From Chryseobacterium jejuense (lineage in GTDB: Bacteria; Bacteroidota; Bacteroidia; Flavobacteriales; Weeksellaceae), in assembly GCF_900100075.1 (NCBI RefSeq), contig NZ_FNEG01000002.1:620001-684000 (forward strand): a stretch of 64,000 nucleotides of DNA. The letters are read 5' to 3'. The notes beneath the pieces are model-generated. The model saw nothing but the letters and a program-made list of their open reading frames with translations, ran no database searches and was not told the origin of the DNA. The translations under genes and the position numbers were made by a program. Below, in pieces: positions 1 to 64,000 of the stretch. Numbering within the stretch: the stretch's first letter is position 1; the number at the start of each line of letters is the position of its first letter.

Positions 1-395
1 GAACGTTCAATTTTATCGAATTCACGCCTTGTCATCTGAAACTGAAAGTCCACATAATTGATTTTATCATCTATAAATTCGACATCAATTCCTATGGGAA
101 ATTCTCCAATAGCACAAATTACAAGTTCTCTAGAATGAGAAATATTGAAATGAAGAGGATGATCCTTCAAATAAGGTTTATTATCAGGAAACCTTAAGAT
201 CTGCACCTCATCAATGTGATAATGAGACTTTAATCCTAACTGTAAAAGAACCCTGCCTAACAGGGAAAGCTGGGCATCCTGCCACCTTCTGTATTTCAAG
301 ATATCCAGTCTAAAGCTCTCGGGAAAAGAGTTTAAATACTGATCTAAAAAATACTGATGCTTCTCTTCACTAATAAATGTATATAGAATAACCAT
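1..395 (-). CDS. 4'-phosphopantetheinyl transferase superfamily protein (3' end outside window)
   Basis: The minus strand reads open from an ATG at 395 to the left edge (131 codons), so the C-terminus is missing. Residues about 83-88 (FNISHS) and 102-106 (GIDVE) are the two hallmark motifs of Sfp/AcpS-type transferases; the GIDVE acidic residues bind Mg2+ and CoA. Such enzymes move the phosphopantetheine arm of CoA onto a serine of acyl or peptidyl carrier proteins in the cytosol. The N-terminal 80 residues fit the first half of the pseudo-dimeric Sfp fold. Whether it serves fatty-acid ACP or a secondary-metabolite carrier cannot be told from this fragment. The gene diverges from sodC, with about 255 bases between the two starts. 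Confidence 0.85.
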   Translation of the reverse strand, partial: MVILYTFISEEKHQYFLDQYLNSFPESFRLDILKYRRWQDAQLSLLGRVLLQLGLKSHYHIDEVQILRFPDNKPYLKDHPLHFNISHSRELVICAIGEFPIGIDVEFIDDKINYVDFQFQMTRREFDKIER

Positions 396-650
396 TCTTA
401 ATGCTCTTCAAATGTGTGGTATTGATTGTAAAAGAAAACTGTGACCTTCATCCAAAAAGATAAAAATAAACAATTTTATTCGTCTTTCAATTTAAATTAT
501 TATGAGGGTAAAACTACACATTGTGAGGGTAAACAAGATATAATTAAGATGCTTCCTCAGATATTCTTTCAGAAAAAAGGCTGTAATCATAAAGCGTTCT
601 GGAAAATCTTTTATAAATTTAACCTAAATATCACTATAAATCATTTAAAA

Positions 651-1154
651 ATGAAAGTACAAACATTAGCATTATTGGCAGGATGTGCATTTTTAGCCGT
701 TTCATGCGGAACTACAAAAACGTACAGCGTAAATGCCAAAAGCGGAACTCAAACAGGTGGAACAGCAAAGTTTACCCAACAGGGAAATGATGTCATCATG
801 AAACTGAATGTAACGAATCTTACCCCTGGAATCCATGCAGTACACATTCATGAAAAAGGAGACTGCTCTGCAGCAGACGGAACCTCTACAGGCGGACACT
901 GGAACCCATCTAAGAACGATCATGGAAAATGGGGAGCTGAGCACTTCCATATGGGAGATATAGGAAATTTGGTGGCCGATCAGAACGGTACAGCCGTTTT
1001 AACTTTCAAGACTGATAAATGGTGTCTTGGTTGTACAGATGAATCTAAAAACATCATCGGAAAAGGTCTTATTGTACACGCTGCAGCAGACGATTTCCAT
1101 ACTCAGCCTACAGGAAATGCCGGAGGAAGAGTGGGATGTGTAGAAATTAAGTAA
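651..1154 (+). CDS. sodC: Copper/zinc superoxide dismutase lipoprotein
   Basis: A 167-residue periplasmic Cu/Zn superoxide dismutase (2 superoxide to O2 plus H2O2). The reading frame is open from 441, but the ATG at 651 begins a lipoprotein signal (hydrophobic run, then Cys19 in AVSC), so I place the start there. Metal ligands fit the family: His65 and His67, bridging His83 (GGHWNP), His91, a His in the 98-100 HFH motif, Asp103 and His143. Cys72 (HEKGDC) and Cys163 (GRVGC) should form the conserved disulfide. An extra CLGC motif at 125-128 is not part of the usual active site. A terminator follows directly. Confidence 0.95.
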   Translation: MKVQTLALLAGCAFLAVSCGTTKTYSVNAKSGTQTGGTAKFTQQGNDVIMKLNVTNLTPGIHAVHIHEKGDCSAADGTSTGGHWNPSKNDHGKWGAEHFHMGDIGNLVADQNGTAVLTFKTDKWCLGCTDESKNIIGKGLIVHAAADDFHTQPTGNAGGRVGCVEIK

Positions 1155-1171
1155 TCATTTATTTACACAAT

Positions 1172-1206
1172 AAAAAAACCGATAATTTTCATTATCGGTT
1201 TTTTTA
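1172..1206. terminator. Bidirectional terminator between sodC and the S41 protease gene
   Basis: A 10-bp perfect stem (1177-1186 with 1191-1200, loop TTTC) has an A-run before it and a T-run after it. It can therefore end sodC on the plus strand and the convergent protease gene on the minus strand. Confidence 0.85.
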
Positions 1207-1209
1207 TGT

Positions 1210-3339
1210 TTATGACTTTACTCCCATATCTGATACAATATTCATTGCTTCCTGCAGGTAAAGATCTTTTTTAAGATTCTTGATCCACATTTCAGATTTC
1301 TTTTTGAAAGCTTCGTCTTTTTTCTCTCTTTCAACTTCACTTGGATACATAATAAACTGTAATCCGTTCTCAAACTTAGTCAGCACTTTGAATTTTTCAA
1401 TCTGAGATTTTCTGTGCTTCATGACATCATTGAATTTATTGATGTTCAGTGTAATGTTTTCTTCTTTATCCAGCTTTTCTCTCCATTGAGCTGATTCTAA
1501 CAGAAGCTGGTAGTTTTTGTTCTTAGCCATTCTGTCTGCACTTGCTTTCTCAAGGGCCTGAATGTTAAAGAAATTCAGTTTTTCGAATTTGGTAGCTGGA
1601 ATTTTATCCCAAGCCAGGGCAAAATCATCATAACGCTCTCCTACTTCGGCATACGTAAAGAAATCTTTCATCTGAATATCAGATACAATTCCTTTTCTCT
1701 GTGTAGACTCACCTGTAATTCTATAGAACTTTTGAATAGTCAGTTTTAAAGATCCGAAATCATCTTCTGTATTCAGGAATCTGTTCAAATCTACAAAAGT
1801 CTGAACAGTCCCTTTTCCGAAAGATTGTGGAGATCCAATCACCACAGCTCTTCCATTATCCTGCATTACACCTGCTAAGATCTCAGAAGCCGATGCAGAA
1901 AGCTCGTTTTGCATAATCACAAGCGGACCTGTCCAGATAGGAGTCTCATTTTTGTTCTTCAGGGTCTGTATTTTTCCATTTCCATCCTTCACCTGTACAT
2001 AAGGTCCGGCCTCCATGAAAAGTCCCATAATATCTCCTACTTCCGTTAAAGATCCACCACCGTTGTTTCTAAGATCAAGGATAATTCCTTCAATATTTTG
2101 CCCTTTAAGCTTTACAATCTCATTTTTGATATCATCAGAAGCATTTCTTCCTTTTGAATTTTCAAAATCAGCGTTAAAGCTTGGTAGGTTAATAAATCCA
2201 TATTTCTTACCATTCGGAGCATTTACTACAATACTTCTTGCAAAAGTATCTTCAATAGCAACCTCTTCACGAATCATAGTTACATCTTTGATTGTTCCGT
2301 CTTTTTTCTGAACGGTTAAGGTAACAGGGGTTCCTTTTTCTCCTCTGATTAATCTTACCGCTTCATCAGAAAGCATTCCTACTACATTTACAGCATCATC
2401 TTTTGGTTTAGATTTTACTTTCAGAATCTTATCCCCTTCAGAAAGCTGCTTAGATTTCCATGCCGGGGCTCCAATAGTAAGAGCACCAAGATAAAGGTTT
2501 CCTTTTTTCTCTTGGATTAAAGCTCCGATTCCGATTACTTTTCCTGTAAACTGAGTATCAAAGTCTTCTTTATCTTTTGGAGAATAATAGTTGGTATGTG
2601 GATCGAATACTTCGGTATAAGCATTCATATACACCGTAAACCAATCCATTTTTTTTCTCTTTTTGAACCTGGTAAAGGTCTCTTTTACAAGATCTTTCAC
2701 CTCATCTGTAGCTTTTTTAACCTTCTCATCCTGAGTAAGAACTTTAAGCTTGATGGTATCATTTAATTTGTACTTCTGAACAGAATCTTTCTTCTCTTTC
2801 TGAGCCTCTTCTTTGCTGTTCATCGATTCAACTTCCTGAAGGATGTTGTATTTGATGAATTTTTTCCATTCATTATACTGTTCCTGCTTGTTGGCAGGTA
2901 CTTTTTTAAGCTTTGGCTCCAGCGTAAGTGTTTCTTCTTCCTGAAGGTTAATAGGCTTACTGAAAATGTCCTGGGTAATCTTATCAATCTCGTCTACTCT
3001 TTGATAAAGCCTGTCAATTGTAAGTTTATAGAAACTCAGATCGCCCTGATTGATATAATCATCAAGCTTTGTTTCATGCTTGCTGAATTCATCCATATCA
3101 GACTGCAGGAAATATCTTTTGGCAGGATCTACCAATTCGAAATAATGTTTATAAACATCTTTTGAGTAGGCATCATTGATAGGCTTTGGACTATAATGCA
3201 GGTAAGAAAGAGTGTTTTTTACGCTCACCATTATTGTCTGCATCTTTTCATCATCGTTCTTTGGCGAGTTGAAGCAAAACATTAGACTGGTTAATGGAAT
3301 CAGTAGTAAAAATTTATTCAGTTTGAAATTTTTCCACAT
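1210..3339 (-). CDS. prc: Carboxy-terminal (tail-specific) processing protease, S41 family
   Basis: A 709-residue protein of the long Prc/Tsp class. After an N-terminal membrane/export segment and a helical N-domain (to about residue 250) comes a PDZ domain (about 260-350, starting near FTGKVIGIGALI). The S41 protease core follows: DLRNNGGGSL, the catalytic Ser in SASASE (about 482) and the catalytic Lys in FGKGTVQ (about 508). A lysine-rich C-terminal domain closes the protein, as in E. coli Prc. Prc degrades or trims periplasmic proteins from their C-termini and regulates murein hydrolases in E. coli; the substrates here are unknown. It is transcribed alone, convergent with sodC. Confidence 0.92.
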   Translation of the reverse strand: MWKNFKLNKFLLLIPLTSLMFCFNSPKNDDEKMQTIMVSVKNTLSYLHYSPKPINDAYSKDVYKHYFELVDPAKRYFLQSDMDEFSKHETKLDDYINQGDLSFYKLTIDRLYQRVDEIDKITQDIFSKPINLQEEETLTLEPKLKKVPANKQEQYNEWKKFIKYNILQEVESMNSKEEAQKEKKDSVQKYKLNDTIKLKVLTQDEKVKKATDEVKDLVKETFTRFKKRKKMDWFTVYMNAYTEVFDPHTNYYSPKDKEDFDTQFTGKVIGIGALIQEKKGNLYLGALTIGAPAWKSKQLSEGDKILKVKSKPKDDAVNVVGMLSDEAVRLIRGEKGTPVTLTVQKKDGTIKDVTMIREEVAIEDTFARSIVVNAPNGKKYGFINLPSFNADFENSKGRNASDDIKNEIVKLKGQNIEGIILDLRNNGGGSLTEVGDIMGLFMEAGPYVQVKDGNGKIQTLKNKNETPIWTGPLVIMQNELSASASEILAGVMQDNGRAVVIGSPQSFGKGTVQTFVDLNRFLNTEDDFGSLKLTIQKFYRITGESTQRKGIVSDIQMKDFFTYAEVGERYDDFALAWDKIPATKFEKLNFFNIQALEKASADRMAKNKNYQLLLESAQWREKLDKEENITLNINKFNDVMKHRKSQIEKFKVLTKFENGLQFIMYPSEVEREKKDEAFKKKSEMWIKNLKKDLYLQEAMNIVSDMGVKS

Positions 3340-3846
<507 letters not shown>

Positions 3847-4168
3847 GCCATGAGTGATAAATGATGAATGATAAGGGATGGCAATACTCCATCTTCCATT
3901 TCAATGGTAATTTGCCATTTGGAGAGGACCAATTGATACTAAAATTTTATGGTTATTTAAACATTAAAAACTTTTCTCTTCCTGCCCCCAGCTTTCTTTT
4001 CTTACTAAAATACAGACGGTTTATTCCTAAAATTAAATCAGAGAATGACAAATCTGCTGTTTTATTGCGTCTTATTTTTAACTACATTTGATGTGTTGAA
4101 AATTCTTTTTGTTCAATTCTCAAATGAACAGATTGTACTGCATTTGTATAAAAAAATTAAGATAATAT
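3847..4168. other. Intergenic region upstream of surE
   Basis: Contains only a weak 76-codon open frame (3861-4091) of low-complexity composition with no recognisable domain, which I do not call a gene. The rest is probably the surE promoter and leader. Confidence 0.45.
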
Positions 4169-4957
4169 ATGGAAAGACCGCTTATTCTGGTTACTAATGA
4201 TGATGGAATTACAGCTCCCGGTATCAGAAATCTAATCAGCTTTATGAACGAAATCGGAGACGTAATTGTGGTAGCCCCAGACTCTCCTCAAAGTGGTAAA
4301 GGCCACGCTATTACTATTAATTCTACACTAAGCTATGAAGAAGTTAAGCTTGATGGCCCACAAACAGATTATTCATGTAGTGGAACGCCTGTAGATTGCG
4401 TAAAAATGGCTCTTGATAAAATTCTGACAAGAAGACCCGATATTGTAGTTTCAGGGATTAATCATGGTGCCAATTCATCCATCAATGTAATTTATTCAGG
4501 AACAATGTCTGCCGCTGTAGAAGCTGGTGTAGAAGGAATTCCTGCAATTGGATTCTCATTACTGGATTTCAGTTGGGAAGCAGATTTTACTCAGGCTAAA
4601 GAGTTTATTCAGAATATTGTAAGAAGAACGCTTGAAAATCCAATGCCTAAAGGAATCGTCCTGAATGTGAACATTCCGAAACTTCCTGCATCAGAAATAA
4701 AAGGGATAAAAGTTTGCAAACAGGCTAATGCGAAATGGGAAGAAAGCTTTGATGAGAGAGTAAATCCACACGGGAAAAAGTATTACTGGTTAACAGGTTA
4801 CTTTAACAATATGGATGAGTCTGAAGATGCTGATGAAACAGCTTTGGCTAACGGATACATTTCTATCGTCCCGGTAAAATTTGACCTTACAGCGTATGAA
4901 TATATGAAAACGTTGGAAGAAGTAATGGCTTTTGATGCCGTAAAAGAAACTAAATAA
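4169..4957 (+). CDS. surE: 5'/3'-nucleotidase SurE
   Basis: A 262-residue cytosolic phosphatase that dephosphorylates 5'- and 3'-nucleoside monophosphates and is linked to stationary-phase survival. The divalent metal site is visible: Asp11 and Asp12 (TNDDG), Ser42 (SPQSGKGH) and Asn98 (SGINHGAN). The SGTPVDCVK motif (71-79) is also typical. Full length for the family, with the start directly before the first beta strand (PLILVTNDD). It is monocistronic here and followed by a strong terminator. Confidence 0.96.
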   Translation: MERPLILVTNDDGITAPGIRNLISFMNEIGDVIVVAPDSPQSGKGHAITINSTLSYEEVKLDGPQTDYSCSGTPVDCVKMALDKILTRRPDIVVSGINHGANSSINVIYSGTMSAAVEAGVEGIPAIGFSLLDFSWEADFTQAKEFIQNIVRRTLENPMPKGIVLNVNIPKLPASEIKGIKVCKQANAKWEESFDERVNPHGKKYYWLTGYFNNMDESEDADETALANGYISIVPVKFDLTAYEYMKTLEEVMAFDAVKETK

Positions 4958-4975
4958 AATTGCTATTTAAAGATA

Positions 4976-5017
4976 GAAAAAGCGTGAAATTTGATTTCAC
5001 GCTTTTTATTTTTTTAG
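4976..5017 (+). terminator. Terminator of surE
   Basis: Stem 4977-4989 (AAAAAGCGTGAAA) with 4995-5007 around a 5-base loop, followed by a long T-rich run. Confidence 0.85.
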
Positions 5018-5047
5018 TTCTCGAAGATTTGACAGATAACGCAGATG
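5018..5047. repeat. Dispersed intergenic repeat, copy A
   Basis: About 30 bases of the pattern TCTCGnAGATTT-nn-CAGATAAnGCAGATG; a second copy lies at 8594-8623. Both sit just after or before plus-strand gene ends. Confidence 0.5.
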
Positions 5048-5087
5048 ATTATGCTTAAAAATGTTGAAATATTAATTTATTTCTATG

Positions 5088-6491
5088 TTAAAACAACACT
5101 TTATCTTCCTTCCTCAATTCTTCCAGATAGCTTTTCTTATCATCTCTGTAGAAAAGGTTCATGGTTTCAAATGGAATTAATTTCAGATCTTTATTAACTA
5201 TATGAACACAGGATTTCTTCACTGCTCTCACATCAAAATCATGAGCGTCCATGAAGTTCATAATGATGATTCTAAACAGATTATCATAATCAAGATCCGG
5301 CGCACATACTTCCGGCAAACAACAAAGTAACTGGTTAACTTTAGGTTGTACTTTATCTACTGAAATACCAGTGCTGAAGATATCCAGCAACTGCATATGA
5401 AGCCCTGCATCCTGTTCGTAAACAATGGTATTTTTAGATTCATTATTCAGAAGATCGGCAGGATTGATATATCGGGTTAAAGGAATAATCTCCCCTTGAA
5501 GTTTTAATATATAGCCCATTGCAAGGGCATCCGGATTACACGGAACCGGAATAATATCATCAGAATTTAAAAGCGGGAACTGATTCAGAATTTCCTGTCT
5601 TACCTCCGTTAAAGTGATTTTCTCATGAGCAGAATCCTCTCTGTTTCTTCCCGCAATTTCTACTGGCTGGAAGGTAATTCCTCTTACACATTTCTGTTTT
5701 AAAGCAAAATCAATAATCTTTCCGATTTCATCAATATTTTTATCTTTTTGAAGAACAATTACCAACGTAGTGGAAAGGTTGAGTTCATTCAATTTTTCTA
5801 GAGCCTTCATCCTTACAGAAGTAAGATCTTTTCCTCTGAAATCTTCCAAAACTTCCGGTTTAAAAGAATCAAACTGAAGATACACTTCAAACTCAGGAGC
5901 ATAAGTAGCCAGTTTCTCAGCAAAACCCGGATCATTGGCAATTCTTATCCCATTTGTATTCAACATTAAATGTTTAATGGGTTTAGACTTGGCAATATCC
6001 ATAATTTTAAAAAATTCCGGATGGATGGTAGGCTCTCCACCACTGATCTGAACTACATCAGGCTCTCCTTCATTTTTAACAATCACATCAAACATGGCCT
6101 CAATCTCCTCCAAACTTCTGTGGCTTCCATAATGTGGAGAAGACATTGCATAACAGGTTGGACAGGTCAGATTACAACGATCTGTAACTTCTACAATGGA
6201 AAGACAACTATGCTGCTCATGATCTACACAAAGACCACAATCATAAGGACATCCGTACTCCACATCTGTTCCGAAATGAAGGGGCATTTCCGAAGCTTTA
6301 TTGTAGTTTCTTATATTTTTGTAATAATGAACATCAGAAGCAATTTTTGTTTTGAAAAAGCCATGATCCGGACATCTTTTGGTCATGAAAACGGCTTCAT
6401 CCTCTATAATAATCTTCGCTCCTACCCTTTTCAGGCATTCCGGACAAAGACTGATCGTATAATCGTAATAGGTATAGTTTCTTACTGGCAT
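5088..6491 (-). CDS. Radical SAM enzyme of the MJ0619/tetraether-lipid-synthase-like family
   Basis: A 467-residue radical SAM protein. The SAM-binding cluster motif is Cys106-x3-Cys110-x2-Cys113 (DRCNLTCPTCY), followed by GGEP at 151-154. N-terminal to it are more cysteines (CPEC at 16-19, Cys40, and Cys81/85/88/96 in CPYDCGLC...HSC), suggesting extra metal sites. The block GCPYDCGLC-x-DH-x-QH-x-CL-x-IVEVT-x-RCNL is what I recall from the archaeal MJ0619/Tes proteins, which join lipid chains by C-C bonds. Bacterial homologues have other or unknown roles, so the reaction is not assigned. It is the last gene of an operon with an Lgt-like membrane enzyme, which hints at lipid or lipoprotein modification. 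Confidence 0.75.
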   Translation of the reverse strand: MPVRNYTYYDYTISLCPECLKRVGAKIIIEDEAVFMTKRCPDHGFFKTKIASDVHYYKNIRNYNKASEMPLHFGTDVEYGCPYDCGLCVDHEQHSCLSIVEVTDRCNLTCPTCYAMSSPHYGSHRSLEEIEAMFDVIVKNEGEPDVVQISGGEPTIHPEFFKIMDIAKSKPIKHLMLNTNGIRIANDPGFAEKLATYAPEFEVYLQFDSFKPEVLEDFRGKDLTSVRMKALEKLNELNLSTTLVIVLQKDKNIDEIGKIIDFALKQKCVRGITFQPVEIAGRNREDSAHEKITLTEVRQEILNQFPLLNSDDIIPVPCNPDALAMGYILKLQGEIIPLTRYINPADLLNNESKNTIVYEQDAGLHMQLLDIFSTGISVDKVQPKVNQLLCCLPEVCAPDLDYDNLFRIIIMNFMDAHDFDVRAVKKSCVHIVNKDLKLIPFETMNLFYRDDKKSYLEELRKEDKVLF

Positions 6492-6509
6492 AATTAATTT
6501 TTAAAATGC

Positions 6510-6737
6510 TTATCCACAAATATATCCGCTGATTAGCCCGCAGACCAATAAACAAATAACAAAGGTCTGTATAAACTGTTTTCTGCTGAATTTTCTGCTA
6601 TCCTTACTTTCATAGACAAACTTTACAATAAAGGTAACAATTATAGAAAAAAACAGAGCGCCTATAACCATCATCCCAACGATCATAACAAAAACACCTG
6701 CAAGGCTACCGCCTTCTAAAAAAGTTAAAGTTTTCAT
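6510..6737 (-). CDS. Small two-helix membrane protein in the radical SAM operon
   Basis: A 75-residue protein with two predicted transmembrane helices (about 13-40 and 57-73) around a short basic cytoplasmic-type loop (ESKDSRKFSRKQ). I recognise no family. Its ATG overlaps the stop of the Lgt-like gene by four bases and it ends 18 bases before the radical SAM gene, so the three are almost certainly co-transcribed and translationally coupled. It may be a membrane partner of one of the two enzymes. Confidence 0.7.
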   Translation of the reverse strand: MKTLTFLEGGSLAGVFVMIVGMMVIGALFFSIIVTFIVKFVYESKDSRKFSRKQFIQTFVICLLVCGLISGYICG

Positions 6738-7489
6738 CTTGAATATTTTAAATAAGTGATTTGAGTGTTTTTAACAGTATAAATGTAGTAAATAATTACA
6801 CAAATACATACAAGTTGAATCGTCCCGAGGTTTCCCGCAATTTCAACCCTTGGTTTAATAAAGTCTAAAAAGAACCTGAATATAAAATAACTCAGCATAA
6901 AGAGCTGAAAAAGAAACCCTGATGGATACTTCTTCTGTTTCTGAACATATTTCAAAACGATCCAAAGCCCAATCAAAAAGCCTATCTCATACAAAGCAAC
7001 AGGATGCCTCAAATATTGATCTCCCAAATGCATCCCAAAAACAGAATCTGTTGGAATACCATAAGTTTCCTCGTGAATTCCTGTAAGAAAACAGCCAATT
7101 CTTCCGATAATTATAGCTAGCATTAAGGGAAAAACAATCAGATCTCCTGTACTTTCTTTATGTCCAACTGCTTTCTTAGCCAATTCTACCCCCAGAAGTC
7201 CAAAAGCCAGTCCTCCAACAATTGTATTGCTGGACCAAAACTTTTGAAAACTGAAATTATCAAACATAGTGTAAGGATTTTCCAGATTTCCAATGAGTTT
7301 GGATCCTAATAATGCTCCAGCTGTTGCCCCTATCAAAACGGCAGCAGAACTATTGAAAGATAGTTTCTCCTTTGATTTTCTTTTTAGGAAAAAATAATAC
7401 CGCATGCCCAGAAACATTCCTACCGCCTCAAAAAGAGGATGGGCAAGGATGGTTTGGCCGAAAATATGAAAGGTTACAGGAAAATCCAT
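6734..7489 (-). CDS. Prolipoprotein diacylglyceryl transferase (Lgt)-like membrane protein
   Basis: A 251-residue polytopic membrane protein with the Lgt layout: several helices, a GRIGCF motif (129-134), then RHPVALYE (161-168). Lgt transfers diacylglycerol from phosphatidylglycerol to the lipobox cysteine of prelipoproteins. In canonical Lgt the first motif reads GRxGNF and its Asn is functionally important; here it is Cys. That divergence, and the operon with a Tes-like radical SAM enzyme instead of the usual lgt neighbours, suggest a paralogue with a different acceptor or lipid. A housekeeping lgt should exist elsewhere in the genome, outside this window. If none exists, this could be the real Lgt. 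Confidence 0.75.
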
Positions 7490-7550
7490 TGCTTCAAAAA
7501 TAATCCATTTCAGATTATTTACTACCTTTATTCTGACAAATAATTACAAA

Positions 7551-8591
7551 ATGCGTATAGAATATGACATAAAACTGGGGTTTAAGGATGTAATGTTCCG
7601 CCCAAAGCGTTCTACATTGAAGTCCCGTTCAGAAGTAAACCTGGAAAGGGAATTTATCTTTAAACATACCAAAAAAAGATGGAGTGGAGTTCCTGTTATT
7701 GCAGCTAATATGGACACTGTAGGAACTTTTGAAATGGCCGTAGAACTGGCTAAAGATAAAATCATCACAGCTATTCATAAACATTATACACCGGAAGAAT
7801 GGGATCAGTTTCTGCAAAGCCAGCCTGAAAGCATTCATCAGTATATTGCTCTAAGCACTGGCACCGGAAAAGCAGATGAAGAAAAAATCAGACTGATCCT
7901 TGAAAAGCATCCAAAAATCGAGTTTCTCTGCATAGATGTTGCCAATGGATATTCTGAGCATTTCGTTCAGTTTGTGAAGACGGCAAGGGCTAATTTCCCT
8001 GATAAGATCATCATAGCCGGAAACGTAGTGACCGGAGAAATGGTGGAAGAACTTCTTTTAGTAGGAGCAGACATCATAAAAGTTGGTATCGGGCCTGGTT
8101 CTGTATGTACAACCCGTGTAAAAACAGGAGTTGGTTACCCGCAATTATCTGCTATTATTGAATGTGCTGATGCTGCTCATGGTTTAGGAGGTCATATTAT
8201 TGCAGACGGAGGCTGTAAAATTCCGGGAGATGTAGCCAAAGCTTTTGGCGGTGGTGCTGATTTCGTCATGTTAGGTGGAATGTTTGCCGGACACGATGAA
8301 AGTGGTGGTGAAATGATTGAGGAGAATGGTAAAAAATACCGTTTATTCTACGGAATGAGCTCAAAAACAGCAATGGATAAGCATTCAGGTGGTGTAGCCG
8401 AATACCGCGCTTCTGAAGGGAAAACCGTAAAAGTAGCGTATAAAGGTCCGGTTGCTGAAACTGTGAAGGATATTTTAGGTGGAGTGCGCTCTACATGTAC
8501 GTATGTAGGAGCTTCCAAGCTTAAAGAACTTTCCAAGCGAACTACTTTTATCAGAGTTCAGGAACAGGAAAATCAGATTTTTAACGGATAA
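7551..8591 (+). CDS. guaC: GMP reductase
   Basis: A 346-residue NADPH-dependent GMP reductase that converts GMP to IMP and ammonia in purine salvage. It has the IMPDH/GMPR barrel: AANMDTVGT near 51-59, the catalytic loop GPGSVCTTR with Cys186 (the same position as in E. coli GuaC), and the phosphate-binding region [16 protein letters not shown]. There is no CBS insertion, which separates it from IMP dehydrogenase. Length is standard. It is divergent from the Lgt-like operon and convergent with fabG. Confidence 0.96.
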
Positions 8592-8593
8592 AT

Positions 8594-8623
8594 TTCTCGC
8601 AGATTTTTCAGATAATGCAGATG
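8594..8623. repeat. Dispersed intergenic repeat, copy B
   Basis: Second copy of the TCTCGnAGATTT-nn-CAGATAAnGCAGATG element seen at 5018-5047, located just after guaC. Confidence 0.5.
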
Positions 8624-8669
8624 TAAGAAGTCTGCTTCAATAAGATCAGCTTGATGATTCTTAAAAGAA

Positions 8670-8713
8670 CAAAAAAAGAGGCTACCCATTTTGCGTAGCC
8701 TCTTTATATTTTT
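8670..8713. terminator. Bidirectional terminator between guaC and fabG
   Basis: An 11-bp perfect stem (8675-8685 with 8695-8705) has an A-run on its left and a T-rich run on its right. It serves both convergent genes. Confidence 0.88.
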
Positions 8714-9455
8714 AAGTTAACATTCCTCCGTCAACGTTCAATGTCTGTCCGGTAATGTATGATGCCATTTCACTTCCTAAGAAAACACAAGCATTTGCTA
8801 CATCAGCAGGTTGCCCTCCTTTTTTCATTGGAATTCCATCTCTCCATTCCTGAACTATTTTTTCATCTAAAATAGCAGTCATTTCTGTTTCAATGAATCC
8901 AGGAGCAATAGCGTTACATCTGATATTTCTGGAACCTAGTTCTAATGCAACAGATTTTGTAAATCCAATTACACCTGCTTTAGAAGCGGCATAGTTAGCC
9001 TGTCCTGCATGTCCCTGAATTCCTACTACAGAAGTCATATTAATGATAGATCCTGATCTTGCCTTCATCATCGGCTTGATAACCGCTTTTGTAAGGTTGA
9101 AAACCGAATCAAGGTTTACTTTGATTACCTGATCCCAGTCTTCTTTAGACATTCTTAATAATAAGTTATCTTTTGTAATCCCAGCATTGTTTACCAAAAT
9201 ATCAATCTGCCCAAACTCTGCCATTACTTCTTCTACCAATTTTTGAGCGGCATCATAATCTGATGCGTCAGACTGATATCCTTTAATTTGGGTTACAGAA
9301 CTTAAAGCTGCTTCTAATTCTTTAGCTTTGTCTACAGAACCGGCATAAGTAAATGCTACTTTTGCTCCTTGTTGAGCATACATTTCAGCAATACCCTTCC
9401 CGATTCCTCTCGTAGCTCCGGTAATTAGTGCTACCTTTCCTTCTAATAATTTCAT
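8712..9455 (-). CDS. fabG: 3-oxoacyl-[acyl-carrier-protein] reductase
   Basis: A 247-residue short-chain dehydrogenase with the FabG profile: TGATRGIG (12-19, NADPH binding), NNAG (89-92), the catalytic triad Ser142, Tyr155 and Lys159 (YAASK), and the C-terminal DGG motif (TLNVDGGML). It reduces beta-ketoacyl-ACP in each round of type II fatty-acid elongation. It is not in a fab cluster here, which is usual in flavobacteria. The 171-base upstream spacer carries no other gene. Confidence 0.93.
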   Translation of the reverse strand: MKLLEGKVALITGATRGIGKGIAEMYAQQGAKVAFTYAGSVDKAKELEAALSSVTQIKGYQSDASDYDAAQKLVEEVMAEFGQIDILVNNAGITKDNLLLRMSKEDWDQVIKVNLDSVFNLTKAVIKPMMKARSGSIINMTSVVGIQGHAGQANYAASKAGVIGFTKSVALELGSRNIRCNAIAPGFIETEMTAILDEKIVQEWRDGIPMKKGGQPADVANACVFLGSEMASYITGQTLNVDGGMLT

Positions 9456-9626
9456 ATCTCTTGACGATTATTTTTTTATAACTCATTCAGCTAGTGAAAG
9501 CTGACTCACTTAGTATCATAATTCTTTTTCAGAATTAAACGGTTTGCAAAGATATTATAAATTGTTATTCAACACATTGAAAACATAAAAATACTGAACT
9601 TTTTTGTTCAATTTCTATATTTAATA

Positions 9627-11138
9627 CTATAGTTCTGATACATCATTTCTAAATCTGGTGAAATAAATCAAGTCTGTTTTTTTGTCTTTGCTCAATTTCA
9701 AGACTTCTTTCATCCAGGTATACTTATCGTAAATAATGTCTGTTAATGGTTCATTTTGAAAATTTAAGACGCCATATTTCCCTTCTTTCTTTACAACAAT
9801 TTCATTTTCAAAGTTTTCAAAGGCAATAATATCTTCATAAGCAAACGGAACAATTTCCGTACCCTTTGCATCCAGAATACCATAAAGATTTGCGCTATTC
9901 ATACAAACAAGGGGTTTTGAATACTCATTCAGAATATTAAAGTATTCAACATCCTGATTCTTGATCTGTCTCACGTCCTTAAGTTCAATTGCGGTCTTAT
10001 TGGTCACAGAAAATCGATAATACTGATTCTGTCTTCGGATAATCATATTTTCAGGATAAAACCCAACAATCTGATCGCCTTCATTTAGAATATTTTTGAG
10101 TTCCTTATCTAAAAGTTTTTCTTCATTTCCTTTTTTAAGATAAATAAAATCCTTTCCGGAGACTGTAAAGTTTTTAATAAAATCATACTCCTGAGGAACC
10201 ACCATATTCCCCTGCAGATCTACAATACCAGATTGATCTGATTTATCACTGTAAACTCTGAAAAAATGATTGGATAACGCGTATAAATATTTAAAATTAT
10301 TGGGATAAAGCTTTTGATCTTTCTTATAAAAAACAGTTGTTTTATTGCTTTTTCTGAGATAGATGTATTCTTTTTTATCAAAGTATTCCGGAGTGATATC
10401 GCTATAGATTTCATCAGCAATCATGTTTTCTTCTGTATCTATCAGACCATATTTCCCGGTAGCTTTATTTTGCGTAATCAGATAAGGATAGGCATTAATA
10501 TCTACTACATTCTTTGAAAACTTATGTAAGGTTTGTCCGTTTTTCCCAATGATTTCTCTTTGATTTTCTTCATTAGTGATAAGAGCTTTACCATTTTCAA
10601 AACTATAATCATCCTTAAATTCTCTATCACTCAGCTGTTTTCCATTAAAGTCATACAGGAACCATTTTTTGTCCTTTAAAACAAAGAAAGCATCCTTTCC
10701 TGCAAAACGAACCTTGTCTGAATCTGGAATAATGAGTTTTCCGCTAAAATCATAAACAGCTTCTTTTCCCTGTCTGGAAGCAATAATACGTTCTTTACTC
10801 CACCATGGCGTATTGAAATCCTGTTCTTCAAGAGGAACCAGCTCATTTCCTTTTTCATCAATAATTGCAGATTTTCTTCTGTCTCCTTCCTCAGAATAAA
10901 GAATAAATCTGTTTTTAAAAATGTGAGAAATTCCACCTCTATTCGAAGATTCGAAGGTAATATTTCCTTTAGCATCTACAATGCCCTGCTTTTTGGAAAC
11001 AGGATCATAGGCTATTCCAAAACCATCAGAATATGAACTTACCTCCTTCCCTGTCTTTTTGGAAAGAAGAACCTTAGTGTATTGGTTAGTTTGCGCTATA
11101 CAAACCGTAGAACACAATACAAAAATTAGTTTTTTCAA
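9627..11138 (-). CDS. WG-repeat exported protein
   Basis: A 503-residue protein with an N-terminal signal peptide (about 1-15, FVLCSTVCIAQ) and at least seven WG-type repeats of the form G-[IVL]-[VI]-[DN]-x2-G-[NKT]. Examples are GIVDAKGN, AIIDEKGN, GLIDTEEN, GIVDLQGN and GILDAKGT. Such repeats fold as beta-propeller-like blades and are usually protein-binding modules on the cell envelope. No catalytic motif is visible. It is the third gene of an operon with the acidic repeat protein and rsmI (7-base gap to rsmI); a functional link to rsmI is not obvious. Confidence 0.85.
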   Translation of the reverse strand: MKKLIFVLCSTVCIAQTNQYTKVLLSKKTGKEVSSYSDGFGIAYDPVSKKQGIVDAKGNITFESSNRGGISHIFKNRFILYSEEGDRRKSAIIDEKGNELVPLEEQDFNTPWWSKERIIASRQGKEAVYDFSGKLIIPDSDKVRFAGKDAFFVLKDKKWFLYDFNGKQLSDREFKDDYSFENGKALITNEENQREIIGKNGQTLHKFSKNVVDINAYPYLITQNKATGKYGLIDTEENMIADEIYSDITPEYFDKKEYIYLRKSNKTTVFYKKDQKLYPNNFKYLYALSNHFFRVYSDKSDQSGIVDLQGNMVVPQEYDFIKNFTVSGKDFIYLKKGNEEKLLDKELKNILNEGDQIVGFYPENMIIRRQNQYYRFSVTNKTAIELKDVRQIKNQDVEYFNILNEYSKPLVCMNSANLYGILDAKGTEIVPFAYEDIIAFENFENEIVVKKEGKYGVLNFQNEPLTDIIYDKYTWMKEVLKLSKDKKTDLIYFTRFRNDVSEL

Positions 11139-11145
11139 TTAAAAA

Positions 11146-11820
11146 TTAAATAGAATTATTGACAATAAGAACAATTTCCCCTTTTAAAGTTTTACTCTTG
11201 GAAAATTCAATTAATTCATTGATTGTTCCGCGTTTGGTTTCTTCAAATTTCTTGGAAATTTCACGGCTTAAACTTGCTCTGGTATTTTCACCAAAGAATT
11301 CCTTGATCTGCTCTAATGTGGTATTGATCTTGTGCGGACTTTCGTACAATACAATGGTTTTCTTTTCTTCAGCAAGCTGCTTTAATTTGGTTTGTCTTCC
11401 TTTTTTTTGCGGTAAAAATCCTGCAAATAAAAATTCATTATTTGGAAGCCCGGAAACTACTAAAGCCGGGATTAAAGCTGTTGCTCCAGGAAGACAGATC
11501 ATTTCTATATCATTGTCTGCTCCTGCTTTTGCCAATAAATATCCCGGATCTGAAATCCCAGGCGTTCCCGCATCAGTTATGATTGCGATATTTTGACCGT
11601 TTTTAAGGTCTGTAATTACTTTCTCCGTTGCCTGATGTTCATTGTGTAAATGATACGATTTTAAAGGCTTAGAGATTTCAAAATGTTTTAAAAGTATTCC
11701 GGAAGTTCTGGTGTCTTCACATAAAATATAATCTACATCTTTCAGGACATTTATTGCCCTGAAAGTCATATCTTCCAGGTTCCCAACGGGTGTGGGAACA
11801 AAATATAGGATTCCGCTCAA
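11146..11820 (-). CDS. rsmI: 16S rRNA (cytidine(1402)-2'-O)-methyltransferase RsmI
   Basis: A 224-residue SAM-dependent methyltransferase of the tetrapyrrole-methylase fold. Typical RsmI motifs are the N-terminal FVPTPVGNLEDMT, CEDTR, and TDAGTPGISDPG (near 81-92). It 2'-O-methylates C1402 in the ribosomal P site. It is shorter than E. coli RsmI (about 286 residues) because it lacks the C-terminal extension, as is common in Bacteroidota. It starts two bases after the stop of the upstream acidic repeat gene, so translational coupling is likely. Confidence 0.93.
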   Translation of the reverse strand: MSGILYFVPTPVGNLEDMTFRAINVLKDVDYILCEDTRTSGILLKHFEISKPLKSYHLHNEHQATEKVITDLKNGQNIAIITDAGTPGISDPGYLLAKAGADNDIEMICLPGATALIPALVVSGLPNNEFLFAGFLPQKKGRQTKLKQLAEEKKTIVLYESPHKINTTLEQIKEFFGENTRASLSREISKKFEETKRGTINELIEFSKSKTLKGEIVLIVNNSI

Positions 11821-11822
11821 AA

Positions 11823-13313
11823 TTATAAAAATTTATTTTCCACCAATATCCAAAGTCGCTGAGCATATTCATCCACCTTACTCCATTTTCTATCATAATA
11901 AAGATCACTCAGGTATTCCTTGGCTTCTTCTAATGTTCTGAACTGGTTCAGATAGGCAATTGCATCATTCAGATCTGCCTGGCTTCCATCAAACAACATT
12001 TTTGAAAAAGCAATTCTGTCATTCAAATCCAGTTTAAACTCTGGTTTTTGCTTCTCAACTTCCATAAAGTTGGTAGGAATGTTAGATTTCAGAATACTTC
12101 CTGTGTCTTCTTTTACAGATTCTGGCTGGTTTTCTTTTGGAAAATCTCTTTCCAGCGGATCATCATCAAACAGGGACTGAACTGCTTTCAACCCTTTGAT
12201 ATTGGCTAATTTTATTTTTTTCTCCTGATGATATTCGTCTAAATTCTCAAAACTTTCATCAGAAGGATGTCTTTCTGTTTCTTCGGGAACAGGTTTGTCT
12301 ATTTCAACAATTTTTCTTCTGTCATATACTTCAGCGAGAACCTTTTCTTCCACTTTTTCTTCTTCAAAATGGTCATTTTTAATGTCATTTACAATATTTT
12401 CAACATTGGAAGTTTCAGAGGCCAGTTCTCCTTGTTCTAAAGATATATTAGACGTTACAAATTGTTCTTCATTTTCTTCAATCAGTATTTCATCATCCAG
12501 CATTTCAGTATCGAAGATACTTGGAATGGTTTCTCTGACATTATTTTCTTTGGTATTACTTACTTCTGCAAAATCTACCTCTTTTTTATGTTCTGCTTCG
12601 TCGTCTTCAGTATCTATTTCATTCAGTTGATTATTAAAGATCGCTTCTTCTTCTGTCACTTCATCCCCGAACATATCTTCATTAATATCTTCATCTGAAT
12701 CCGGGTGAGCATCCGCAAGAATTTTCTCTTCATCCACAAAGCTTAAAACCGCTTCAGGGGCAATAGAATGTTCATTTTCTTCAATTTCATTCAACTGGTT
12801 ATTGAAAATTGCCTCTTCTTCCGTTACCTCTTCAGAAGCAACTGAATTCTGAACATTTTCAACAGCTCTTTCTTCATTATTTTCTGCTACAAAGCTTATG
12901 ATGTTTTCATGGAATTCATTTTCAACAATCTCGTTCAGTTGATTATTAAAAACCTCTTCTTCCTCAATTCCGGTGATAAAACTATCATTTTCATGTTCAT
13001 CAATTTCGTTCAGCTCATTATTAAAAATGGCTTCTTCTTCCGTTACTTCGTTTCCTGAGTCATGATGATGATGATCTGCTTCACCTGAAACAAAAGAAAC
13101 AGGAAGACTGTCTGAATGTAAAACAGGTTCTTCTGCTATGAAATATTCGATATTCTTTTCCAGTAATTTCAAAAAAGAAATCCTGTTAGCAAGCTCATCC
13201 ACAAGATCTTGCTTGGAAAGTAATTCGTCTACGTTATTTATTTTGTCAAGATTATCAATGATATTCTTAGCCTCAAATAAAATCTTTTCCTTTAAATCTT
13301 GGATATTTTGCAT
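11823..13313 (-). CDS. Acidic repeat protein of unknown function
   Basis: A 496-residue, strongly Glu/Asp-rich protein. Three near-identical blocks EVTEEEAIFNN-[EQ]-LNEI, plus a shorter EEEEVFNNQLNEI version, are spaced through the first half and separated by variable acidic linkers. The N-terminus is a helical segment (about 1-45) and there is a short HHHH stretch. The last about 70 residues are not acidic and look folded (LNDRIAFSKMLFDGS to the C-terminus). I recognise no named domain. The low-complexity middle suggests a disordered spacer carrying short repeated binding motifs. It is the first gene of the rsmI operon and divergent from tdk. Confidence 0.75.
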   Translation of the reverse strand: MQNIQDLKEKILFEAKNIIDNLDKINNVDELLSKQDLVDELANRISFLKLLEKNIEYFIAEEPVLHSDSLPVSFVSGEADHHHHDSGNEVTEEEAIFNNELNEIDEHENDSFITGIEEEEVFNNQLNEIVENEFHENIISFVAENNEERAVENVQNSVASEEVTEEEAIFNNQLNEIEENEHSIAPEAVLSFVDEEKILADAHPDSDEDINEDMFGDEVTEEEAIFNNQLNEIDTEDDEAEHKKEVDFAEVSNTKENNVRETIPSIFDTEMLDDEILIEENEEQFVTSNISLEQGELASETSNVENIVNDIKNDHFEEEKVEEKVLAEVYDRRKIVEIDKPVPEETERHPSDESFENLDEYHQEKKIKLANIKGLKAVQSLFDDDPLERDFPKENQPESVKEDTGSILKSNIPTNFMEVEKQKPEFKLDLNDRIAFSKMLFDGSQADLNDAIAYLNQFRTLEEAKEYLSDLYYDRKWSKVDEYAQRLWILVENKFL

Positions 13314-13337
13314 GATAAGATTCTTATTAAAATTGCT

Positions 13338-13345
13338 TACTTTTG
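13338..13345 (+). promoter_or_regulatory. Putative -7 box of tdk
   Basis: TACTTTTG fits the Bacteroidota -7 consensus TAnnTTTG and lies 29 bases before the tdk ATG. I see no clear -33 TTTG at the ideal spacing. Confidence 0.45.
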
Positions 13346-13374
13346 ATGTTGAAAATATACGGCTAATTTAACAA

Positions 13375-13962
13375 ATGTTTTTAGAAAATACAATTAATCA
13401 TTCCAAACAAAGTGGTTGGATGGAAGTGATTTGTGGCTCTATGTTTTCGGGTAAAACCGAGGAGTTGATCCGAAGATTACGTAGAGCAGAAATGGCAGGA
13501 CAGAATGTAGAAATTTTTAAACCGAAACTGGATATCCGGTATTCTGAAGAGGATGTTGTTTCTCATAATCAGAATAAAATCCGCAGTACTGCAGTAGATA
13601 ATCCGAATGAGATTCTTCTGCTGGCATCCAATTGTGATGTGGTAGGAATAGATGAAGCTCAGTTTTTTGACGAAAGCATTGTTGAGATAGCCAATCAATT
13701 GGCTAACAGTGGTGTGAGAGTGGTAATTGCAGGTTTAGATATGGATTTTCTCGGCCGTCCTTTCGGGCCTATGCCTAATTTGATGGCTACTGCAGAATAT
13801 GTAACGAAAGTGCATGCTATTTGTAAGAGAACAGGTAACCTTGCCAACTATTCTATGAGAACCTCCCAAGGAGATAATCTGGTAGAGCTGGGTGAAACTG
13901 AAAGCTACGAAGCCGTAAGCCGTCGTGTTTTTATTGATGAAGTACTTTCAAAAAGAAAATAA
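13375..13962 (+). CDS. tdk: Thymidine kinase (type II)
   Basis: A 195-residue thymidine kinase that phosphorylates thymidine with ATP in pyrimidine salvage. The P-loop GSMFSGKT is at 21-28, the DEAQ motif at 93-96 (Glu94 the likely base), and the lasso/substrate region follows FGPMPNLMATAEYVTKVHAIC. Most type II enzymes bind structural zinc through two CxxC pairs. Here the region reads AICKRTGNLANYS with a single Cys (150), so the zinc site is lost, as I recall for other Bacteroidota homologues. It is divergent from the acidic repeat gene. Confidence 0.95.
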   Translation: MFLENTINHSKQSGWMEVICGSMFSGKTEELIRRLRRAEMAGQNVEIFKPKLDIRYSEEDVVSHNQNKIRSTAVDNPNEILLLASNCDVVGIDEAQFFDESIVEIANQLANSGVRVVIAGLDMDFLGRPFGPMPNLMATAEYVTKVHAICKRTGNLANYSMRTSQGDNLVELGETESYEAVSRRVFIDEVLSKRK

Positions 13963-14145
13963 CTGAAAGAGATAAAAACTCGAAACCATAAAAATATATT
14001 CACTTCATATAATATAAATGAAAAACGAAAAAGCAATATTGTAAAATTTCAAAAGGAGATCTGCTTACAACAATGAGCTCTTCTGCCCTCTTTGCAATTT
14101 TACCTTTTTGCAATTTCACCTTAAAATAAAGCAGAAAGGGTACCA

Positions 14146-16590
14146 ATGAACTATACAGTACAACAAATTGCAGAGATCACCAATGCAGAAGTTATTGGAG
14201 ACAAGAATTTAGTGGTTAAAAATATAGCCTATGACAGCAGGATTATTTATTCAATTAAAAATATGGCTTTTATAGCGATCAACACCCATAAAAATTCTGG
14301 TGAGAAGTTCATTGAAGCTGCTATAGACAGAGGAATTAATGTTATTATTTCTGAACATCAATATCCACAGTTTGAAAATATAACATGGATTATTGTTAAA
14401 AACTCTGTGGATTTTCTACAGCAATTAGCAAAGTATCACTTCGAAAATTCTCATTTACGATCTATTGGAATCACAGGAAGTAACGGTAAAACCATTGTAA
14501 AGGAATGGCTATATCAATGTTTATGGAATGAATTCCCCACTGTAAAAAGTCCAAAGAGTTTTAATTCTCAGATAGGACTTCCCCTTTCTCTTCTTCAAAT
14601 TAATGATTCTCACCAATTGGGAATTTTTGAAGTAGGAATTTCTCATCCGAATGAAATGGAAAAACTGGAAAATATTTTCCATCCTCAGATCGGATTGTTA
14701 ACACATATCGGAAATGCTCATGCTGCCAACTTTTCTTCCGAAGAAGAACTGATTGATGAAAAGATTAAACTTTTCAAAGATTCTGAGGTGATCATTTATA
14801 ATGGTGATCATTCTTTGGTAGATCAAAAAATAAAAAATTTATACGCTGATAAAAAATTAATCTCTTACGGGTTCAAACAAGAAAATCAGGTCTTCATCAA
14901 AAAAAATACTAAAGATGAAAATATCATCGTTGACTATTTTGGCGAAGAAATCAGTTTTCCGGCTCATCAGAGAGACGAATCAACGTTAACCAATGCTACA
15001 GCGCTTATCGCAGTCCTTAAGGTGTTAGAGGTCGAAAATAAAAAGATCGTTGAAAAAATCAACCTTTTAAAGGCCGTCGAAATGAGGCTTGAAGCGATTG
15101 AAGGAATTAAGGGCAATATTGTCATCAACGATTCTTTCAACCTGGATCTGGATTCTTTAAAAACTGCCCTTCAATTTTTAAAGGAATATAATAAACCCAA
15201 AAAATCTCTGGTCTTAACAGACATCGTAGGGGTGAATACCAATTCCCAGGAATTGTATGAAGAAGTTTCAGAATTGGTGAATGAGCAACATTTTGACTCT
15301 GTATTTTTGATTGGCGATGAAATTTCAAAGTTTAGTGATTTATTTAAATCTAAAACATTCACTTTCATCGATACCAAAGAATTGATTGAAAGCAAACATC
15401 TTTCCGAAATCGAAAATCAGATTATTCTTCTCAAAGGAGCCAGAAAATTTGAAATTGAAAAACTGAAAGATATTCTCGAACTCAGAAAACATGATACGGT
15501 TTTAGAAATTAATCTGAATGCTATTCTTCATAATATTAATTACCACAAATCTCTTCTCAAGCCAACAACAAAAATGATGGCTATGGTAAAAGCCAATGCT
15601 TACGGTTTGGGAAGCTATGAAATTTCAGAATTTTTACAGCATCATCACATCGATTATTTGGGAGTAGCATTTGCTGATGAAGGTGTAGAACTTCGTAAAA
15701 AAGGAATCACCACTCCTATTATAGTGATGAACCCGGAACAACACAGTTATCAAACCATCATAGAATATAACCTGGAGCCAGAGATTTATAGCTTCAGAGT
15801 TTTAGAACTATTCTATGAGGCCGTTCAGAAATCCGGATATGATAAAAAATATCCTATTCATATTAAATTGGAAACGGGAATGCACCGTCTTGGATTTAAA
15901 GATTTTGAACTGGATCAGCTGAGTGAAACTTTAAGTGAAAAGAATTTTAAAGTTCAGAGTATGTTCAGCCATTTATCATCTTCAGATATGCCTGAGGAAA
16001 GGGAATTTACTATGAATCAATTCAAGGTTTTTGATAAGAATTCAAACTACCTGACAGAAAAACTAGGTTATGCTCCTCTTCGACATATCTTAAATTCTTC
16101 CGGAATTACAAGCTATACGGATCACCAATATGATATGGTAAGAATCGGTATCGGAATGCTTGGAGAATCTCCGGATTCTGAAATTCAGAAACAATTACAG
16201 TCTGTGGTAAGCTTTAAAACCGTAATTTCACAGATATCAATGGTTGAAAACGGTGAATCTGTTGGATATAGCAGAAGGTTTAAAGCTGATCATCTTACAA
16301 AGATCGCCACCATCCCTGTTGGATATGCAGATGGTATTCCAAGATTAATAGGAAACCAGGTAGGAAGCCTGGGAGTAAATAAAACATTGGCTCCAATTGT
16401 TGGGAATATCTGTATGGATATGATGATGATTAACGTGGAAAATGTTCCTAATATAAAGGAAGGCGACATGGTAACCGTCTTTAATGCAAAACCAAGTTTA
16501 AAAGAGTTTGCAGGCTACTGCAAAACGATAACCTATGAAGTATTAACATCCATTTCGCCTCGGGTGAAACGGATTTATATAAAAGATTAA
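14146..16590 (+). CDS. murF-alr: Bifunctional UDP-MurNAc-tripeptide:D-Ala-D-Ala ligase / alanine racemase
   Basis: An 814-residue fusion. Residues 1 to about 440 are MurF: ATP-binding GSNGKT at 111-116 and FNSQIGLPLSLLQ. MurF adds D-Ala-D-Ala to the UDP-MurNAc-tripeptide. Residues about 449-814 are a PLP alanine racemase: Lys482 (MVKANAYGLG) forms the Schiff base, Tyr708 (VGYSRRF) is the second catalytic base, and PVGYADGIPR follows. One polypeptide therefore makes D-Ala and uses its dipeptide for peptidoglycan precursor assembly. This fusion is characteristic of Bacteroidota. The MurF lid and C-terminal domains look less conserved than the P-loop region. Confidence 0.93.
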   Translation: MNYTVQQIAEITNAEVIGDKNLVVKNIAYDSRIIYSIKNMAFIAINTHKNSGEKFIEAAIDRGINVIISEHQYPQFENITWIIVKNSVDFLQQLAKYHFENSHLRSIGITGSNGKTIVKEWLYQCLWNEFPTVKSPKSFNSQIGLPLSLLQINDSHQLGIFEVGISHPNEMEKLENIFHPQIGLLTHIGNAHAANFSSEEELIDEKIKLFKDSEVIIYNGDHSLVDQKIKNLYADKKLISYGFKQENQVFIKKNTKDENIIVDYFGEEISFPAHQRDESTLTNATALIAVLKVLEVENKKIVEKINLLKAVEMRLEAIEGIKGNIVINDSFNLDLDSLKTALQFLKEYNKPKKSLVLTDIVGVNTNSQELYEEVSELVNEQHFDSVFLIGDEISKFSDLFKSKTFTFIDTKELIESKHLSEIENQIILLKGARKFEIEKLKDILELRKHDTVLEINLNAILHNINYHKSLLKPTTKMMAMVKANAYGLGSYEISEFLQHHHIDYLGVAFADEGVELRKKGITTPIIVMNPEQHSYQTIIEYNLEPEIYSFRVLELFYEAVQKSGYDKKYPIHIKLETGMHRLGFKDFELDQLSETLSEKNFKVQSMFSHLSSSDMPEEREFTMNQFKVFDKNSNYLTEKLGYAPLRHILNSSGITSYTDHQYDMVRIGIGMLGESPDSEIQKQLQSVVSFKTVISQISMVENGESVGYSRRFKADHLTKIATIPVGYADGIPRLIGNQVGSLGVNKTLAPIVGNICMDMMMINVENVPNIKEGDMVTVFNAKPSLKEFAGYCKTITYEVLTSISPRVKRIYIKD

Positions 16591-16592
16591 CT

Positions 16593-18749
16593 ATGAGAAA
16601 ACTCCTGATTCTTCTTTTCATATTCCCATTACTGTGGATCCAATCTCAGGTAAAAAAAGACCTGGTGATTCCGAAGAACCCCAAAATAGGACTATCGCTT
16701 GCCGGTGGTGGTGCCAAAGGTTTTTCACATGTTGGAGTACTTAAAGTATTAGATTCATTAGGAGTAAAAGTGGATTATATTGCCGGAACCAGTATGGGAG
16801 CCATTGTTGGCGGTCTGTACGCTTCCGGATATTCTGGTAAAGAAATAGAAAAAATTGTAATGGATACCGATTTCTATTCTTTAATTATGGATCCGAAATC
16901 CAGACAGGAAACCACCTTTTTCAATAAATCGGTAGACAAATACCTTTTATCCATTCCATTAAAAAACGGAAAAATTACACTTCCCTCTTCCATCAGTACA
17001 GGGCAGAGAAATGTTTATCTTTTAAAGGAACTTTTAAAAAATGTTGCCAATATTGAAGACTTTTCTAAAATGCCTATTCCTTTTTTATGTGTTGCCACCA
17101 ACCTTGAAAGCGGCAATATGCAGATCTTTGAAAAGGGAGACCTTGTACAGTCTATTATGGCCAGTTCCGCTTTTCCATCTTTAATGGATCCTGTAAAAAT
17201 TGGTGACAGTATATATATTGATGGAGCAATGACGGTAAATTATCCTTCAAAGCCATTAAAGGACAGAGGAATTGACATCGTTATTGGGGTGGACCTGAAT
17301 CAGGATCTATCCAAAAGAGAAGATTTAAACAATATTATATCCATTCTGAACCAGGTTATTGATTTCGGGATCAAAAGAGACACAAGGAAACAATATAAAT
17401 ACACAGATATCAATATTAAACCTAACCTTAAAGGGATGTCTGCTACAAGCTATGATGAAAAGAAAAAAATTCTTGATAGTGGTTATGTAGAAGGTTTAAA
17501 ATACTCACAAGTCCTGGATCAACTTCCTAAGCGCCAGTTTGACCGTCTTAGACAACGTGTAAATCCAATATATTCTAATGTATATAAGATAGACAGTATT
17601 TCTATAGAAGGAAGCAAAATATATGGTAAAAACTATACTCTCGGGAAAATGGGATTACGTCTTCCCTCTTTGCAAACCTATGGAAATATCAATAAAATGG
17701 TTGATAAACTTGTTGCCACGAATAATTACAAGTTCATTAACTACGATATTGTTCAGGAGAATGATGCCAATTATTTAAAGCTTTATGTTACCGAAGATGA
17801 AGCCAGACATTTCCTGAAATTTGGATTGCATTACGATGAAGTTTTCAAAACAGGTTTACTTCTAAACTATTCGGCAAAAAGGCTTTTATTTAAGAATTCC
17901 AATCTTTCTGTGGATGTAGTGGTAGGTGATAAATTAAGATATTATCTGAACTATTTTATTGATAATGGTTATATTCCAGGGTTCGGAATTTATTCTTCTG
18001 GAATGACCTTTGATCTTAAAAATGCAGATAATAATATTATCGACAAATGGGAATGGATGAGAAATGAAGCTTATATACAGTCTGTATGGAAAGATAAATA
18101 CGCTATTGGCGGTGGTATAAGCCATGACTACTTTAAAGCTGAAATTAATGGTGACAACAGACGTTACAGCCGTTTTTTAAACCCTTATGTATTTCTGAAG
18201 ACAGACACTCAGGATGATAAAGAATTTGCTACTAAAGGTATTTATTTCGCTGCAGAAGGAAAGGTAATAGACCTTTTAAAGTCTGAAGTAGAAAAAAGGA
18301 TCGTGCAGATAAAAGCAGATTTAAAGATTAATATTCCATTGGGAAAACAGTTTACTTACCGTCTTAATTTATTCGGAGGAATTACACTTGGAGAGCATCT
18401 TCCACTCTATTATCAATACAGATTGGGTGGGATATTTGAACAAAATATTATCAACTTCAAACGTTTTGGAGGATTCTACTTTGCCCAGTTACATACGAAT
18501 AACGTAATTTTGGCATCCAATGATCTTCAGTTCAGATTTAATAAAAACTATTTTATCAGCGGAAATTTTAGCTTTGCCAACCTTTCCAATGACATTAAAT
18601 TTGAAGATGCAGTTAAGGTAAACTATAGCTCGCTTGGCATTACGGCTGGTTACAAATCTCCTTTCGGACAGATTAAAGTAAACTTTAGCCACTCACTTAA
18701 AAACAATCAAAAAGGCATATTCAGTGTTATTTTAGGACACTGGTTTTAA
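16593..18749 (+). CDS. Patatin-like phospholipase fused to an Omp85-type barrel
   Basis: A 718-residue outer-membrane protein. After a signal peptide (to about residue 19) is a patatin domain: oxyanion hole AGGGAKG (37-43), nucleophile Ser67 in GTSMG, and Asp210 in IDGAM completing the Ser-Asp dyad. A POTRA-like segment follows (about 330-400, IDSISIEGSKIYG). The C-terminal 300 residues are strand-rich and end in aromatic VILGHWF, as in Omp85/BamA barrels. This is the PlpD-like type Vd architecture: a lipid hydrolase linked to its own translocation pore. The substrate is unknown. It starts three bases after murF-alr, suggesting co-transcription. Confidence 0.88.
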   Translation: MRKLLILLFIFPLLWIQSQVKKDLVIPKNPKIGLSLAGGGAKGFSHVGVLKVLDSLGVKVDYIAGTSMGAIVGGLYASGYSGKEIEKIVMDTDFYSLIMDPKSRQETTFFNKSVDKYLLSIPLKNGKITLPSSISTGQRNVYLLKELLKNVANIEDFSKMPIPFLCVATNLESGNMQIFEKGDLVQSIMASSAFPSLMDPVKIGDSIYIDGAMTVNYPSKPLKDRGIDIVIGVDLNQDLSKREDLNNIISILNQVIDFGIKRDTRKQYKYTDINIKPNLKGMSATSYDEKKKILDSGYVEGLKYSQVLDQLPKRQFDRLRQRVNPIYSNVYKIDSISIEGSKIYGKNYTLGKMGLRLPSLQTYGNINKMVDKLVATNNYKFINYDIVQENDANYLKLYVTEDEARHFLKFGLHYDEVFKTGLLLNYSAKRLLFKNSNLSVDVVVGDKLRYYLNYFIDNGYIPGFGIYSSGMTFDLKNADNNIIDKWEWMRNEAYIQSVWKDKYAIGGGISHDYFKAEINGDNRRYSRFLNPYVFLKTDTQDDKEFATKGIYFAAEGKVIDLLKSEVEKRIVQIKADLKINIPLGKQFTYRLNLFGGITLGEHLPLYYQYRLGGIFEQNIINFKRFGGFYFAQLHTNNVILASNDLQFRFNKNYFISGNFSFANLSNDIKFEDAVKVNYSSLGITAGYKSPFGQIKVNFSHSLKNNQKGIFSVILGHWF

Positions 18750-18753
18750 TACA

Positions 18754-19173
18754 ATGATACAATTCTTTTACGAAAATTTACCGGAATCGGTAGATGCAGA
18801 TTACAAACAATGGCTGGAAGATTTAATACTTTCAGAAGGAAAAAAACTAGGAGAAATCAACTACATTTTCTGTGATGACGAATATCTTTTAAAGATTAAT
18901 CAGGATTATTTACAGCATGATTATTATACCGATATTATCACTTTTGATTATGTAAAAGGCAAGACAATAAGCGCTGAGATTTTCGTATCTTTGCAACGCA
19001 TTTCTGATAACGCCTCTACCCTTTCCCGAGATTATGAAGATGAATTAAGAAGGGTTTTAGCCCATGGGATTTTACACCTTATTGGCTATAAAGACAAGAC
19101 GGAAGAAGAGGAAAAAGAGATGCGAAGAATGGAAGATGTGTACTTAGAGAAGTATAGGAACTTAAAGAAATAA
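18754..19173 (+). CDS. ybeY: Endoribonuclease YbeY (rRNA maturation factor)
   Basis: A 139-residue single-strand RNase involved in 16S rRNA 3'-end maturation and ribosome quality control. The zinc motif HGxLHLxGYDH is present as HGILHLIGYKD: His104 and His108 are kept, while the third ligand position is Asp114 instead of His. I recall this substitution from other Bacteroidota YbeY sequences. The following acidic TEEEEKEMRRMED helix is family-like. It lies four bases after the patatin gene. Confidence 0.92.
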   Translation: MIQFFYENLPESVDADYKQWLEDLILSEGKKLGEINYIFCDDEYLLKINQDYLQHDYYTDIITFDYVKGKTISAEIFVSLQRISDNASTLSRDYEDELRRVLAHGILHLIGYKDKTEEEEKEMRRMEDVYLEKYRNLKK

Positions 19174-19257
19174 ATTAAACAATCACTTAAAGTCCGATAT
19201 CTAAAGTACTCAATTCTAGTAATAATATACATTTACTTAGAGCGCATTCTTCAAAAA

Positions 19258-19273
19258 TGTTTCACGTGAAACA
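19258..19273. promoter_or_regulatory. parS: Perfect parS-type ParB-binding palindrome 1
   Basis: TGTTTCACGTGAAACA matches the 16-bp chromosomal parS consensus exactly. It lies 46 bases upstream of the mnmG start; an identical copy follows mnmG. ParB loads at such sites near the replication origin. Confidence 0.85.
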
Positions 19274-19318
19274 TTGATAATTAAAGGTAAGGTTTAAAGC
19301 TTAAACAGCGAGATAAAA

Positions 19319-21181
19319 ATGATTTCAGAAATATATGACGTAATCGTAGTAGGTGCAGGACACGCAGGATGTGAAGCAGCAGCAGCAGCAGCCAACCTGG
19401 GTTCAAAAACACTATTGGTTACAATGAATATGCAGACCATCGGACAGATGAGTTGCAACCCGGCAATGGGTGGAATCGCAAAGGGACAAATCGTAAGAGA
19501 AATTGATGCAATGGGTGGATACTCCGGAATCGTAGCAGACAAATCTGCCATCCAATTTAAAATGCTCAATCTTTCAAAAGGTCCTGCCATGTGGTCCCCA
19601 AGAACCCAAAATGACAGAATGCTTTTTGCCGAAGAATGGCGATTGGCTTTAGAGAATACTCCTAATCTTGATTTCTTTCAGGATATGGTGAAACAACTGA
19701 TTGTTGAAAATAATAAAGTAACCGGAGTAGTTACTTCTTTAGGAATTGAAATTAAAGCAAAATCAGTTGTCCTTACCAACGGAACTTTTCTTAACGGATT
19801 AATTCATGTTGGAGACAAACAACTAGGTGGTGGAAGAATGGGTGAACCAAGAGCATTTGGGATCACCGAACAATTAGTAAGCTTAGGCTTCGAAGCCGGA
19901 AGAATGAAAACCGGTACTCCACCAAGAGTTGATGGAAGAAGTTTGGATTACTCAAAAATGGAAGAACAAAAAGGAGATTCAAATCCCCAAAAGTTCAGCT
20001 ATCTTGATACTCCGAAATTAACAAAACAATTAAGTTGTCATATTGTATACACTAACGAAATTGTTCATGATATTCTTCGTGAAGGTTTCGATAGAAGTCC
20101 AATGTTCAACGGAACGATTCAAAGTTTAGGACCAAGATACTGCCCAAGTATTGAAGATAAGATTAATCGTTTTGCAGAAAGAAACAGACACCAGCTTTTC
20201 GTAGAACCGGAAGGATGGAAAACTGTTGAAATCTATGTAAACGGATTTAGTTCTTCTCTTCCGGAAGATGTACAGATCAAAGCTATGAAACATATTCCAG
20301 GATTTGAAAATGTAAAAGTTTTCCGTCCGGGATACGCTATTGAATATGATTACTTCCCTCCTACTCAATTGAAGCATACCTTAGAAACAAAATTGATTGA
20401 CAATTTGTATTTCGCAGGACAGATCAATGGAACTACCGGATATGAGGAAGCAGCAGGCCAAGGTCTGATTGCAGGAATCAACGCTCACAATAAAGTTCAC
20501 GAGAAAGATGAATTTATCCTAAACAGAGATGAAGCTTATATCGGAGTACTAATTGACGACTTGATTACAAAAGGAACTGAAGAGCCATATAGAATGTTTA
20601 CTTCACGTGCCGAATACAGACTTCTATTGAGACAAGATAATGCAGATATCAGATTAACTGAGAAAGCATATCACCTTGGGCTTGCAAAAGAAGAAAGATT
20701 AAGAAAAGTTGAAACTAAAATAACTGAAAGTCAGAGACTTGAAGAGTTTTTACGTGAAACTTCTTTAAAACCGGGTGTTATTAACCCTATTTTAGAATCA
20801 ATAGAAAGCAACCCTGTAGATCAAGCCTACAGAGCCGCTCAAATCCTTACAAGACCTAATATAACGCTAGAAAAGCTTGATGGAATAGATTTCATTAAAG
20901 AAGTATCTTCTCAATATAATGAAGAAGTAAGAGAACAAGCTGAGATCAACATCAAGTACAAAGGATATATTGAAAAAGAAAAGGAGAATGTAGCCAAATT
21001 AAACCGTCTGGAAAACATTAAAATTCCAGAAGATTTTGATTATACGAAGCTTTCAAGCCTTTCTACAGAAGCAAAACAGAAGATGTCTAACGTACGCCCT
21101 AAGACGATTGCACAAGCAGGAAGGATAAGTGGTGTTTCTCCAGCCGATATCAATGTTTTACTAGTGTATTTAGGACGTTAA
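19319..21181 (+). CDS. mnmG: tRNA uridine-5-carboxymethylaminomethyl synthesis enzyme MnmG (GidA)
   Basis: A 620-residue FAD protein, full length for the family. With MnmE it installs the (carboxymethyl)aminomethyl group on wobble U34 of certain tRNAs. The N-terminal FAD motif VVGAGHAGCEAA (about 10-21) is followed by the MnmG signatures CNPAMGGIAKG, KGPAMWSPRTQ, GTFLNG and the GRMGEPRA loop; later come NGTTGYEEAAGQG and a C-terminal helical domain ending PADINVLLVYLGR. The start is the ATG before EIYDVIVVGAG. mnmG is flanked on both sides by perfect parS palindromes. In many bacteria gidA lies next to oriC. Confidence 0.97.
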   Translation: MISEIYDVIVVGAGHAGCEAAAAAANLGSKTLLVTMNMQTIGQMSCNPAMGGIAKGQIVREIDAMGGYSGIVADKSAIQFKMLNLSKGPAMWSPRTQNDRMLFAEEWRLALENTPNLDFFQDMVKQLIVENNKVTGVVTSLGIEIKAKSVVLTNGTFLNGLIHVGDKQLGGGRMGEPRAFGITEQLVSLGFEAGRMKTGTPPRVDGRSLDYSKMEEQKGDSNPQKFSYLDTPKLTKQLSCHIVYTNEIVHDILREGFDRSPMFNGTIQSLGPRYCPSIEDKINRFAERNRHQLFVEPEGWKTVEIYVNGFSSSLPEDVQIKAMKHIPGFENVKVFRPGYAIEYDYFPPTQLKHTLETKLIDNLYFAGQINGTTGYEEAAGQGLIAGINAHNKVHEKDEFILNRDEAYIGVLIDDLITKGTEEPYRMFTSRAEYRLLLRQDNADIRLTEKAYHLGLAKEERLRKVETKITESQRLEEFLRETSLKPGVINPILESIESNPVDQAYRAAQILTRPNITLEKLDGIDFIKEVSSQYNEEVREQAEINIKYKGYIEKEKENVAKLNRLENIKIPEDFDYTKLSSLSTEAKQKMSNVRPKTIAQAGRISGVSPADINVLLVYLGR

Positions 21182-21189
21182 AATAAAAA

Positions 21190-21205
21190 TGTTTCACGTG
21201 AAACA
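21190..21205. promoter_or_regulatory. parS: Perfect parS-type ParB-binding palindrome 2
   Basis: Second exact TGTTTCACGTGAAACA, 9 bases after the mnmG stop and about 1.93 kb from the first. Confidence 0.85.
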
Positions 21206-21457
21206 TTTATTACAATAAAAACGAAAATTAAGGTATTTATAAAGCTTATAAAAGTTTATGAATATCTTAATTTTTTAGATGGATATATACAATTACATCT
21301 CTACTTTTATTTATCCGAATGAAGAATAGTAAACATAGATAAGATACTCCATTTCACTTTCTGGGCTACTTCCGCAAACCTTTGCCTGTATTCAGAATAA
21401 AATAAATGTAGATTTGTATAGATTAAGACATTTACAATATAACAGATAGCGAAATCA

Positions 21458-22279
21458 ATGAAAATAAAAGATCATTTTCTTTCACAGGAAATATTTGAAA
21501 TTAAAGAAACAGAAACCAAAGGAGTCTATATGACCTCCCCTATTCCATCCAATATTTCCAGATACTACGAAAGTGAAGATTACATTTCCCATCACCAGGA
21601 TTCCGGAAGCCTGAAAGAAAAACTATATAAATTTCTTCAGTCATTTAATCTGCAGTACAAAAAAAATATTCTTGTTGAAAGAATTCAACAAGGATCAAAA
21701 GTATTAGACTATGGATGCGGTGCCGGAGAATTTGTAAAGTATATAGAAAATGATTTTGAAACCTTAGGATTTGAACCAGATGCAGATGCTAGAAAAGCAG
21801 CACAGGGAAAAATTACAAAAGCAAAGATCCTGGACGATATTCAAAAAATTGAAGACAAAAGCCTTGATGCAATTACATTATGGCATGTATTTGAACATAT
21901 AGAGAACCAGGATGAAATGCTCAATATTTTTCACACGAAATTAAAAGACAAAGGGCTTCTTATTATTGCGGTTCCCAATCCTACTTCTTATGATGCGAAA
22001 CATTATAAAGAATATTGGGCTGCCTATGATGTACCAAGACACATCTATCATTTTTCTAAAAATGGAATGGAAAATCTGATTTCTAAAAAACCAGATTGGA
22101 AAATGAGAAAGATCAAACCTTTGATCCTTGATTCTTACTACATCTCTATGTTAAGCGAAAAATATAAAAAATCTCCTCTATTCTGGCTAAAAGCAAGTAT
22201 CTACGGAACGATTTCGAACATAAAAGCCTCTTTTTCGAACGAATTTTCAAGTTTGATATACATTATCGAAAAAAGATAG
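21458..22279 (+). CDS. Class I SAM-dependent methyltransferase
   Basis: A 273-residue Rossmann-fold methyltransferase. Motif I VLDYGCGAGEF (about 84-94) binds SAM, GFEP follows as motif II, and LWHVFEHIEN (about 138-147) and the post-motif IVPNP-like VPNPTSYD are typical of the Methyltransf_23/UbiG-like group. After this comes WAAYDVPRHIYHFS, seen in many cell-surface or sugar-associated methyltransferases, but the substrate cannot be inferred. It has its own 276-base upstream spacer containing a parS site and ends at a strong terminator. Confidence 0.85.
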   Translation: MKIKDHFLSQEIFEIKETETKGVYMTSPIPSNISRYYESEDYISHHQDSGSLKEKLYKFLQSFNLQYKKNILVERIQQGSKVLDYGCGAGEFVKYIENDFETLGFEPDADARKAAQGKITKAKILDDIQKIEDKSLDAITLWHVFEHIENQDEMLNIFHTKLKDKGLLIIAVPNPTSYDAKHYKEYWAAYDVPRHIYHFSKNGMENLISKKPDWKMRKIKPLILDSYYISMLSEKYKKSPLFWLKASIYGTISNIKASFSNEFSSLIYIIEKR

Positions 22280-22337
22280 ATAATCGATTTTTAAGCCATT
22301 TCTGAAGGTCGATTTTCAATGATTTCGACTCTAAAAT

Positions 22338-22376
22338 CTAAAAAACTCAGGAAAGCATCTCCTGAGTTTTTTATTT
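22338..22376 (+). terminator. Terminator of the methyltransferase gene
   Basis: An 11-bp stem AAAACTCAGGA/TCCTGAGTTTT (22342-22352 with 22360-22370) is followed by a T-rich run. It marks the start of the gene-free block. Confidence 0.85.
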
Positions 22377-24025
22377 CTTATAAAAATAAAGTTGTGTTCC
22401 AATTTGAATACTAATTCAAAAATGATGAAAGATTACAACTTACAATTTTTTAACCCCCTTACTCCACTTTTGCAAAAAATCATTTTTTATTGGAGCGCCT
22501 CAATCCTAAAAAATTTCATTAGATTCTGAAAAGCTCACACAAAAAGAGAGAAACTTACATTAAAAGATAAAAATTGAGTTTTAAAACCAGAATTATAACA
22601 AAAACACCTCATTTAAGCGCTTATTTTTGGTTTACGTAAAATAACTCAAGAAATCAAAGTTTTTAGATTTTAGGAACCTTTCTAGAAGCCAATTTTTATG
22701 CTATTCTAAAAAATAATCAGTCAGTTCTAAGAAATAAAACATTGATATTGCCCAGAATTCAAATTAATCCCAAATTTTAAAACCTGAGCACATTCCCCTA
22801 CTCCATCGCGGAAAATGAAAATGCCTTATATGAAGAAAACTATTCAAAGCTAAATTCTTTCAAATTTTCTAAAATGTAAAAGAATTAAATAATTTGAATG
22901 AAATCGGAAAATTTTTAACTTTTAATAAATACCAAAAAAAATTATAATTAAAATCCATAGAAAATTAGGCCATGAGAGAAATTTTCATTGTTATATGCAA
23001 TTGTGTCACGTGAAATTGAAAATATAAAAGTTTTCAAAAAAATAAAAGTAGAAAAAAATATATTCATATGGCTCTCTTAAATATTTATTTAAAATATAGT
23101 TTAATAACTGATGTACAGTTATTTAAAATATAAAACTAAGCATATACGATGTTTACAAAAAATCGTTAAAAAAATGATAAAAATAGGATAAAAAAAAGGG
23201 TAATAAATCTGAAAAAAAATAAAGCTTAATCACTGAAATACAAACAAATACAGCAACAATGTTAAAACATAAAATTCATCACTAAAACAATATCAAGTAA
23301 ACAAAAAACTTTAGATCGATAACATTAATATTATCAATTAAAAATCAGATTACTAACTATTCGTTTCAATTATACATATAAACAATTAAAAACAGCCAAA
23401 GAAAAATGATCTCAACTCAAGGATCTAACGAACACATAAAAAAGGTAAAGCGCTATCAAAGCTAAAAATGTATAGGTACTCTCCTCTTTCCCCATGAAAA
23501 AAAATGTATCCATATCATAATCTCTCTAGGATTCTAATACTACAATTAATTCTTAGAGAATGATAAAAAAAATTGAAAATTATCAAGATCAACTTTATAG
23601 AAAAGTCTATCGGACCTTCACCGAATAATATCCAAATTTAACTCATAAAGTATATTTCAAAGTTTACTTTTTCCTGTAATTAATCCGGATATTCTATTTT
23701 TAATTTCAATAAAAATATTTCCTCAGCATTGCAGAAATAAAGATTAAAAAAGCAATTTTTATCAATTGAAGTTTACCCTAAACAGCATTCAAAATATTAT
23801 AAAATTCAAACCAAATGCTCCCTAATCCGAAAACAAAAAAGCATCATTAAATGATAGTAATTACTCCTTTTTTGTCAAGATTTATAGTCTAAAATTTCCT
23901 TTATTAAAAGGCCTAGAAATATAACTTTCAGTAAATCAAAACACCATAATTCAATATAACTTCAAGTTATATCACAAAACATTAAATTACTTGATCAATT
24001 CAGGATTTCTCAATGAAAATATAGG
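22377..24025. other. 1.65 kb AT-rich gene-free region, candidate origin/unwinding region
   Basis: No ORF of meaningful length exists on either strand. Composition is extremely A/T-rich, with many A- and T-tracts, and markedly different from neighbouring spacers. It holds one degenerate parS-like site (23002-23017) and is bounded by two terminators, so it is insulated from transcription on both sides. Two perfect parS sites lie just to the left and DnaA-box-like 9-mers to the right (25.6-25.8 kb). A decayed gene or a centromere-like region are alternatives. Confidence 0.5.
23002..23017. promoter_or_regulatory. Degenerate parS-like site
   Basis: TGTGTCACGTGAAATT matches 13 of 16 positions of the two perfect parS sites, keeping the TCACGTGA core. 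It lies within the gene-free AT-rich block. Confidence 0.45.
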
Positions 24026-24062
24026 CACAAAAAAGCCTGCTAATAATATTAGCAGGCTTTGA
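24026..24062 (-). terminator. Terminator of pgk
   Basis: A 14-bp perfect stem (24032-24045 with 24047-24060). Read on the minus strand it ends in a run of T, 24 bases after the pgk stop codon. Confidence 0.88.
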
Positions 24063-24083
24063 AATATTGAATTTTTTTCTCTA

Positions 24084-25274
24084 TTAATTATTGATGGCAG
24101 CTACTCCAGGAAGCTCAAGTCCTTCAAGACTTTCAAGCATTGCTCCCCCGCCTGTAGAAACATAACTTACTTTATCAGCATATCCAAATTGCTTAACGAA
24201 TGCAACACTGTCACCACCTCCTACTAAAGAGAAAGCACCTAATCTTGTTGCTTCAGCAATACTGTCTCCAAGAGCAATAGTACCTCCGGCAAAGTTTGAC
24301 ATTTCAAAAACACCAATTGGCCCATTCCAAAGAATTGTTCTTGAATTCAATAATACATCATTGAATTGATCTCTAGATTTAAGACCGGCATCCAATCCCA
24401 TCCATCCTTCAGGAATTGCATAGATATCAACTTCTTTTCTTTCAACATCGTTATTAAAACTTTCAGCAATAATCGCATCAGATGGAAGATATACTTTAAC
24501 TTTATGTTCTTTTGCCTTACCTAAAATTTCCAATGCCAGCGGAAGTTTATCTTCTTCAACCAATGAGTTTCCAATTTTTCCACCTAGTGCCTTAATAAAT
24601 GTGAAAGCCATTCCACCTCCAATAATTAAATTGTCTACTGCAGGAAGAATATTTTCTATGATGGTAATCTTAGTTGAAACCTTAGAACCACCCAAGATTG
24701 CAGTAACTGGTTTCTCTCCACTTTTCAAAACTTTATCGATAGCTTGAAGTTCTTTAGCCATTAATAAACCGAAAAATTTAGTTGATTGAAAGAATTTAGC
24801 AATTACAGCAGTAGAAGCATGTGCTCTGTGTGCAGTTCCAAAAGCATCATTTACATAAGCATCACCTAATTTAGAAAGTTGTTCAGCGAAAGCTTCGTCT
24901 CCCTTTTCTTCTTCATTATGAAAACGAACATTCTCCAGTAATAAAATTTCACCTGGTTTCAAATCTGCAGCAGCCTGTTCAGCTTTCTCTCCTATGCATT
25001 CATCAACGAATTTCACTTCCTGTTCAAGAACGTTTGAAACTTCACCAATAATATGTTTTAGAGAAAACTCATCCTTCACCTCTCCTTTTGGTCTTCCAAG
25101 GTGTGTCATTAAAATAACAGAACCGCCATCCTTAAGGATTTTTTCAACGGTAGGTTTCACCGCAACAATTCTGGTATTGTCAGTCACATTCAACTGGTCA
25201 TCCTGTGGAACATTGAAGTCAACTCTTACAAGAGCTTTCTTATCTTTAAAATTGAAGTCGTTAATTGTTTTCAT
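24084..25274 (-). CDS. pgk: Phosphoglycerate kinase
   Basis: A 396-residue glycolytic enzyme (1,3-bisphosphoglycerate + ADP to 3-phosphoglycerate + ATP). Visible motifs: RVDFNVP near the N-terminus, THLGRPKG, LLENVRFHNEEEKGD, GGSKVSTK, the ATP-site NGPIGVFE and the C-terminal GGGDSVAF...STGGGAMLE. The frame is open nine codons further upstream, but the ATG at 25274 starts the conserved MKTINDFNFKDKKALVRVDFN, so I start there. A TAnnTTTG box on the minus strand (25393-25400) is a plausible promoter. Confidence 0.97.
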   Translation of the reverse strand: MKTINDFNFKDKKALVRVDFNVPQDDQLNVTDNTRIVAVKPTVEKILKDGGSVILMTHLGRPKGEVKDEFSLKHIIGEVSNVLEQEVKFVDECIGEKAEQAAADLKPGEILLLENVRFHNEEEKGDEAFAEQLSKLGDAYVNDAFGTAHRAHASTAVIAKFFQSTKFFGLLMAKELQAIDKVLKSGEKPVTAILGGSKVSTKITIIENILPAVDNLIIGGGMAFTFIKALGGKIGNSLVEEDKLPLALEILGKAKEHKVKVYLPSDAIIAESFNNDVERKEVDIYAIPEGWMGLDAGLKSRDQFNDVLLNSRTILWNGPIGVFEMSNFAGGTIALGDSIAEATRLGAFSLVGGGDSVAFVKQFGYADKVSYVSTGGGAMLESLEGLELPGVAAINN

Positions 25275-25392
25275 TTTTATATTTAGATTTATTTTTTCCA
25301 AGAGTTCATGCAGTCTCCTTTACGGGGCAGGTTACATTTCAGCAAATTGCGGCAAGGCTCAACTCCATAAATTTCTTTGATTTTTCGTTTCA

Positions 25393-25400
25393 CAAATGTA
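25393..25400 (-). promoter_or_regulatory. Putative -7 box of pgk
   Basis: TACATTTG on the minus strand matches TAnnTTTG exactly, about 120 bases before the pgk start. Confidence 0.45.
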
Positions 25401-25638
25401 AGGTTTTAAACTTTTTCAACAGATTGATCGAAATAAAAGTTTTCAAAAACTTTCCCCGAACCCAATCACCCATTAATCAACAATTCTTCTCTTTATAAAA
25501 AGAAAAATAATGTAGTTGTTGTTATGTATTGTTAGTAACGGGGATAAGTTTTTGACATAAAGTTCATAATACTCAACTGGTATGTAATTCATAAATAACT
25601 CACAATGTAAATCTCTGTAAACATGCATATTCACACAC

Positions 25639-25658
25639 TTATTCACAATTGTTGATAA
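25639..25658. promoter_or_regulatory. Pair of facing DnaA-box-like 9-mers
   Basis: TTATTCACA (plus) and TTATCAACA (minus, one mismatch to TTATnCACA) are separated by two bases. Further matches lie at 25627-25635 and 25807-25815. Confidence 0.4.
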
Positions 25659-25876
25659 CTTTGCCAACAAAGCATTATTAGTTATTTCATTATGGAAAAA
25701 CCTGGGGATAGCTTGAGAAAAGATCTGGAAAGTTCTGGGAGAAACTTTCAGAAAGATTTCCTATTACGAAATAATTTCATCTTTGAAAATAGAAAGTTGA
25801 AAAAAGTTTTCCACAGTTATTAACATACCTTTTCACAATTAACTCACGGTTTACTAACACGAATTGTTATTATTCT

Positions 25877-25884
25877 TACCTTTG
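25877..25884 (+). promoter_or_regulatory. Putative -7 box of rpiB
   Basis: TACCTTTG matches TAnnTTTG, 39 bases before the rpiB ATG. A weak -33-like TTTA lies 23 bases further upstream. Confidence 0.45.
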
Positions 25885-25922
25885 TAAGGAAATAAAATCT
25901 AAAAAAGCTTAATAAGAGTATT

Positions 25923-26357
25923 ATGAAAAGAAAAATTGCTATCGCAGGAGACCATGCAGGCTATGAATATAAGGAGATTGTTAAGAACTATCTTTCAGAA
26001 AAGTTTGAAGTTCAGGATTTTGGAACGTTTTCCACAAACAGTGTGGATTATCCGGACTTTGTCCACCCTGCTGCAACCTCTGTGGAAAACGGAGAAAACG
26101 AGCTGGGAATTTTGATCTGTGGAAGCGGAAATGGGGTTCAGATCACTGCGAACAAACATCAGAAGATTAGATGTGCGCTTTGCTGGATGCCGGAGATTGC
26201 AACACTGGCAAGACAGCATAATGATGCGAACATGATTTCTATGCCGGCAAGGTTTATATCAAAAGAATTGGCGATTGAAATTGTAGACAAATTTCTTTCT
26301 ACAGAGTTTGAAGGTGGAAGACACCAAAACAGAGTTGATAAGATTGCTGTTTGCTAA
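25923..26357 (+). CDS. rpiB: Ribose-5-phosphate isomerase B
   Basis: A 144-residue RpiB/LacAB-type isomerase that interconverts ribose 5-phosphate and ribulose 5-phosphate. Family features: IAGDHAGYEYK at the N-terminus (Asp and His of the substrate site), DYPDFVHPAA, the catalytic Cys in ICGSGNG (about 66-71) and the NDANMISMPAR segment. The substrate loop usually reads GTGxG or GSGxG, so it is intact. Monocistronic with a following terminator. Confidence 0.95.
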   Translation: MKRKIAIAGDHAGYEYKEIVKNYLSEKFEVQDFGTFSTNSVDYPDFVHPAATSVENGENELGILICGSGNGVQITANKHQKIRCALCWMPEIATLARQHNDANMISMPARFISKELAIEIVDKFLSTEFEGGRHQNRVDKIAVC

Positions 26358-26364
26358 ATATACT

Positions 26365-26402
26365 GAGGCCTGTAATTTGATTGCAGGCCTTATTTATTTT
26401 TT
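26365..26402 (+). terminator. Terminator of rpiB
   Basis: A 10-bp stem with one G-U pair (26366-26375 with 26381-26390) is followed by a T-rich run. Confidence 0.8.
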
Positions 26403-26669
26403 ATTTGTACATTTGCAGTGTTCAATAGAAATTAAATTCTATACTTCTCCTGAACCTTTGTAATATTTTTAAAGATATTTTATAGAAGGTTTTTCTCTTT
26501 TCTTCTCAAAATTTGTATTAAATTTATACAAAACTAAAGCTTCCGTTGTAAAGTAGATTTTAGAAAAAACAAGATTAAATTAAACATTAAGGTTTGATGA
26601 AAATAAAAGAATCTGTGGTTTATTTTTTATGATCAATTGTTTTAACCCGTAAAAAGCAAAAGATCATAA
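26403..26669. other. Intergenic region between rpiB and the gene remnant
   Basis: AT-rich, with no recognisable gene, hairpin or repeat. Confidence 0.4.
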
Positions 26670-26873
26670 TGGCTGAAAATATACCAAAAGAGCTTTGTAA
26701 AAAATATACATAATAATAAAGAAGATATTCAAAGTCCTGATATAGATTTTATAGCTTTGCCTTATAAAATGATTAAAAGTAAAACAGGAGTTTGGATAAA
26801 CAATAAAGACAGTTATTCTGAATGTGAAAATTCCGGAATTAAGGAAATTTCAATTCATGATATAACAACTTAA
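26670..26873 (+). pseudogene. Possible decayed small gene
   Basis: A frame of 68 codons is open from 26670 to a TAA at 26871. It has ordinary flavobacterial codon use (for example IALPYKMIKSKTGVWIN and SECENSGIKEISIHD) but no start codon at its beginning. The only upstream ATG (26669, MAENIPKEL) is in another frame, which stops within 15 codons. This looks like a 5'-truncated or frameshifted remnant; no family is recognised. Translation from the internal ATG at about 26769 would give only 34 residues. It could also be chance open sequence. Confidence 0.3.
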
Positions 26874-26892
26874 GAAATTTAAAAAAATTAAA

Positions 26893-29046
26893 ATGCCAAA
26901 AAAAAGAAAATATATAAGTCATAAAAATGATTTGAAACTGATGGAAATCGGAAGACTGATCCTTCGTTTCATGAATGCAAACGCATCAAAAATATATAAT
27001 TATAAGCAGATTGCTGACGGAATAGATTATAAAAATCCAAGACAAAGAGAACTTGTTATTCAGGCACTGCATAAACTTCAGGGATCTGAAAAGATTAAAG
27101 AAGTAGAAAGAGGAAAGTATATCGTGAACCTGAAAATTGCAGGAACGTTAACCGGTACTATCGATTTTAACCAGAGCGGAAATGCTTACGTAAGTGTAGA
27201 AGGATTAGAAGATGATGTCTTTGTTCACGCTAAAAATGTAAAGGATGCTCTACAGGGAGATAAGGTTCTTATTATAACTTATCATTATAAAGGAAAGAAA
27301 CTGGAAGGATCCGTTTTGGAGGTTTTAGAGCGAAACAGAACAGAGTTTGTAGGTACTTTTCAGAAGGTAGCTCACAAGGATTTTGGGTTTGTGGTTTGTG
27401 ATAAAAGATCAATCAATACAGACATCTTTATTCCTAAGACAAAATTCAATGATGCGGAGGATGGAGATAAGGTCATTGTAAAGATGACAGAATGGAAACC
27501 TGGCGATAAAAATCCTGAAGGAGAAATTATACAAGTACTAGGTGCTCCTGGAGAACATGAAACCGAGATCCACGCTATTCTTGCAGAATATGGTCTACCT
27601 TATGAATTTCCACAGGAAGTAGAAGTGGATGCAGATAAAATAGACAGAAGCATTACCGATGATGAAGTAGCAAAACGTTGGGATATGCGTAATATATGTA
27701 CGTTTACCATTGACCCTAAGGATGCGAAAGACTTTGATGATGCTCTATCCATGAGAAAACTGGAAAACGGAAACTGGGAAATAGGAGTTCACATTGCCGA
27801 TGTATCCCATTATGTAGTTCCGGGAACAATCCTTGATGATGAAGCATATAAGAGAGCAACTTCAGTGTATCTTGTAGACAGAGTGGTTCCGATGTTGCCG
27901 GAAGTATTGAGTAATGATGTATGTTCTCTTCGTCCCCATGAAGATAAATACACTTTCTCTGCGGTGTTTGAACTGAACGATCAGGCAGAAATTCAAAAGC
28001 AGTGGTTTGGAAGAACAGTAATTCATTCAGACAGAAGATTTACCTATGAAGAAGCTCAGGAACGTATTGAGACAGGCCAAGGAGATTTGGCTGAGGAAAT
28101 TAATGTTCTTGACAGATTGGCTAAGATCATGCGTAATGAGCGTATCAGAAATGGAGCCATTACTTTTGATAGAAGTGAAGTAAGATTCAACTTGGATGAA
28201 AATAATGAGCCGATTGGAGTGTACTTTAAAATCAGTAAAGATTCCAATCACCTGATCGAAGAATTTATGCTTTTGGCAAATAAAAAGGTATCAGAGTTTG
28301 TATCCCTAAATAAAAAAGGAGATGTTACTCAAAATACATTTATTTACAGGGTTCACGCTGACCCGGATCCTGCAAAGCTGGAATCATTAAGAGACTTTGT
28401 GTCTACTTTCGGATATAAGATGGACCTTGCCAATACCAAAAAGGTTGCAGAATCTTTGAATAAACTTCTTCACGATGTAAAGGGAAAAGGAGAAGAAAAT
28501 ATGATCGAAACTCTTGCTATGAGAAGTATGAGCAAGGCGGTATATTCTACAGAGCCAATTGGTCACTATGGACTTGGATTTGATTATTATAGCCACTTCA
28601 CCTCTCCTATCCGTCGTTATCCGGATTTGCTTGCTCACCGTCTTCTTCAGCATTATCTGGATGGAGGAAAATCTCCAAACAGACCAGAGCTGGAAGAAAA
28701 AGCAAAACACTGCAGTTCTATGGAAAGATTGGCAGCTGATGCAGAAAGAGATTCTATTAAGTTCATGCAGGTGAAATTCATGGAAAAACATCTTGGTGAA
28801 ACGTTCACCGGAGTTATTTCTGGAGTGGCAGAATTTGGATTCTGGGTAGAAATTCCTGAAAACGGAGCTGAAGGTCTTATCAAATTAAGAGATCTGGTAG
28901 ATGACTCTTATATGTATGATGCCAAAACACATGCTGTATATGGAGTAAGACATGGAAATAAATACCAGTTGGGAGATCAGGTTCAGATTAAAGTTGTAAA
29001 AGCGAATCTGATTCAAAAACAATTGGACTTTAAGATTGTTGAATAA
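26893..29046 (+). CDS. rnr: Ribonuclease R
   Basis: A 717-residue 3'-5' exoribonuclease of the RNB family that degrades structured RNA, including rRNA and mRNA decay intermediates. Domain order: an N-terminal winged-helix-like region (to about 85), two OB/cold-shock domains, and the RNB catalytic domain with the four-Asp site in TIDPKDAKDFDDALSM. The conserved GHYGLGFDYYSHFTSPIRRYPDL follows, then a C-terminal S1 domain (FTGVISGVAEFGFWVEI). Residue count and order match RNase R rather than RNase II. It begins with a Lys-rich stretch (PKKRKY) typical of RNA binding. Confidence 0.95.
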   Translation: MPKKRKYISHKNDLKLMEIGRLILRFMNANASKIYNYKQIADGIDYKNPRQRELVIQALHKLQGSEKIKEVERGKYIVNLKIAGTLTGTIDFNQSGNAYVSVEGLEDDVFVHAKNVKDALQGDKVLIITYHYKGKKLEGSVLEVLERNRTEFVGTFQKVAHKDFGFVVCDKRSINTDIFIPKTKFNDAEDGDKVIVKMTEWKPGDKNPEGEIIQVLGAPGEHETEIHAILAEYGLPYEFPQEVEVDADKIDRSITDDEVAKRWDMRNICTFTIDPKDAKDFDDALSMRKLENGNWEIGVHIADVSHYVVPGTILDDEAYKRATSVYLVDRVVPMLPEVLSNDVCSLRPHEDKYTFSAVFELNDQAEIQKQWFGRTVIHSDRRFTYEEAQERIETGQGDLAEEINVLDRLAKIMRNERIRNGAITFDRSEVRFNLDENNEPIGVYFKISKDSNHLIEEFMLLANKKVSEFVSLNKKGDVTQNTFIYRVHADPDPAKLESLRDFVSTFGYKMDLANTKKVAESLNKLLHDVKGKGEENMIETLAMRSMSKAVYSTEPIGHYGLGFDYYSHFTSPIRRYPDLLAHRLLQHYLDGGKSPNRPELEEKAKHCSSMERLAADAERDSIKFMQVKFMEKHLGETFTGVISGVAEFGFWVEIPENGAEGLIKLRDLVDDSYMYDAKTHAVYGVRHGNKYQLGDQVQIKVVKANLIQKQLDFKIVE

Positions 29047-29070
29047 TATCAGTAATTCAAAATAAAATAA

Positions 29071-29116
29071 TAAAAAGAGGTTATTCCGAAGCAGGAATAG
29101 CCTCTTTATTTTTTTG
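29071..29116 (+). terminator. Terminator of rnr
   Basis: A 14-bp stem (29074-29087 with 29094-29107, one G-U pair) is followed by a T-run. Confidence 0.85.
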
Positions 29117-29330
29117 AAAGGTTGAAAAAATGATGCTTTAAACTTCGGTAGTTTTTTCATATTACCATAATCTCCCTTCTCCCCGCTTTTCCGCTTCTTT
29201 TCTAAAAACTTAGTCACAAATTGTAGTTAAAATAAAAGTTGATATATCACATCTTTATTGAATAATTAAATCATAAAGTATAACTTTGTATAAAACGAAA
29301 TGAATTTTTGTTCATTTTAAAATTTATTAA

Positions 29331-30017
29331 ATGCTTGAACTTGTACTATCTGCCATTATTTTAGGATTCATGTTGAGTCTGGTTTTTATAGGACCTATAT
29401 TCTTCCTGTTAATAGAGACCAGTTTTTCAAGAGGCCCCAAACATGCTTTGTCATTGGATCTTGGGGTAATCACTGCAGATTTACTGTGTATTGTAGCAGC
29501 CTATTATGCCAGTGCAGATATTGTTACACTTATAGACAAACATCCCGGATTCTACAGGATTACTTCTATTCTGATTTTTGTTTACGGGATTGTGATGTTG
29601 GTTACAAAAACTAAAATGCATATGCCCGGCGAAGACAAGATCATTAGCCAAAATTATATTAAAACCTTTTTTAATGGTTTTTTCTTTAACCTTTTAAATG
29701 TTGGAGTCATTCTCTTCTGGCTGGTAACGGTAATTTCCGTAAGGAATCAATATCCGGACACCAGCAGTTTTATTTTATACATAAGCATTGTAATAGGAAC
29801 TTATCTTGGCATTGATCTTGCGAAGATATTTTTGGCGAAACAATTTCACGATAAACTTACCCAAAAACTGGCCAATAGGATCAGAAGAGTTGTAGGAGTG
29901 ATTCTTATCGTATTCAGTTTCTTTATCTTCCTTCAGAGTTTTAAAACATTCAATCAGTTTGACAGACAACTGGAAGAAGCCGAGAAGAAAGAAGTAAAAT
30001 ATCAACAAACAAAATGA
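29331..30017 (+). CDS. LysE/RhtB-family exporter
   Basis: A 228-residue inner-membrane protein with about six hydrophobic helices (near 1-28, 40-65, 70-90, 115-135, 145-165 and 185-205) and a charged C-terminal tail (EEAEKKEVKYQQ). The N-terminal GFMLSLVFIGPIFFLLIETSFSRGPKHAL pattern is typical of LysE-type amino-acid or metabolite exporters (GP motif, then RG-x-KHAL). The substrate cannot be predicted. Its stop overlaps the start of the LD-carboxypeptidase gene by four bases (ATGA), so the two are translationally coupled. Confidence 0.82.
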   Translation: MLELVLSAIILGFMLSLVFIGPIFFLLIETSFSRGPKHALSLDLGVITADLLCIVAAYYASADIVTLIDKHPGFYRITSILIFVYGIVMLVTKTKMHMPGEDKIISQNYIKTFFNGFFFNLLNVGVILFWLVTVISVRNQYPDTSSFILYISIVIGTYLGIDLAKIFLAKQFHDKLTQKLANRIRRVVGVILIVFSFFIFLQSFKTFNQFDRQLEEAEKKEVKYQQTK

Positions 30018-30943
30018 AAAAAATTATCTTTCCAAAAGCTCTTAAAAAAGGAGCGAAAGTAGCTGTTATTTCCCCTGCAGGAGCGGTAGATGCTTCTCAA
30101 CTAGAAAAGGGAATAAAATTGATTAAAAGTAAAGGATTTGAACCTGTTTTAGGGGAGCATCTTTACACCAAATTTTCAAACGGATACAATTACGCCGGAA
30201 CAGAAAAGGAAAGAATAAAAGATATCAATTGGGCTTTAAATGATAAGGAGATTGGCGCAATCTGGGCTTCCAGAGGTGGCTACGGATGTCAGCAACTGGT
30301 TCAGCATCTGAAGTTAAAAAACTTTACAGAAAACCCGAAATGGTATATTGGATACTCTGATAATACCGTTATACAAAGCTATCTGCTGAAAAAAGGTTTT
30401 GCTTCCATCCATGGACAGACCATCAAAACATCCAGTTTTGGAGTAACTAATGAGAGCTATGATCTCATCTTCGATATTTTAAAAGGAAAAACGCCTAAAT
30501 ACAGCCTAAAATCTCACCCATTCAATAAAAAAGGGAATATTAAAGGTGAATTGGTTGGAGGGAATTTAGCCCTAATCTATGCCCTTCTGGGAACCAAATA
30601 TTCTTTTGACTTTAAAGATAAAGTTTTATTTATTGAGGATATCGGAGAAAACTTCTATGCGCTGGACCGTATGATTATGAGTCTTGAGCTGGCAGGCGTA
30701 TTCAATAAGATCAAAGGACTTATCATAGGCGGAATGACCAATATGGGTGATGAGAAAGAGAATAAAGATTATGAGGCTAGCTTTGACGAATTTGCCTATA
30801 AAATGATCTCTGAGAGAATTTCAAAATATAAATTCCCTACAGTATTCGGATTCCCGAATGGTCATATTAAAGACAACAGACCTATACTAATCGGAGGAAC
30901 AGCTAAGCTAAAAATTGATGCTAAAGTAAAGATTGAGTTTTAA
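30014..30943 (+). CDS. LD-carboxypeptidase (S66 family)
   Basis: A 309-residue S66 serine peptidase. Family members hydrolyse the L,D bond that releases the terminal D-Ala of murein tetrapeptides during peptidoglycan recycling in the cytosol. The nucleophile is Ser115 in YIGYSDNT, the catalytic Glu lies in LFIEDIGEN (near 213) and the His in FPNGHIKDN (near 289). The N-terminal KKGAKVAVISPAG and RGGYG motifs are typical. No signal peptide is seen, which agrees with the cytosolic role. A microcin-self-immunity (MccF-like) role is a less likely alternative. Confidence 0.9.
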   Translation: MKKIIFPKALKKGAKVAVISPAGAVDASQLEKGIKLIKSKGFEPVLGEHLYTKFSNGYNYAGTEKERIKDINWALNDKEIGAIWASRGGYGCQQLVQHLKLKNFTENPKWYIGYSDNTVIQSYLLKKGFASIHGQTIKTSSFGVTNESYDLIFDILKGKTPKYSLKSHPFNKKGNIKGELVGGNLALIYALLGTKYSFDFKDKVLFIEDIGENFYALDRMIMSLELAGVFNKIKGLIIGGMTNMGDEKENKDYEASFDEFAYKMISERISKYKFPTVFGFPNGHIKDNRPILIGGTAKLKIDAKVKIEF

Positions 30944-30980
30944 GGTACTACTCTACTTTTATTCCTTAAAAACATAAGAA

Positions 30981-31352
30981 ATGGCTGATCATAATGACTT
31001 TGGAAAGAAAGCTGAAGAAATGGCTGCTGATTTTCTTCAGAAAAGCGGATATAAAATTCTGGCCAGAAACTTCAGATTTCAGAAAGCAGAGATTGATATC
31101 ATTGCTGAAAAAGATGAACTCATCATTATTGTTGAAGTAAAGGCAAGATCCACTGATGCATTTATGCTGCCTCAGGAGGCCGTAACTAAAACGAAGATCA
31201 GATCCATTGTTCTGGCAGCAAACCATTATTTGGAAGATTCTGATAAACAGAATGAGGTTAGGTTTGACATTATTTCTGTTCTGCCGGATGAACATAGAAA
31301 TTTAATAATTGATCATATTGCTGATGCTTTTCAGGCATTCGATGCAAATTGA
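30981..31352 (+). CDS. YraN/UPF0102 family nuclease-like protein
   Basis: A 123-residue protein with the restriction-endonuclease-like core of UPF0102: the N-terminal FGKKAEEMAADFLQKSGYKILARNFR region, AEIDIIA (Glu37, Asp39) and VEVKAR (Glu52, Lys54). These form a D-ExK site expected to bind a metal. The family is nearly universal, and its role (possibly DNA processing or Holliday-junction handling) is not firmly established. It lies 37 bases after the LD-carboxypeptidase gene in the same direction. Confidence 0.9.
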   Translation: MADHNDFGKKAEEMAADFLQKSGYKILARNFRFQKAEIDIIAEKDELIIIVEVKARSTDAFMLPQEAVTKTKIRSIVLAANHYLEDSDKQNEVRFDIISVLPDEHRNLIIDHIADAFQAFDAN

Positions 31353-31375
31353 TTGATCCTAAAAGTATAATAAAT

Positions 31376-31449
31376 AATGTATCAGTTGAGTAACATATCA
31401 GTGTAACAGATAATATCCAGACATTGGTAAATTGTTAGACTGATACATT
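31376..31449. repeat. Inverted-repeat intergenic element
   Basis: AATGTATCAGT (31376-31386) and its exact complement ACTGATACATT (31439-31449) enclose further partial TGTAACA/CATTG words. It is probably one of the dispersed non-coding repeats typical of this group. Confidence 0.45.
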
Positions 31450-31475
31450 GCTACATTCAATAAATAATCAGTTTT

Positions 31476-32225
31476 ATGAAAACAATATTAATCACCGGGG
31501 CTACTTCCGGTATCGGTAAATCCACAGCAGAACTGCTGGCAAAACAAGGGAACAGAATCATCATTTGTGGAAGAAGAAAGGAAGTACTGAAATCTTTAAA
31601 GGACGAGTTATCTCAGATTACCGAAGTGTTTAGTTTAATGTTTGATGTAAGGAATCTTGAAGAAGTGGAAACCGCGATCAATTCGCTTCCCAAAGAATGG
31701 AAAGATATTGATGTTCTGATTAATAATGCTGGGAACGCTCATGGGCTAGATCCCCTTTCATCCGGTAAGACAGATGACTGGGATTCTATGATTGATGGGA
31801 ATGTGAAGGGGCTTCTCTATGTTTCCAAAATGATTACCCCTGGTATGAAAACTAAAAATTTAGGTCATATTGTAAACATAAGCTCTGTGGCAGCAAGACA
31901 AACCTATGCCAATGGAGTAGTGTACTGCGCGACCAAAAAAGCAGTAGATGTTATCTCTGAAGGAATGAGACTGGAGCTTACTGAATTCGGGATTAAAGTA
32001 ACCAATATCCAACCGGGAGCTGTGGAAACAGATTTTTCATTAGTAAGATTCAAAGGAGACAGTGAAAAAGCAGCAACGGTATATGCAGGCTATGAAGCCC
32101 TAAAAGCAGAAGATATTGCCGATGCTATTGCGTACTGTGTAAATGCTCCAAAACACGTTACTATTGCCGATATGTGCATCTATCCAAGTGCTCAGGCTGA
32201 ACCAAGAACAATCTATAAAAAATAG
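31476..32225 (+). CDS. Short-chain dehydrogenase/reductase (YdfG-like)
   Basis: A 249-residue classical SDR: NADP-binding TGATSGIG (8-15, with CGRR at 31-34 favouring NADP), NNAG (83-86), catalytic Ser136/137, Tyr150 and Lys154 (YCATKKA), and PGAVETDFS. The closest pattern I know is YdfG/serine 3-dehydrogenase, which oxidises L-allo-threonine, serine or 3-hydroxypropionate-type compounds. The exact substrate remains open. It stands between an intergenic repeat and tsaB, with no obvious operon partner. Confidence 0.88.
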   Translation: MKTILITGATSGIGKSTAELLAKQGNRIIICGRRKEVLKSLKDELSQITEVFSLMFDVRNLEEVETAINSLPKEWKDIDVLINNAGNAHGLDPLSSGKTDDWDSMIDGNVKGLLYVSKMITPGMKTKNLGHIVNISSVAARQTYANGVVYCATKKAVDVISEGMRLELTEFGIKVTNIQPGAVETDFSLVRFKGDSEKAATVYAGYEALKAEDIADAIAYCVNAPKHVTIADMCIYPSAQAEPRTIYKK

Positions 32226-32312
32226 TCTCAAAATAAAGGACTAAATTTGTAGAAAATTTTAAAAGCGATTTTGCCTTTCTGCAAGATTGCCATTTTAGCT
32301 TAAAACAAGAAA

Positions 32313-32987
32313 ATGAAAATTCTATATCTTGAAACATCATCTAAAAACTGCTCAGTAGCTGTATCAGATAACGAAAAGCTGCTATGCGTATGTGAAGAGG
32401 TTTCTGAAAACTATAAACAATCTGAAAGTCTTCATACCTATGTAGAATGGGCTCTGGAAGGGGCAGGAATTTCACTGAAAGACATTGAAGCCGTTTCATT
32501 AGGTAAAGGGCCGGGTTCTTATACCGGATTAAGAATTGGGGCTGCTTCTGCAAAAGGATTCTGTTATGGACTGAAGGTTCCGTTTATTGCTATTAATTCT
32601 CTTGAAAGCATGATAGAGCCTTTTTTAGGGCAAAACTATGAATTTATAGTGCCATTGGTCGATGCAAGGAGAATGGAGGTTTATACGGCCGTTTATGATG
32701 GTTCTACAGGAGAAGAACTCTCTGCAACCGAAGCAAAGATTTTAGATGAAACTTCTTTTGAAGAATTCAGAGATAAGAAAATAGTCTTTGTAGGAGATGG
32801 AGCTAAGAAGGCCAAGGATATTTTAAATCTGCCTGATGCAGAATTTAGGGAAGATATTTATCCATCTGCACAATACCTGATTAAAAAGACCCTGAAGAAA
32901 ATAGAAGACGAAGAATTTGAAGATATGGCTTATTTTGAGCCGTTTTACCTTAAAGATTTCCATGGGGTAAAGAAAAAGGGTTCATAG
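32313..32987 (+). CDS. tsaB: tRNA threonylcarbamoyladenosine synthesis protein TsaB
   Basis: A 224-residue ASKHA-fold protein. TsaB scaffolds TsaD and TsaE for making t6A37 in tRNAs reading ANN codons. N-terminal LYLETSSKNCSVAVS, the central GKGPGSYTGLRIG (near 65-77) and VPLVDARRMEVYTAVYD are the family signatures. Length is standard. It is the last gene before a shared terminator with the convergent sprE gene. Confidence 0.94.
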   Translation: MKILYLETSSKNCSVAVSDNEKLLCVCEEVSENYKQSESLHTYVEWALEGAGISLKDIEAVSLGKGPGSYTGLRIGAASAKGFCYGLKVPFIAINSLESMIEPFLGQNYEFIVPLVDARRMEVYTAVYDGSTGEELSATEAKILDETSFEEFRDKKIVFVGDGAKKAKDILNLPDAEFREDIYPSAQYLIKKTLKKIEDEEFEDMAYFEPFYLKDFHGVKKKGS

Positions 32988-33016
32988 AACTCTAAGCAAT
33001 CTGAAAAATAAAAATC

Positions 33017-33058
33017 ACATAAAAAAAGCGAAGAATACATCTTCGCTTTTTTGTTTTA
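33017..33058. terminator. Bidirectional terminator between tsaB and sprE
   Basis: A 12-bp stem (33022-33033 with 33041-33052) has A- and T-runs on the two sides. Confidence 0.85.
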
Positions 33059-35653
33059 TTGTTTTTGTGGTCCATCAGGGACGTTCTTGTTTCTAAATTT
33101 AGGCTTATCAACCTTTTGTTGAGGAGTATTATTCATCATATTAGTTGTTGTGGGCACAGGCTGAACCTGCTTAAGATCCGACTCATTAACCTTTAAATTT
33201 CCTTGGCTGTTAAGCTGGCCATTTGCCATATCCGGAATATTTTTGTTTTTGGTGGCGGGTGGGGTAGGAGAGCCCGGCTGTTGAGCAACTGAATTTCCTT
33301 TATTATCAGTAGCCTGGAAGCTGAGGTCACTTTTCAGATAATTCAGCATTTCTTTAGCTCTTATTCCTTCCGGTGTTTTGGAGTAGTTTAAGGCAATCTG
33401 TTCAAGCTGAAGAATCATTACTTCCTTACCACTAGCTTTTCCTGTATTAAAGGCATTCAAGAGGTATAATTTTGGAACTAATGCATCTTTTGGGTACTTC
33501 TGGATCGTTTGGTCAATAACCTCTTTACTTTCCACAAATTTCTCTGACTCGTATAAAGCATAGGCTTTTTTATATTCATTTTCTACATCCGCCGTTGATT
33601 TTACGAAAGAATTATTTTTAGGATTCCTTGCAAATTCAGCGTATGAAGTATAAGGGTAATCGGCTAATAGAATTTGTTTTGCTCTCTCAGCAGCTTGAGG
33701 AGTTCGCTCATAATTCATGGCAAAAATCTCATACAATGCCTGAAGCATTACCTTTTCTTCCGGTTTTACATCTACAAGGTCATACAAAGTTTTGGTCGCC
33801 AAAGGAGTATTGGTAAAATAATTCTGATACATAATACCAAGGCCCAAAGATGAAGTATCTCTATCTTTTTTCAGCTGTGACAGTTTTTCCTGATTCGTTG
33901 GAATTTGCTCAATATAATAAGCAGGCTCAAAACGTCTTGGATTAGGGGCATTTGTCACTCCAAGAGCTTCACTTTTCATATCCTCAATAGAAGCCATTTT
34001 CTTAGAAAAACGCCAGTTATCAGAAAGTGCTCTTTCTCCCCATACCTGCTTAAATGAAGAAGTTCCTTTACTTATAGTTCCGGTATTGTTGAAATAAAAA
34101 CCTTTTGTAGTTACTCCGAAATCCTCAAATGAGCTCGAATTATTATTGGCAAAAATAGAATTTGAATTATAATCTCCGGTATCAAATCCCTTGTTTCGTT
34201 CTGCACGTTTTCTTTCCTGTTCTTCTTTCTCTTCTTTGATCTTTAATTTGGCAATGTGTTTTGAGAAAAAGTCAGTTCTTTGAGCATTATCCATCTTGGC
34301 TAAAGAAAGAATACTGTCATTCTTTTTAATCAGATAATAGTTCTTAGAAATCTTTTTAATGTATGCAGACTGATCCTTTAATAAGATTTTTGAAGGCTCA
34401 TAAGTCATTACGGCTAGGGCAGAATCATAATAAGTTCCGGCGCCGATATAATCATTCTTTTCAAGATAACTTTTCCCTATTTCATAATAAGCTAACCCAC
34501 GGATTTGAGGGTCAGAAACCTTTTCAAATAAGGATTTTCTGAAAAACTGCTGTGCTTCATCCTGTTTTCCGGCCTTATTGGCCATAAGTCCTAAAGCATA
34601 GTAAAATTCATTTTTTCTGGAACCATAAGTTCCTTTTTTACTGATTCCTTCCAGATAGTTCTTTGCTCCGTTGTAGTCTCCTTTACCATTAAAAGTTTTG
34701 GCAATAGCTATCTGAGATTTTACTTCAAATTCAAAATCATTGGAATATTTGTAGGCTGAGGTATAGCTTTCTCTTGCCTTGTCATTTTGCCCTAGATTTT
34801 CAAGAACCTGACCTCTTAAATAAGCAATTCTGCTTTTCAGTTTTCTGTTAGAATTCAATTCAAAAGCCAGGTCGAGTTCTTTGGCAGCATCTTCTTTTTT
34901 TCCAGCATCCAAAAGTGATTCAGCATAATAAATACTCAACAGTTTAGAGTAAGTTTTACTGATACCATCACTCTTTAGCTTAGCAAAAGTTTCATGAGCT
35001 CTGTGGTAGTCTTTGATTTTATCATAAGCTACACCCTGATAAATTCTTGCCAATGGAATCCTTTTATCATCCTTCATATGCGCAAAAACATGATTAAGGG
35101 CATCCAGGGCTTCCAATGGTTTGTTTCTATAGATTCTGGACTGAGCAAGAATGATGTAAGCATCAAAAATCTGCTTATTTTTTTCTTCCCCGTTTCTGGT
35201 AACAGAATATTTATTGATGGCCTTTAATGCCTTAGCTTCAGCAATTTCCAGAGTGGTTGCTCCTTTAGCTGGAGCGCCTCCGTCAGGATTGGAAGAATCA
35301 TTTACCGGACCGCCAGGCATATTCGGAATTCCGGAGTTCCTTCCGGAGGGTCTGTTGGCAACTTCTGCCATTTTCATAGAGTTTTCTGCAAAAGCAGTTG
35401 ATTGTCCCAAGTCACTTCCCAAAGGCTGTTCTTCGAACGTAAGAATAGGAATATAAGGCGCATAAAAATTGTCCTTATGGCCCTTATCTCTGGCTGTAAA
35501 CTCACTGTTCAATGCATCTTTGGCATTAAACAGCGTGTTGTAATATGTGGAAAATCCTTTCAATAATTTTGAACGCTGCTCCGGCTTCTTTGTTTTGGTA
35601 GCACAGGAAGCAATGAGGCAAATCACTAAAAGGAACAATATATTCTTTTTCAT
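33056..35653 (-). CDS. sprE: Type IX secretion system TPR lipoprotein SprE/PorW
   Basis: An 865-residue lipoprotein (lipobox cysteine Cys17, LIASC) made largely of tetratricopeptide-like helices, for example EALDALNHVFAHMKDDKRIPLARIYQGVAYDK and later TPR pairs. The N-terminal KLLKGFSTYYNTLFNAKDALNSE is the region I recognise from SprE/PorW. That protein is required for type IX secretion and, in Flavobacterium, gliding. The C-terminus is Pro/Gln/Asn-rich and ends with KNVPDGPQKQ, probably flexible. This implies a functional T9SS encoded elsewhere. It is monocistronic. Confidence 0.78.
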   Translation of the reverse strand: MKKNILFLLVICLIASCATKTKKPEQRSKLLKGFSTYYNTLFNAKDALNSEFTARDKGHKDNFYAPYIPILTFEEQPLGSDLGQSTAFAENSMKMAEVANRPSGRNSGIPNMPGGPVNDSSNPDGGAPAKGATTLEIAEAKALKAINKYSVTRNGEEKNKQIFDAYIILAQSRIYRNKPLEALDALNHVFAHMKDDKRIPLARIYQGVAYDKIKDYHRAHETFAKLKSDGISKTYSKLLSIYYAESLLDAGKKEDAAKELDLAFELNSNRKLKSRIAYLRGQVLENLGQNDKARESYTSAYKYSNDFEFEVKSQIAIAKTFNGKGDYNGAKNYLEGISKKGTYGSRKNEFYYALGLMANKAGKQDEAQQFFRKSLFEKVSDPQIRGLAYYEIGKSYLEKNDYIGAGTYYDSALAVMTYEPSKILLKDQSAYIKKISKNYYLIKKNDSILSLAKMDNAQRTDFFSKHIAKLKIKEEKEEQERKRAERNKGFDTGDYNSNSIFANNNSSSFEDFGVTTKGFYFNNTGTISKGTSSFKQVWGERALSDNWRFSKKMASIEDMKSEALGVTNAPNPRRFEPAYYIEQIPTNQEKLSQLKKDRDTSSLGLGIMYQNYFTNTPLATKTLYDLVDVKPEEKVMLQALYEIFAMNYERTPQAAERAKQILLADYPYTSYAEFARNPKNNSFVKSTADVENEYKKAYALYESEKFVESKEVIDQTIQKYPKDALVPKLYLLNAFNTGKASGKEVMILQLEQIALNYSKTPEGIRAKEMLNYLKSDLSFQATDNKGNSVAQQPGSPTPPATKNKNIPDMANGQLNSQGNLKVNESDLKQVQPVPTTTNMMNNTPQQKVDKPKFRNKNVPDGPQKQ

Positions 35654-35800
35654 TATTCAATATAACTTGCTAATCTGCTTTTTATTATCAGCAGTTTGAT
35701 GATTTTGTAAAAATAATAAAATTTTATAATGAATAATATTTATATTTCTTCCGGAAATATTTTATTTCATCTTTATGGAGGTCAGAAACCGTTATGATTT

Positions 35801-36364
35801 TTAAATAACGGAGATCTCTTTTAAAATTTTGTAAACAAGGTGGGTAGGGAGCCCCATAATAGTATAAAAACTACCTGTCATGCTTTTTATTTTTGCCATT
35901 CCCATCCATTCCTGAATCCCATAACTTCCAGCTTTATCAAAAGGCTTATACTTTTGAATATAATACTGAATCTCCTCATCAGTGAGCTCATCCAGAATCA
36001 CATCAGCAACATCAGTTTCAGTGTATATTTTATCTGCAGTTTTGATGGTAATTCCTGTGTACACCTGATGAGTTCTTCCCGAAAGGCTTCTAAGCATATT
36101 ATGGGCATCAGCTTCATCTTTTGGTTTACCCAAAATTTGTCCATCTATGGCCACTACAGTATCTGCTGTCAGTAAAACTTCATCATCTGTCAGAGCTCTG
36201 AAAGCATTTGCTTTTAATTCAGACAAATAAGCTGCTGCGTTTTCTATCTCAATCGAGTCAGGAATAATTTCCTCACAGTCGATTTTTACCACTTCAAATT
36301 CGAAACCAAGGCTGGAAAGAAGCTCTTTTCTTCTTGGGGATTGGGATGCTAAAAGTAATTTCAT
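35801..36364 (-). CDS. maf: Maf-type nucleoside triphosphate pyrophosphatase
   Basis: A 187-residue Maf protein that hydrolyses non-canonical or surplus NTPs (dTTP, UTP and modified nucleotides) to NMP and PPi. The N-terminal LLASQSPRRKELL motif, the catalytic Asp in LTADTVVAIDGQILGKP and the SGRTHQVYTG segment are present. The YGIQEWMG stretch fits the YhdE-type (dTTP/UTP) subgroup. It starts eight bases after the stop of kdsC, so the two form an operon with the DUF2520 gene. Confidence 0.92.
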   Translation of the reverse strand: MKLLLASQSPRRKELLSSLGFEFEVVKIDCEEIIPDSIEIENAAAYLSELKANAFRALTDDEVLLTADTVVAIDGQILGKPKDEADAHNMLRSLSGRTHQVYTGITIKTADKIYTETDVADVILDELTDEEIQYYIQKYKPFDKAGSYGIQEWMGMAKIKSMTGSFYTIMGLPTHLVYKILKEISVI

Positions 36365-36372
36365 AAATATCG

Positions 36373-36891
36373 TTATACAGATTGAGTGTTATCATCATGC
36401 CAGTTTCCCTGAACCTTCATTACCTGTTCAATAACGTCTCGTACAGCACCGCTTCCTCCTTTTTTCGTGGAAATATAATCAGACACTCCTTTTACTTCAG
36501 GAACTGCATTTTCAGGACATGCCGCAATAGCAGAACTTTCCATGATATGAATATCCGGAAGATCATCTCCCATAGTCAGAATTTCCTCATTCTTAAGATT
36601 ATATTTCTTTTTGAAATTTTCAAAATCCTCAATTTTATTGTGAGATTTCGGGTAATAATCCTGAATACCAAGGTAATTGATTCTGTGTTTTACCATTTCA
36701 TCATTTCCTCCTGTAATAACCCCTATTAAATAATTGTTTTTTAAGGCTTTAACTACAGCGTAGCCATCCAGTACATTCATTACCCTGCACATATTTCCTC
36801 CAGGCATCAGATAGACGCTCCCGTCTGTGAAAACTCCGTCTACATCAAATACAAAGGCCTTAATATCCTTTAATTTCTCTTTATAACTCAT
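36373..36891 (-). CDS. kdsC: 3-deoxy-D-manno-octulosonate 8-phosphate phosphatase-like HAD protein
   Basis: A 172-residue HAD phosphatase of the KdsC class without a cap domain. Asp16 and Asp18 (FDVDGVFTDG) are the nucleophile and acid; ITGG, the Lys in SHNKIED and MGDDLPD complete the active site. KdsC releases phosphate from KDO-8-P in the lipid A-core pathway. Bacteroidota also use related enzymes for other nonulosonic acids (for example KDN or sialic acid), so the exact sugar is not certain. Its start overlaps the upstream DUF2520 gene by 11 bases. Confidence 0.88.
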   Translation of the reverse strand: MSYKEKLKDIKAFVFDVDGVFTDGSVYLMPGGNMCRVMNVLDGYAVVKALKNNYLIGVITGGNDEMVKHRINYLGIQDYYPKSHNKIEDFENFKKKYNLKNEEILTMGDDLPDIHIMESSAIAACPENAVPEVKGVSDYISTKKGGSGAVRDVIEQVMKVQGNWHDDNTQSV

Positions 36892-37633
36892 ACATTTTTT
36901 GAATAGAATGATTCATTGTCTTATAAATGCTAATACTTTCTTCGTCTTGTAATAGCTGCTCATGTAACTCTAAAACCCTAAGGTCATTTCTTACTGCTGG
37001 TCCTGTTTGAGCCTGTTTAGGTTCTATTTCATGAATTTTCTGAACCGTTTCATCAATCAGGGGTAAAAAATAATCAAATGGTATTTCCTGTGCATCTGAA
37101 ATCTCTTTAGCTCTTGAAAAAAGGTGATTCACAAAATTGCAGGCAAAAACTGCCGTTAGGTGAATATACTTTCTTTTTTCATGAGTGCTTTCCATTACAT
37201 TTTTTGAAATACTGGAAGCCAGCTTAAAGAGTGTTTTTGTATCCTCCTCATTTTCGGTTTCAATGAAGAATGGAATCTTGTCATATTCCAGTTCTTTAGA
37301 TCTTGAAAAGGTTTGTAATGGATAAAAACTGGCCTTTCGATATTCTCCGCTTAAATTTTCCTTTGGAAGTGAACCAGAAGTATGGGCAACCAGACAGTTC
37401 TTTTTGGTAATCATCTTGGAAACTTCTCCTACAGAATTATCACTTACACAGATGATATACAGATCTGCATCTTCCAGATATTCTGTAGAATAAGGAATAT
37501 TCAGCTCTTCGGAAATTTTACTCAATTCTTTTTCGTTCCGCCCAAAAATCTGAGCAAGGGAAATGCCATTCAATCTGAAAGCTTTTGCCATGTGATAAGC
37601 CACATTTCCGGAACCGATAATTACAATTTGCAT
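36881..37633 (-). CDS. Rossmann-like/DUF2520 oxidoreductase-like protein
   Basis: A 250-residue two-domain protein. Residues 1 to about 115 are an NAD(P)-binding Rossmann-like domain (IVIGSGNVAYHMAKAF, with VAHTSGS further on). The rest is a helical DUF2520 dimerisation domain, the layout of pyrroline-5-carboxylate reductase relatives. The substrate is unknown; homologues are common in Bacteroidota next to kdsC and maf, as here. It is the first gene of this three-gene operon. Confidence 0.82.
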   Translation of the reverse strand: MQIVIIGSGNVAYHMAKAFRLNGISLAQIFGRNEKELSKISEELNIPYSTEYLEDADLYIICVSDNSVGEVSKMITKKNCLVAHTSGSLPKENLSGEYRKASFYPLQTFSRSKELEYDKIPFFIETENEEDTKTLFKLASSISKNVMESTHEKRKYIHLTAVFACNFVNHLFSRAKEISDAQEIPFDYFLPLIDETVQKIHEIEPKQAQTGPAVRNDLRVLELHEQLLQDEESISIYKTMNHSIQKMYEL

Positions 37634-37781
37634 CTAACAAATATAAGATTTTAAGACGAGTCGGGAAAGGAAGAGCAGTACAGAAACCCGAAACTTAAAT
37701 ACAGGCACGTTTATTGCGTAACTGTCTCATATTATTTTTAATATTTAAATTGAAAATTGAATATTTAATTTAACTTTCAGT

Positions 37782-37789
37782 TATTTTTG
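37782..37789 (+). promoter_or_regulatory. Putative -7 box of the ECF sigma operon
   Basis: TATTTTTG matches TAnnTTTG, with a TTG 22 bases upstream (37757-37759). It lies about 27 bases before the sigma-factor start. Confidence 0.45.
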
Positions 37790-37815
37790 TAATCCAAAAC
37801 AATGAAAGGCATCTT

Positions 37816-38367
37816 ATGAAGATTAAGGACGCGGAAATTATTTCGTTGATGCAGGATCCACGGACACAGGATAAAGGTGTTCGTGCCTTGATGGATGCCT
37901 ATCAAAGCAGATTGTACTGGCACATTAGAAGAATTATTGTGGACGGAGATCTTGCCCAGGATACTTTGCAGGAAACTTTTATTAAAGCTTATCAGAATTT
38001 TCATCAGTTTAAAAACGATAGCCAGTTGTATACATGGCTGTACAGGATTGCAACCAATGAAGCGTTACAGCAGGTTAATAAGCTGAAGAAAATGCAGAAG
38101 ACAGATGAAGATCCGGAGTATCACATGCAGAATCTTGTGGCTGATAACGTGGAAGGAGATGCTGAAGAAATACAAACTTTACTGCAGAACGCCATACAAA
38201 GCCTGCCGGAAAAGCAGAAACTGGTATTTATGATGCGGTATTATGATGATTTGCCCTATGAAGAAATATCTAAAATTGTAGATATGTCAGTAGGAACTTT
38301 GAAAACAAATTATCATTATGCCAAACAGAAAATAGAAGAATATATTAAGGAAAATTACGAAAGATAA
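37816..38367 (+). CDS. ECF-type RNA polymerase sigma factor
   Basis: A 183-residue sigma-70-family protein with only regions 2 and 4, as in ECF sigmas. Region 2 spans about 24-95 (DLAQDTLQETFIKAYQN and TWLYRIATNEAL). Region 4 spans about 120-178 (LPEKQKLVFMMRYYDDLPYEEIS and VGTLKTNYHYAKQKI, the -35 recognition helix). It is first in a three-gene set with a predicted membrane anti-sigma and an exported sensor-like protein, so it likely answers an envelope signal. Targets are unknown. Confidence 0.92.
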   Translation: MKIKDAEIISLMQDPRTQDKGVRALMDAYQSRLYWHIRRIIVDGDLAQDTLQETFIKAYQNFHQFKNDSQLYTWLYRIATNEALQQVNKLKKMQKTDEDPEYHMQNLVADNVEGDAEEIQTLLQNAIQSLPEKQKLVFMMRYYDDLPYEEISKIVDMSVGTLKTNYHYAKQKIEEYIKENYER

Positions 38368-38384
38368 TTTTTGAGAAAACAAAG

Positions 38385-38933
38385 ATGAAAGAGTTCGACA
38401 TAGAAAAACTAGAACGTAAAAACATTTACACAGTCCCTGAAAATTTGTTTGAAAATATTCAGGAGAGGGTTATGAATGATATAAAGCCGGAGCAAAAAGC
38501 ACCTGCGCCGGTCTTTAAGTTAAATTGGATGTATGCAGCAGCTGCATCATTGGCTTTGATCTTTGGAATAACTTTTATTTTTAATTTCAATAATGATTCA
38601 GCGGATAAAAATCTGAATTCAAAAGAAACCTATGCTAATCATAAAGGAGAGTCAACAACAGAAGGAGAGCTTGCTTATGAAACATTGAAAAGAGATTTAA
38701 CTTCTGTTGAAAATATTAATCAAACAGTTGTAAATCAAAAAAATAACACTTCTTTTGCCGTGAAAAGCGAAGAAGGAAATAACAAAGAAACTGTTTCACA
38801 AAAAATAGTGAAACCTGTAACTAAAAAAGAAGAAACACGGATGAATGAATATCTGGATTCGTTCTCCAATTCTGAAATTGCAGAACTGGCGAGCAACTCT
38901 ACTCAGGATGTTTATTTGGATTTATATAATTAA
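38385..38933 (+). CDS. Putative anti-sigma membrane protein
   Basis: A 182-residue protein with an N-terminal cytoplasmic segment (FDIEKLERKNIYTVPENLFENIQERV) and one transmembrane helix (about 49-66, WMYAAAASLALIFGITFIF). A Lys/Glu/Thr-rich external part follows. No zinc-binding anti-sigma motif is visible. The assignment rests on its single-helix topology and its place 17 bases after the ECF sigma gene. The last about 30 residues (LDSFSNSEIAELASNS) look like a short conserved tail. Confidence 0.65.
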   Translation: MKEFDIEKLERKNIYTVPENLFENIQERVMNDIKPEQKAPAPVFKLNWMYAAAASLALIFGITFIFNFNNDSADKNLNSKETYANHKGESTTEGELAYETLKRDLTSVENINQTVVNQKNNTSFAVKSEEGNNKETVSQKIVKPVTKKEETRMNEYLDSFSNSEIAELASNSTQDVYLDLYN

Positions 38934-38942
38934 TAAAGAAAG

Positions 38943-39452
38943 ATGAAAAAGATAATATTGACGTTTTTTATTATTTATGGTTTTGGCCTAAATGCTCAAA
39001 ATACAGATTATGACTGGAAAAAGATGGATCCTAAGCAAAGAAAGGAAGTCATCAATAATCTTTCTCCTGAAGAAAGAAAGGAACTCCTTAAAAAATTCAG
39101 GAATAATATGATCATGGATAATCTGAATGTAGATCCGGGAGATAAAGCTGAGTTTACACAGCTTTATAACGAGTATCTGGACAGTCAGAAACAGATAAAA
39201 AGTCAGTTTGATCCAGGCTTTAACCCTGAAACTTTGTCAGACGATGAGGCCAAAGCTAAATTACAGCAAAGCTTTGAAATAGGGCAGAAGCTTTTGGATA
39301 ACAGAAAAAGATATGCAGAGAAAATGCAGCAGGTAATTCCCTGCCAGAAAGTACTGAAGCTGTTTCAATCTGAGGGGATGATGAGAGATAAAATGAACGA
39401 AAGAAAACCTCATGTACACAACAATACTTCGGGACCTAAACAAAACCCATAA
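38943..39452 (+). CDS. Exported sensor-like protein of the ECF sigma operon
   Basis: A 169-residue protein with a signal peptide (about 1-19, cleavage after GLNAQ). The mature part is helical and charged: DPKQRKEVINNLSPEERKELLKKF, then a segment resembling Spy/CpxP-type periplasmic helices. In Bacteroidota such genes after a sigma/anti-sigma pair are annotated as sensors of ECF-type sigma factors. It may buffer misfolded envelope proteins or modulate the anti-sigma factor; this is inference. It ends before a strong terminator. Confidence 0.7.
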   Translation: MKKIILTFFIIYGFGLNAQNTDYDWKKMDPKQRKEVINNLSPEERKELLKKFRNNMIMDNLNVDPGDKAEFTQLYNEYLDSQKQIKSQFDPGFNPETLSDDEAKAKLQQSFEIGQKLLDNRKRYAEKMQQVIPCQKVLKLFQSEGMMRDKMNERKPHVHNNTSGPKQNP

Positions 39453-39472
39453 TAGTTTATTTTTTTAATGTT

Positions 39473-39517
39473 AGACGGCTCTTACAAACCTTTTTTGTGA
39501 GAGCCGTTTAATTTTTT
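39473..39517 (+). terminator. Terminator of the ECF sigma operon
   Basis: A 13/14-bp stem (39475-39488 with 39494-39507, one mismatched or wobble pair) with a short loop and following T-run. Confidence 0.85.
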
Positions 39518-39530
39518 ACCTTTAAATCTA

Positions 39531-39538
39531 TACTTTTG
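39531..39538 (+). promoter_or_regulatory. Putative -7 box of the glycine-zipper protein gene
   Basis: TACTTTTG matches TAnnTTTG. A TTTA lies 20 bases upstream (39507-39510). The predicted leader before the ATG at 39554 is very short. Confidence 0.45.
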
Positions 39539-39553
39539 CCGGAAAAATTATAA

Positions 39554-40570
39554 ATGAAAAAAGTATTTTTCTTCTTAATGATGGCGGTTTCATTATCAGC
39601 ACAGAAAACAGAAGTAGTAGAATTGAAGCAGAGTATTAAAGATCGAAAAGGAAAGACAAAATCAATAACTGTTATTGACAACAGATTAGATAAAGAAATC
39701 GGAAATATACCTTATCGTAAAGAATCCTTTACGCTTAAATTCGCCAATGATGATTTGAAAAACTATATCGAAAACTGGTTCTTAAGCGATAACAAAACAA
39801 AGGGTGATAATGATATTGTTTTAATGCTGGAAGACTTAAAGGCTTATAATCTGGATCCGGAAGAAAAAACTTCCAAGACAAAAATCAAATTTAAATTTTC
39901 AAGTTTTATCAAAAGAAACAATAAATATTACTTTCTAAACCGTATTCAAAACGTTATTACCTCCGAGTCTAATTTTCCTAAATTTATAGCAAGCCAGATA
40001 TCCCATGTTGTAGCCGGAATGATCAAGGAGTCTTATCTGAGCGTGCCTCTAGGAGCAGCAATGTCTGAAGAAGATTTAACGAATTACGAGAAATATATTA
40101 CTGAGAACTCTCCAGTTTTTGGTAGAATGGAATTAAATGATGGGGTTTATAAAGATTTCAGATCATTTTATGAGCAGAAACCTGAACCGAATTATGTTAC
40201 AGATAAAAATAAAAAAGGAAGGGTAACCAATATAAAAGATACTAAGGCAACTTTGAATGAGGAGATCATAGGTAACGAACAAGTATTTGGATATATAGAA
40301 AATGGTAAAGCTTACAGATCTACCCCGGCAGGATATTTAGAAATGATAAAAGATGATAAAGGCTTTTATGTTATTGCCACTAAAGCAGAACTTTTTCCAA
40401 CCAATAACGGAACTGGAGCTATGGTTGGAGCTATAGCAGGAGGATTTATTGGAGCGATGATTGGAGCAGCCATTGATTCTGAATCTAATAGAAGAGGTAA
40501 AAATGTTGATACTTCAGGAATGCCGAATGTATATTTGGATTCATTAACCGGAAACTATATTTTTGATTAA
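39554..40570 (+). CDS. Exported glycine-zipper protein of unknown function
   Basis: A 338-residue protein with a signal peptide (about 1-16, MAVSLSAQ). The body is Lys/Asp-rich without a known domain. Near the C-terminus is a glycine-zipper hydrophobic segment (about 292-316, GAMVGAIAGGFIGAMIGAAI), followed by ESNRRGKNVDTSG. Glycine zippers usually insert into or pack within membranes. Function is unknown. It is transcribed alone between the sigma operon and lepA. Confidence 0.7.
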   Translation: MKKVFFFLMMAVSLSAQKTEVVELKQSIKDRKGKTKSITVIDNRLDKEIGNIPYRKESFTLKFANDDLKNYIENWFLSDNKTKGDNDIVLMLEDLKAYNLDPEEKTSKTKIKFKFSSFIKRNNKYYFLNRIQNVITSESNFPKFIASQISHVVAGMIKESYLSVPLGAAMSEEDLTNYEKYITENSPVFGRMELNDGVYKDFRSFYEQKPEPNYVTDKNKKGRVTNIKDTKATLNEEIIGNEQVFGYIENGKAYRSTPAGYLEMIKDDKGFYVIATKAELFPTNNGTGAMVGAIAGGFIGAMIGAAIDSESNRRGKNVDTSGMPNVYLDSLTGNYIFD

Positions 40571-40671
40571 TTTAAAGAGAAAATACTGGGTTGTCTTTAT
40601 AGTTCTTATCACTTATTTTAAATAAATTGATACAATAAGATGATGAAAGACAATAATCTCTCTCTTTTTTT

Positions 40672-40679
40672 TATCTTTG
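40672..40679 (+). promoter_or_regulatory. Putative -7 box of lepA
   Basis: TATCTTTG matches TAnnTTTG, 19 bases before the lepA ATG. Confidence 0.45.
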
Positions 40680-40698
40680 CAAATTACAAGATTCTTAA

Positions 40699-42495
40699 AT
40701 GAAAAACATACGAAATTTTTGCATAATCGCTCATATCGACCACGGTAAAAGTACCTTGGCAGACCGTCTTTTGGAGTATACTAATACGGTTACTCAAAGA
40801 GAACTACAGTCTCAGACGCTAGATGATATGGATTTGGAAAAGGAACGTGGGATTACGATTAAGTCTCACGCGATCCAGATGGATTATGAATATAAAGGAG
40901 AAAAATATATTCTAAACCTGATTGATACACCTGGACACGTAGACTTCTCTTATGAAGTTTCCCGTTCTATTGCTGCTTGTGAAGGAGCTCTTCTTATTGT
41001 AGATGCAGCACAGAGTATTCAGGCACAGACTATCAGTAATCTTTATTTAGCATTAGAAAATGATTTGGAGATTATTCCAATTCTTAATAAAATAGATCTT
41101 CCATCTGCAAACCCAGAAGAAGTTACCGACGAAATTATGGGACTTTTAGGGTGCAAATATGAAGATGTTCTTAGAGTTTCAGGGAAAACGGGAGAAGGAG
41201 TTCATGACTTGCTTGAGCAGATTGTGAATAGAATTCCTGCTCCGGTTGGAGATCCTAAAGCTCCGTTACAAGCATTGATCTTTGACTCGGTTTACAACCC
41301 GTTCAGAGGAATTGAGGCTTATTTCAAAGTGGTGAACGGAAGTATTTCTAAAAACGAAAAAATTAAATTTTTTGCTACAGGAAAAGAATATGGTGCTGAT
41401 GAGGTAGGAACTTTGAAACTAAAACAAGTTCCGAAAAAGACTATTGAATGTGGTGATGTAGGATATATTATTTCCGGGATTAAAGATGCAAGAGAAGTTA
41501 AAGTAGGGGATACCATTACCTCTTTTGTAAACCCTGCAGAAGCTGCCATCGATGGTTTTGAGGAAGTAAAACCAATGGTTTTTGCCGGAATTTATCCTAT
41601 TGAATCTGAAGATTTTGAGGAACTAAGATTCTCATTGGAAAAATTAAGATTAAATGATGCCTCTTTGGTTTTTGAACCTGAAAGTTCTGCAGCACTTGGT
41701 TTTGGTTTCCGTTGCGGATTCTTAGGAATGCTTCACATGGAAATTGTACAGGAACGTCTTGACAGAGAATTTGATATGAACGTTATTACTACGGTACCCA
41801 ATGTTTCATACCATGGATATTCTAAAAGAGAACCCGAAACGGCAATTTTAATCAATAACCCGTCTGAAATGATTGATCCTAATCTTTTGGATAGAGTTGA
41901 AGAGCCTTATATAAAAGCTTCCATTATTACTAAATCCGATTTCGTAGGGGCTGTTATGACGCTTTGTATTGAAAAAAGAGGAGAAATTGTTAACCAAAGT
42001 TATTTAACGGCAGATAGGGTAGAATTAACCTTCAATATGCCTTTGGCTGAAGTTGTTTTCGACTTTTATGACCGTTTGAAATCTATTTCCAAAGGATATG
42101 CTTCATTTGATTATTCACCAATAGGAATGCGTTCTTCCAAACTGGTTAAAATGGATATCCTGATCAATGGAGATATGGTGGATGCCCTTTCTTCACTGAT
42201 TCACGAGAGTAATGCCTATTATATTGGTAAAAAGATGTGTGAAAAACTTCGTGAACTGATTCCTAGACAGCAGTTTGATATTGCAGTTCAGGCAGCATTG
42301 GGAGCGAAAGTTATTGCCAGAGAAACCATTAAAGCATTAAGAAAAGACGTTACTGCAAAATGTTACGGTGGAGATATTTCCAGAAAGCGTAAGCTATTGG
42401 AAAAGCAGAAGGAAGGTAAGAAGAAAATGAAGCAGATCGGAAGAGTAGAAGTTCCACAGTCTGCATTCATGGCTGTATTAAAGCTTAATGATTAA
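40699..42495 (+). CDS. lepA: Elongation factor 4 (LepA)
   Basis: A 598-residue translational GTPase, full length. GTP motifs: AHIDHGKST (P-loop, near 11-19), RGITIKSHA (switch), DTPGHVDF, and NKIDLP. The C-terminal LepA-specific region ([24 protein letters not shown]) distinguishes it from EF-G. LepA remodels or back-translocates ribosomes under stress and helps 30S biogenesis. A strong terminator follows. Confidence 0.97.
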
Positions 42496-42510
42496 TTCAT
42501 TCATTATAAA

Positions 42511-42548
42511 ACAAAAACCGCTTCCATTAAGAAGCGGTTTTTTATTTA
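42511..42548. terminator. Bidirectional terminator after lepA
   Basis: A 10-bp stem (42515-42524 with 42531-42540) is flanked by A- and T-runs. It is shared with the convergent DUF1579 gene. Confidence 0.85.
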
Positions 42549-43190
42549 TTTTTTACGCGTGAATTTTATTTCCATTGTTTTCATTTCCTTTCCTGTTTTA
42601 GGATTGGGCCCATACATTTCCAAAGTATGGTTATTATCATCCGTAAACGTATAAACTTCTCTTACCTCACATTCTTTTCCCGGTCGGCTTGGATCTGTCA
42701 TTTTACCCTTAAAATCAATAGATTTCTTAGCAGGATTCCAATCTCCTTCCGCGTGCATTAACCCGGTTCCCATATTGTCTATCCACGTGCTTACAAACTT
42801 TTTTTTGGCGTTGTCATAGCCCATAATACTCATTCCTTCAAATGGCATTCCCATAAAATTTCCTTTGTAATTGCTTACCTGATAACGGCCTTCAAAGATC
42901 ATTTTATTAGTGCATTCAGAAGTACTGGTTACTGCTTTTCCACTGTCATCCATCCACATGCTGGTAGCACCAGTCCAATTTCCATCAAATTTGGCCAGCA
43001 TTTTATGCATGTCACCTGGGGTTGCAAAATCCATCCATGCTTTCGTTGCTGTAGCTGAATCTACAGGTTTCCACTCAGAGCTAGCAGTACTAGATTCTTT
43101 CTTATCTGAGTTTTCAGAGGCCGCAGTTTTTCCTTTTTCACATGATGTAAGTAAAAAACCAATAGTGATGATTGCTAGTAAATTTTTCAT
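42546..43190 (-). CDS. DUF1579 lipoprotein
   Basis: A 214-residue lipoprotein (Cys17, LLTSC) with a Ser/Lys-rich linker and then a DUF1579 domain. The domain is beta-rich with LAKFDGNWTGATSMWMD, FEGRYQVSNYKG, SIMGYDNAKKKFVSTWIDNMGTG and a calycin-like ending. Such proteins probably bind a small hydrophobic ligand, but none is proven. An imperfect copy of the locus palindrome (43279-43297) lies about 90 bases upstream of its start, so it may belong to the same regulon as the ADP-ribose cluster. Confidence 0.8.
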   Translation of the reverse strand: MKNLLAIITIGFLLTSCEKGKTAASENSDKKESSTASSEWKPVDSATATKAWMDFATPGDMHKMLAKFDGNWTGATSMWMDDSGKAVTSTSECTNKMIFEGRYQVSNYKGNFMGMPFEGMSIMGYDNAKKKFVSTWIDNMGTGLMHAEGDWNPAKKSIDFKGKMTDPSRPGKECEVREVYTFTDDNNHTLEMYGPNPKTGKEMKTMEIKFTRKK

Positions 43191-43278
43191 AAATATTTAA
43201 TTTTAAGTTGGTTATGATAATAACTTAAAGGTATGAACTTTTATTATACTTAAAATTTTTTTTAATTTTCCTGATAAA

Positions 43279-43297
43279 TTGTGTATTCGTAATGCAA
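43279..43297. promoter_or_regulatory. Operator-like palindrome, copy 1 (imperfect)
   Basis: TTGTGT-N7-ATGCAA, one mismatch to TTGYGT-N7-ACRCAA. It lies between the two minus-strand lipoprotein genes. Confidence 0.5.
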
Positions 43298-43345
43298 GTC
43301 AAAACTAAATAAAACCAGAAGCGAATTCTTTACAGCAATTAGTTT

Positions 43346-44101
43346 TTATTTTACTTCGTCATACCTTCTCTGTTTTTTGAGTATATTTTTATCATAATTC
43401 ATCATAAATGATTCAGAAGAATTATGGAAAAGAGTGATTTTAAATTTTCCCCAGTCTTTTCCCGTGAGATAATTGACTGAAAAGATCATAATTTCATTAG
43501 GTTCAAACTCCCAGTAATTCACTCCCCAGCCAGTTCCACAAATAAAGGCATTATCATTCCAAATCATCTGCCATTTTTGTTGATCATTGAATATAGCAAA
43601 TGGAAGATTTTTAAGATCAGGAAGTATTAATCTCCGATTTGAAATATTTTTGATAAATACAGGAAAGGCTTTATATTTTTTAAGGGTTCCAGTTTCTGAA
43701 TTGTATGTATATTTAGGAATAGTATCATTGGGTTTGATGACAATTTTGACATTATTTTCAGATAAAGAATCAAAACTAATTGATGTTTTAGAAAATTTCA
43801 TTCGATCAAAATAGCCACGAAAATATTTAGTATAACTTTTAGGGTTGCTTTTAACTTCAGTACGGGGTGGAGGTGGAGGAGCGGGTATCATTGTGTTGTA
43901 ATACTTTACTTCAACAGTGGAAGTATCTTTGCCAATGTATATTAATCCAGTTTCTTCTTCTCCTATTCCTTCGTTAAATTTTTGGAAGGTTAACTTCTCT
44001 TTTTTTTCATGACGCAAAATGATAGAGTCTGCAAAAGACGCTTCCTTTTGACAGGAGAATAATCCAAGGATAAGAAGAAAGTAAAGTAGCTTTTTTATCA
44101 T
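43346..44101 (-). CDS. Hypothetical lipoprotein
   Basis: A 251-residue predicted lipoprotein (Cys17, GLFSC) with no domain I recognise. A proline run (PAPPPPPR, near 75-82) follows the signal region. The rest is beta-type, with KNISNRRLILPDLKNLPFAIFND and a WGVNYWEFEPNEIMIFSV stretch resembling immunoglobulin-like or cell-surface folds. It is divergent from the NrtR-like gene with only 59 bases between starts, and the operator palindrome at 44134-44152 sits in that gap. Co-regulation is therefore possible. Confidence 0.6.
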   Translation of the reverse strand: MIKKLLYFLLILGLFSCQKEASFADSIILRHEKKEKLTFQKFNEGIGEEETGLIYIGKDTSTVEVKYYNTMIPAPPPPPRTEVKSNPKSYTKYFRGYFDRMKFSKTSISFDSLSENNVKIVIKPNDTIPKYTYNSETGTLKKYKAFPVFIKNISNRRLILPDLKNLPFAIFNDQQKWQMIWNDNAFICGTGWGVNYWEFEPNEIMIFSVNYLTGKDWGKFKITLFHNSSESFMMNYDKNILKKQRRYDEVK

Positions 44102-44128
44102 TTAGTAAAAATACTAAATATTTATTCC

Positions 44129-44136
44129 TAATTTTG
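44129..44136 (+). promoter_or_regulatory. -7 box of the NrtR-like gene
   Basis: TAATTTTG matches TAnnTTTG. Its last three bases are the first three of the palindrome at 44134-44152. Confidence 0.5.
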
Positions 44137-44152
44137 TGTATTCATAACGCAA
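44134..44152. promoter_or_regulatory. Operator-like palindrome, copy 2 (NrtR-like promoter)
   Basis: TTGTGTATTCATAACGCAA, a perfect TTGYGT-N7-ACRCAA. It lies 8 bases before the regulator ATG and covers the end of its -7 box and the likely start site, as expected for autorepression. Confidence 0.65.
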
Positions 44153-44160
44153 ATTAATTT

Positions 44161-44856
44161 ATGGGCTCACCAAAAAAATTACAGGATATCAAAGTGGCTG
44201 TAGATGCAGTCATTTTTGGATATTTCGATAAAAAAGACCTTCAAATCCTTTTAATCAAAAGAAATATTGAACCCTTTAAGGGCGGTTGGGCACTTCCTGG
44301 TGGTCTTGTTCTCGATGATGAAAACCTCGATGATGCCGTAAAAAGGGAACTTCATGAAGAGGCGGGCATAAAGCCCGATTTTTTAGAACAACTCTATACT
44401 TTTGGTAACGTTGGACGGGATCCGAGAAACAGAGTAGTTTCTGTGGCTTATTTGGGGCTTGTGAATCCTTCTTATCATGAACTCTTTGCAGACTCCGATG
44501 CAGATGATGCACAGTGGTTTGATATCAATAAACTTCCATCTGTAGCTTTTGATCACCAAAATATCATTGATATTGCGTTAAAAAGGCTTCGTACGAAAAT
44601 TCAATATCAACCCATCGGATTTAATCTTCTCAATGAAGAATTTCCTTTCTCAGACCTTGAAAACCTTTACAAGACTATTGTAGGACAGGAAATAGACCGC
44701 AGAAACTTCCGTAAAAAGATTATGAGCTACGGGTTGCTTAATGAAACTAATAACGTTAAAAAAGAAGGAAGCGGAAGACCAGGAAAGCTTTTTACTTTCA
44801 ATCAGGAAAAGTATAAAGAGTTGGAAGAACAGGGATTTTATTTCGAAATCAAATAG
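44161..44856 (+). CDS. NrtR-type Nudix transcriptional regulator
   Basis: A 231-residue protein with an N-terminal Nudix domain and a C-terminal winged helix, the layout of NrtR, which senses ADP-ribose or related NAD metabolites. The Nudix box is complete: Gly48, Glu54, Arg62, Glu63, Glu66, Glu67, Gly69 (G-x5-E-x7-REL-x-EE-x-GI). The protein could therefore hydrolyse its ligand as well as bind it. Residues about 180-225 (RRNFRKKIMSYGLLNET and GRPGKLFTF) are the DNA-binding part. The related AraR of Bacteroidota senses sugars instead, but the neighbouring ADP-ribose genes favour an ADP-ribose-type effector. A palindrome overlaps its promoter. Confidence 0.85.
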   Translation: MGSPKKLQDIKVAVDAVIFGYFDKKDLQILLIKRNIEPFKGGWALPGGLVLDDENLDDAVKRELHEEAGIKPDFLEQLYTFGNVGRDPRNRVVSVAYLGLVNPSYHELFADSDADDAQWFDINKLPSVAFDHQNIIDIALKRLRTKIQYQPIGFNLLNEEFPFSDLENLYKTIVGQEIDRRNFRKKIMSYGLLNETNNVKKEGSGRPGKLFTFNQEKYKELEEQGFYFEIK

Positions 44857-44975
44857 ATTTTTAACCAAAATGACACAAAATTTTAAACGAATAATCACCA
44901 ATTTTCAAGTAATACATTATTGAAAATTATGATTAAATATTTTATCTAAGAAAAATATTCAGAGGAGATATTCAA

Positions 44976-45035
44976 TAGAAACGGGCTAAAGCCCGTTTTT
45001 TTTATGATTAAAAATTCCATGGCTTTAGCCAAAAC
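44976..45035 (+). terminator. Terminator hairpin plus GGCTTTAGCC repeat
   Basis: AACGGGCT/AGCCCGTT (about 44980-44996) forms a hairpin followed by a T-run, ending the regulator gene. About 25 bases on, TGGCTTTAGCCA (near 45020-45031) is a second short palindrome with the same TTTAGCC word. The pair looks like a dispersed repeat that also acts as a terminator. Confidence 0.65.
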
Positions 45036-45099
45036 CTAATAGATTAGTGTCATTTGTGCAAAATATTTGTGGGACTAGTGTTTTATGAAAATTAAATTT

Positions 45100-45120
45100 A
45101 TAAACTGATTATCAGTTTAT
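45100..45120. promoter_or_regulatory. 21-bp palindrome upstream of the NADAR promoter
   Basis: ATAAACTGAT-T-ATCAGTTTAT, a perfect 10-bp inverted repeat around one base, ending 9 bases before operator copy 3. It resembles a regulator site different from the TTGYGT motif. Confidence 0.45.
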
Positions 45121-45129
45121 TATATTTAT

Positions 45130-45148
45130 TAGCGTAAAAATAACACAA
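45130..45148. promoter_or_regulatory. Operator-like palindrome, copy 3
   Basis: TAGCGT-AAAAATA-ACACAA, one mismatch to TTGYGT-N7-ACRCAA, located just upstream of the -33 element. Confidence 0.6.
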
Positions 45149-45153
45149 ATAAA

Positions 45154-45186
45154 TTTGGTGAATAAAATGATATTGTACTACATTTG
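45154..45186 (+). promoter_or_regulatory. Promoter of the NADAR gene
   Basis: -33 TTTG (45154-45157) and -7 TACATTTG (45179-45186) are spaced by 21 bases, a good Bacteroidota promoter. The -7 box overlaps operator copy 4 and the ATG follows after 17 bases. Confidence 0.65.
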
Positions 45187-45202
45187 CGTAGAAATAACAC
45201 AA
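45184..45202. promoter_or_regulatory. Operator-like palindrome, copy 4
   Basis: TTGCGT-AGAAATA-ACACAA, a perfect match to TTGYGT-N7-ACRCAA. It overlaps the -7 box and the likely start site and ends two bases before the NADAR ATG. Confidence 0.65.
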
Positions 45203-45203
45203 T

Positions 45204-45746
45204 ATGAAATACACCATACAAAATATTAAAGATAGGTTTCAGAAAAAACAAAGGATAAAGTTTTTATTTTTCTGGGGACATACGGTTAAAGATGAAATCA
45301 CCAAATCATGTTTTAGCCAATGGTTTACGGGAAAGTTTGAAGAGGACGGGATTGTCTACAAAACAGCAGAACATTATATGATGGCTGGTAAAGCAAGATT
45401 ATTCAATGATGCTGAAATCTTAGAAAAAATAGTACAGGCACCTACTCCTAATCAAGTTAAAGCTTTAGGAAGAAAAGTCAAAAATTTTGACCCAAAAGTC
45501 TGGAATGAACATAAATATGAGATTGTAAAACAGGGAAATCTTTTAAAGTTCTCACAGAACAATAAGTATAAAGACTTTCTTTTATCAACAGGGGATAAAA
45601 TCCTGGTAGAAGCCAGTCCTTATGATACCATCTGGGGGATAGGAATGCTGGAAACAGATTCAAGAGCAGAAAATCCTTTATTATGGAACGGAGAAAACCT
45701 TTTAGGATTTGCCTTGATGGAAGTACGGGATGAATTAAGAGGGTAA
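45204..45746 (+). CDS. NADAR-family N-glycosidase (YbiA-like)
   Basis: A 180-residue NADAR domain protein. Motifs: FWGHTVKDEITKSCFSQWF (20s-40), TAEHYMMAGKARLF (conserved Glu56), and the C-terminal block LLSTGDKILVEASPYDTIWGIG. E. coli YbiA cleaves N-glycosidic bonds in riboflavin intermediates. Other NADAR proteins remove ADP-ribose from guanine in DNA and counter DarT-type toxins. Given the macro, PARG and DUF4291 neighbours, ADP-ribose removal is the better guess, but the substrate is unproven. It is the first gene behind the strongest promoter/operator in the locus. Confidence 0.9.
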   Translation: MKYTIQNIKDRFQKKQRIKFLFFWGHTVKDEITKSCFSQWFTGKFEEDGIVYKTAEHYMMAGKARLFNDAEILEKIVQAPTPNQVKALGRKVKNFDPKVWNEHKYEIVKQGNLLKFSQNNKYKDFLLSTGDKILVEASPYDTIWGIGMLETDSRAENPLLWNGENLLGFALMEVRDELRG

Positions 45747-45777
45747 AAACACAAGAACCAGTCACAAAATATTAATC

Positions 45778-46323
45778 ATGGAAAAAACAGACCTACATCC
45801 GCAGATATTTTTAATTGAAGACTTTCTTACGGAAGCCGAGTGTGACCAATACATTGCCTTATCACAAGGAAAAGATTTTGAAGAAGCGAAGATCAATGTT
45901 GGAGGACGTCAACTGATGAGCAAAGGGATCAGAAATAATGACAGGCTGATGATTTTTGATAACAATCTGGCTGAAGATCTTTTTAAAAAAGCAGCTGAAT
46001 TTCTTCCACAAGCACATGAAAACTACAGGCTTTTGAATTTCAATGAGATGTTCAGGGTTTATAAGTATTCTCCCGGCCAGCAATTTAAAATGCACCGTGA
46101 CGGAAGCTATATCAGAAACGAAAAAGAGAAGAGTTTCTATACCTTTTTAATTTATCTGAATGATGATTTTGAAGGCGGAGAAACAGAATTTGAAAACTTG
46201 TTCACGGTTGCTCCTAAGAAAGGCACTGCCTTAATCTTTTACCATCCTTTAAGACACGAAGGAAAAACTTTGATGAGCGGATTAAAATATGTTTTAAGAA
46301 CTGATGTAATGTATTCCTGTTAA
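45778..46323 (+). CDS. 2-oxoglutarate-Fe(II) dioxygenase (prolyl 4-hydroxylase-like)
   Basis: A 181-residue double-stranded beta-helix oxygenase. The iron ligands are His106 and Asp108 (MHRDGS) and His160 (PLRHEG); Lys170 or Arg174 should bind 2-oxoglutarate. The motif FLIYLNDDFEGGETEF is characteristic of P4H-type enzymes. Family members hydroxylate proteins or small molecules, and some act on nucleic acids. No substrate is evident. It lies 31 bases after the NADAR gene under the same promoter and ends before a second operator. Confidence 0.88.
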   Translation: MEKTDLHPQIFLIEDFLTEAECDQYIALSQGKDFEEAKINVGGRQLMSKGIRNNDRLMIFDNNLAEDLFKKAAEFLPQAHENYRLLNFNEMFRVYKYSPGQQFKMHRDGSYIRNEKEKSFYTFLIYLNDDFEGGETEFENLFTVAPKKGTALIFYHPLRHEGKTLMSGLKYVLRTDVMYSC

Positions 46324-46337
46324 AATGAATGCAGGAA

Positions 46338-46360
46338 CGAAGCATAGCTATGCTCTTTTT
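46338..46360 (+). terminator. Weak hairpin after the dioxygenase gene
   Basis: The perfect 14-base palindrome AGCATAGCTATGCT (46341-46354) is followed by CTTTTT. It may attenuate read-through into the next transcription unit. Confidence 0.4.
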
Positions 46361-46363
46361 AAT

Positions 46364-46382
46364 TAGCGTAATAATAACACAA
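46364..46382. promoter_or_regulatory. Operator-like palindrome, copy 5
   Basis: TAGCGT-AATAATA-ACACAA, one mismatch to TTGYGT-N7-ACRCAA. It overlaps a -7-like TAATTAG (46360-46366) and lies 13 bases before the next ATG, so it probably controls a second transcript covering the rest of the cluster. Confidence 0.6.
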
Positions 46383-46395
46383 AAAATGATCAGAT

Positions 46396-46731
46396 ATGGA
46401 AGATGAATTAAAACCAAGATTTATCGAATCATTACAGAGAAATAATGATCAGATCAGAGAAGACCGTGCGCGAACGATCGGAGAAGATTCAGAATTGATC
46501 TACAGGCGCAAGGTAGAAGACATCGAGTTGAAAATAAAAAGACTCGAGCGGGAACAGGAAGGACTTATTGATATCAGTCCTTTGGACAGAAACAGTTTGA
46601 CTTTTACGGATTTTAATCCCGAAGCATTCGTTCAGAAAGACATGGAATTATCATTAACAATCAGAAATCTAAATATTCAGTTAGAAGTGAGTCAAAAGAG
46701 ATTTGAATATTTATTTGGAAAAACATTTTAG
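46396..46731 (+). CDS. Small coiled-coil protein of the ADP-ribose cluster
   Basis: A 111-residue, highly charged helical protein. Heptad-like segments run about 40-60 (YRRKVEDIELKIKRLEREQE) and 84-106 (LSLTIRNLNIQLEVSQKRF), joined by DISPLDRNSLTFTDFNPEAF. No family recognised. Its stop lies two bases before the VWA gene, so the two are probably made together; a scaffold or chaperone role for the VWA protein is conceivable. It is the first gene behind operator copy 5. Confidence 0.75.
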   Translation: MEDELKPRFIESLQRNNDQIREDRARTIGEDSELIYRRKVEDIELKIKRLEREQEGLIDISPLDRNSLTFTDFNPEAFVQKDMELSLTIRNLNIQLEVSQKRFEYLFGKTF

Positions 46732-46733
46732 TC

Positions 46734-47588
46734 ATGGGAAGTACAAGATACGATATAGACGCTCGTTATGACAGAGCAAGCAAAGCAGGTTATAAAACAA
46801 AATCTGCAAGTGAAATCTTCACACAGAATGCCAAAAGACAGGCACATCCCTCAATGATTCCTAACGGAATTTCCTTCAGGGAATCAAGAGACTCTGAAGT
46901 GCATCCTAATTCAGTTCCAATTATCCTGGGATTGGATGTAACGGGAAGCATGGGACACATTCCTCATGAACTCATCAGAGAAGGTTTACCCAAGCTGATG
47001 GGTGGAATTATCCAAAGCGGAGTTCCGGATCCGGCATTGCTTTTCCTGGGAATAGGAGATCATGAATGTGACAGCTATCCACTTCAGGTAGGACAGTTTG
47101 AGTCAGGAGATGAAGAACTGGATATGTGGCTTACCCGTACTTATATTGAATCCGGAGGTGGAGGAAATGCTGGTGAAAGCTATCTTTTAGCATGGTATTT
47201 TGCAGCGTTCCATACCAGAACAGATGCCTTTGAAAAAAGAAATCAGAAAGGATTGTTGTTTACTGTAGGAGACGAGCCTTGTCTGAAGGTACTTCCGGCA
47301 TCTGCCATCAGGGAATTGATGGGTTCAGGACAACAAACCTATACTCATTATGAACTGTTGGAGGAAGCTAAAAAACGATACGAAGTATACCACATCAGTG
47401 TCTTACATTCTGATCAGGCTGTAAGAGCAGACAAAGGCTGGAAAGAACTGTTAGGTCAGAATTGTATATCCATAGAAGACCACAGAGAAATTCCGGAGGT
47501 GATCAAAAGGATTATCTGTGAAAAGTTTAAAGATAAAACCTTTGGAACACCAAATCAGGAAGGATTAGACAACGTACAGATGCTTTAG
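46734..47588 (+). CDS. VWA-domain (MIDAS) protein
   Basis: A 284-residue protein with a von Willebrand A-like core. The MIDAS triad begins with Asp68-Val-Thr70-Gly-Ser72 (GLDVTGSMGH), and a Gly/Asn-rich loop ESGGGGNAGESY (about 140-151) supplies further ligands. The N-terminus (about 1-60) is basic and polar. VWA domains bind partner proteins through a bridging metal, often within multi-protein complexes. No enzyme motif is seen. Its position between the coiled-coil and PurA-like genes suggests an adaptor in this system. Confidence 0.82.
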   Translation: MGSTRYDIDARYDRASKAGYKTKSASEIFTQNAKRQAHPSMIPNGISFRESRDSEVHPNSVPIILGLDVTGSMGHIPHELIREGLPKLMGGIIQSGVPDPALLFLGIGDHECDSYPLQVGQFESGDEELDMWLTRTYIESGGGGNAGESYLLAWYFAAFHTRTDAFEKRNQKGLLFTVGDEPCLKVLPASAIRELMGSGQQTYTHYELLEEAKKRYEVYHISVLHSDQAVRADKGWKELLGQNCISIEDHREIPEVIKRIICEKFKDKTFGTPNQEGLDNVQML

Positions 47589-47623
47589 AACACCAATTTG
47601 CCGGAAGGGCAATAATTTTAAAA

Positions 47624-48703
47624 ATGCTAGACATGAAAAAGGCGCAAATAGTTATAGGATTAGGTTTCGGAGATGAAGGAAAAGGGATCACTACAGATTT
47701 TCTGGCTCAGCAAAACCCGGAGTCTGTGGTGATCAGATTTTCAGGAGGTCAACAGGCGGCTCATACAGTAATGATGGAGGATAGAAAACATGTTCATTCG
47801 AGCTTTGCAAGCGGAGCTCTTCGCGGATTACCGTCCTATTTTACGGAACATTGCACGATTCATCCTCAATTTTTATTCAATGAAAGGGAAGAATTAAAAG
47901 CAAAAAACGGAAATACAGAGCTTCATATTCATCCTTTAGCGAAGGTAACTACGCCTTTTGATGTCTGGCAAAACAGAAACAGTTCCAAAAATCTGGAACA
48001 CGGAACTTGTGGAAAAGGAGTAGGGGCAACGATGAAAAGAAATGAAAGCCCTTACAAACTATTCGCTATTGATCTTATCGCTCCAAAAGAAATGCTGGTA
48101 GAAAAACTAAAAGGAATTGCTTATTACTTCGGTTTTATGGATGAAGATCAGATTAATGAACAGATCAATCCTTTTTTAGAAGCTATTGAGCAAATAGATT
48201 GGAAGATTGATGATTACAGCTATCTGAATTCATTTGAAAATCTCATTTTTGAAGGAAGTCAGGGGATTTTATTAGATATGGATCACGGCGTTTTTCCGAA
48301 CGTAACCTATGCTCATACCACCTCAAAAAATGCTTATGAGATCTGTAAAAAGCTTCATATTGAAGATATTGAGATGTTTTATGTGACCAGAAGTTATGCA
48401 ACACGTCACGGAAATGGCTGGATGAGCAATGAAAAAGAGATGATGCTGAAAAACAATGAAGAGGAAACCTGTACCTTTAATGAGTATCAGAAAGACCTGA
48501 GGTTCGGTGATTTAGATTATAAACTATTGAATTATGCCTTAAAATTGGATGGAGCGTATGTCAATTCAACAAAAAAGAATTTAGTGGTAACCTGTCTGGA
48601 TCAGATGGATGAAGAGTTTAAATTTGATAAACTGGAAATGAAGTTTGATACTGTTTTCGGATCTTATTCTCCTTATTCAAAAGGTTTTAAAAGGCTGATT
48701 TAA
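47624..48703 (+). CDS. PurA-like (adenylosuccinate synthetase superfamily) enzyme
   Basis: A 359-residue relative of adenylosuccinate synthetase, about 70 residues shorter than housekeeping PurA (about 425-430). The GTP/IMP site is partly kept: GFGDEGKG (Asp17 likely catalytic base) and AAHT (His47, normally GHT). Later parts such as TRSYATRHGNGWM and VTCLDQMDE align with PurA regions (TRxGxGP, LTKLD). The replacement of NAGHT and the shortening suggest it joins a different acid to a nucleotide or nucleobase. An alternative start is the ATG at 47633. It has no pur neighbours. Confidence 0.8.
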   Translation: MLDMKKAQIVIGLGFGDEGKGITTDFLAQQNPESVVIRFSGGQQAAHTVMMEDRKHVHSSFASGALRGLPSYFTEHCTIHPQFLFNEREELKAKNGNTELHIHPLAKVTTPFDVWQNRNSSKNLEHGTCGKGVGATMKRNESPYKLFAIDLIAPKEMLVEKLKGIAYYFGFMDEDQINEQINPFLEAIEQIDWKIDDYSYLNSFENLIFEGSQGILLDMDHGVFPNVTYAHTTSKNAYEICKKLHIEDIEMFYVTRSYATRHGNGWMSNEKEMMLKNNEEETCTFNEYQKDLRFGDLDYKLLNYALKLDGAYVNSTKKNLVVTCLDQMDEEFKFDKLEMKFDTVFGSYSPYSKGFKRLI

Positions 48704-48784
48704 TACTGAATACAGAGGTTTTATCTTATATTTAGGGTTGGAATAGAATGATGAGGTAAATAAATGCATTTTGAAAAAGAAACA

Positions 48785-49261
48785 ATGAAAACGATACACT
48801 ATTTAAAAGGAGATGCTACAGTTCCACAGGCAAAAGGAATAAAAATTATTGCTCATATCTGTAATGATCTGGGAGGTTGGGGAAAAGGCTTTGTACTGGC
48901 AGTTTCCAAAAGATGGGAAGCTCCGGAAAAAGAGTACAGAAATTGGCACCGTTTCAGAAGTGAAAATCATTTTGGATTAGGAGAAATTCAGATTGTACAG
49001 GTTGAAAAATATATCTATGTAGCCAATATGATCGGGCAGAAAGGAATGAAAACTGGAAGCAATGGAGTTCCCGTTCGCTATGAAGCCATTGAAAAATGTC
49101 TGGAAACATTAGCCAAAGAAGCCATAGAACTCGATGCAAGCATTCATATGCCGAGAATTGGATGTGGATTGGCAGGCGGAAAATGGGAGCAGATAGAACC
49201 TATCATAGAAAGAACCCTACTGAATAAAAATGTTGAGGTATATGTCTATGATTTTGATTAA
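48785..49261 (+). CDS. Macro-domain protein (ALC1/TARG1-like)
   Basis: A 158-residue single macro domain. The ADP-ribose-binding parts are IKIIAHICNDLGGWGKGFVLAVS at the N-terminus and MPRIGCGLAGGKWEQIEPII near the C-terminus. This ICND-x-GGWGKGF form is that of the ALC1/TARG1/DarG branch, whose members remove ADP-ribose from proteins or thymine in DNA. The frame opens seven codons earlier (48764), but the conserved MKTIHYLKGDAT starts at 48785. DarG-like proteins neutralise DarT toxins; no DarT is present here. Confidence 0.9.
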   Translation: MKTIHYLKGDATVPQAKGIKIIAHICNDLGGWGKGFVLAVSKRWEAPEKEYRNWHRFRSENHFGLGEIQIVQVEKYIYVANMIGQKGMKTGSNGVPVRYEAIEKCLETLAKEAIELDASIHMPRIGCGLAGGKWEQIEPIIERTLLNKNVEVYVYDFD

Positions 49262-49267
49262 TAAGTG

Positions 49268-49861
49268 ATGAAAGAATTTGAAATAAGAGCAGATTATACC
49301 AGTGATACTATTGTTGTCTATCAGGCTTACAATAAAGCCATTGCAAAAGCTGCAGTAGAGAATCAGAAGTTCAGTGCTCCTTTTTCATTCAGCAGGATGA
49401 CGTGGATTAAACCTTCTTTTCTCTGGATGATGGAAAGAAGCAATTACGGACAGAAATCCAATCAGGAATGTACTCTTGCGATACATATTAAGCGGGAAGC
49501 CTGGGAAAAAGCCTTGAAACTGGCTATTTTAACCTCTCCTGAAAAAAGAGTCTATCCCAATCCCAAAATTTGGGAAGAAGAGTTTGAAAAAGCCAAAGTA
49601 TATGTACAATGGGATCCGGAAAGGAATATTAAAGGAAACAAACTGGAATATCGTTCCATTCAGGTTGGAATCAGTCGCTATCTGATAGAAGAATTTAATG
49701 AAGACTGGATTGTAAAAATAGAAGATTATTCACCCCTGGTAAAAAAAATTTTAACCCTTACCAAGCAAGGAGAATTTAATAAAGCAAAGAAGCTATTGCC
49801 TATAGAAAAAATATATCCGCTATCCCATGAGATTGCTCAGAGGATAGGATCAGAAAATTAA
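49268..49861 (+). CDS. DUF4291 protein 1
   Basis: A 197-residue DUF4291 protein. Hallmarks: VVYQAYNKAIAKAAVENQKF, RMTWIKPSFLWMM, QECTLAIHIK and QWDPERNIKGNKLEYRSIQVG. I recall DUF4291 being placed near ADP-ribosyltransferases in comparative genomics, but no activity is shown by sequence alone. A paralogue with the same motifs is encoded at 50846. A GTG at 49265 could also start the frame; the ATG at 49268 is preferred. It lies six bases after the macro-domain gene. Confidence 0.85.
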   Translation: MKEFEIRADYTSDTIVVYQAYNKAIAKAAVENQKFSAPFSFSRMTWIKPSFLWMMERSNYGQKSNQECTLAIHIKREAWEKALKLAILTSPEKRVYPNPKIWEEEFEKAKVYVQWDPERNIKGNKLEYRSIQVGISRYLIEEFNEDWIVKIEDYSPLVKKILTLTKQGEFNKAKKLLPIEKIYPLSHEIAQRIGSEN

Positions 49862-49895
49862 AATAATCATCACGAGTCCGTAAGATTGTAAAAAA

Positions 49896-49955
49896 TATTC
49901 GTGCATTCGTGGCGAAAAAAAAGAATTAAATGATAATGCCACGAATGCACGAATA
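49896..49955. repeat. 18-bp perfect inverted repeat inside the operon
   Basis: TATTCGTGCATTCGTGGC (49896-49913) and its complement (49938-49955) enclose a 24-base loop. A related single arm, ATTCGTGCATTAGTGGC, occurs near 52031-52047. It is a dispersed repeat that will form an RNA hairpin between the DUF4291 and PARG genes. Confidence 0.7.
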
Positions 49956-50033
49956 CAATATACAGTGTGATTACAATGAGTTTTTTAAATGATGTATTTG
50001 CTAGAAAATTCGTAGCCAAAAACAAAAACAATC

Positions 50034-50849
50034 ATGACCAATAAAGGAATGGCAAAAGATACATTGGATATCCTAGCCAGAAAATATTATATAAACACAG
50101 AAAACGAAAGAATAGATATAGCAAAAGAGCTGGAAATCAGTAAAAAAGAAACCGGTCTTTTCACTCCGGAACAGCTTTCTGAAATGACAATGAGGCCAAT
50201 GCCTGAAACTCATTTTGAAACTCAATTTGAAACATGGCGCTGCAGCTCACTAAAAGCTATTTTAGAATTAGCCGCAGCTGAAGATCAGGAAAAGATCATG
50301 TGCTTGAATTTTGCATCAGCAAAAAATCCAGGTGGTGGATTCATCAATGGAGCAGAAGCACAGGAAGAAAGCCTGGCAAGAACTTCAGGTTTGCATGAAA
50401 GCCTGCTTCAGGCCTGGGATTATTACACTGTTCACAGGGCAATGGAATCGTGTTTTTATACCGATACAATGATTTACAGTCCAAAAGTTCCAGTATTTAG
50501 AAAAGATAAAGGAGAACTTTTACCTAAACCTGTTCTGTGTAATTTTATAACGTCCCCGGCAGTTAATGCAGGCGTGGTAAAACGTCAGGAACCTGAAAGA
50601 GAAAAAGAGATATTAGGTGCCATGGACATAAGAACAGATAAAATGCTGTCATTAGCCCTATATCATGGAAATGAAACTCTTATTTTAGGAGCCTGGGGCT
50701 GTGGAGTATTCAAAAACGATCCGAAAGAAATTGCCGGTCTTTTCAAAAAGTACCTCCAGGGAAAATATAAGAATAAATTTAAAAGAGTGGTTTTTGCAGT
50801 GCTTACAAAGAAAGAGGAGATGCTGAAGCCATTTGAAGAAATACAATGA
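50034..50849 (+). CDS. Microbial-type poly(ADP-ribose) glycohydrolase (TIGR02452 family)
   Basis: A 271-residue bacterial PARG-type protein. The catalytic signature GGG-x(6-8)-QEE is intact: Gly100-102 (NPGGGF) and Gln110-Glu111-Glu112 (AQEESLAR). The GAWGCGVFKNDP motif near the C-terminus is the family phosphate-binding loop. Such enzymes hydrolyse ADP-ribose chains or protein-linked ADP-ribose. The N-terminal about 60 residues are the extra helical region usual in TIGR02452 proteins. It sits between the two DUF4291 genes and overlaps the second by four bases. Confidence 0.93.
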   Translation: MTNKGMAKDTLDILARKYYINTENERIDIAKELEISKKETGLFTPEQLSEMTMRPMPETHFETQFETWRCSSLKAILELAAAEDQEKIMCLNFASAKNPGGGFINGAEAQEESLARTSGLHESLLQAWDYYTVHRAMESCFYTDTMIYSPKVPVFRKDKGELLPKPVLCNFITSPAVNAGVVKRQEPEREKEILGAMDIRTDKMLSLALYHGNETLILGAWGCGVFKNDPKEIAGLFKKYLQGKYKNKFKRVVFAVLTKKEEMLKPFEEIQ

Positions 50850-51481
50850 AACTTACATTAAAAAAATATAAAGAACAGTTACCAGATTGGCCTCAAAAAG
50901 GGCATCACATTATGGCACAGTATGATGATGAGAAAATTGTAGTCTATCAGTCATACAAAAGAGCAATAGGAGAATTTGCAGTTAAAAATCAATATTTTGG
51001 TGGTGGATTCAGTCTGGAAAGGATGACTTGGATAAAACCTAATTTCCTTTGGATGATGTATCGTAATGGCTGGGGAACAAAAGAAGGACAGGAATGTGTA
51101 TTGGCTATACATCTAAAGTTAGATGCATTCAAAAAATACCTTGAAAATTCTATTGTTTCTAGCTATATTGATGATCTTGGAATATCCAGAGAAGTGTGGC
51201 AGAATCGGGTAAAAGAATCATCTGTAAGACTTCAGTGGGATCCGGATCATGATCCTTTTGGAAACAAACTGGAAAGAAGAGCTATACAAATTGGTTTAAG
51301 AGATGAGCATATTCATTCTTTTGCAAAAGAAGATATTATTTTAATTGAAAATATCTCTGATTTTGTAAAAGAGCAGTACCATTCTGTCCTGAATGATGAT
51401 TTAGATCAGCTTGTCATTCCTGAAGAAAAACCATTATTATTTGATGATGAGGTTCTTAACAGGAAACTTAATTTAAAGTAA
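50846..51481 (+). CDS. DUF4291 protein 2
   Basis: A 211-residue paralogue of the 49268 gene with the same motif order: [43 protein letters not shown] and [21 protein letters not shown]. It has a longer middle ([16 protein letters not shown]) and an acidic C-terminus. Its ATG overlaps the PARG stop (ATGA), so expression is coupled to PARG. Keeping two diverged DUF4291 copies in one operon suggests different targets or a complex. Activity is not proven. Confidence 0.85.
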
Positions 51482-51509
51482 TGATTACAATTACTTTGAA
51501 AAAAAAATT

Positions 51510-52025
51510 ATGAAAATTGAAGTTATAAAAGGAGACATCACAAAAATTAATACAGATGCCATTGTCAATGCAGCTAATTCTTCTTTATTGGGAGGTGGGG
51601 GTGTAGATGGTGCCATTCATCGAGCAGGAGGACCACAAATTCTGGAAGACTGTAGAGCAATCAGAAACAGACAAGGTAAATGCAATACAGGGGAAGCAGT
51701 AGTAACAACAGCAGGAAATCTTTCTGCGCAATATGTTATTCATACTGTAGGGCCGGTTTGGAATGATGATAAAGAAAAAAGCTCAAAGCTTTTATTAGAT
51801 TGTTATAAGAACTCTTTACTGTTGGCAGAAAATCTTGGAGTTAAAACCATAGCTTTTCCTAATATCAGTACAGGAATTTATAAATTTCCAAAAGAACTGG
51901 CAGCAGAAATAGCTGTTGATGAAGTAAGAAAATTTCAATCAGATATCATAGAGAAAGTTATTTTTGTCTGTTTTGATGAAGAGAATGAAGAAATTTATAA
52001 AAAGCTTTTAAATCCTCCTCTTTAA
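51510..52025 (+). CDS. MacroD-type macro-domain protein (YmdB-like)
   Basis: A 171-residue single macro domain. [24 protein letters not shown] (near 20-43) and [12 protein letters not shown] (near 117-128) form the ADP-ribose pocket of the MacroD/YmdB class. These proteins deacetylate O-acetyl-ADP-ribose (the sirtuin product) and remove ADP-ribose from acidic residues. The sirtuin encoded next would supply that substrate. It is distinct from the ALC1-like macro protein of the same operon. Confidence 0.94.
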
Positions 52026-52086
52026 AATCAATTATATTCGTGCATTAGTGGCCAAAAAAACAGTGTACAAAATAAAATTAAAACCA

Positions 52087-52773
52087 ATGAAAAAACTAAC
52101 CATATTAAGCGGAGCAGGAATCAGTGCAGAAAGCGGAATTCAAACCTTCAGAGACGGAGATGGTCTCTGGGAAAATCATAATGTAACCGATGTGGCCAGT
52201 CCGGAAGGATGGAGAAAAGACAGAGCTTTAGTATTGGAATTTTACAACCAGAGAAGACGTCAACTTCACGAAGTAGAACCTAATGAAGCCCACAAATTAG
52301 TAGCAGAACTGGAAAAATATTTTGAGGTACAGATTATTACCCAAAACATTGATGATCTGCATGAAAGAGCCGGTTCCACTAAGATTCTTCACATCCACGG
52401 AGAATTGTTCAAATCATGTTCTTGTAACAATAAAAGACTGACTTATGAACAAAAAGACGATATCAAACTTGGAGATAAAGCCGAAGATGGCGCCCAATTG
52501 AGGCCGTTTATCGTTTGGTTCGGAGAAGATGTTCCTTTATATCAGGATGCCAGAGAAATGGTAAAAGATTCAGATATTTTAGTGGTAATCGGAACTTCTT
52601 TACAAGTATATCCTGCAGCCGGATTAATCCATGATATTAAAGATGACTGCCTTTTAATTGTTATCAATCCTAATGAAACAGGTTTTGGCTATGGGCAGAG
52701 AGCTGTGGTTATGAAAGAAACCGCAACGCAGGGAATGAAGCTCTTATTTGATAAACTGGTAAATCTTGCCTGA
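52087..52773 (+). CDS. cobB: Sir2-family NAD-dependent deacylase (class III-like)
   Basis: A 228-residue sirtuin. NAD site GAGISAESGIQTFR (8-21), QNIDDLHERAGS (about 92-103), and the catalytic His in LHIHGEL. Tyr-x2-Arg in FYNQRRRQ fits the class III (SIRT5/CobB) demalonylase/desuccinylase pocket. The structural zinc region has only CSC; the second cysteine pair is missing, which I recall in related Bacteroidota sirtuins. Its product O-acetyl-ADP-ribose would feed the MacroD protein encoded upstream. The frame opens at 52048, but that lies in the dispersed repeat; the ATG at 52087 fits the family start. Confidence 0.9.
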   Translation: MKKLTILSGAGISAESGIQTFRDGDGLWENHNVTDVASPEGWRKDRALVLEFYNQRRRQLHEVEPNEAHKLVAELEKYFEVQIITQNIDDLHERAGSTKILHIHGELFKSCSCNNKRLTYEQKDDIKLGDKAEDGAQLRPFIVWFGEDVPLYQDAREMVKDSDILVVIGTSLQVYPAAGLIHDIKDDCLLIVINPNETGFGYGQRAVVMKETATQGMKLLFDKLVNLA

Positions 52774-52800
52774 TATTAAAAAATTATACTCAATAAACAA

Positions 52801-53280
52801 ATGAAATCTTTCCTAAAAATATTGACCAGTATGTTTTCCAAAGATGATCCAGAGAATAAAAGTCCGGATTTCCCATTGAAGAAATATCATGGAAGAATCG
52901 AAATCAATAAAGCTTTGGAAGTTGGAAATTGCCGTGTTCATTATTCGCTGGATTATGCATTTCAGACTCCGGTTGAAGTACTGAATAGGGTAAAGGATAA
53001 TACCTTACTTTGGATAGACAATCAAAATAGTCTGCTTGGTTTTTCAGATCAAAAGAAAACCTTACTAGTTCCTTTAAATAAGATCAATGGAATAGAAATT
53101 CAAAATATGCTGAAGGGAAAAGGCCCGGCTGAATCTTGTTTGTGGATTTACCTGTACAAAAAATCGTTTGTGACCCTTTCAATATCACCGGAGATCTATT
53201 ATTTTGATCAATATGCGGATGATATCCATAAAACAACAGGGTTTACAGTGACTTTTTCCCCCGAATTTTATAATGCTTAA
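52801..53280 (+). CDS. Unknown protein of the ADP-ribose cluster
   Basis: A 159-residue protein that I do not recognise. It has no signal peptide or membrane helix. Alternating hydrophobic and polar stretches (KNTLLWIDNQNSLLGFSDQKKTLLVPLNKINGIEIQNML and SCLWIYLYKKSFVTLSISPEIYYF) suggest a compact, mostly beta domain. It lies between the sirtuin and kptA genes, 18 bases before kptA, so it is probably part of the transcript. Confidence 0.65.
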   Translation: MKSFLKILTSMFSKDDPENKSPDFPLKKYHGRIEINKALEVGNCRVHYSLDYAFQTPVEVLNRVKDNTLLWIDNQNSLLGFSDQKKTLLVPLNKINGIEIQNMLKGKGPAESCLWIYLYKKSFVTLSISPEIYYFDQYADDIHKTTGFTVTFSPEFYNA

Positions 53281-53297
53281 TTAAAACACAAAAAACA

Positions 53298-53840
53298 ATG
53301 AACGAAATAGAAACAAAAAGAATAAGTAAATTTTTAAGCCTTATTTTGAGGCACCAACCCGAAACTATTGGCCTAAATCTGGATGAAAACGGATGGGCAG
53401 ATGTCGAAGAGCTGAGAACAAAATCAGCTAAAAAGAGAGTGCATTTTTCTCTGGAAGAATTAGATGAGGTGGTTGAAACCAATAATAAAAAGAGATTTGC
53501 CTTTAATGAAGATAAAACAAGGATCAGAGCCAGCCAGGGACATTCTATTGATATAGATTTAGCCTTGAAAGCTGTACAACCTCCGGATTTTTTATATCAT
53601 GGAACAGCGGAAGCCAATATTTCTTCCATTTTAGAAAAAGGAATTGAAAAAAGAACCCGCCAACATGTACACTTAAGTGCTGATAAAGAGACGGCTACAA
53701 AGGTTGGAATGAGACACGGAAAACCCATAATTCTGACCATCAGAACCGGAACAATGTATGAAGAAGGAGTTGCTTTCTATCAATCAGCCAACGGAGTATG
53801 GCTTACAGAGTTTGTAGACCCGAAATACATTTCAAAATAA
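53298..53840 (+). CDS. kptA: RNA 2'-phosphotransferase (KptA/Tpt1 family)
   Basis: A 180-residue Tpt1/KptA enzyme. It moves an internal RNA 2'-phosphate to NAD+, giving ADP-ribose 1'',2''-cyclic phosphate and nicotinamide. Domain order fits: an N-terminal winged-helix half (RISKFLSLILRHQPETIGL...GWADVEELR) and the C-terminal ADP-ribosyltransferase half (FLYHGTAEANISSILEKGI, HVHLSADKETA, GMRHGKP, VWLTEFVDPKYI). A 2'-phosphate arises after RNA ligation by certain tRNA ligases. The macro and phosphoesterase neighbours could process the product. Confidence 0.94.
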   Translation: MNEIETKRISKFLSLILRHQPETIGLNLDENGWADVEELRTKSAKKRVHFSLEELDEVVETNNKKRFAFNEDKTRIRASQGHSIDIDLALKAVQPPDFLYHGTAEANISSILEKGIEKRTRQHVHLSADKETATKVGMRHGKPIILTIRTGTMYEEGVAFYQSANGVWLTEFVDPKYISK

Positions 53841-53863
53841 TAAAACAGCAGTTGTTGAACTAA

Positions 53864-53898
53864 AAAAGCCATTATTTTAAAGATAATGGCTTATCTTT
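53864..53898 (+). terminator. Hairpin between kptA and the phosphoesterase gene
   Basis: A 10-bp stem (53866-53875 with 53883-53892) with a 7-base loop and a weak T-tract. It may lower rather than stop transcription into the next gene. Confidence 0.5.
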
Positions 53899-53917
53899 TC
53901 GCTAACTAAAACATGAA

Positions 53918-54664
53918 ATGAACAGAACATTAGTAATAGGAGATATTCACGGCGGATCTAAGGCATTGCAGCAGGTACTTGAAAGAGCTGAGGTTACCCC
54001 GAATGACAAATTAATTTTTCTTGGAGATTATGTAGACGGCTGGAGCGAATCTTTCCAGGTTATTAAGACTTTAATACAACTTTCCGAAAAACAGGATTGT
54101 ATTTTCATCAAAGGAAATCATGATGTTTGGTGTGAAGACTGGTTAGCCCGTGGAGAAGGACCAGGTGTATGGCTTTCCAACGGCGGGACAAGTACAGTAG
54201 ATAGTTATGAAAATCATTCACCGGAAGACCTGGAAATTCATCTTGAGTTTTTCCAACGTATGAAAAGTTATCACGTTGATGACCAGAATCGTTTGTTTAT
54301 TCATGCCGGATATTCTTCCATGCATGGCCCGGAAAAAGAAGTCTATTCCAGCAATTACCGTTGGGACAGAACCCTTTGGGAAACAGCAGTAGCAATGGAT
54401 AAAAAATTAGAAAAACACTCTATGCTCTATCCTAAAAGACTGCTTCTTTACAAGGAGATATTTATCGGGCATACTCCAACGCTGTATATTGGAAGTAAAA
54501 CCCCAACCAATAAAGCCAATATCTGGAATATGGATACCGGTGCAGCCTTTACCGGAGCCTTATCCATTATGGATATTGATACCAATGAATTTTGGCAAAG
54601 CGATTCGCTTCCCTCCTTATATCCTCATGAAAAAGGGAGAAATGGCGATATGCTGAATAAATAA
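53918..54664 (+). CDS. Metallophosphoesterase (Ser/Thr phosphatase-like)
   Basis: A 248-residue calcineurin-fold phosphoesterase. The dinuclear metal motifs are Asp9 and His11 (GDIHGG), Asp37 (GDYVDG), Asn67-His68 (GNHD), His in FIHAGY (near 128-133) and His in GHTPT. Such enzymes dephosphorylate proteins, diadenosine polyphosphates or cyclic phosphates. As the last gene after kptA it could act on ADP-ribose 1'',2''-cyclic phosphate or an RNA end, which is inference. A hairpin separates it from kptA. Confidence 0.87.
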   Translation: MNRTLVIGDIHGGSKALQQVLERAEVTPNDKLIFLGDYVDGWSESFQVIKTLIQLSEKQDCIFIKGNHDVWCEDWLARGEGPGVWLSNGGTSTVDSYENHSPEDLEIHLEFFQRMKSYHVDDQNRLFIHAGYSSMHGPEKEVYSSNYRWDRTLWETAVAMDKKLEKHSMLYPKRLLLYKEIFIGHTPTLYIGSKTPTNKANIWNMDTGAAFTGALSIMDIDTNEFWQSDSLPSLYPHEKGRNGDMLNK

Positions 54665-54680
54665 TATACAATATATACCA

Positions 54681-54778
54681 CTGTCATTGACTACGTCGAA
54701 TCTTCGATTTCTGACGAAGGAAGAATCTCAAGTGTGGCTTAGATTCTTCATTTCACTTCGTTACTTTTAGAATGACAG
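54681..54778. repeat. Imperfect inverted dispersed repeat
   Basis: CTGTCATT (54681-54688) and AATGACAG (54771-54778) bracket GAATCTTCGATTTC and CTTAGATTCTTCATTTCACTTCG segments. It is the kind of TGTCATT...AATGACA element dispersed in this group. It separates the ADP-ribose cluster from the next gene. Confidence 0.6.
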
Positions 54779-54849
54779 AGTTATTTCCTTTTTGTTTTCC
54801 GGTATTTTATATTCCTGAAACCAGTTATATTTGTAAAAAACTGTGTTCA

Positions 54850-55107
54850 ATGAATAAAAACATCTATGAATCATTAACCAATGAAGAGCTGATTAAAAAA
54901 AGAAATACACTCAAAGGAGTCTCTATCGGCTTCGGAGTTGTTTTTTTGTTGGGAATCATAGCTTTTATTGCGCTTCTATCCATAAAAGGAGCTAAGGGAT
55001 TTCCCTTTGTAGCATTTACTCCATTCATCGTAATGCCTGTAACAATGCTGCCTTTACTTATTAATCTTAAATTGGCGAATAAAGAAATCAAATCGAGAAA
55101 TCTGTGA
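54850..55107 (+). CDS. Small membrane protein of unknown function
   Basis: An 85-residue protein with a charged N-terminus (NIYESLTNEELIKKRNTLKG), two hydrophobic helices (about 24-44 and 52-72) and a basic tail. The frame is open from 54772, but that ATG lies within the dispersed repeat. The ATG at 54850, just before NKNIYES, is preferred. No family recognised with confidence. Short spacers separate it from the ADP-ribose cluster and the M14 gene; no operon link is evident. Confidence 0.65.
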   Translation: MNKNIYESLTNEELIKKRNTLKGVSIGFGVVFLLGIIAFIALLSIKGAKGFPFVAFTPFIVMPVTMLPLLINLKLANKEIKSRNL

Positions 55108-55215
55108 TCTGATTATGATTGAAAAGAAAGCAGAAAAAATAATGTATTGATCTCTATTTTGTTTTTTTGACAGGATCATATTGATTAATTTTAAATCCAG
55201 AAAATTACCTCAATA

Positions 55216-56940
55216 ATGAAACTGAAATACCTGCTGCTTGTTCTAAGTTCATCCCTGGTTTTTGCTCAAAAAACATTTCAGACCCCTTTTGAAAAAGGAA
55301 ATGGTAACCAAACTGTTACCTACGATGAAATGAATGCATATTATCAGGATTTAGCCCAGAATTTTAATACCATTCAATACCTTAAAAAAGGAGAAGATGA
55401 CAACGGAAAGCCCATTTATGTGGTGGTGTACAATCCTTTCCCTGAAAAGAATATTGAAAAACTGAGAAAAGATAAAGCCATTCTCTTTGTCAACAATGGA
55501 ATTCATCCGGGAGAACCAGACGGAATTGATGCTACCATGATGCTGATGAGAGATCTGGCAATCAGGAAGATTAAAACTCCACAGAACTTTATTATTGCTG
55601 CTATTTCTGCTTACAATGTCAGTGGAATGCTGAACAGGGGATCCCATTCCAGAGCCAACCAAAATGGTCCGGAACAGTACGGGTTCAGAGGAAATGCAAG
55701 GAATTATGATCTCAATAGAGATTTTATTAAAGCAGATTCTAAAAATGCAAGAAGCTTTCAGGAAATCTATCAATGGCTGAAACCCGATGTCTTTATTGAT
55801 AACCACGTCAGTAATGGAGCCGATTATCAATATACTTTCACCTATATTTCAACCTTTAAAGAACGTTTAGGAAATGTCCTTGGAGCTTACTTTTACAATG
55901 ATTATCAGGCTAAAAACCTTAATGATATGAAGAAATTAGGCTATGAAAGTACTCCTTACGTCAATATTCACGGTGATGTTCCTGAAGTGGGTTTTGCCTC
56001 ATTCGAAGACTCTCCGCGATATTCCACAGGCTATACCACTTTGTTCAATTCTTTGGGAACCGTTCCTGAAACCCACATGCTGAAGCCTTATGATAAAAGA
56101 GTAGATGCCACTTACAAGTATATGTTGGTGAATCTGCAAAATCTGGATAAAGACTACCAGAAAATAAAACAGCTTCGTATAGAAAACCTTAAGCAATACC
56201 AGGCTGGGAAATCATACGGAATCCGATGGAAAATAGATTCTACCAAGTATACAACCATGGATTTTAAAGGGTATGAAGGTCAATACAAACCTAGCGAAAT
56301 TTCTGGAAAACCAAGGCTGTATTACGACAGAAACAAGCCATTTACAAAGAACATAAAACTTTTTAACACAGCAGTTCCTACAGGATATATCAGCATTCCT
56401 AAATACTATGTAATCCCACAGTCGCAGTACAGAGTTCTTGAAGAATTTAAAAGAAACGGAATTCAGATGAAACTGATTCAGAAGGATAGCACTATTGCTG
56501 TAGAATCCTACAAGATCAAAGACTTTAAAACCGTAAAAAATCCTTACGAAGGACATTATCTGCATTATGAAACCGTTGTTGAGCCATCCAAAAAAGATCG
56601 TGTATTTATGGCAGGAGACTATATTGTTTCTACCAACCAATCTGGAGTTAAATATATTATAGAAACCCTTGAACCTGAAGCATTAGACTCTTTCTTTAAT
56701 TGGAATTTCTTTGATGGAATTCTGGCTCAGAAAGAATATTATTCAGCCTATATTTTTGAAGATACTGCAGCTGAATTGTTGAAAACAAATCAAAAATTAA
56801 AGGATGCTTTTGAAGCAGCCAAAAAATCAGATAAAAAACTATTTGAAGATGGTGAAGCTCAACTGGATTGGGTGTATAAACATTCCCCTTACTTTGAAGA
56901 AACAACTTTCAGACAATATCCAGTGTTTAGAGTGCTGTAA
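55216..56940 (+). CDS. M14-family zinc carboxypeptidase-like exported metallopeptidase
   Basis: A 574-residue protein with a signal peptide (about 1-17, SSSLVFAQ) and an M14 peptidase domain. Zinc ligands are His97 and Glu100 (HPGEPDG) and His197 (IDNHVSNG); the substrate-binding Arg lies in the RNYDLNRDF region (near 173). After the catalytic domain (to about 310) a long C-terminal part without a known name continues to residue 574. The family removes C-terminal residues from peptides; here probably nutritional in the periplasm or outside the cell. It is monocistronic with a strong terminator. Confidence 0.88.
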   Translation: MKLKYLLLVLSSSLVFAQKTFQTPFEKGNGNQTVTYDEMNAYYQDLAQNFNTIQYLKKGEDDNGKPIYVVVYNPFPEKNIEKLRKDKAILFVNNGIHPGEPDGIDATMMLMRDLAIRKIKTPQNFIIAAISAYNVSGMLNRGSHSRANQNGPEQYGFRGNARNYDLNRDFIKADSKNARSFQEIYQWLKPDVFIDNHVSNGADYQYTFTYISTFKERLGNVLGAYFYNDYQAKNLNDMKKLGYESTPYVNIHGDVPEVGFASFEDSPRYSTGYTTLFNSLGTVPETHMLKPYDKRVDATYKYMLVNLQNLDKDYQKIKQLRIENLKQYQAGKSYGIRWKIDSTKYTTMDFKGYEGQYKPSEISGKPRLYYDRNKPFTKNIKLFNTAVPTGYISIPKYYVIPQSQYRVLEEFKRNGIQMKLIQKDSTIAVESYKIKDFKTVKNPYEGHYLHYETVVEPSKKDRVFMAGDYIVSTNQSGVKYIIETLEPEALDSFFNWNFFDGILAQKEYYSAYIFEDTAAELLKTNQKLKDAFEAAKKSDKKLFEDGEAQLDWVYKHSPYFEETTFRQYPVFRVL

Positions 56941-56963
56941 ATTATTGATTATGAATTAATAAA

Positions 56964-57000
56964 ATAAAAAAGACGTTTCAATGAAACGTCTTTTTTATTT
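56964..57000. terminator. Bidirectional terminator between the M14 and cupin-like genes
   Basis: A 14-bp stem (56966-56980 with 56982-56995) with a very short loop and A/T-runs on both sides. Confidence 0.85.
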
Positions 57001-57880
57001 ATCTTGGTAAGCCTCTTTTTAAAGCTATTTCTGCTCTTTTAACAGCCATTTTCTCTTTCCAGTCCATGTATTTCTTTTTGAAACTCGACTTCATAATGTC
57101 ATCAAATTTACGCTGTACTGTAAGATTCCATAACGAATGTGCTTTTACTGCCCATGATTTATCCCAGGCTCTTAAAGAGATAGAGAAAGAACCATCAAGG
57201 TATTTCATCCAGTGCCACCATCCTGTAGGCATAAATAGTGTATCACCATGTTCAAGGAAACATTCAATACCCTCTACACCATCCAATGCCGGGAATTTTG
57301 TAAAATCAGGATTCTCAATATCATAATCCTCCAAAGCATAGGTTGCATAAGGAATCTGGTATAATCTTTCTCTCCATTTATAATCAAAAAGAAGGACATG
57401 TTTTCTTCCATTGAAATGGGTGTGGAAAATATGCGCCATATCTATATCAAAATGAAGGAAAGTTACGGAGCCCTTTCCACCGAAGAACATATTAGGATAT
57501 TTATCAAGGAAACCTCCCATGAGTTCTTTAGGAGAAATATAATCTTCCAGAAGTTTCGGAGCATATTTTATAGGGTCGAAAAGGAAAATTCTAAGATCAG
57601 TAGGCTCTCTCTGTATAAGATCTATATAATCACCGAATTTCATTTGGGCTGCAGAAGCATTGATGGGAGCAGAAGGATCTGCCTTTGAGCTGTCGTATAA
57701 CGGGACCTCCACATCTCCAACAACCTCCTTCATATACTCCATCGTCCATTTTTGGTAAGCAGGCCACTTTTTTGCCATATTTTTGATGACAACGGGCCTT
57801 CTTGGCTTTAGGTATTTTTCGAAGAATTCCTCTTTAGAAATATCATCTACAATATCTATAGGCTTTAAATTAATTCCCAT
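56999..57880 (-). CDS. Cupin-like/JmjC-type dioxygenase
   Basis: A 293-residue cytosolic protein of the cupin_8/FIH-like class. It starts with KPRRPVVIKNMAKKWPAYQKWTMEYM, then carries the Fe(II) site: His and Asp in FLHFDIDMAH (about 151-160) and a distal His in LFMPTGWWHWM (about 222-232). Known members hydroxylate proteins or tRNA. The last about 40 residues are basic and helical. Substrate unknown. Homologues are widespread in Flavobacteriia. Confidence 0.85.
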   Translation of the reverse strand: MGINLKPIDIVDDISKEEFFEKYLKPRRPVVIKNMAKKWPAYQKWTMEYMKEVVGDVEVPLYDSSKADPSAPINASAAQMKFGDYIDLIQREPTDLRIFLFDPIKYAPKLLEDYISPKELMGGFLDKYPNMFFGGKGSVTFLHFDIDMAHIFHTHFNGRKHVLLFDYKWRERLYQIPYATYALEDYDIENPDFTKFPALDGVEGIECFLEHGDTLFMPTGWWHWMKYLDGSFSISLRAWDKSWAVKAHSLWNLTVQRKFDDIMKSSFKKKYMDWKEKMAVKRAEIALKRGLPR

Positions 57881-58545
57881 TTTGTAAATTTTATGTTACA
57901 AAATTATTAAATAAATATTTATCAGCCAGCTTTTAATTTTTTTTTAATATATAATCCAATTTATTTTTAATTATTTAGTCTAAATAAAAATATTAACATT
58001 TGCAATTTTTTATCCAATTTTCCATTTTTTTAGCAATTTGAAAAAAAAATACCCTGTAATAGAATCACAGGGCAAAAACACAAAATAGATGAATAAAAAT
58101 CCATTCTGATACGAAGGTATTATTTTTATTTCACAGGATTTTTTTAGAAAAAGTGGATAAATTAAAGAATTAGAAGAAGTTATATTATTTTAATTCAATA
58201 TTTGGGGAGATATTTTTAATTTTTATTTTTAAAAATTTTGGTCTTTAGAATTTTTTTTATTTAGAATAAATGTTTGATTTTTTAACATTTAAATCCAATT
58301 TACTGAATAACAGGTGGTTAAATTTATAATTATTCATTAATTGGTGATTTGTAATGTCGTCTGTTTACATTTTTTGGTTCTTTCCATCAAGTAGGAATAC
58401 TTTTTTTCTGCTGCTATAATTTTTTCTTTCTGAAAAGGCAAATAATAACTATTTTTATAGTTATATAATTTAACCTTTTAATCAAAAATATATCTTTAAA
58501 GAAAGTGTAACGAAAAACTACAATGATTAACTAATTATTCAAATA
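57881..58545. other. AT-rich spacer upstream of the outer-membrane protein gene
   Basis: 665 bases without a credible ORF. The only structured part is a short hairpin CCCTGT/ACAGGG (58052-58072); on the minus strand it is followed by a T-run, so it may end a minus-strand transcript that I cannot identify. The plus-strand promoter of the next gene should be near 58440-58500. Confidence 0.4.
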
Positions 58546-61260
58546 ATGAATATGAAAAAAAATATTTCCTTTTTTTTGATGCTCTTTATGGTGGTATTCA
58601 CCTTTGCTCAGAAAACAATTTCCGGAAAAATTACAGATAATGATGGGGTGGCTATACCTAGTGCAAGTGTAACCATTGAAGAACCCGGTAAAGATGCTAT
58701 TCTTGCCTACGGAATCACCAATTCTAAAGGAGAATACAAGGTAACTTTTACCTCTCCGGAATCTAATGTAGATCTTAAAGTAAAAGCTTTCAATCAGAAA
58801 CCCCTTACAAAACAAATCAGTAACAGCGATCAGACTTTAAATTTTAAAATGCAGTCTGAAGCCACAGAAATTAAGGAAGTACAGCTGAAGACCAAAATGA
58901 TCACCGCAAGAGGAGACACTATTTCCTATGATCTTAAGGCATTCAACAGTAAAAACGACAGAACGCTGGCTGATGTAATGAAAAAGATTCCTGGCATAGA
59001 AGTTAGTACAGATGGAACCATCAAGTATCAGGGAAATGCGATCAATAAATTCTACGTGAATGGTAAAGACCTTATGGAAGGCGGCTATGGAACAATCAAT
59101 AACTCGCTGCCAAAAGATGCTGTACAGAAAGTAGAAGTTCTGGAAAACCACCAGCCGGTAAAAATTCTTCAGGATAAAGTGCCTTCAGATCAGGCGGCAA
59201 TCAATATTAAGCTAAAAAATTCTGTAACGATGACCGGTCGTGGAGAAGTGGGGGCAGGCTTGGGTGAACAGTTGCTTTGGAATGTAAAACTAACCCCTAT
59301 GTTTTTCGGACAGAAAAGCCAGTGGGTTGTTAATTACAAAGCCAATAATGTGGGAGAACAAGTGGAAAATGAAGGGAATATACTTGCTTTCGGAAGTGGA
59401 TGGGAAGGAAGAAGAATTAATGCAGGACAAAACTCTTGGCTGAATGTAGAAAATGCAAATACTCCTAATCTTCCTGTAAGAAGATATTTAATGAATAATG
59501 TACACTATTTGTCAGCTAACTATCTGGTTAATATTGATAAAAAGAAAGAGTGGGAATTAAAAGCCAGTGCTAACTATACCAATAATTCTGTAGAAAGAGA
59601 AAGCCACAGTGAGACGGATTATCTGGTGAACGGGCAGGCGGGACCTAGAGTAACTCAGGATATTTTTAATAATTTTTATACAGATAAATTAAAAGGAGAA
59701 TTAATTTTCACCAAAAATGCTAAAAAAGGATTCTTTAAAAATACAACAAGCTTTTCTCAGTATTGGAATGCAGACAGGGCAATAACAAACAGAATCAGTA
59801 CATCAGCAAGTACAAACAGCAGAAATGGAGCAGAAGCGTTGGAGTCTCCAACTTCATCGTTTCAAAACTCATTGAGTACCATTATTCCATGGAAAGAGAA
59901 AATGGTTAATGTAAAATCTTATCTGAACTATCAGACAGATAGGCAGACATTAGATATCGCTCCTGCATCATACCTGGAAATACCAGGCTTCACACCAGGG
60001 GCTAATGCTGAATCTGTAAGACAGAATTTCAGATTAAAAACATTTGAAGCCAATCATTCTGCTAACCTTGGCTTTTCTGCAAAAGGATGGACATTTACAC
60101 CAGAAGTAGGATTTAACTTTAAATCTACAACACTTAACTCCAGTCTTACCAACCTTCAAAATGGTGATTATTTTGGATATGGAGATAAATACAATAACGA
60201 TCTTACCTATTCTACAGCGACACCATATGGAAGCTTAGGAGTAAATTATAAGGGTGAATCATGGATGCTTTTTGCGAACTTTCCCGTAAACTCAAACAAT
60301 ATCAAAGCAGATGACCCTTTGAGAAATGTATCAAAATCATCGAATAAAGTTACTTTTGAACCCAATTTATTTGTCCAGTACTCTTTTGCTTCATTTTGGA
60401 AAGCATCGGTTACTGGGAATATCAACAATAATTTTGGAGAGATCAATTCGGCTTATTCAGGATATATGATGACTTCTCCGAACGGGATAAGCGTGATGGA
60501 CTCTAATAATCCGATTCCTCAGAATAACTCAAAAACAGCAGGCTCAAGAATAGAGTATAGAAACCCATTGAATAATTTATTTTTTAATATCAATTACTCA
60601 ATAGGGGATACCAAGAGAAATCTTGTTGCAGCTCCTATATTGGATCCTGTAACCGGATTTACCCTAATTCAGTATAAAGAGCTTGAAAATCACTCCAAGA
60701 CCAATAGGTTCAGTGCAGAGGTAGGAAAATATTTTCCAAAGTTTAAAACGAATGCTTCTGTAAGCTACAGTAATGCTTTAACAAAGTCTGACGCATTTCT
60801 TGGAGATACGCCTTACTTAAGCAAAAACAATGCTCAGAACTATGGATTCAAACTGAACAATACTTACTTCAGCTGGATGAGTCTGGATTATACCCTGAGT
60901 TTTTCCAGAACTAAGCAGGATAATATTGGCCTTTCTGGAAGATTAGGAACGAATACCGGATTTAATCATAACCTGGCAACTTTCTTCTATCCGATAGAAA
61001 ACCATACCATCGGATTCAATTGGGACCAGATTAATACAAGTGATGGAACCAGAAACTATAACAATGCCTTTTTTGACCTTTCCTATCAGTTCTCATGGGC
61101 GAAAAAGAAAATTGATTTTGAGCTTAAATGGATGAATGTTGGAAACCGAAAAGTTTTTGAAACTTATAGCATTAACGACAGAACCAACAGTACCACTTAT
61201 TCAAAAATTCAGCTCCGCCCTAGCCAAGTGATGCTTACTGTAAAGTTCAATTTTAAATAA
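58546..61260 (+). CDS. Outer-membrane beta-barrel (TonB-receptor-like) protein with CarboxypepD-regulatory domain
   Basis: A 904-residue outer-membrane protein. Signal peptide about 1-22 (LFMVVFTFAQ); residues about 24-100 form a CarboxypepD-regulatory/transthyretin-like domain (ISGKITDNDGVAIPSASVTIEEPGKDAILAYGITNSKGEY). A plug-like segment follows (LADVMKKIPGIEVSTDGTIKYQGNAINKFYVNGKDLM). The remaining about 650 residues alternate strands and turns and end with LTVKFNFK, a typical barrel terminus. It probably imports or binds a ligand with TonB, but no SusD partner is adjacent. A GLPGLI protein gene lies nearby in the same direction. Confidence 0.88.
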   Translation: MNMKKNISFFLMLFMVVFTFAQKTISGKITDNDGVAIPSASVTIEEPGKDAILAYGITNSKGEYKVTFTSPESNVDLKVKAFNQKPLTKQISNSDQTLNFKMQSEATEIKEVQLKTKMITARGDTISYDLKAFNSKNDRTLADVMKKIPGIEVSTDGTIKYQGNAINKFYVNGKDLMEGGYGTINNSLPKDAVQKVEVLENHQPVKILQDKVPSDQAAINIKLKNSVTMTGRGEVGAGLGEQLLWNVKLTPMFFGQKSQWVVNYKANNVGEQVENEGNILAFGSGWEGRRINAGQNSWLNVENANTPNLPVRRYLMNNVHYLSANYLVNIDKKKEWELKASANYTNNSVERESHSETDYLVNGQAGPRVTQDIFNNFYTDKLKGELIFTKNAKKGFFKNTTSFSQYWNADRAITNRISTSASTNSRNGAEALESPTSSFQNSLSTIIPWKEKMVNVKSYLNYQTDRQTLDIAPASYLEIPGFTPGANAESVRQNFRLKTFEANHSANLGFSAKGWTFTPEVGFNFKSTTLNSSLTNLQNGDYFGYGDKYNNDLTYSTATPYGSLGVNYKGESWMLFANFPVNSNNIKADDPLRNVSKSSNKVTFEPNLFVQYSFASFWKASVTGNINNNFGEINSAYSGYMMTSPNGISVMDSNNPIPQNNSKTAGSRIEYRNPLNNLFFNINYSIGDTKRNLVAAPILDPVTGFTLIQYKELENHSKTNRFSAEVGKYFPKFKTNASVSYSNALTKSDAFLGDTPYLSKNNAQNYGFKLNNTYFSWMSLDYTLSFSRTKQDNIGLSGRLGTNTGFNHNLATFFYPIENHTIGFNWDQINTSDGTRNYNNAFFDLSYQFSWAKKKIDFELKWMNVGNRKVFETYSINDRTNSTTYSKIQLRPSQVMLTVKFNFK

Positions 61261-61261
61261 A

Positions 61262-61296
61262 ATAAAAACCAATCCGAAAGGATTGGTTTTTTGTTG
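61262..61296. terminator. Bidirectional terminator after the barrel gene
   Basis: An 11-bp stem (61265-61275 with 61280-61290) with flanking A/T-runs, shared with the convergent DinB gene. Confidence 0.85.
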
Positions 61297-61313
61297 AGAT
61301 ATATAGCGATTAA

Positions 61314-61811
61314 TTAAAAAGCCTGATGATCGGCAGAAGGGCCATAACTTCCCGGTAAAGGAATATCATTGATTCTGTAATAAACTCCCAATTGAGCTCT
61401 GTGATGCGTAATTTGGTTTAAAGCATGACGAATGGATTCATATTTAGACCATTTTGCAAGCTCTTCCCCATTATTTTTCAATGCCCAGCTTGCAGTAAGA
61501 TCGTTCTCATTAGCATTTTCAAGAGCTGCCTTCCCTGATTTGAAATTCTGATCAAGAGTTTGAAGAAGATCTTCTCTTGTAGAAAGCTGCTTAGGTTGAT
61601 AATCTCCACTGCCAAAATCAAGTTCTGAAGTGGTGAGCATAGTGTTCGGCCATTCAAAAATTTCAGCAATATGAGTGGCAAGAGGTAACATTTTCATGCT
61701 TTTTTCATGGGGAGCATAGTCGTTTTTTTCGTCAGGATAAGTTTCAAAGAATTTTCTGGTCGTCTGGTATTCAGCTTCCAGCTCATTTTTAAATTGTGAT
61801 AAAGTATCCAT
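61314..61811 (-). CDS. DinB-family protein
   Basis: A 165-residue four-helix-bundle protein. Metal ligands of the DinB/YfiT fold are visible: a His in LATHIAEIF (near 47) and the HH pair in QITHHRAQLGVYYR (near 143-144). Family members include bacillithiol or mycothiol transferases and proteins of unknown function; the substrate here cannot be inferred. The end GSYGPSADHQAF is conserved in this subgroup. Monocistronic. Confidence 0.88.
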   Translation of the reverse strand: MDTLSQFKNELEAEYQTTRKFFETYPDEKNDYAPHEKSMKMLPLATHIAEIFEWPNTMLTTSELDFGSGDYQPKQLSTREDLLQTLDQNFKSGKAALENANENDLTASWALKNNGEELAKWSKYESIRHALNQITHHRAQLGVYYRINDIPLPGSYGPSADHQAF

Positions 61812-62014
61812 AATATTTTGTTTTTGAGATGATTAAAGTTAAACCTTTTACTGCTGAAAATGTTTTAAGAGAATCATAATTTTTTCATACAAATAGTTAT
61901 TGTCCTGTCAATATTACCTTCCTGACTTCATCTTCGTGCTTCTATCTTAAAAAAAAATGAAGAAAAACTGTAACAAATTTTCAAAAGGGAGTACTAATTA
62001 ATAAAACTTGAGAA

Positions 62015-62914
62015 ATGAAAAAGCTATTTTCAGTATTTCTTATCACACTTTTTGCCTTTGTTAATGCTCAGGAAACGAAAGAAACGGCTAACCGATTCTT
62101 TTATGAGCTTACATTTAAGCCTAAAAAAGATTCTGCCAAGCTGGACAAACTGATTACGATTTTGGATATTACTCCCAAAAAATCTATTTATCAGGATTAT
62201 ACCATTCCTTCACAGGATTCCATTATCAAACTTGCTGTAGAGGAAATGGAAAAAGCAAAGACCTGGAAAGATATTTCAAAGCTTATCAGAATGCCTAAGT
62301 TTGCTTACAAGATTGTAAAAACGTATCCGGAAATGAAGGAGCAGTACATTGATAGAGTAAGCATGAATTTATTCGGATATGATGATCCTGTTAAATTCAC
62401 ATGGAATATTCAGCCGGAAAAACAAAAAATAGGAGAATACAATACTCAGAAAGCCACTACAGAATATGGTGGTAGAACATGGACGGCATGGTTCAGTTCA
62501 GATATTCCTTTCCAGGATGGTCCTTATAAATTCTATGGTCTTCCAGGCTTAATTGTTAAGATTGAAGATGCAGAGAAAAACTATTCATGGATGCTGAGTG
62601 GAAATAAAAAAATAGCAAACTATGAAGAATTATCCTATTCGGATAAGATCAATGCAAAATATGGTATTTCCAATACAGTAACACCTACTACAAAAGAAAA
62701 ATTTGATAAGGCCTACACAAGTTTTAAACAAGATCCAATGGCGGAAATTCGTCAAAGAGTAACTCCGGAAATGATGAGTATGAAAATGCCGGGATCTGAT
62801 GTAACCATAGGAGACGCACTGAAAAGACAGGAAAAAATGACTAAGGATTATTTTAATGCCAATGATAATCCGATTGAAAAAGGAGAACCTTCTTCAGACA
62901 AAAAGAAAAAATAA
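62015..62914 (+). CDS. GLPGLI-family exported protein
   Basis: A 299-residue protein with a signal peptide (about 1-18, FAFVNAQE). It has the name-giving motif in GPYKFYGLPGLIVKIEDAEKNYSW (near 171-194), preceded by TTEYGGRTWTAWFSSDIPFQDG. GLPGLI proteins are found mainly in Bacteroidota, often beside TonB-type barrel proteins such as the one about 750 bases upstream. No function is established. The C-terminus is Lys/Asp-rich. Confidence 0.9.
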   Translation: MKKLFSVFLITLFAFVNAQETKETANRFFYELTFKPKKDSAKLDKLITILDITPKKSIYQDYTIPSQDSIIKLAVEEMEKAKTWKDISKLIRMPKFAYKIVKTYPEMKEQYIDRVSMNLFGYDDPVKFTWNIQPEKQKIGEYNTQKATTEYGGRTWTAWFSSDIPFQDGPYKFYGLPGLIVKIEDAEKNYSWMLSGNKKIANYEELSYSDKINAKYGISNTVTPTTKEKFDKAYTSFKQDPMAEIRQRVTPEMMSMKMPGSDVTIGDALKRQEKMTKDYFNANDNPIEKGEPSSDKKKK

Positions 62915-62939
62915 GCATTCATATCAACTAAATTATATT

Positions 62940-62986
62940 CCGAATCAACCCAGGTGCAGCAATGTATTTGGGTTGATTTTTTTTAT
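62940..62986 (+). terminator. Terminator of the GLPGLI gene
   Basis: A 10-bp stem (62943-62952 with 62969-62978) followed by a run of eight T. Confidence 0.8.
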
Positions 62987-63021
62987 GACCGAAACGTTAT
63001 TTAGATTAAATTTAAATAGCG

Positions 63022-63029
63022 TATATTTG
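63022..63029 (+). promoter_or_regulatory. Putative -7 box of feoAB
   Basis: TATATTTG matches TAnnTTTG, 21 bases before the TTG start of feoA. Confidence 0.5.
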
Positions 63030-63049
63030 CAGTACAAAAAATCAGGGCT

Positions 63050-63304
63050 TTGAAAGAGAAACAATTACATAAATTAAGTGGATTTCCTAAAAACAAAATG
63101 GGAAAGATATTGGGGTATGATAATGACCATCTGAAAATGCCTAATAAAATCATTGAAATGGGGCTTCTTCCGGAGACCGTTTTCAGGATTTTATACCAGG
63201 CTCCGTTTAATGGACCGATGTATGTGGAATTTGGAGCAGAGAAAAGCCGGATTGCTCTTCGTGAGGAAGAAGGAGATTATATTATTGTTGAAGAATTGAA
63301 TTAA
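63050..63304 (+). CDS. feoA: FeoA-like ferrous iron transport protein
   Basis: An 84-residue FeoA/SH3-like domain protein: GKILGYDND, IEMGLLPETVFRILYQAPF (the MGL-x-P core), and a closing ESR/KSRIALREEE stretch. FeoA is a small cytosolic partner of the FeoB iron transporter. The start is a TTG at 63050; no ATG is better placed. Its stop overlaps the feoB ATG by one base (TAATG), so the two are coupled. Confidence 0.88.
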   Translation: MKEKQLHKLSGFPKNKMGKILGYDNDHLKMPNKIIEMGLLPETVFRILYQAPFNGPMYVEFGAEKSRIALREEEGDYIIVEELN

Positions 63305-64000
63305 TGCAGGCAAACAAGAAAAAACAGATACTTTTAGTCGGAAACCCTAATGTAGGAAAGTCAACGGTTTTTAATGCGCTTTGTAACAAAAAGCAGAAAA
63401 CCGGAAATTATGCTGGAGTTACCGTTGCAAGTCATTCAGGAAACTATACCCATAAAAATGAGGACGTTGAAGTGATTGACCTTCCGGGTTCTTACAGCGT
63501 TTATCCAAGCTCAGAAGATGAAGCTATTTTCTCAAAATACCTTCTTGATGAGCAGAAAAACTACGCAGGAGTTGTTTATATTCTTGAAGCATTAAGTTTA
63601 AAAAGAGGTCTTCTTCTATTCCAGCAGATTCAGGATCTTGGGATTCCGATGATTCTGATTGTTAATCAGATTGACCAGGCGGAAAGAAGAGGCATTACGA
63701 TAGATATTCAAAAATTTTCAGAGGCATTAGGGATTAAGATCATTCAAACCAATGCCAAGGAGCAGATTGGAATCAATGAAGTGAGAGATGCAGTCTTTAA
63801 CAACGAATTTGTAAAGACGGAGAAAGCATCCTTCGAAATTCCTAACGAGCATAGAGATTTTATTCAGAAACTAGCGTCTCACAAAGGTTTTGATAATGAA
63901 TATAAGGCTTGGATGAGCCTTTCTTTGGGAACAGATCTTGGTAAAATAGAATCTGTAATGGATCAGATTAATGAGTCTGATGCTAAAAGTTTGGTTCCTA
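63304..64000 (+). CDS. feoB: Ferrous iron transporter FeoB (3' end outside window)
   Basis: The frame is open from an ATG at 63304 to the right edge (232 codons). This is the N-terminal G-protein domain of FeoB: G1 GNPNVGKST (near 13-21), G2 GNYAGVT, G3 DLPGSYS and G4 NQID (normally NMxD). FeoB moves Fe2+ across the inner membrane; the GTPase domain regulates the pore, which would be encoded beyond the window. Confidence 0.95.
   Translation, partial: MQANKKKQILLVGNPNVGKSTVFNALCNKKQKTGNYAGVTVASHSGNYTHKNEDVEVIDLPGSYSVYPSSEDEAIFSKYLLDEQKNYAGVVYILEALSLKRGLLLFQQIQDLGIPMILIVNQIDQAERRGITIDIQKFSEALGIKIIQTNAKEQIGINEVRDAVFNNEFVKTEKASFEIPNEHRDFIQKLASHKGFDNEYKAWMSLSLGTDLGKIESVMDQINESDAKSLVP

Follow-up and report, generated by a model that had tools for sequence, protein, structure and literature searches.

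An Lgt-like protein paired with a Tes-like radical SAM enzyme in many bacterial phyla suggests a so far undescribed mode of membrane-lipid attachment or tailoring

What might an Lgt-like membrane protein and a relative of the archaeal enzyme Tes do together in a bacterium, with a tiny membrane protein encoded between them? The question is raised by three minus-strand genes that lie in a row in a stretch of 64,000 nucleotides from Chryseobacterium jejuense, analysed as a whole and referred to here as the window, and that encode, in this order, the Lgt-like protein, a two-helix protein of 75 amino acids and the Tes-like radical SAM enzyme. The first-pass annotation had described such a row with a 4-base overlap and an 18-base gap. 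The coordinates bear this out, with the overlap of the Lgt-like and small genes at 6734-6737 and the gap between the small gene and the radical SAM gene at 6492-6509. The segments CPYDCGLC and DRCNLTCPTC had likewise been read correctly in the radical SAM protein; GRIGCF and RHPVALYE are also present, the label of 'membrane protein' given to their carrier being loose, as both belong to the Lgt-like protein. A terminator-like stem sits between the radical SAM gene and a convergent gene (4169-4957). The features, in window positions, are:

6734..7489, minus strand: Lgt-like membrane protein, 251 aa (PF01790, 81.4 bits; AF2 pLDDT 93.8; 5azb VIA Z 14.4)
7217..7219, minus strand: codon of V91 of the Lgt-like protein, in the place of E. 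coli H103 (alignments)
7079..7105, minus strand: segment of the Lgt-like protein with R130 (E. coli R143) and C133 (E. coli N146) (alignments)
6510..6737, minus strand: small two-helix membrane protein, 75 aa, proposed acceptor (open reading frame and relatives)
6513..6536, minus strand: C-terminal motif LISGYICG of the small protein (conserved columns, 18 close relatives)
5088..6491, minus strand: Tes-like radical SAM enzyme, 467 aa (PDB 7tol, E=8.2e-61; AF2 model against 7tom)
6153..6176, minus strand: radical SAM CxxxCxxC motif, C106-C113 (aligned to the radical SAM motif of MjTes)
4977..5007, no strand assigned: terminator-like stem of 14 pairs (consensus match only)

Bacterial homologs of Tes have been noted since 2022 with their function unconfirmed, and two of the three papers concerned propose membrane-spanning lipids for them (PMC8941075, PMC9433317, PMC11868695). 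An Lgt partner is not mentioned in the portions of these papers available to us, and among the papers listed by searches of the open-licence PMC library, none pairs an Lgt-like with a Tes-like gene in its title or the opening of its abstract.

The two larger genes occur together beyond chance. Among 148 genomes of the host's family, the radical SAM gene was found in 39 and, by a separate search, the Lgt-like gene in the same 39, in all 39 cases on one contig and at a separation of at most about 1.5 kb. Across 395 genomes of the host's phylum, strong radical SAM matches (1.3e-98 or better) were obtained in 31 and strong Lgt-like matches (4.1e-77 or better) in 32, with 31 genomes common to both; in both surveys the Lgt-like search was not blind, its profile having been derived from 24 neighbours of the radical SAM gene. 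Its matches split cleanly, being 4e-77 or better and then 4.4e-31 or worse. The pair lies within about 1.1 kb in 29 of the 31 shared genomes, and in G180 and G415 the two genes are on different contigs. G163 has the Lgt-like gene alone (E 4e-77), without a radical SAM gene. Three weaker radical SAM matches bring the phylum total to 34, and one of them (L064, in G241) adjoins a divergent Lgt-like gene.

Lack of conservation as a unit had been named as grounds for refutation, with Bacteroidota as the group to survey. There the Lgt-like and radical SAM genes are indeed kept as a pair, usually together with a small membrane gene, but the pair extends well past this phylum. A scan of named genomes, queried with an alignment of nine rows headed by the divergent member L060, returned at least 568 relatives; the best-ranked 80, which are not a random sample, come from many phyla and carry the Lgt-like and radical SAM genes on the same strand at 72 loci. 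Judged by record titles, these best 80 include Chlorobaculum, Clostridium, Paenibacillus, Brevibacillus, Ktedonosporobacter, cyanobacteria, Acidobacteria and Actinobacteria, as well as Elusimicrobia, Spirochaetia, Patescibacteria, Hymenobacter, Mucilaginibacter, Flavobacterium and a few archaeal metagenome-assembled genomes (MAGs), in whose contigs the pair may reflect misbinning. The Lgt-like gene is absent from L161 and L171, although the side on which relatives carry it was covered, and is not seen at L110, L114, L123, L131, L136 and L163, where the contig ends on the relevant side. Another, stronger lgt gene was found in 19 of 20 genomes checked from the 80, the exception being an archaeal MAG.

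Loci of Tes proper that were examined have no Lgt-like gene nearby. The 30 acidobacteriotal loci with the strongest Tes-family matches, some of them cut by contig ends, show none within up to 1.5 kb on each side. Eight of 20 further acidobacteriotal regions, hand-chosen and thus no census, carry an Lgt-like gene beside a radical SAM gene of the paired clade. In Thermoplasmatota, an Lgt-like gene was found at none of 20 loci and in none of five further regions; only the starting MAG has one. A tree made by a quick method from 101 of 149 rows, after removal of near-copies above 82% identity, places all Lgt-adjacent rows except the long-branch L064 in a single 61-row branch (support 86) that excludes archaeal and acidobacterial Tes. 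Within this branch, 54 rows have an adjacent Lgt-like gene and seven do not: L110, L123, L131, L161 and L163 are among the misses named above, and L058 and L059 carry one elsewhere in the genome. The adjacency label changes nine times on the tree, compared with 33.6 times in shuffles. The Lgt-like partner is thus a genomic marker that splits off one large clade of bacterial Tes homologs, and the three-gene set, spread over many phyla, suggests that membrane lipids are attached or tailored in a manner not described so far.

The Lgt-like protein of the window is a paralog, since two stronger lgt genes are present elsewhere in its genome (E 1.8e-58 and 1.4e-53, compared with 1.7e-22). The earlier caveat that it would simply be Lgt if no other lgt existed is thereby removed. 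It matches Pfam LGT (PF01790) at 81.4 bits, above the gathering cut-off of 24.9, but falls below the NCBIfam lgt equivalog cut-offs (39.1 versus 118.9 bits for TIGR00544 and 54.9 versus 334 for NF000778). Its AF2 model (pLDDT 93.8; 45 sequences) shares the fold of E. coli Lgt (5azb) over most of its length (VIA Z 14.4 over 243 residues; Foldseek E 4.9e-07), and 5azb alone stands out in the VIA list, all other listed rows having Z of 6.5 or less.

In E. coli Lgt, R143 and R239 activate the C3-O bond of phosphatidylglycerol (PG), a role in binding the lipobox peptide is proposed for H103 of the HGGL motif, and the H103A, N, Q, R and Y mutants do not complement (PMC4728403). Equivalent residues, on which two profile alignments agree, were counted in 135 of 143 Lgt-like sequences, four cut loci and repeated loci being left out. 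R143 (window R130), R239 (window R205) and G154 are invariant (135/135), E202 and Y235 are each kept in 134, E243 is Glu or Asp, and R246 is Lys or Arg. At the position of H103, by contrast, we found Val in 101 sequences (window V91), Met in 18, Ile in six, Leu and Thr in four each and Ala in two, with no His in the segment around it in any of the 135. N146, a residue important in E. coli Lgt, is replaced by Cys in 133 sequences (window C133) and kept as Asn in two; among canonical Lgt, N133 of the reference sequence is invariant in 16 sequences. The position of Y26 is mostly His (114 sequences; window H17); Tyr stands there in 19 sequences, among them every one of the 16 that carry the motif GCC[YF]G. 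As R143 and R239 are invariant while H103 and N146 are replaced, the donor half of Lgt is kept and its acceptor half is changed. The Asn-to-Cys change had been taken to signal a new acceptor; an altered acceptor side stands, but the Cys is a trait of the whole family, and the loss of H103 is the stronger sign.

The radical SAM protein matches Pfam Radical_SAM and Zn_ribbon_HMPTM, and is related to MjTes (MJ0619, GDGT-MAS) by sequence (PDB 7tol, E=8.2e-61; profile E 6.3e-107) and by predicted fold (AF2 model with mean pLDDT 85.2, residues 356-398 under 50; TMq 0.81 against 7tom). The designation 'Tes-like' holds, but the score on the Tes model NF045702 is 273.9 bits, below the cut-off of 450, and three C-terminal Cys columns are changed, so that a true Tes was rejected. 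TrsS (NF045646), the best NCBIfam match, was rejected as well, its score of 320.7 bits lying below the cut-off of 490; the name appears without a function in the table of a 2026 review, as far as the accessible part goes (PMC13188914). Three of the four metal-site ligand sets of Tes are kept, namely those of the rubredoxin iron, the N-terminal [4Fe-4S] cluster and the radical SAM cluster (PMC9433317); in the window they are C16, C19, C40 and H43; C81, C85, C88 and H91; and C106, C110 and C113.

The three C-terminal columns, presumed ligands of a C-terminal cluster, are Cys in 18 of 18 Tes rows. In 42 main-clade rows they read Ala 19, Cys 15, Ser 6 and Asn 1; Ser 36, Thr 5 and Cys 1; and Asp 21, Glu 20 and Cys 1. 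In 18 sister-clade rows they read Arg 15, Ser 2 and Leu 1; Glu 18; and Ser 18. Since Tes-like rows without Lgt keep Cys (in the second and third columns, 18 of 20 such rows each), the change goes with Lgt pairing. Met439 and Tyr459 are conserved in archaeal Tes and dispensable for its activity (PMC9433317). Met fills the former column in 34 of 42 main-clade rows (window M411), a point in favour of a close relation to Tes, but in none of 18 sister rows; the latter is Ile or Val in most. Extra cysteines, C318 and C428, are found in 41 of 42 main-clade and 18 of 18 sister rows, and the main clade also has C390 and C391. On these alignments the enzyme is a Tes relative with a rebuilt C-terminal site, on a separate branch of the tree. 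Its product cannot be read from Tes because of the changed Cys columns and, with the Tes cut-off missed as well, chain coupling is not implied. Of the first-pass annotation, what finds support is a lipid or lipoprotein-type pathway distinct from canonical lgt, the conserved operon, the kinship to Tes and the changed acceptor side of the Lgt-like protein.

The small protein had been given no role in that annotation; the Cys in its C-terminal helix is its most telling feature. No Pfam or NCBIfam family scores above cut-off for the window protein, nor does any Pfam family for seven other small proteins. Candidates were defined as small open reading frames (ORFs) that follow the radical SAM or Lgt-like gene and have at least two helices predicted by hydropathy, and 106 of 146 at loci with both genes were kept after a 60% filter. 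Cys occurs in the last 22 residues of 96 of these 106 non-redundant ORFs, compared with 39 of 115 control small membrane ORFs from the same loci. Counted back from the C terminus, its rate is 9.6% at residues 5-9, compared with 0.2-1.6% in each 5-residue bin between 20 and 79, and the commonest letters around it are L-[LI]-[IL]-G-x-[GSA]-x-C-[GFAS]. The 96 ORFs have, before the last helix, 2.97 K/R versus 0.68 D/E, with K/R exceeding D/E in 93%, and 0.27 K/R after the Cys. Positive residues mark the inner side of a membrane helix (the positive-inside rule), so this distribution predicts that the Cys lies outside, on the side of the Lgt active site. Across 18 close relatives, no column other than G71, C74 and G75 of the terminal GxxCG is invariant. 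A lipobox ([LVI][ASTVI][GAS]C behind an N-terminal signal peptide) is not present, the conserved Cys being residue 74 of 75 and lying in GYIC.

A qualifying small ORF was found at 68 of the 80 best-ranked named loci, 54 of 58 Bacteroidota loci and four of nine acidobacteriotal or archaeal loci with an Lgt-like gene, and at none of 12 Tes-like loci without one, where a shorter stretch was scanned. Two or more, some of which may overlap, occur at 14 of 80 named and 15 of 58 Bacteroidota loci. No small gene was found near the pair at 12, four and five loci of the three sets, respectively, some of these misses lying at contig ends. Relaxed criteria applied to 16 loci, almost all drawn from the misses, yielded few candidates; the gene may thus be non-obligatory. 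Within the 148 family genomes, the window protein has matches in 27, of which 26 lie at the pair locus and one (G078) is weak and broken by stops. As 13 of the 39 pair-carrying family genomes give no match at E 0.001, homology of the small proteins rests partly on the motif. Variable ORF number and a sequence in which only GxxCG is invariant point to a fast-evolving protein that behaves like a substrate. The Cys in which the last helix of this third protein ends is a new observation.

A sister operon may bear on the same Cys. Loci whose Lgt-like protein has the GCC[YF]G motif show the order radical SAM, ICMT-family protein, DUF4395 protein, Lgt-like protein and small protein, with ICMT above cut-off in eight of eight cases and DUF4395 in four of four tested. 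ICMT enzymes methylate S-prenylated C-terminal cysteines, so the gene may hint at lipidation of the terminal Cys; the pointer is weak because bacterial ICMT members are diverse.

From the observed gene content, co-conservation, residue patterns and predicted folds we infer a topology and each reaction of a possible dedicated lipidation module, which we favour tentatively. The small protein would insert with its K/R-rich loop inside, which would put Cys74, where the last helix ends, on the outer side. The Lgt-like protein would bind PG, activate the glycerol C3-O bond through R130 and R205 (E. coli R143 and R239) and transfer the diacylglyceryl group. The recipient would be no lipobox Cys and most likely this outward-facing Cys of the small protein. 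Before or after this transfer, the radical SAM enzyme would generate a carbon radical at an acyl-chain end and then tailor that end by coupling, cyclising or thiolating it. Among readings that give each of the three genes a part, this is the simplest. It is favoured by the tight pairing, the kept donor residues, the loss of H103, the enrichment of a terminal Cys, the charge pattern, the substrate-like drift and the sister ICMT gene, and by the restriction of the small protein in the host's family to the pair locus, apart from the broken match in G078. Against it count the pairs near which no small gene was found, a motif that is no lipobox, the missing canonical H103, the frequency of a terminal Cys in the controls, the family genomes without a small-protein match and the changed Tes Cys columns.

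The main rival, which we rate only somewhat lower, is a pathway acting on free lipids: the Lgt-like protein would move the diacylglyceryl group of PG to a non-protein acceptor (a lipid or headgroup), the Tes-like enzyme would couple or modify chain ends, and the small protein would serve as a scaffold or a regulator. What results could be a membrane-spanning or bridged lipid that has so far gone unrecognised. Such a pathway accords with the loss of the peptide-side His, with pairs lacking a nearby small gene, with the retention of Met439 in most of the main clade, with the sister ICMT-family proteins, which also score against the phospholipid methyltransferase PEMT, and with the action of Tes itself on lipid chain ends (PMC9433317). 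It leaves the conserved terminal Cys of the small protein unexplained, however, and fits less well with the change of three Cys columns invariant in Tes and with the presence of the paired clade in cyanobacteria. Cyanobacteria are not known to make branched or membrane-spanning fatty acids.

We consider it improbable that the small protein is an unmodified assembly partner in a membrane complex, its Cys serving as a metal ligand or being joined by a disulfide to C133 of the Lgt-like protein or to the radical SAM enzyme. The Lgt-like protein does carry a conserved Cys of its own (133/135), and the window genes are contiguous, two of them overlapping; a fixed subunit, by contrast, would hardly vary in ORF number and drift so fast, and the Cys is predicted outside, whereas the radical SAM protein is presumably cytosolic. 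Least of all do we credit an ordinary second Lgt for lipoproteins beside an unrelated radical SAM gene, since a PF01790 match over cut-off and an Lgt fold are outweighed by the absence of H103 from 135 of 135 sequences, a residue whose E. coli mutants fail to complement (PMC4728403), by the missed equivalog cut-offs and by the tight co-occurrence with radical SAM, and a simple Lgt was rejected on the loss of H103 and the presence of other lgt genes.

With one clade set apart by its Lgt-like partner and a concrete substrate candidate named, the function of bacterial Tes homologs becomes testable by gene deletion in cultured bacteria. If lipidation of the small protein's Cys by the Lgt-like protein is true, the product would be a second kind of bacterial lipoprotein. 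A bolder form, which we rate as rather unlikely in full, has the Lgt paralog place diacylglyceryl on the outer-end Cys of tiny proteins and the Tes-type radical SAM enzyme link or cap chain ends, perhaps tying the protein-borne lipid to the opposite leaflet, with an ICMT-type methyltransferase joining in the sister branch; it would be a bacterial counterpart of C-terminal lipidation. Compared with prenyl-cysteine lipidation in eukaryotes, the likeness would lie in a terminal Cys of a small membrane protein and, in the sister operon, an ICMT-family gene. Unlike that system, the bacterial one shows no CaaX end, no prenyltransferase was noticed, the donor would be PG, and the three-gene operon of the window is without an ICMT gene. 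The word 'Lgt' is absent from the main text of the paper on the membrane-spanning lipid synthase Mss of Bacillota and others, which couples acyl chains in bacteria (PMC13274423); any likeness to the window operon would lie in this function.

Within the operon that carries the Lgt-like and Tes-like radical SAM genes of the window, sequence divergence was assessed for each of the three products:

5088-6491, minus strand, Tes-like radical SAM protein
6513-6737, minus strand, small membrane protein
6734-7489, minus strand, Lgt-like protein

In the family search, 33 of the 39 matches to the radical SAM protein are 90-100% identical to it. Identity is 57-77% among the Lgt-like proteins compared from the same genera and 40-77% for most matches to the small protein in the family genomes, a broad range for the products of a single operon.

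In an Erysipelotrichaceae MAG (locus L116, 10179-11969) the Lgt-like gene is followed by five small membrane-protein ORFs in tandem, three of which have at least two predicted helices and a Cys within the last 22 residues. A strong Lgt-like gene (E 4e-77; L264, 5653-6498) is found in G163, a Bacteroidota genome from the same family as G237; no radical SAM remnant was found near it, which may reflect either loss of the radical SAM gene or a different use of the Lgt-like protein.

The Lgt-like and radical SAM pair is also present on contigs binned as archaea (Woesearchaeota, Nanoarchaeota and Thalassarchaeaceae; L117, L124, L179), which may reflect either transfer or misbinning; a search of the Thalassarchaeaceae MAG revealed no lgt other than the Lgt-like gene. 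At L064 (6589-9288, genome G241), a very divergent radical SAM gene (29% identity to the window protein) adjoins a divergent Lgt-like gene, a pairing that may have arisen independently.

Tes-type radical SAM proteins form several distinct families in Acidobacteriota (loci L188-L217 and L238-L257), and many of these genomes contain two or three matches. Besides Tes proper, the families comprise smaller groups and a longer one that scores at ∼300-350 bits.
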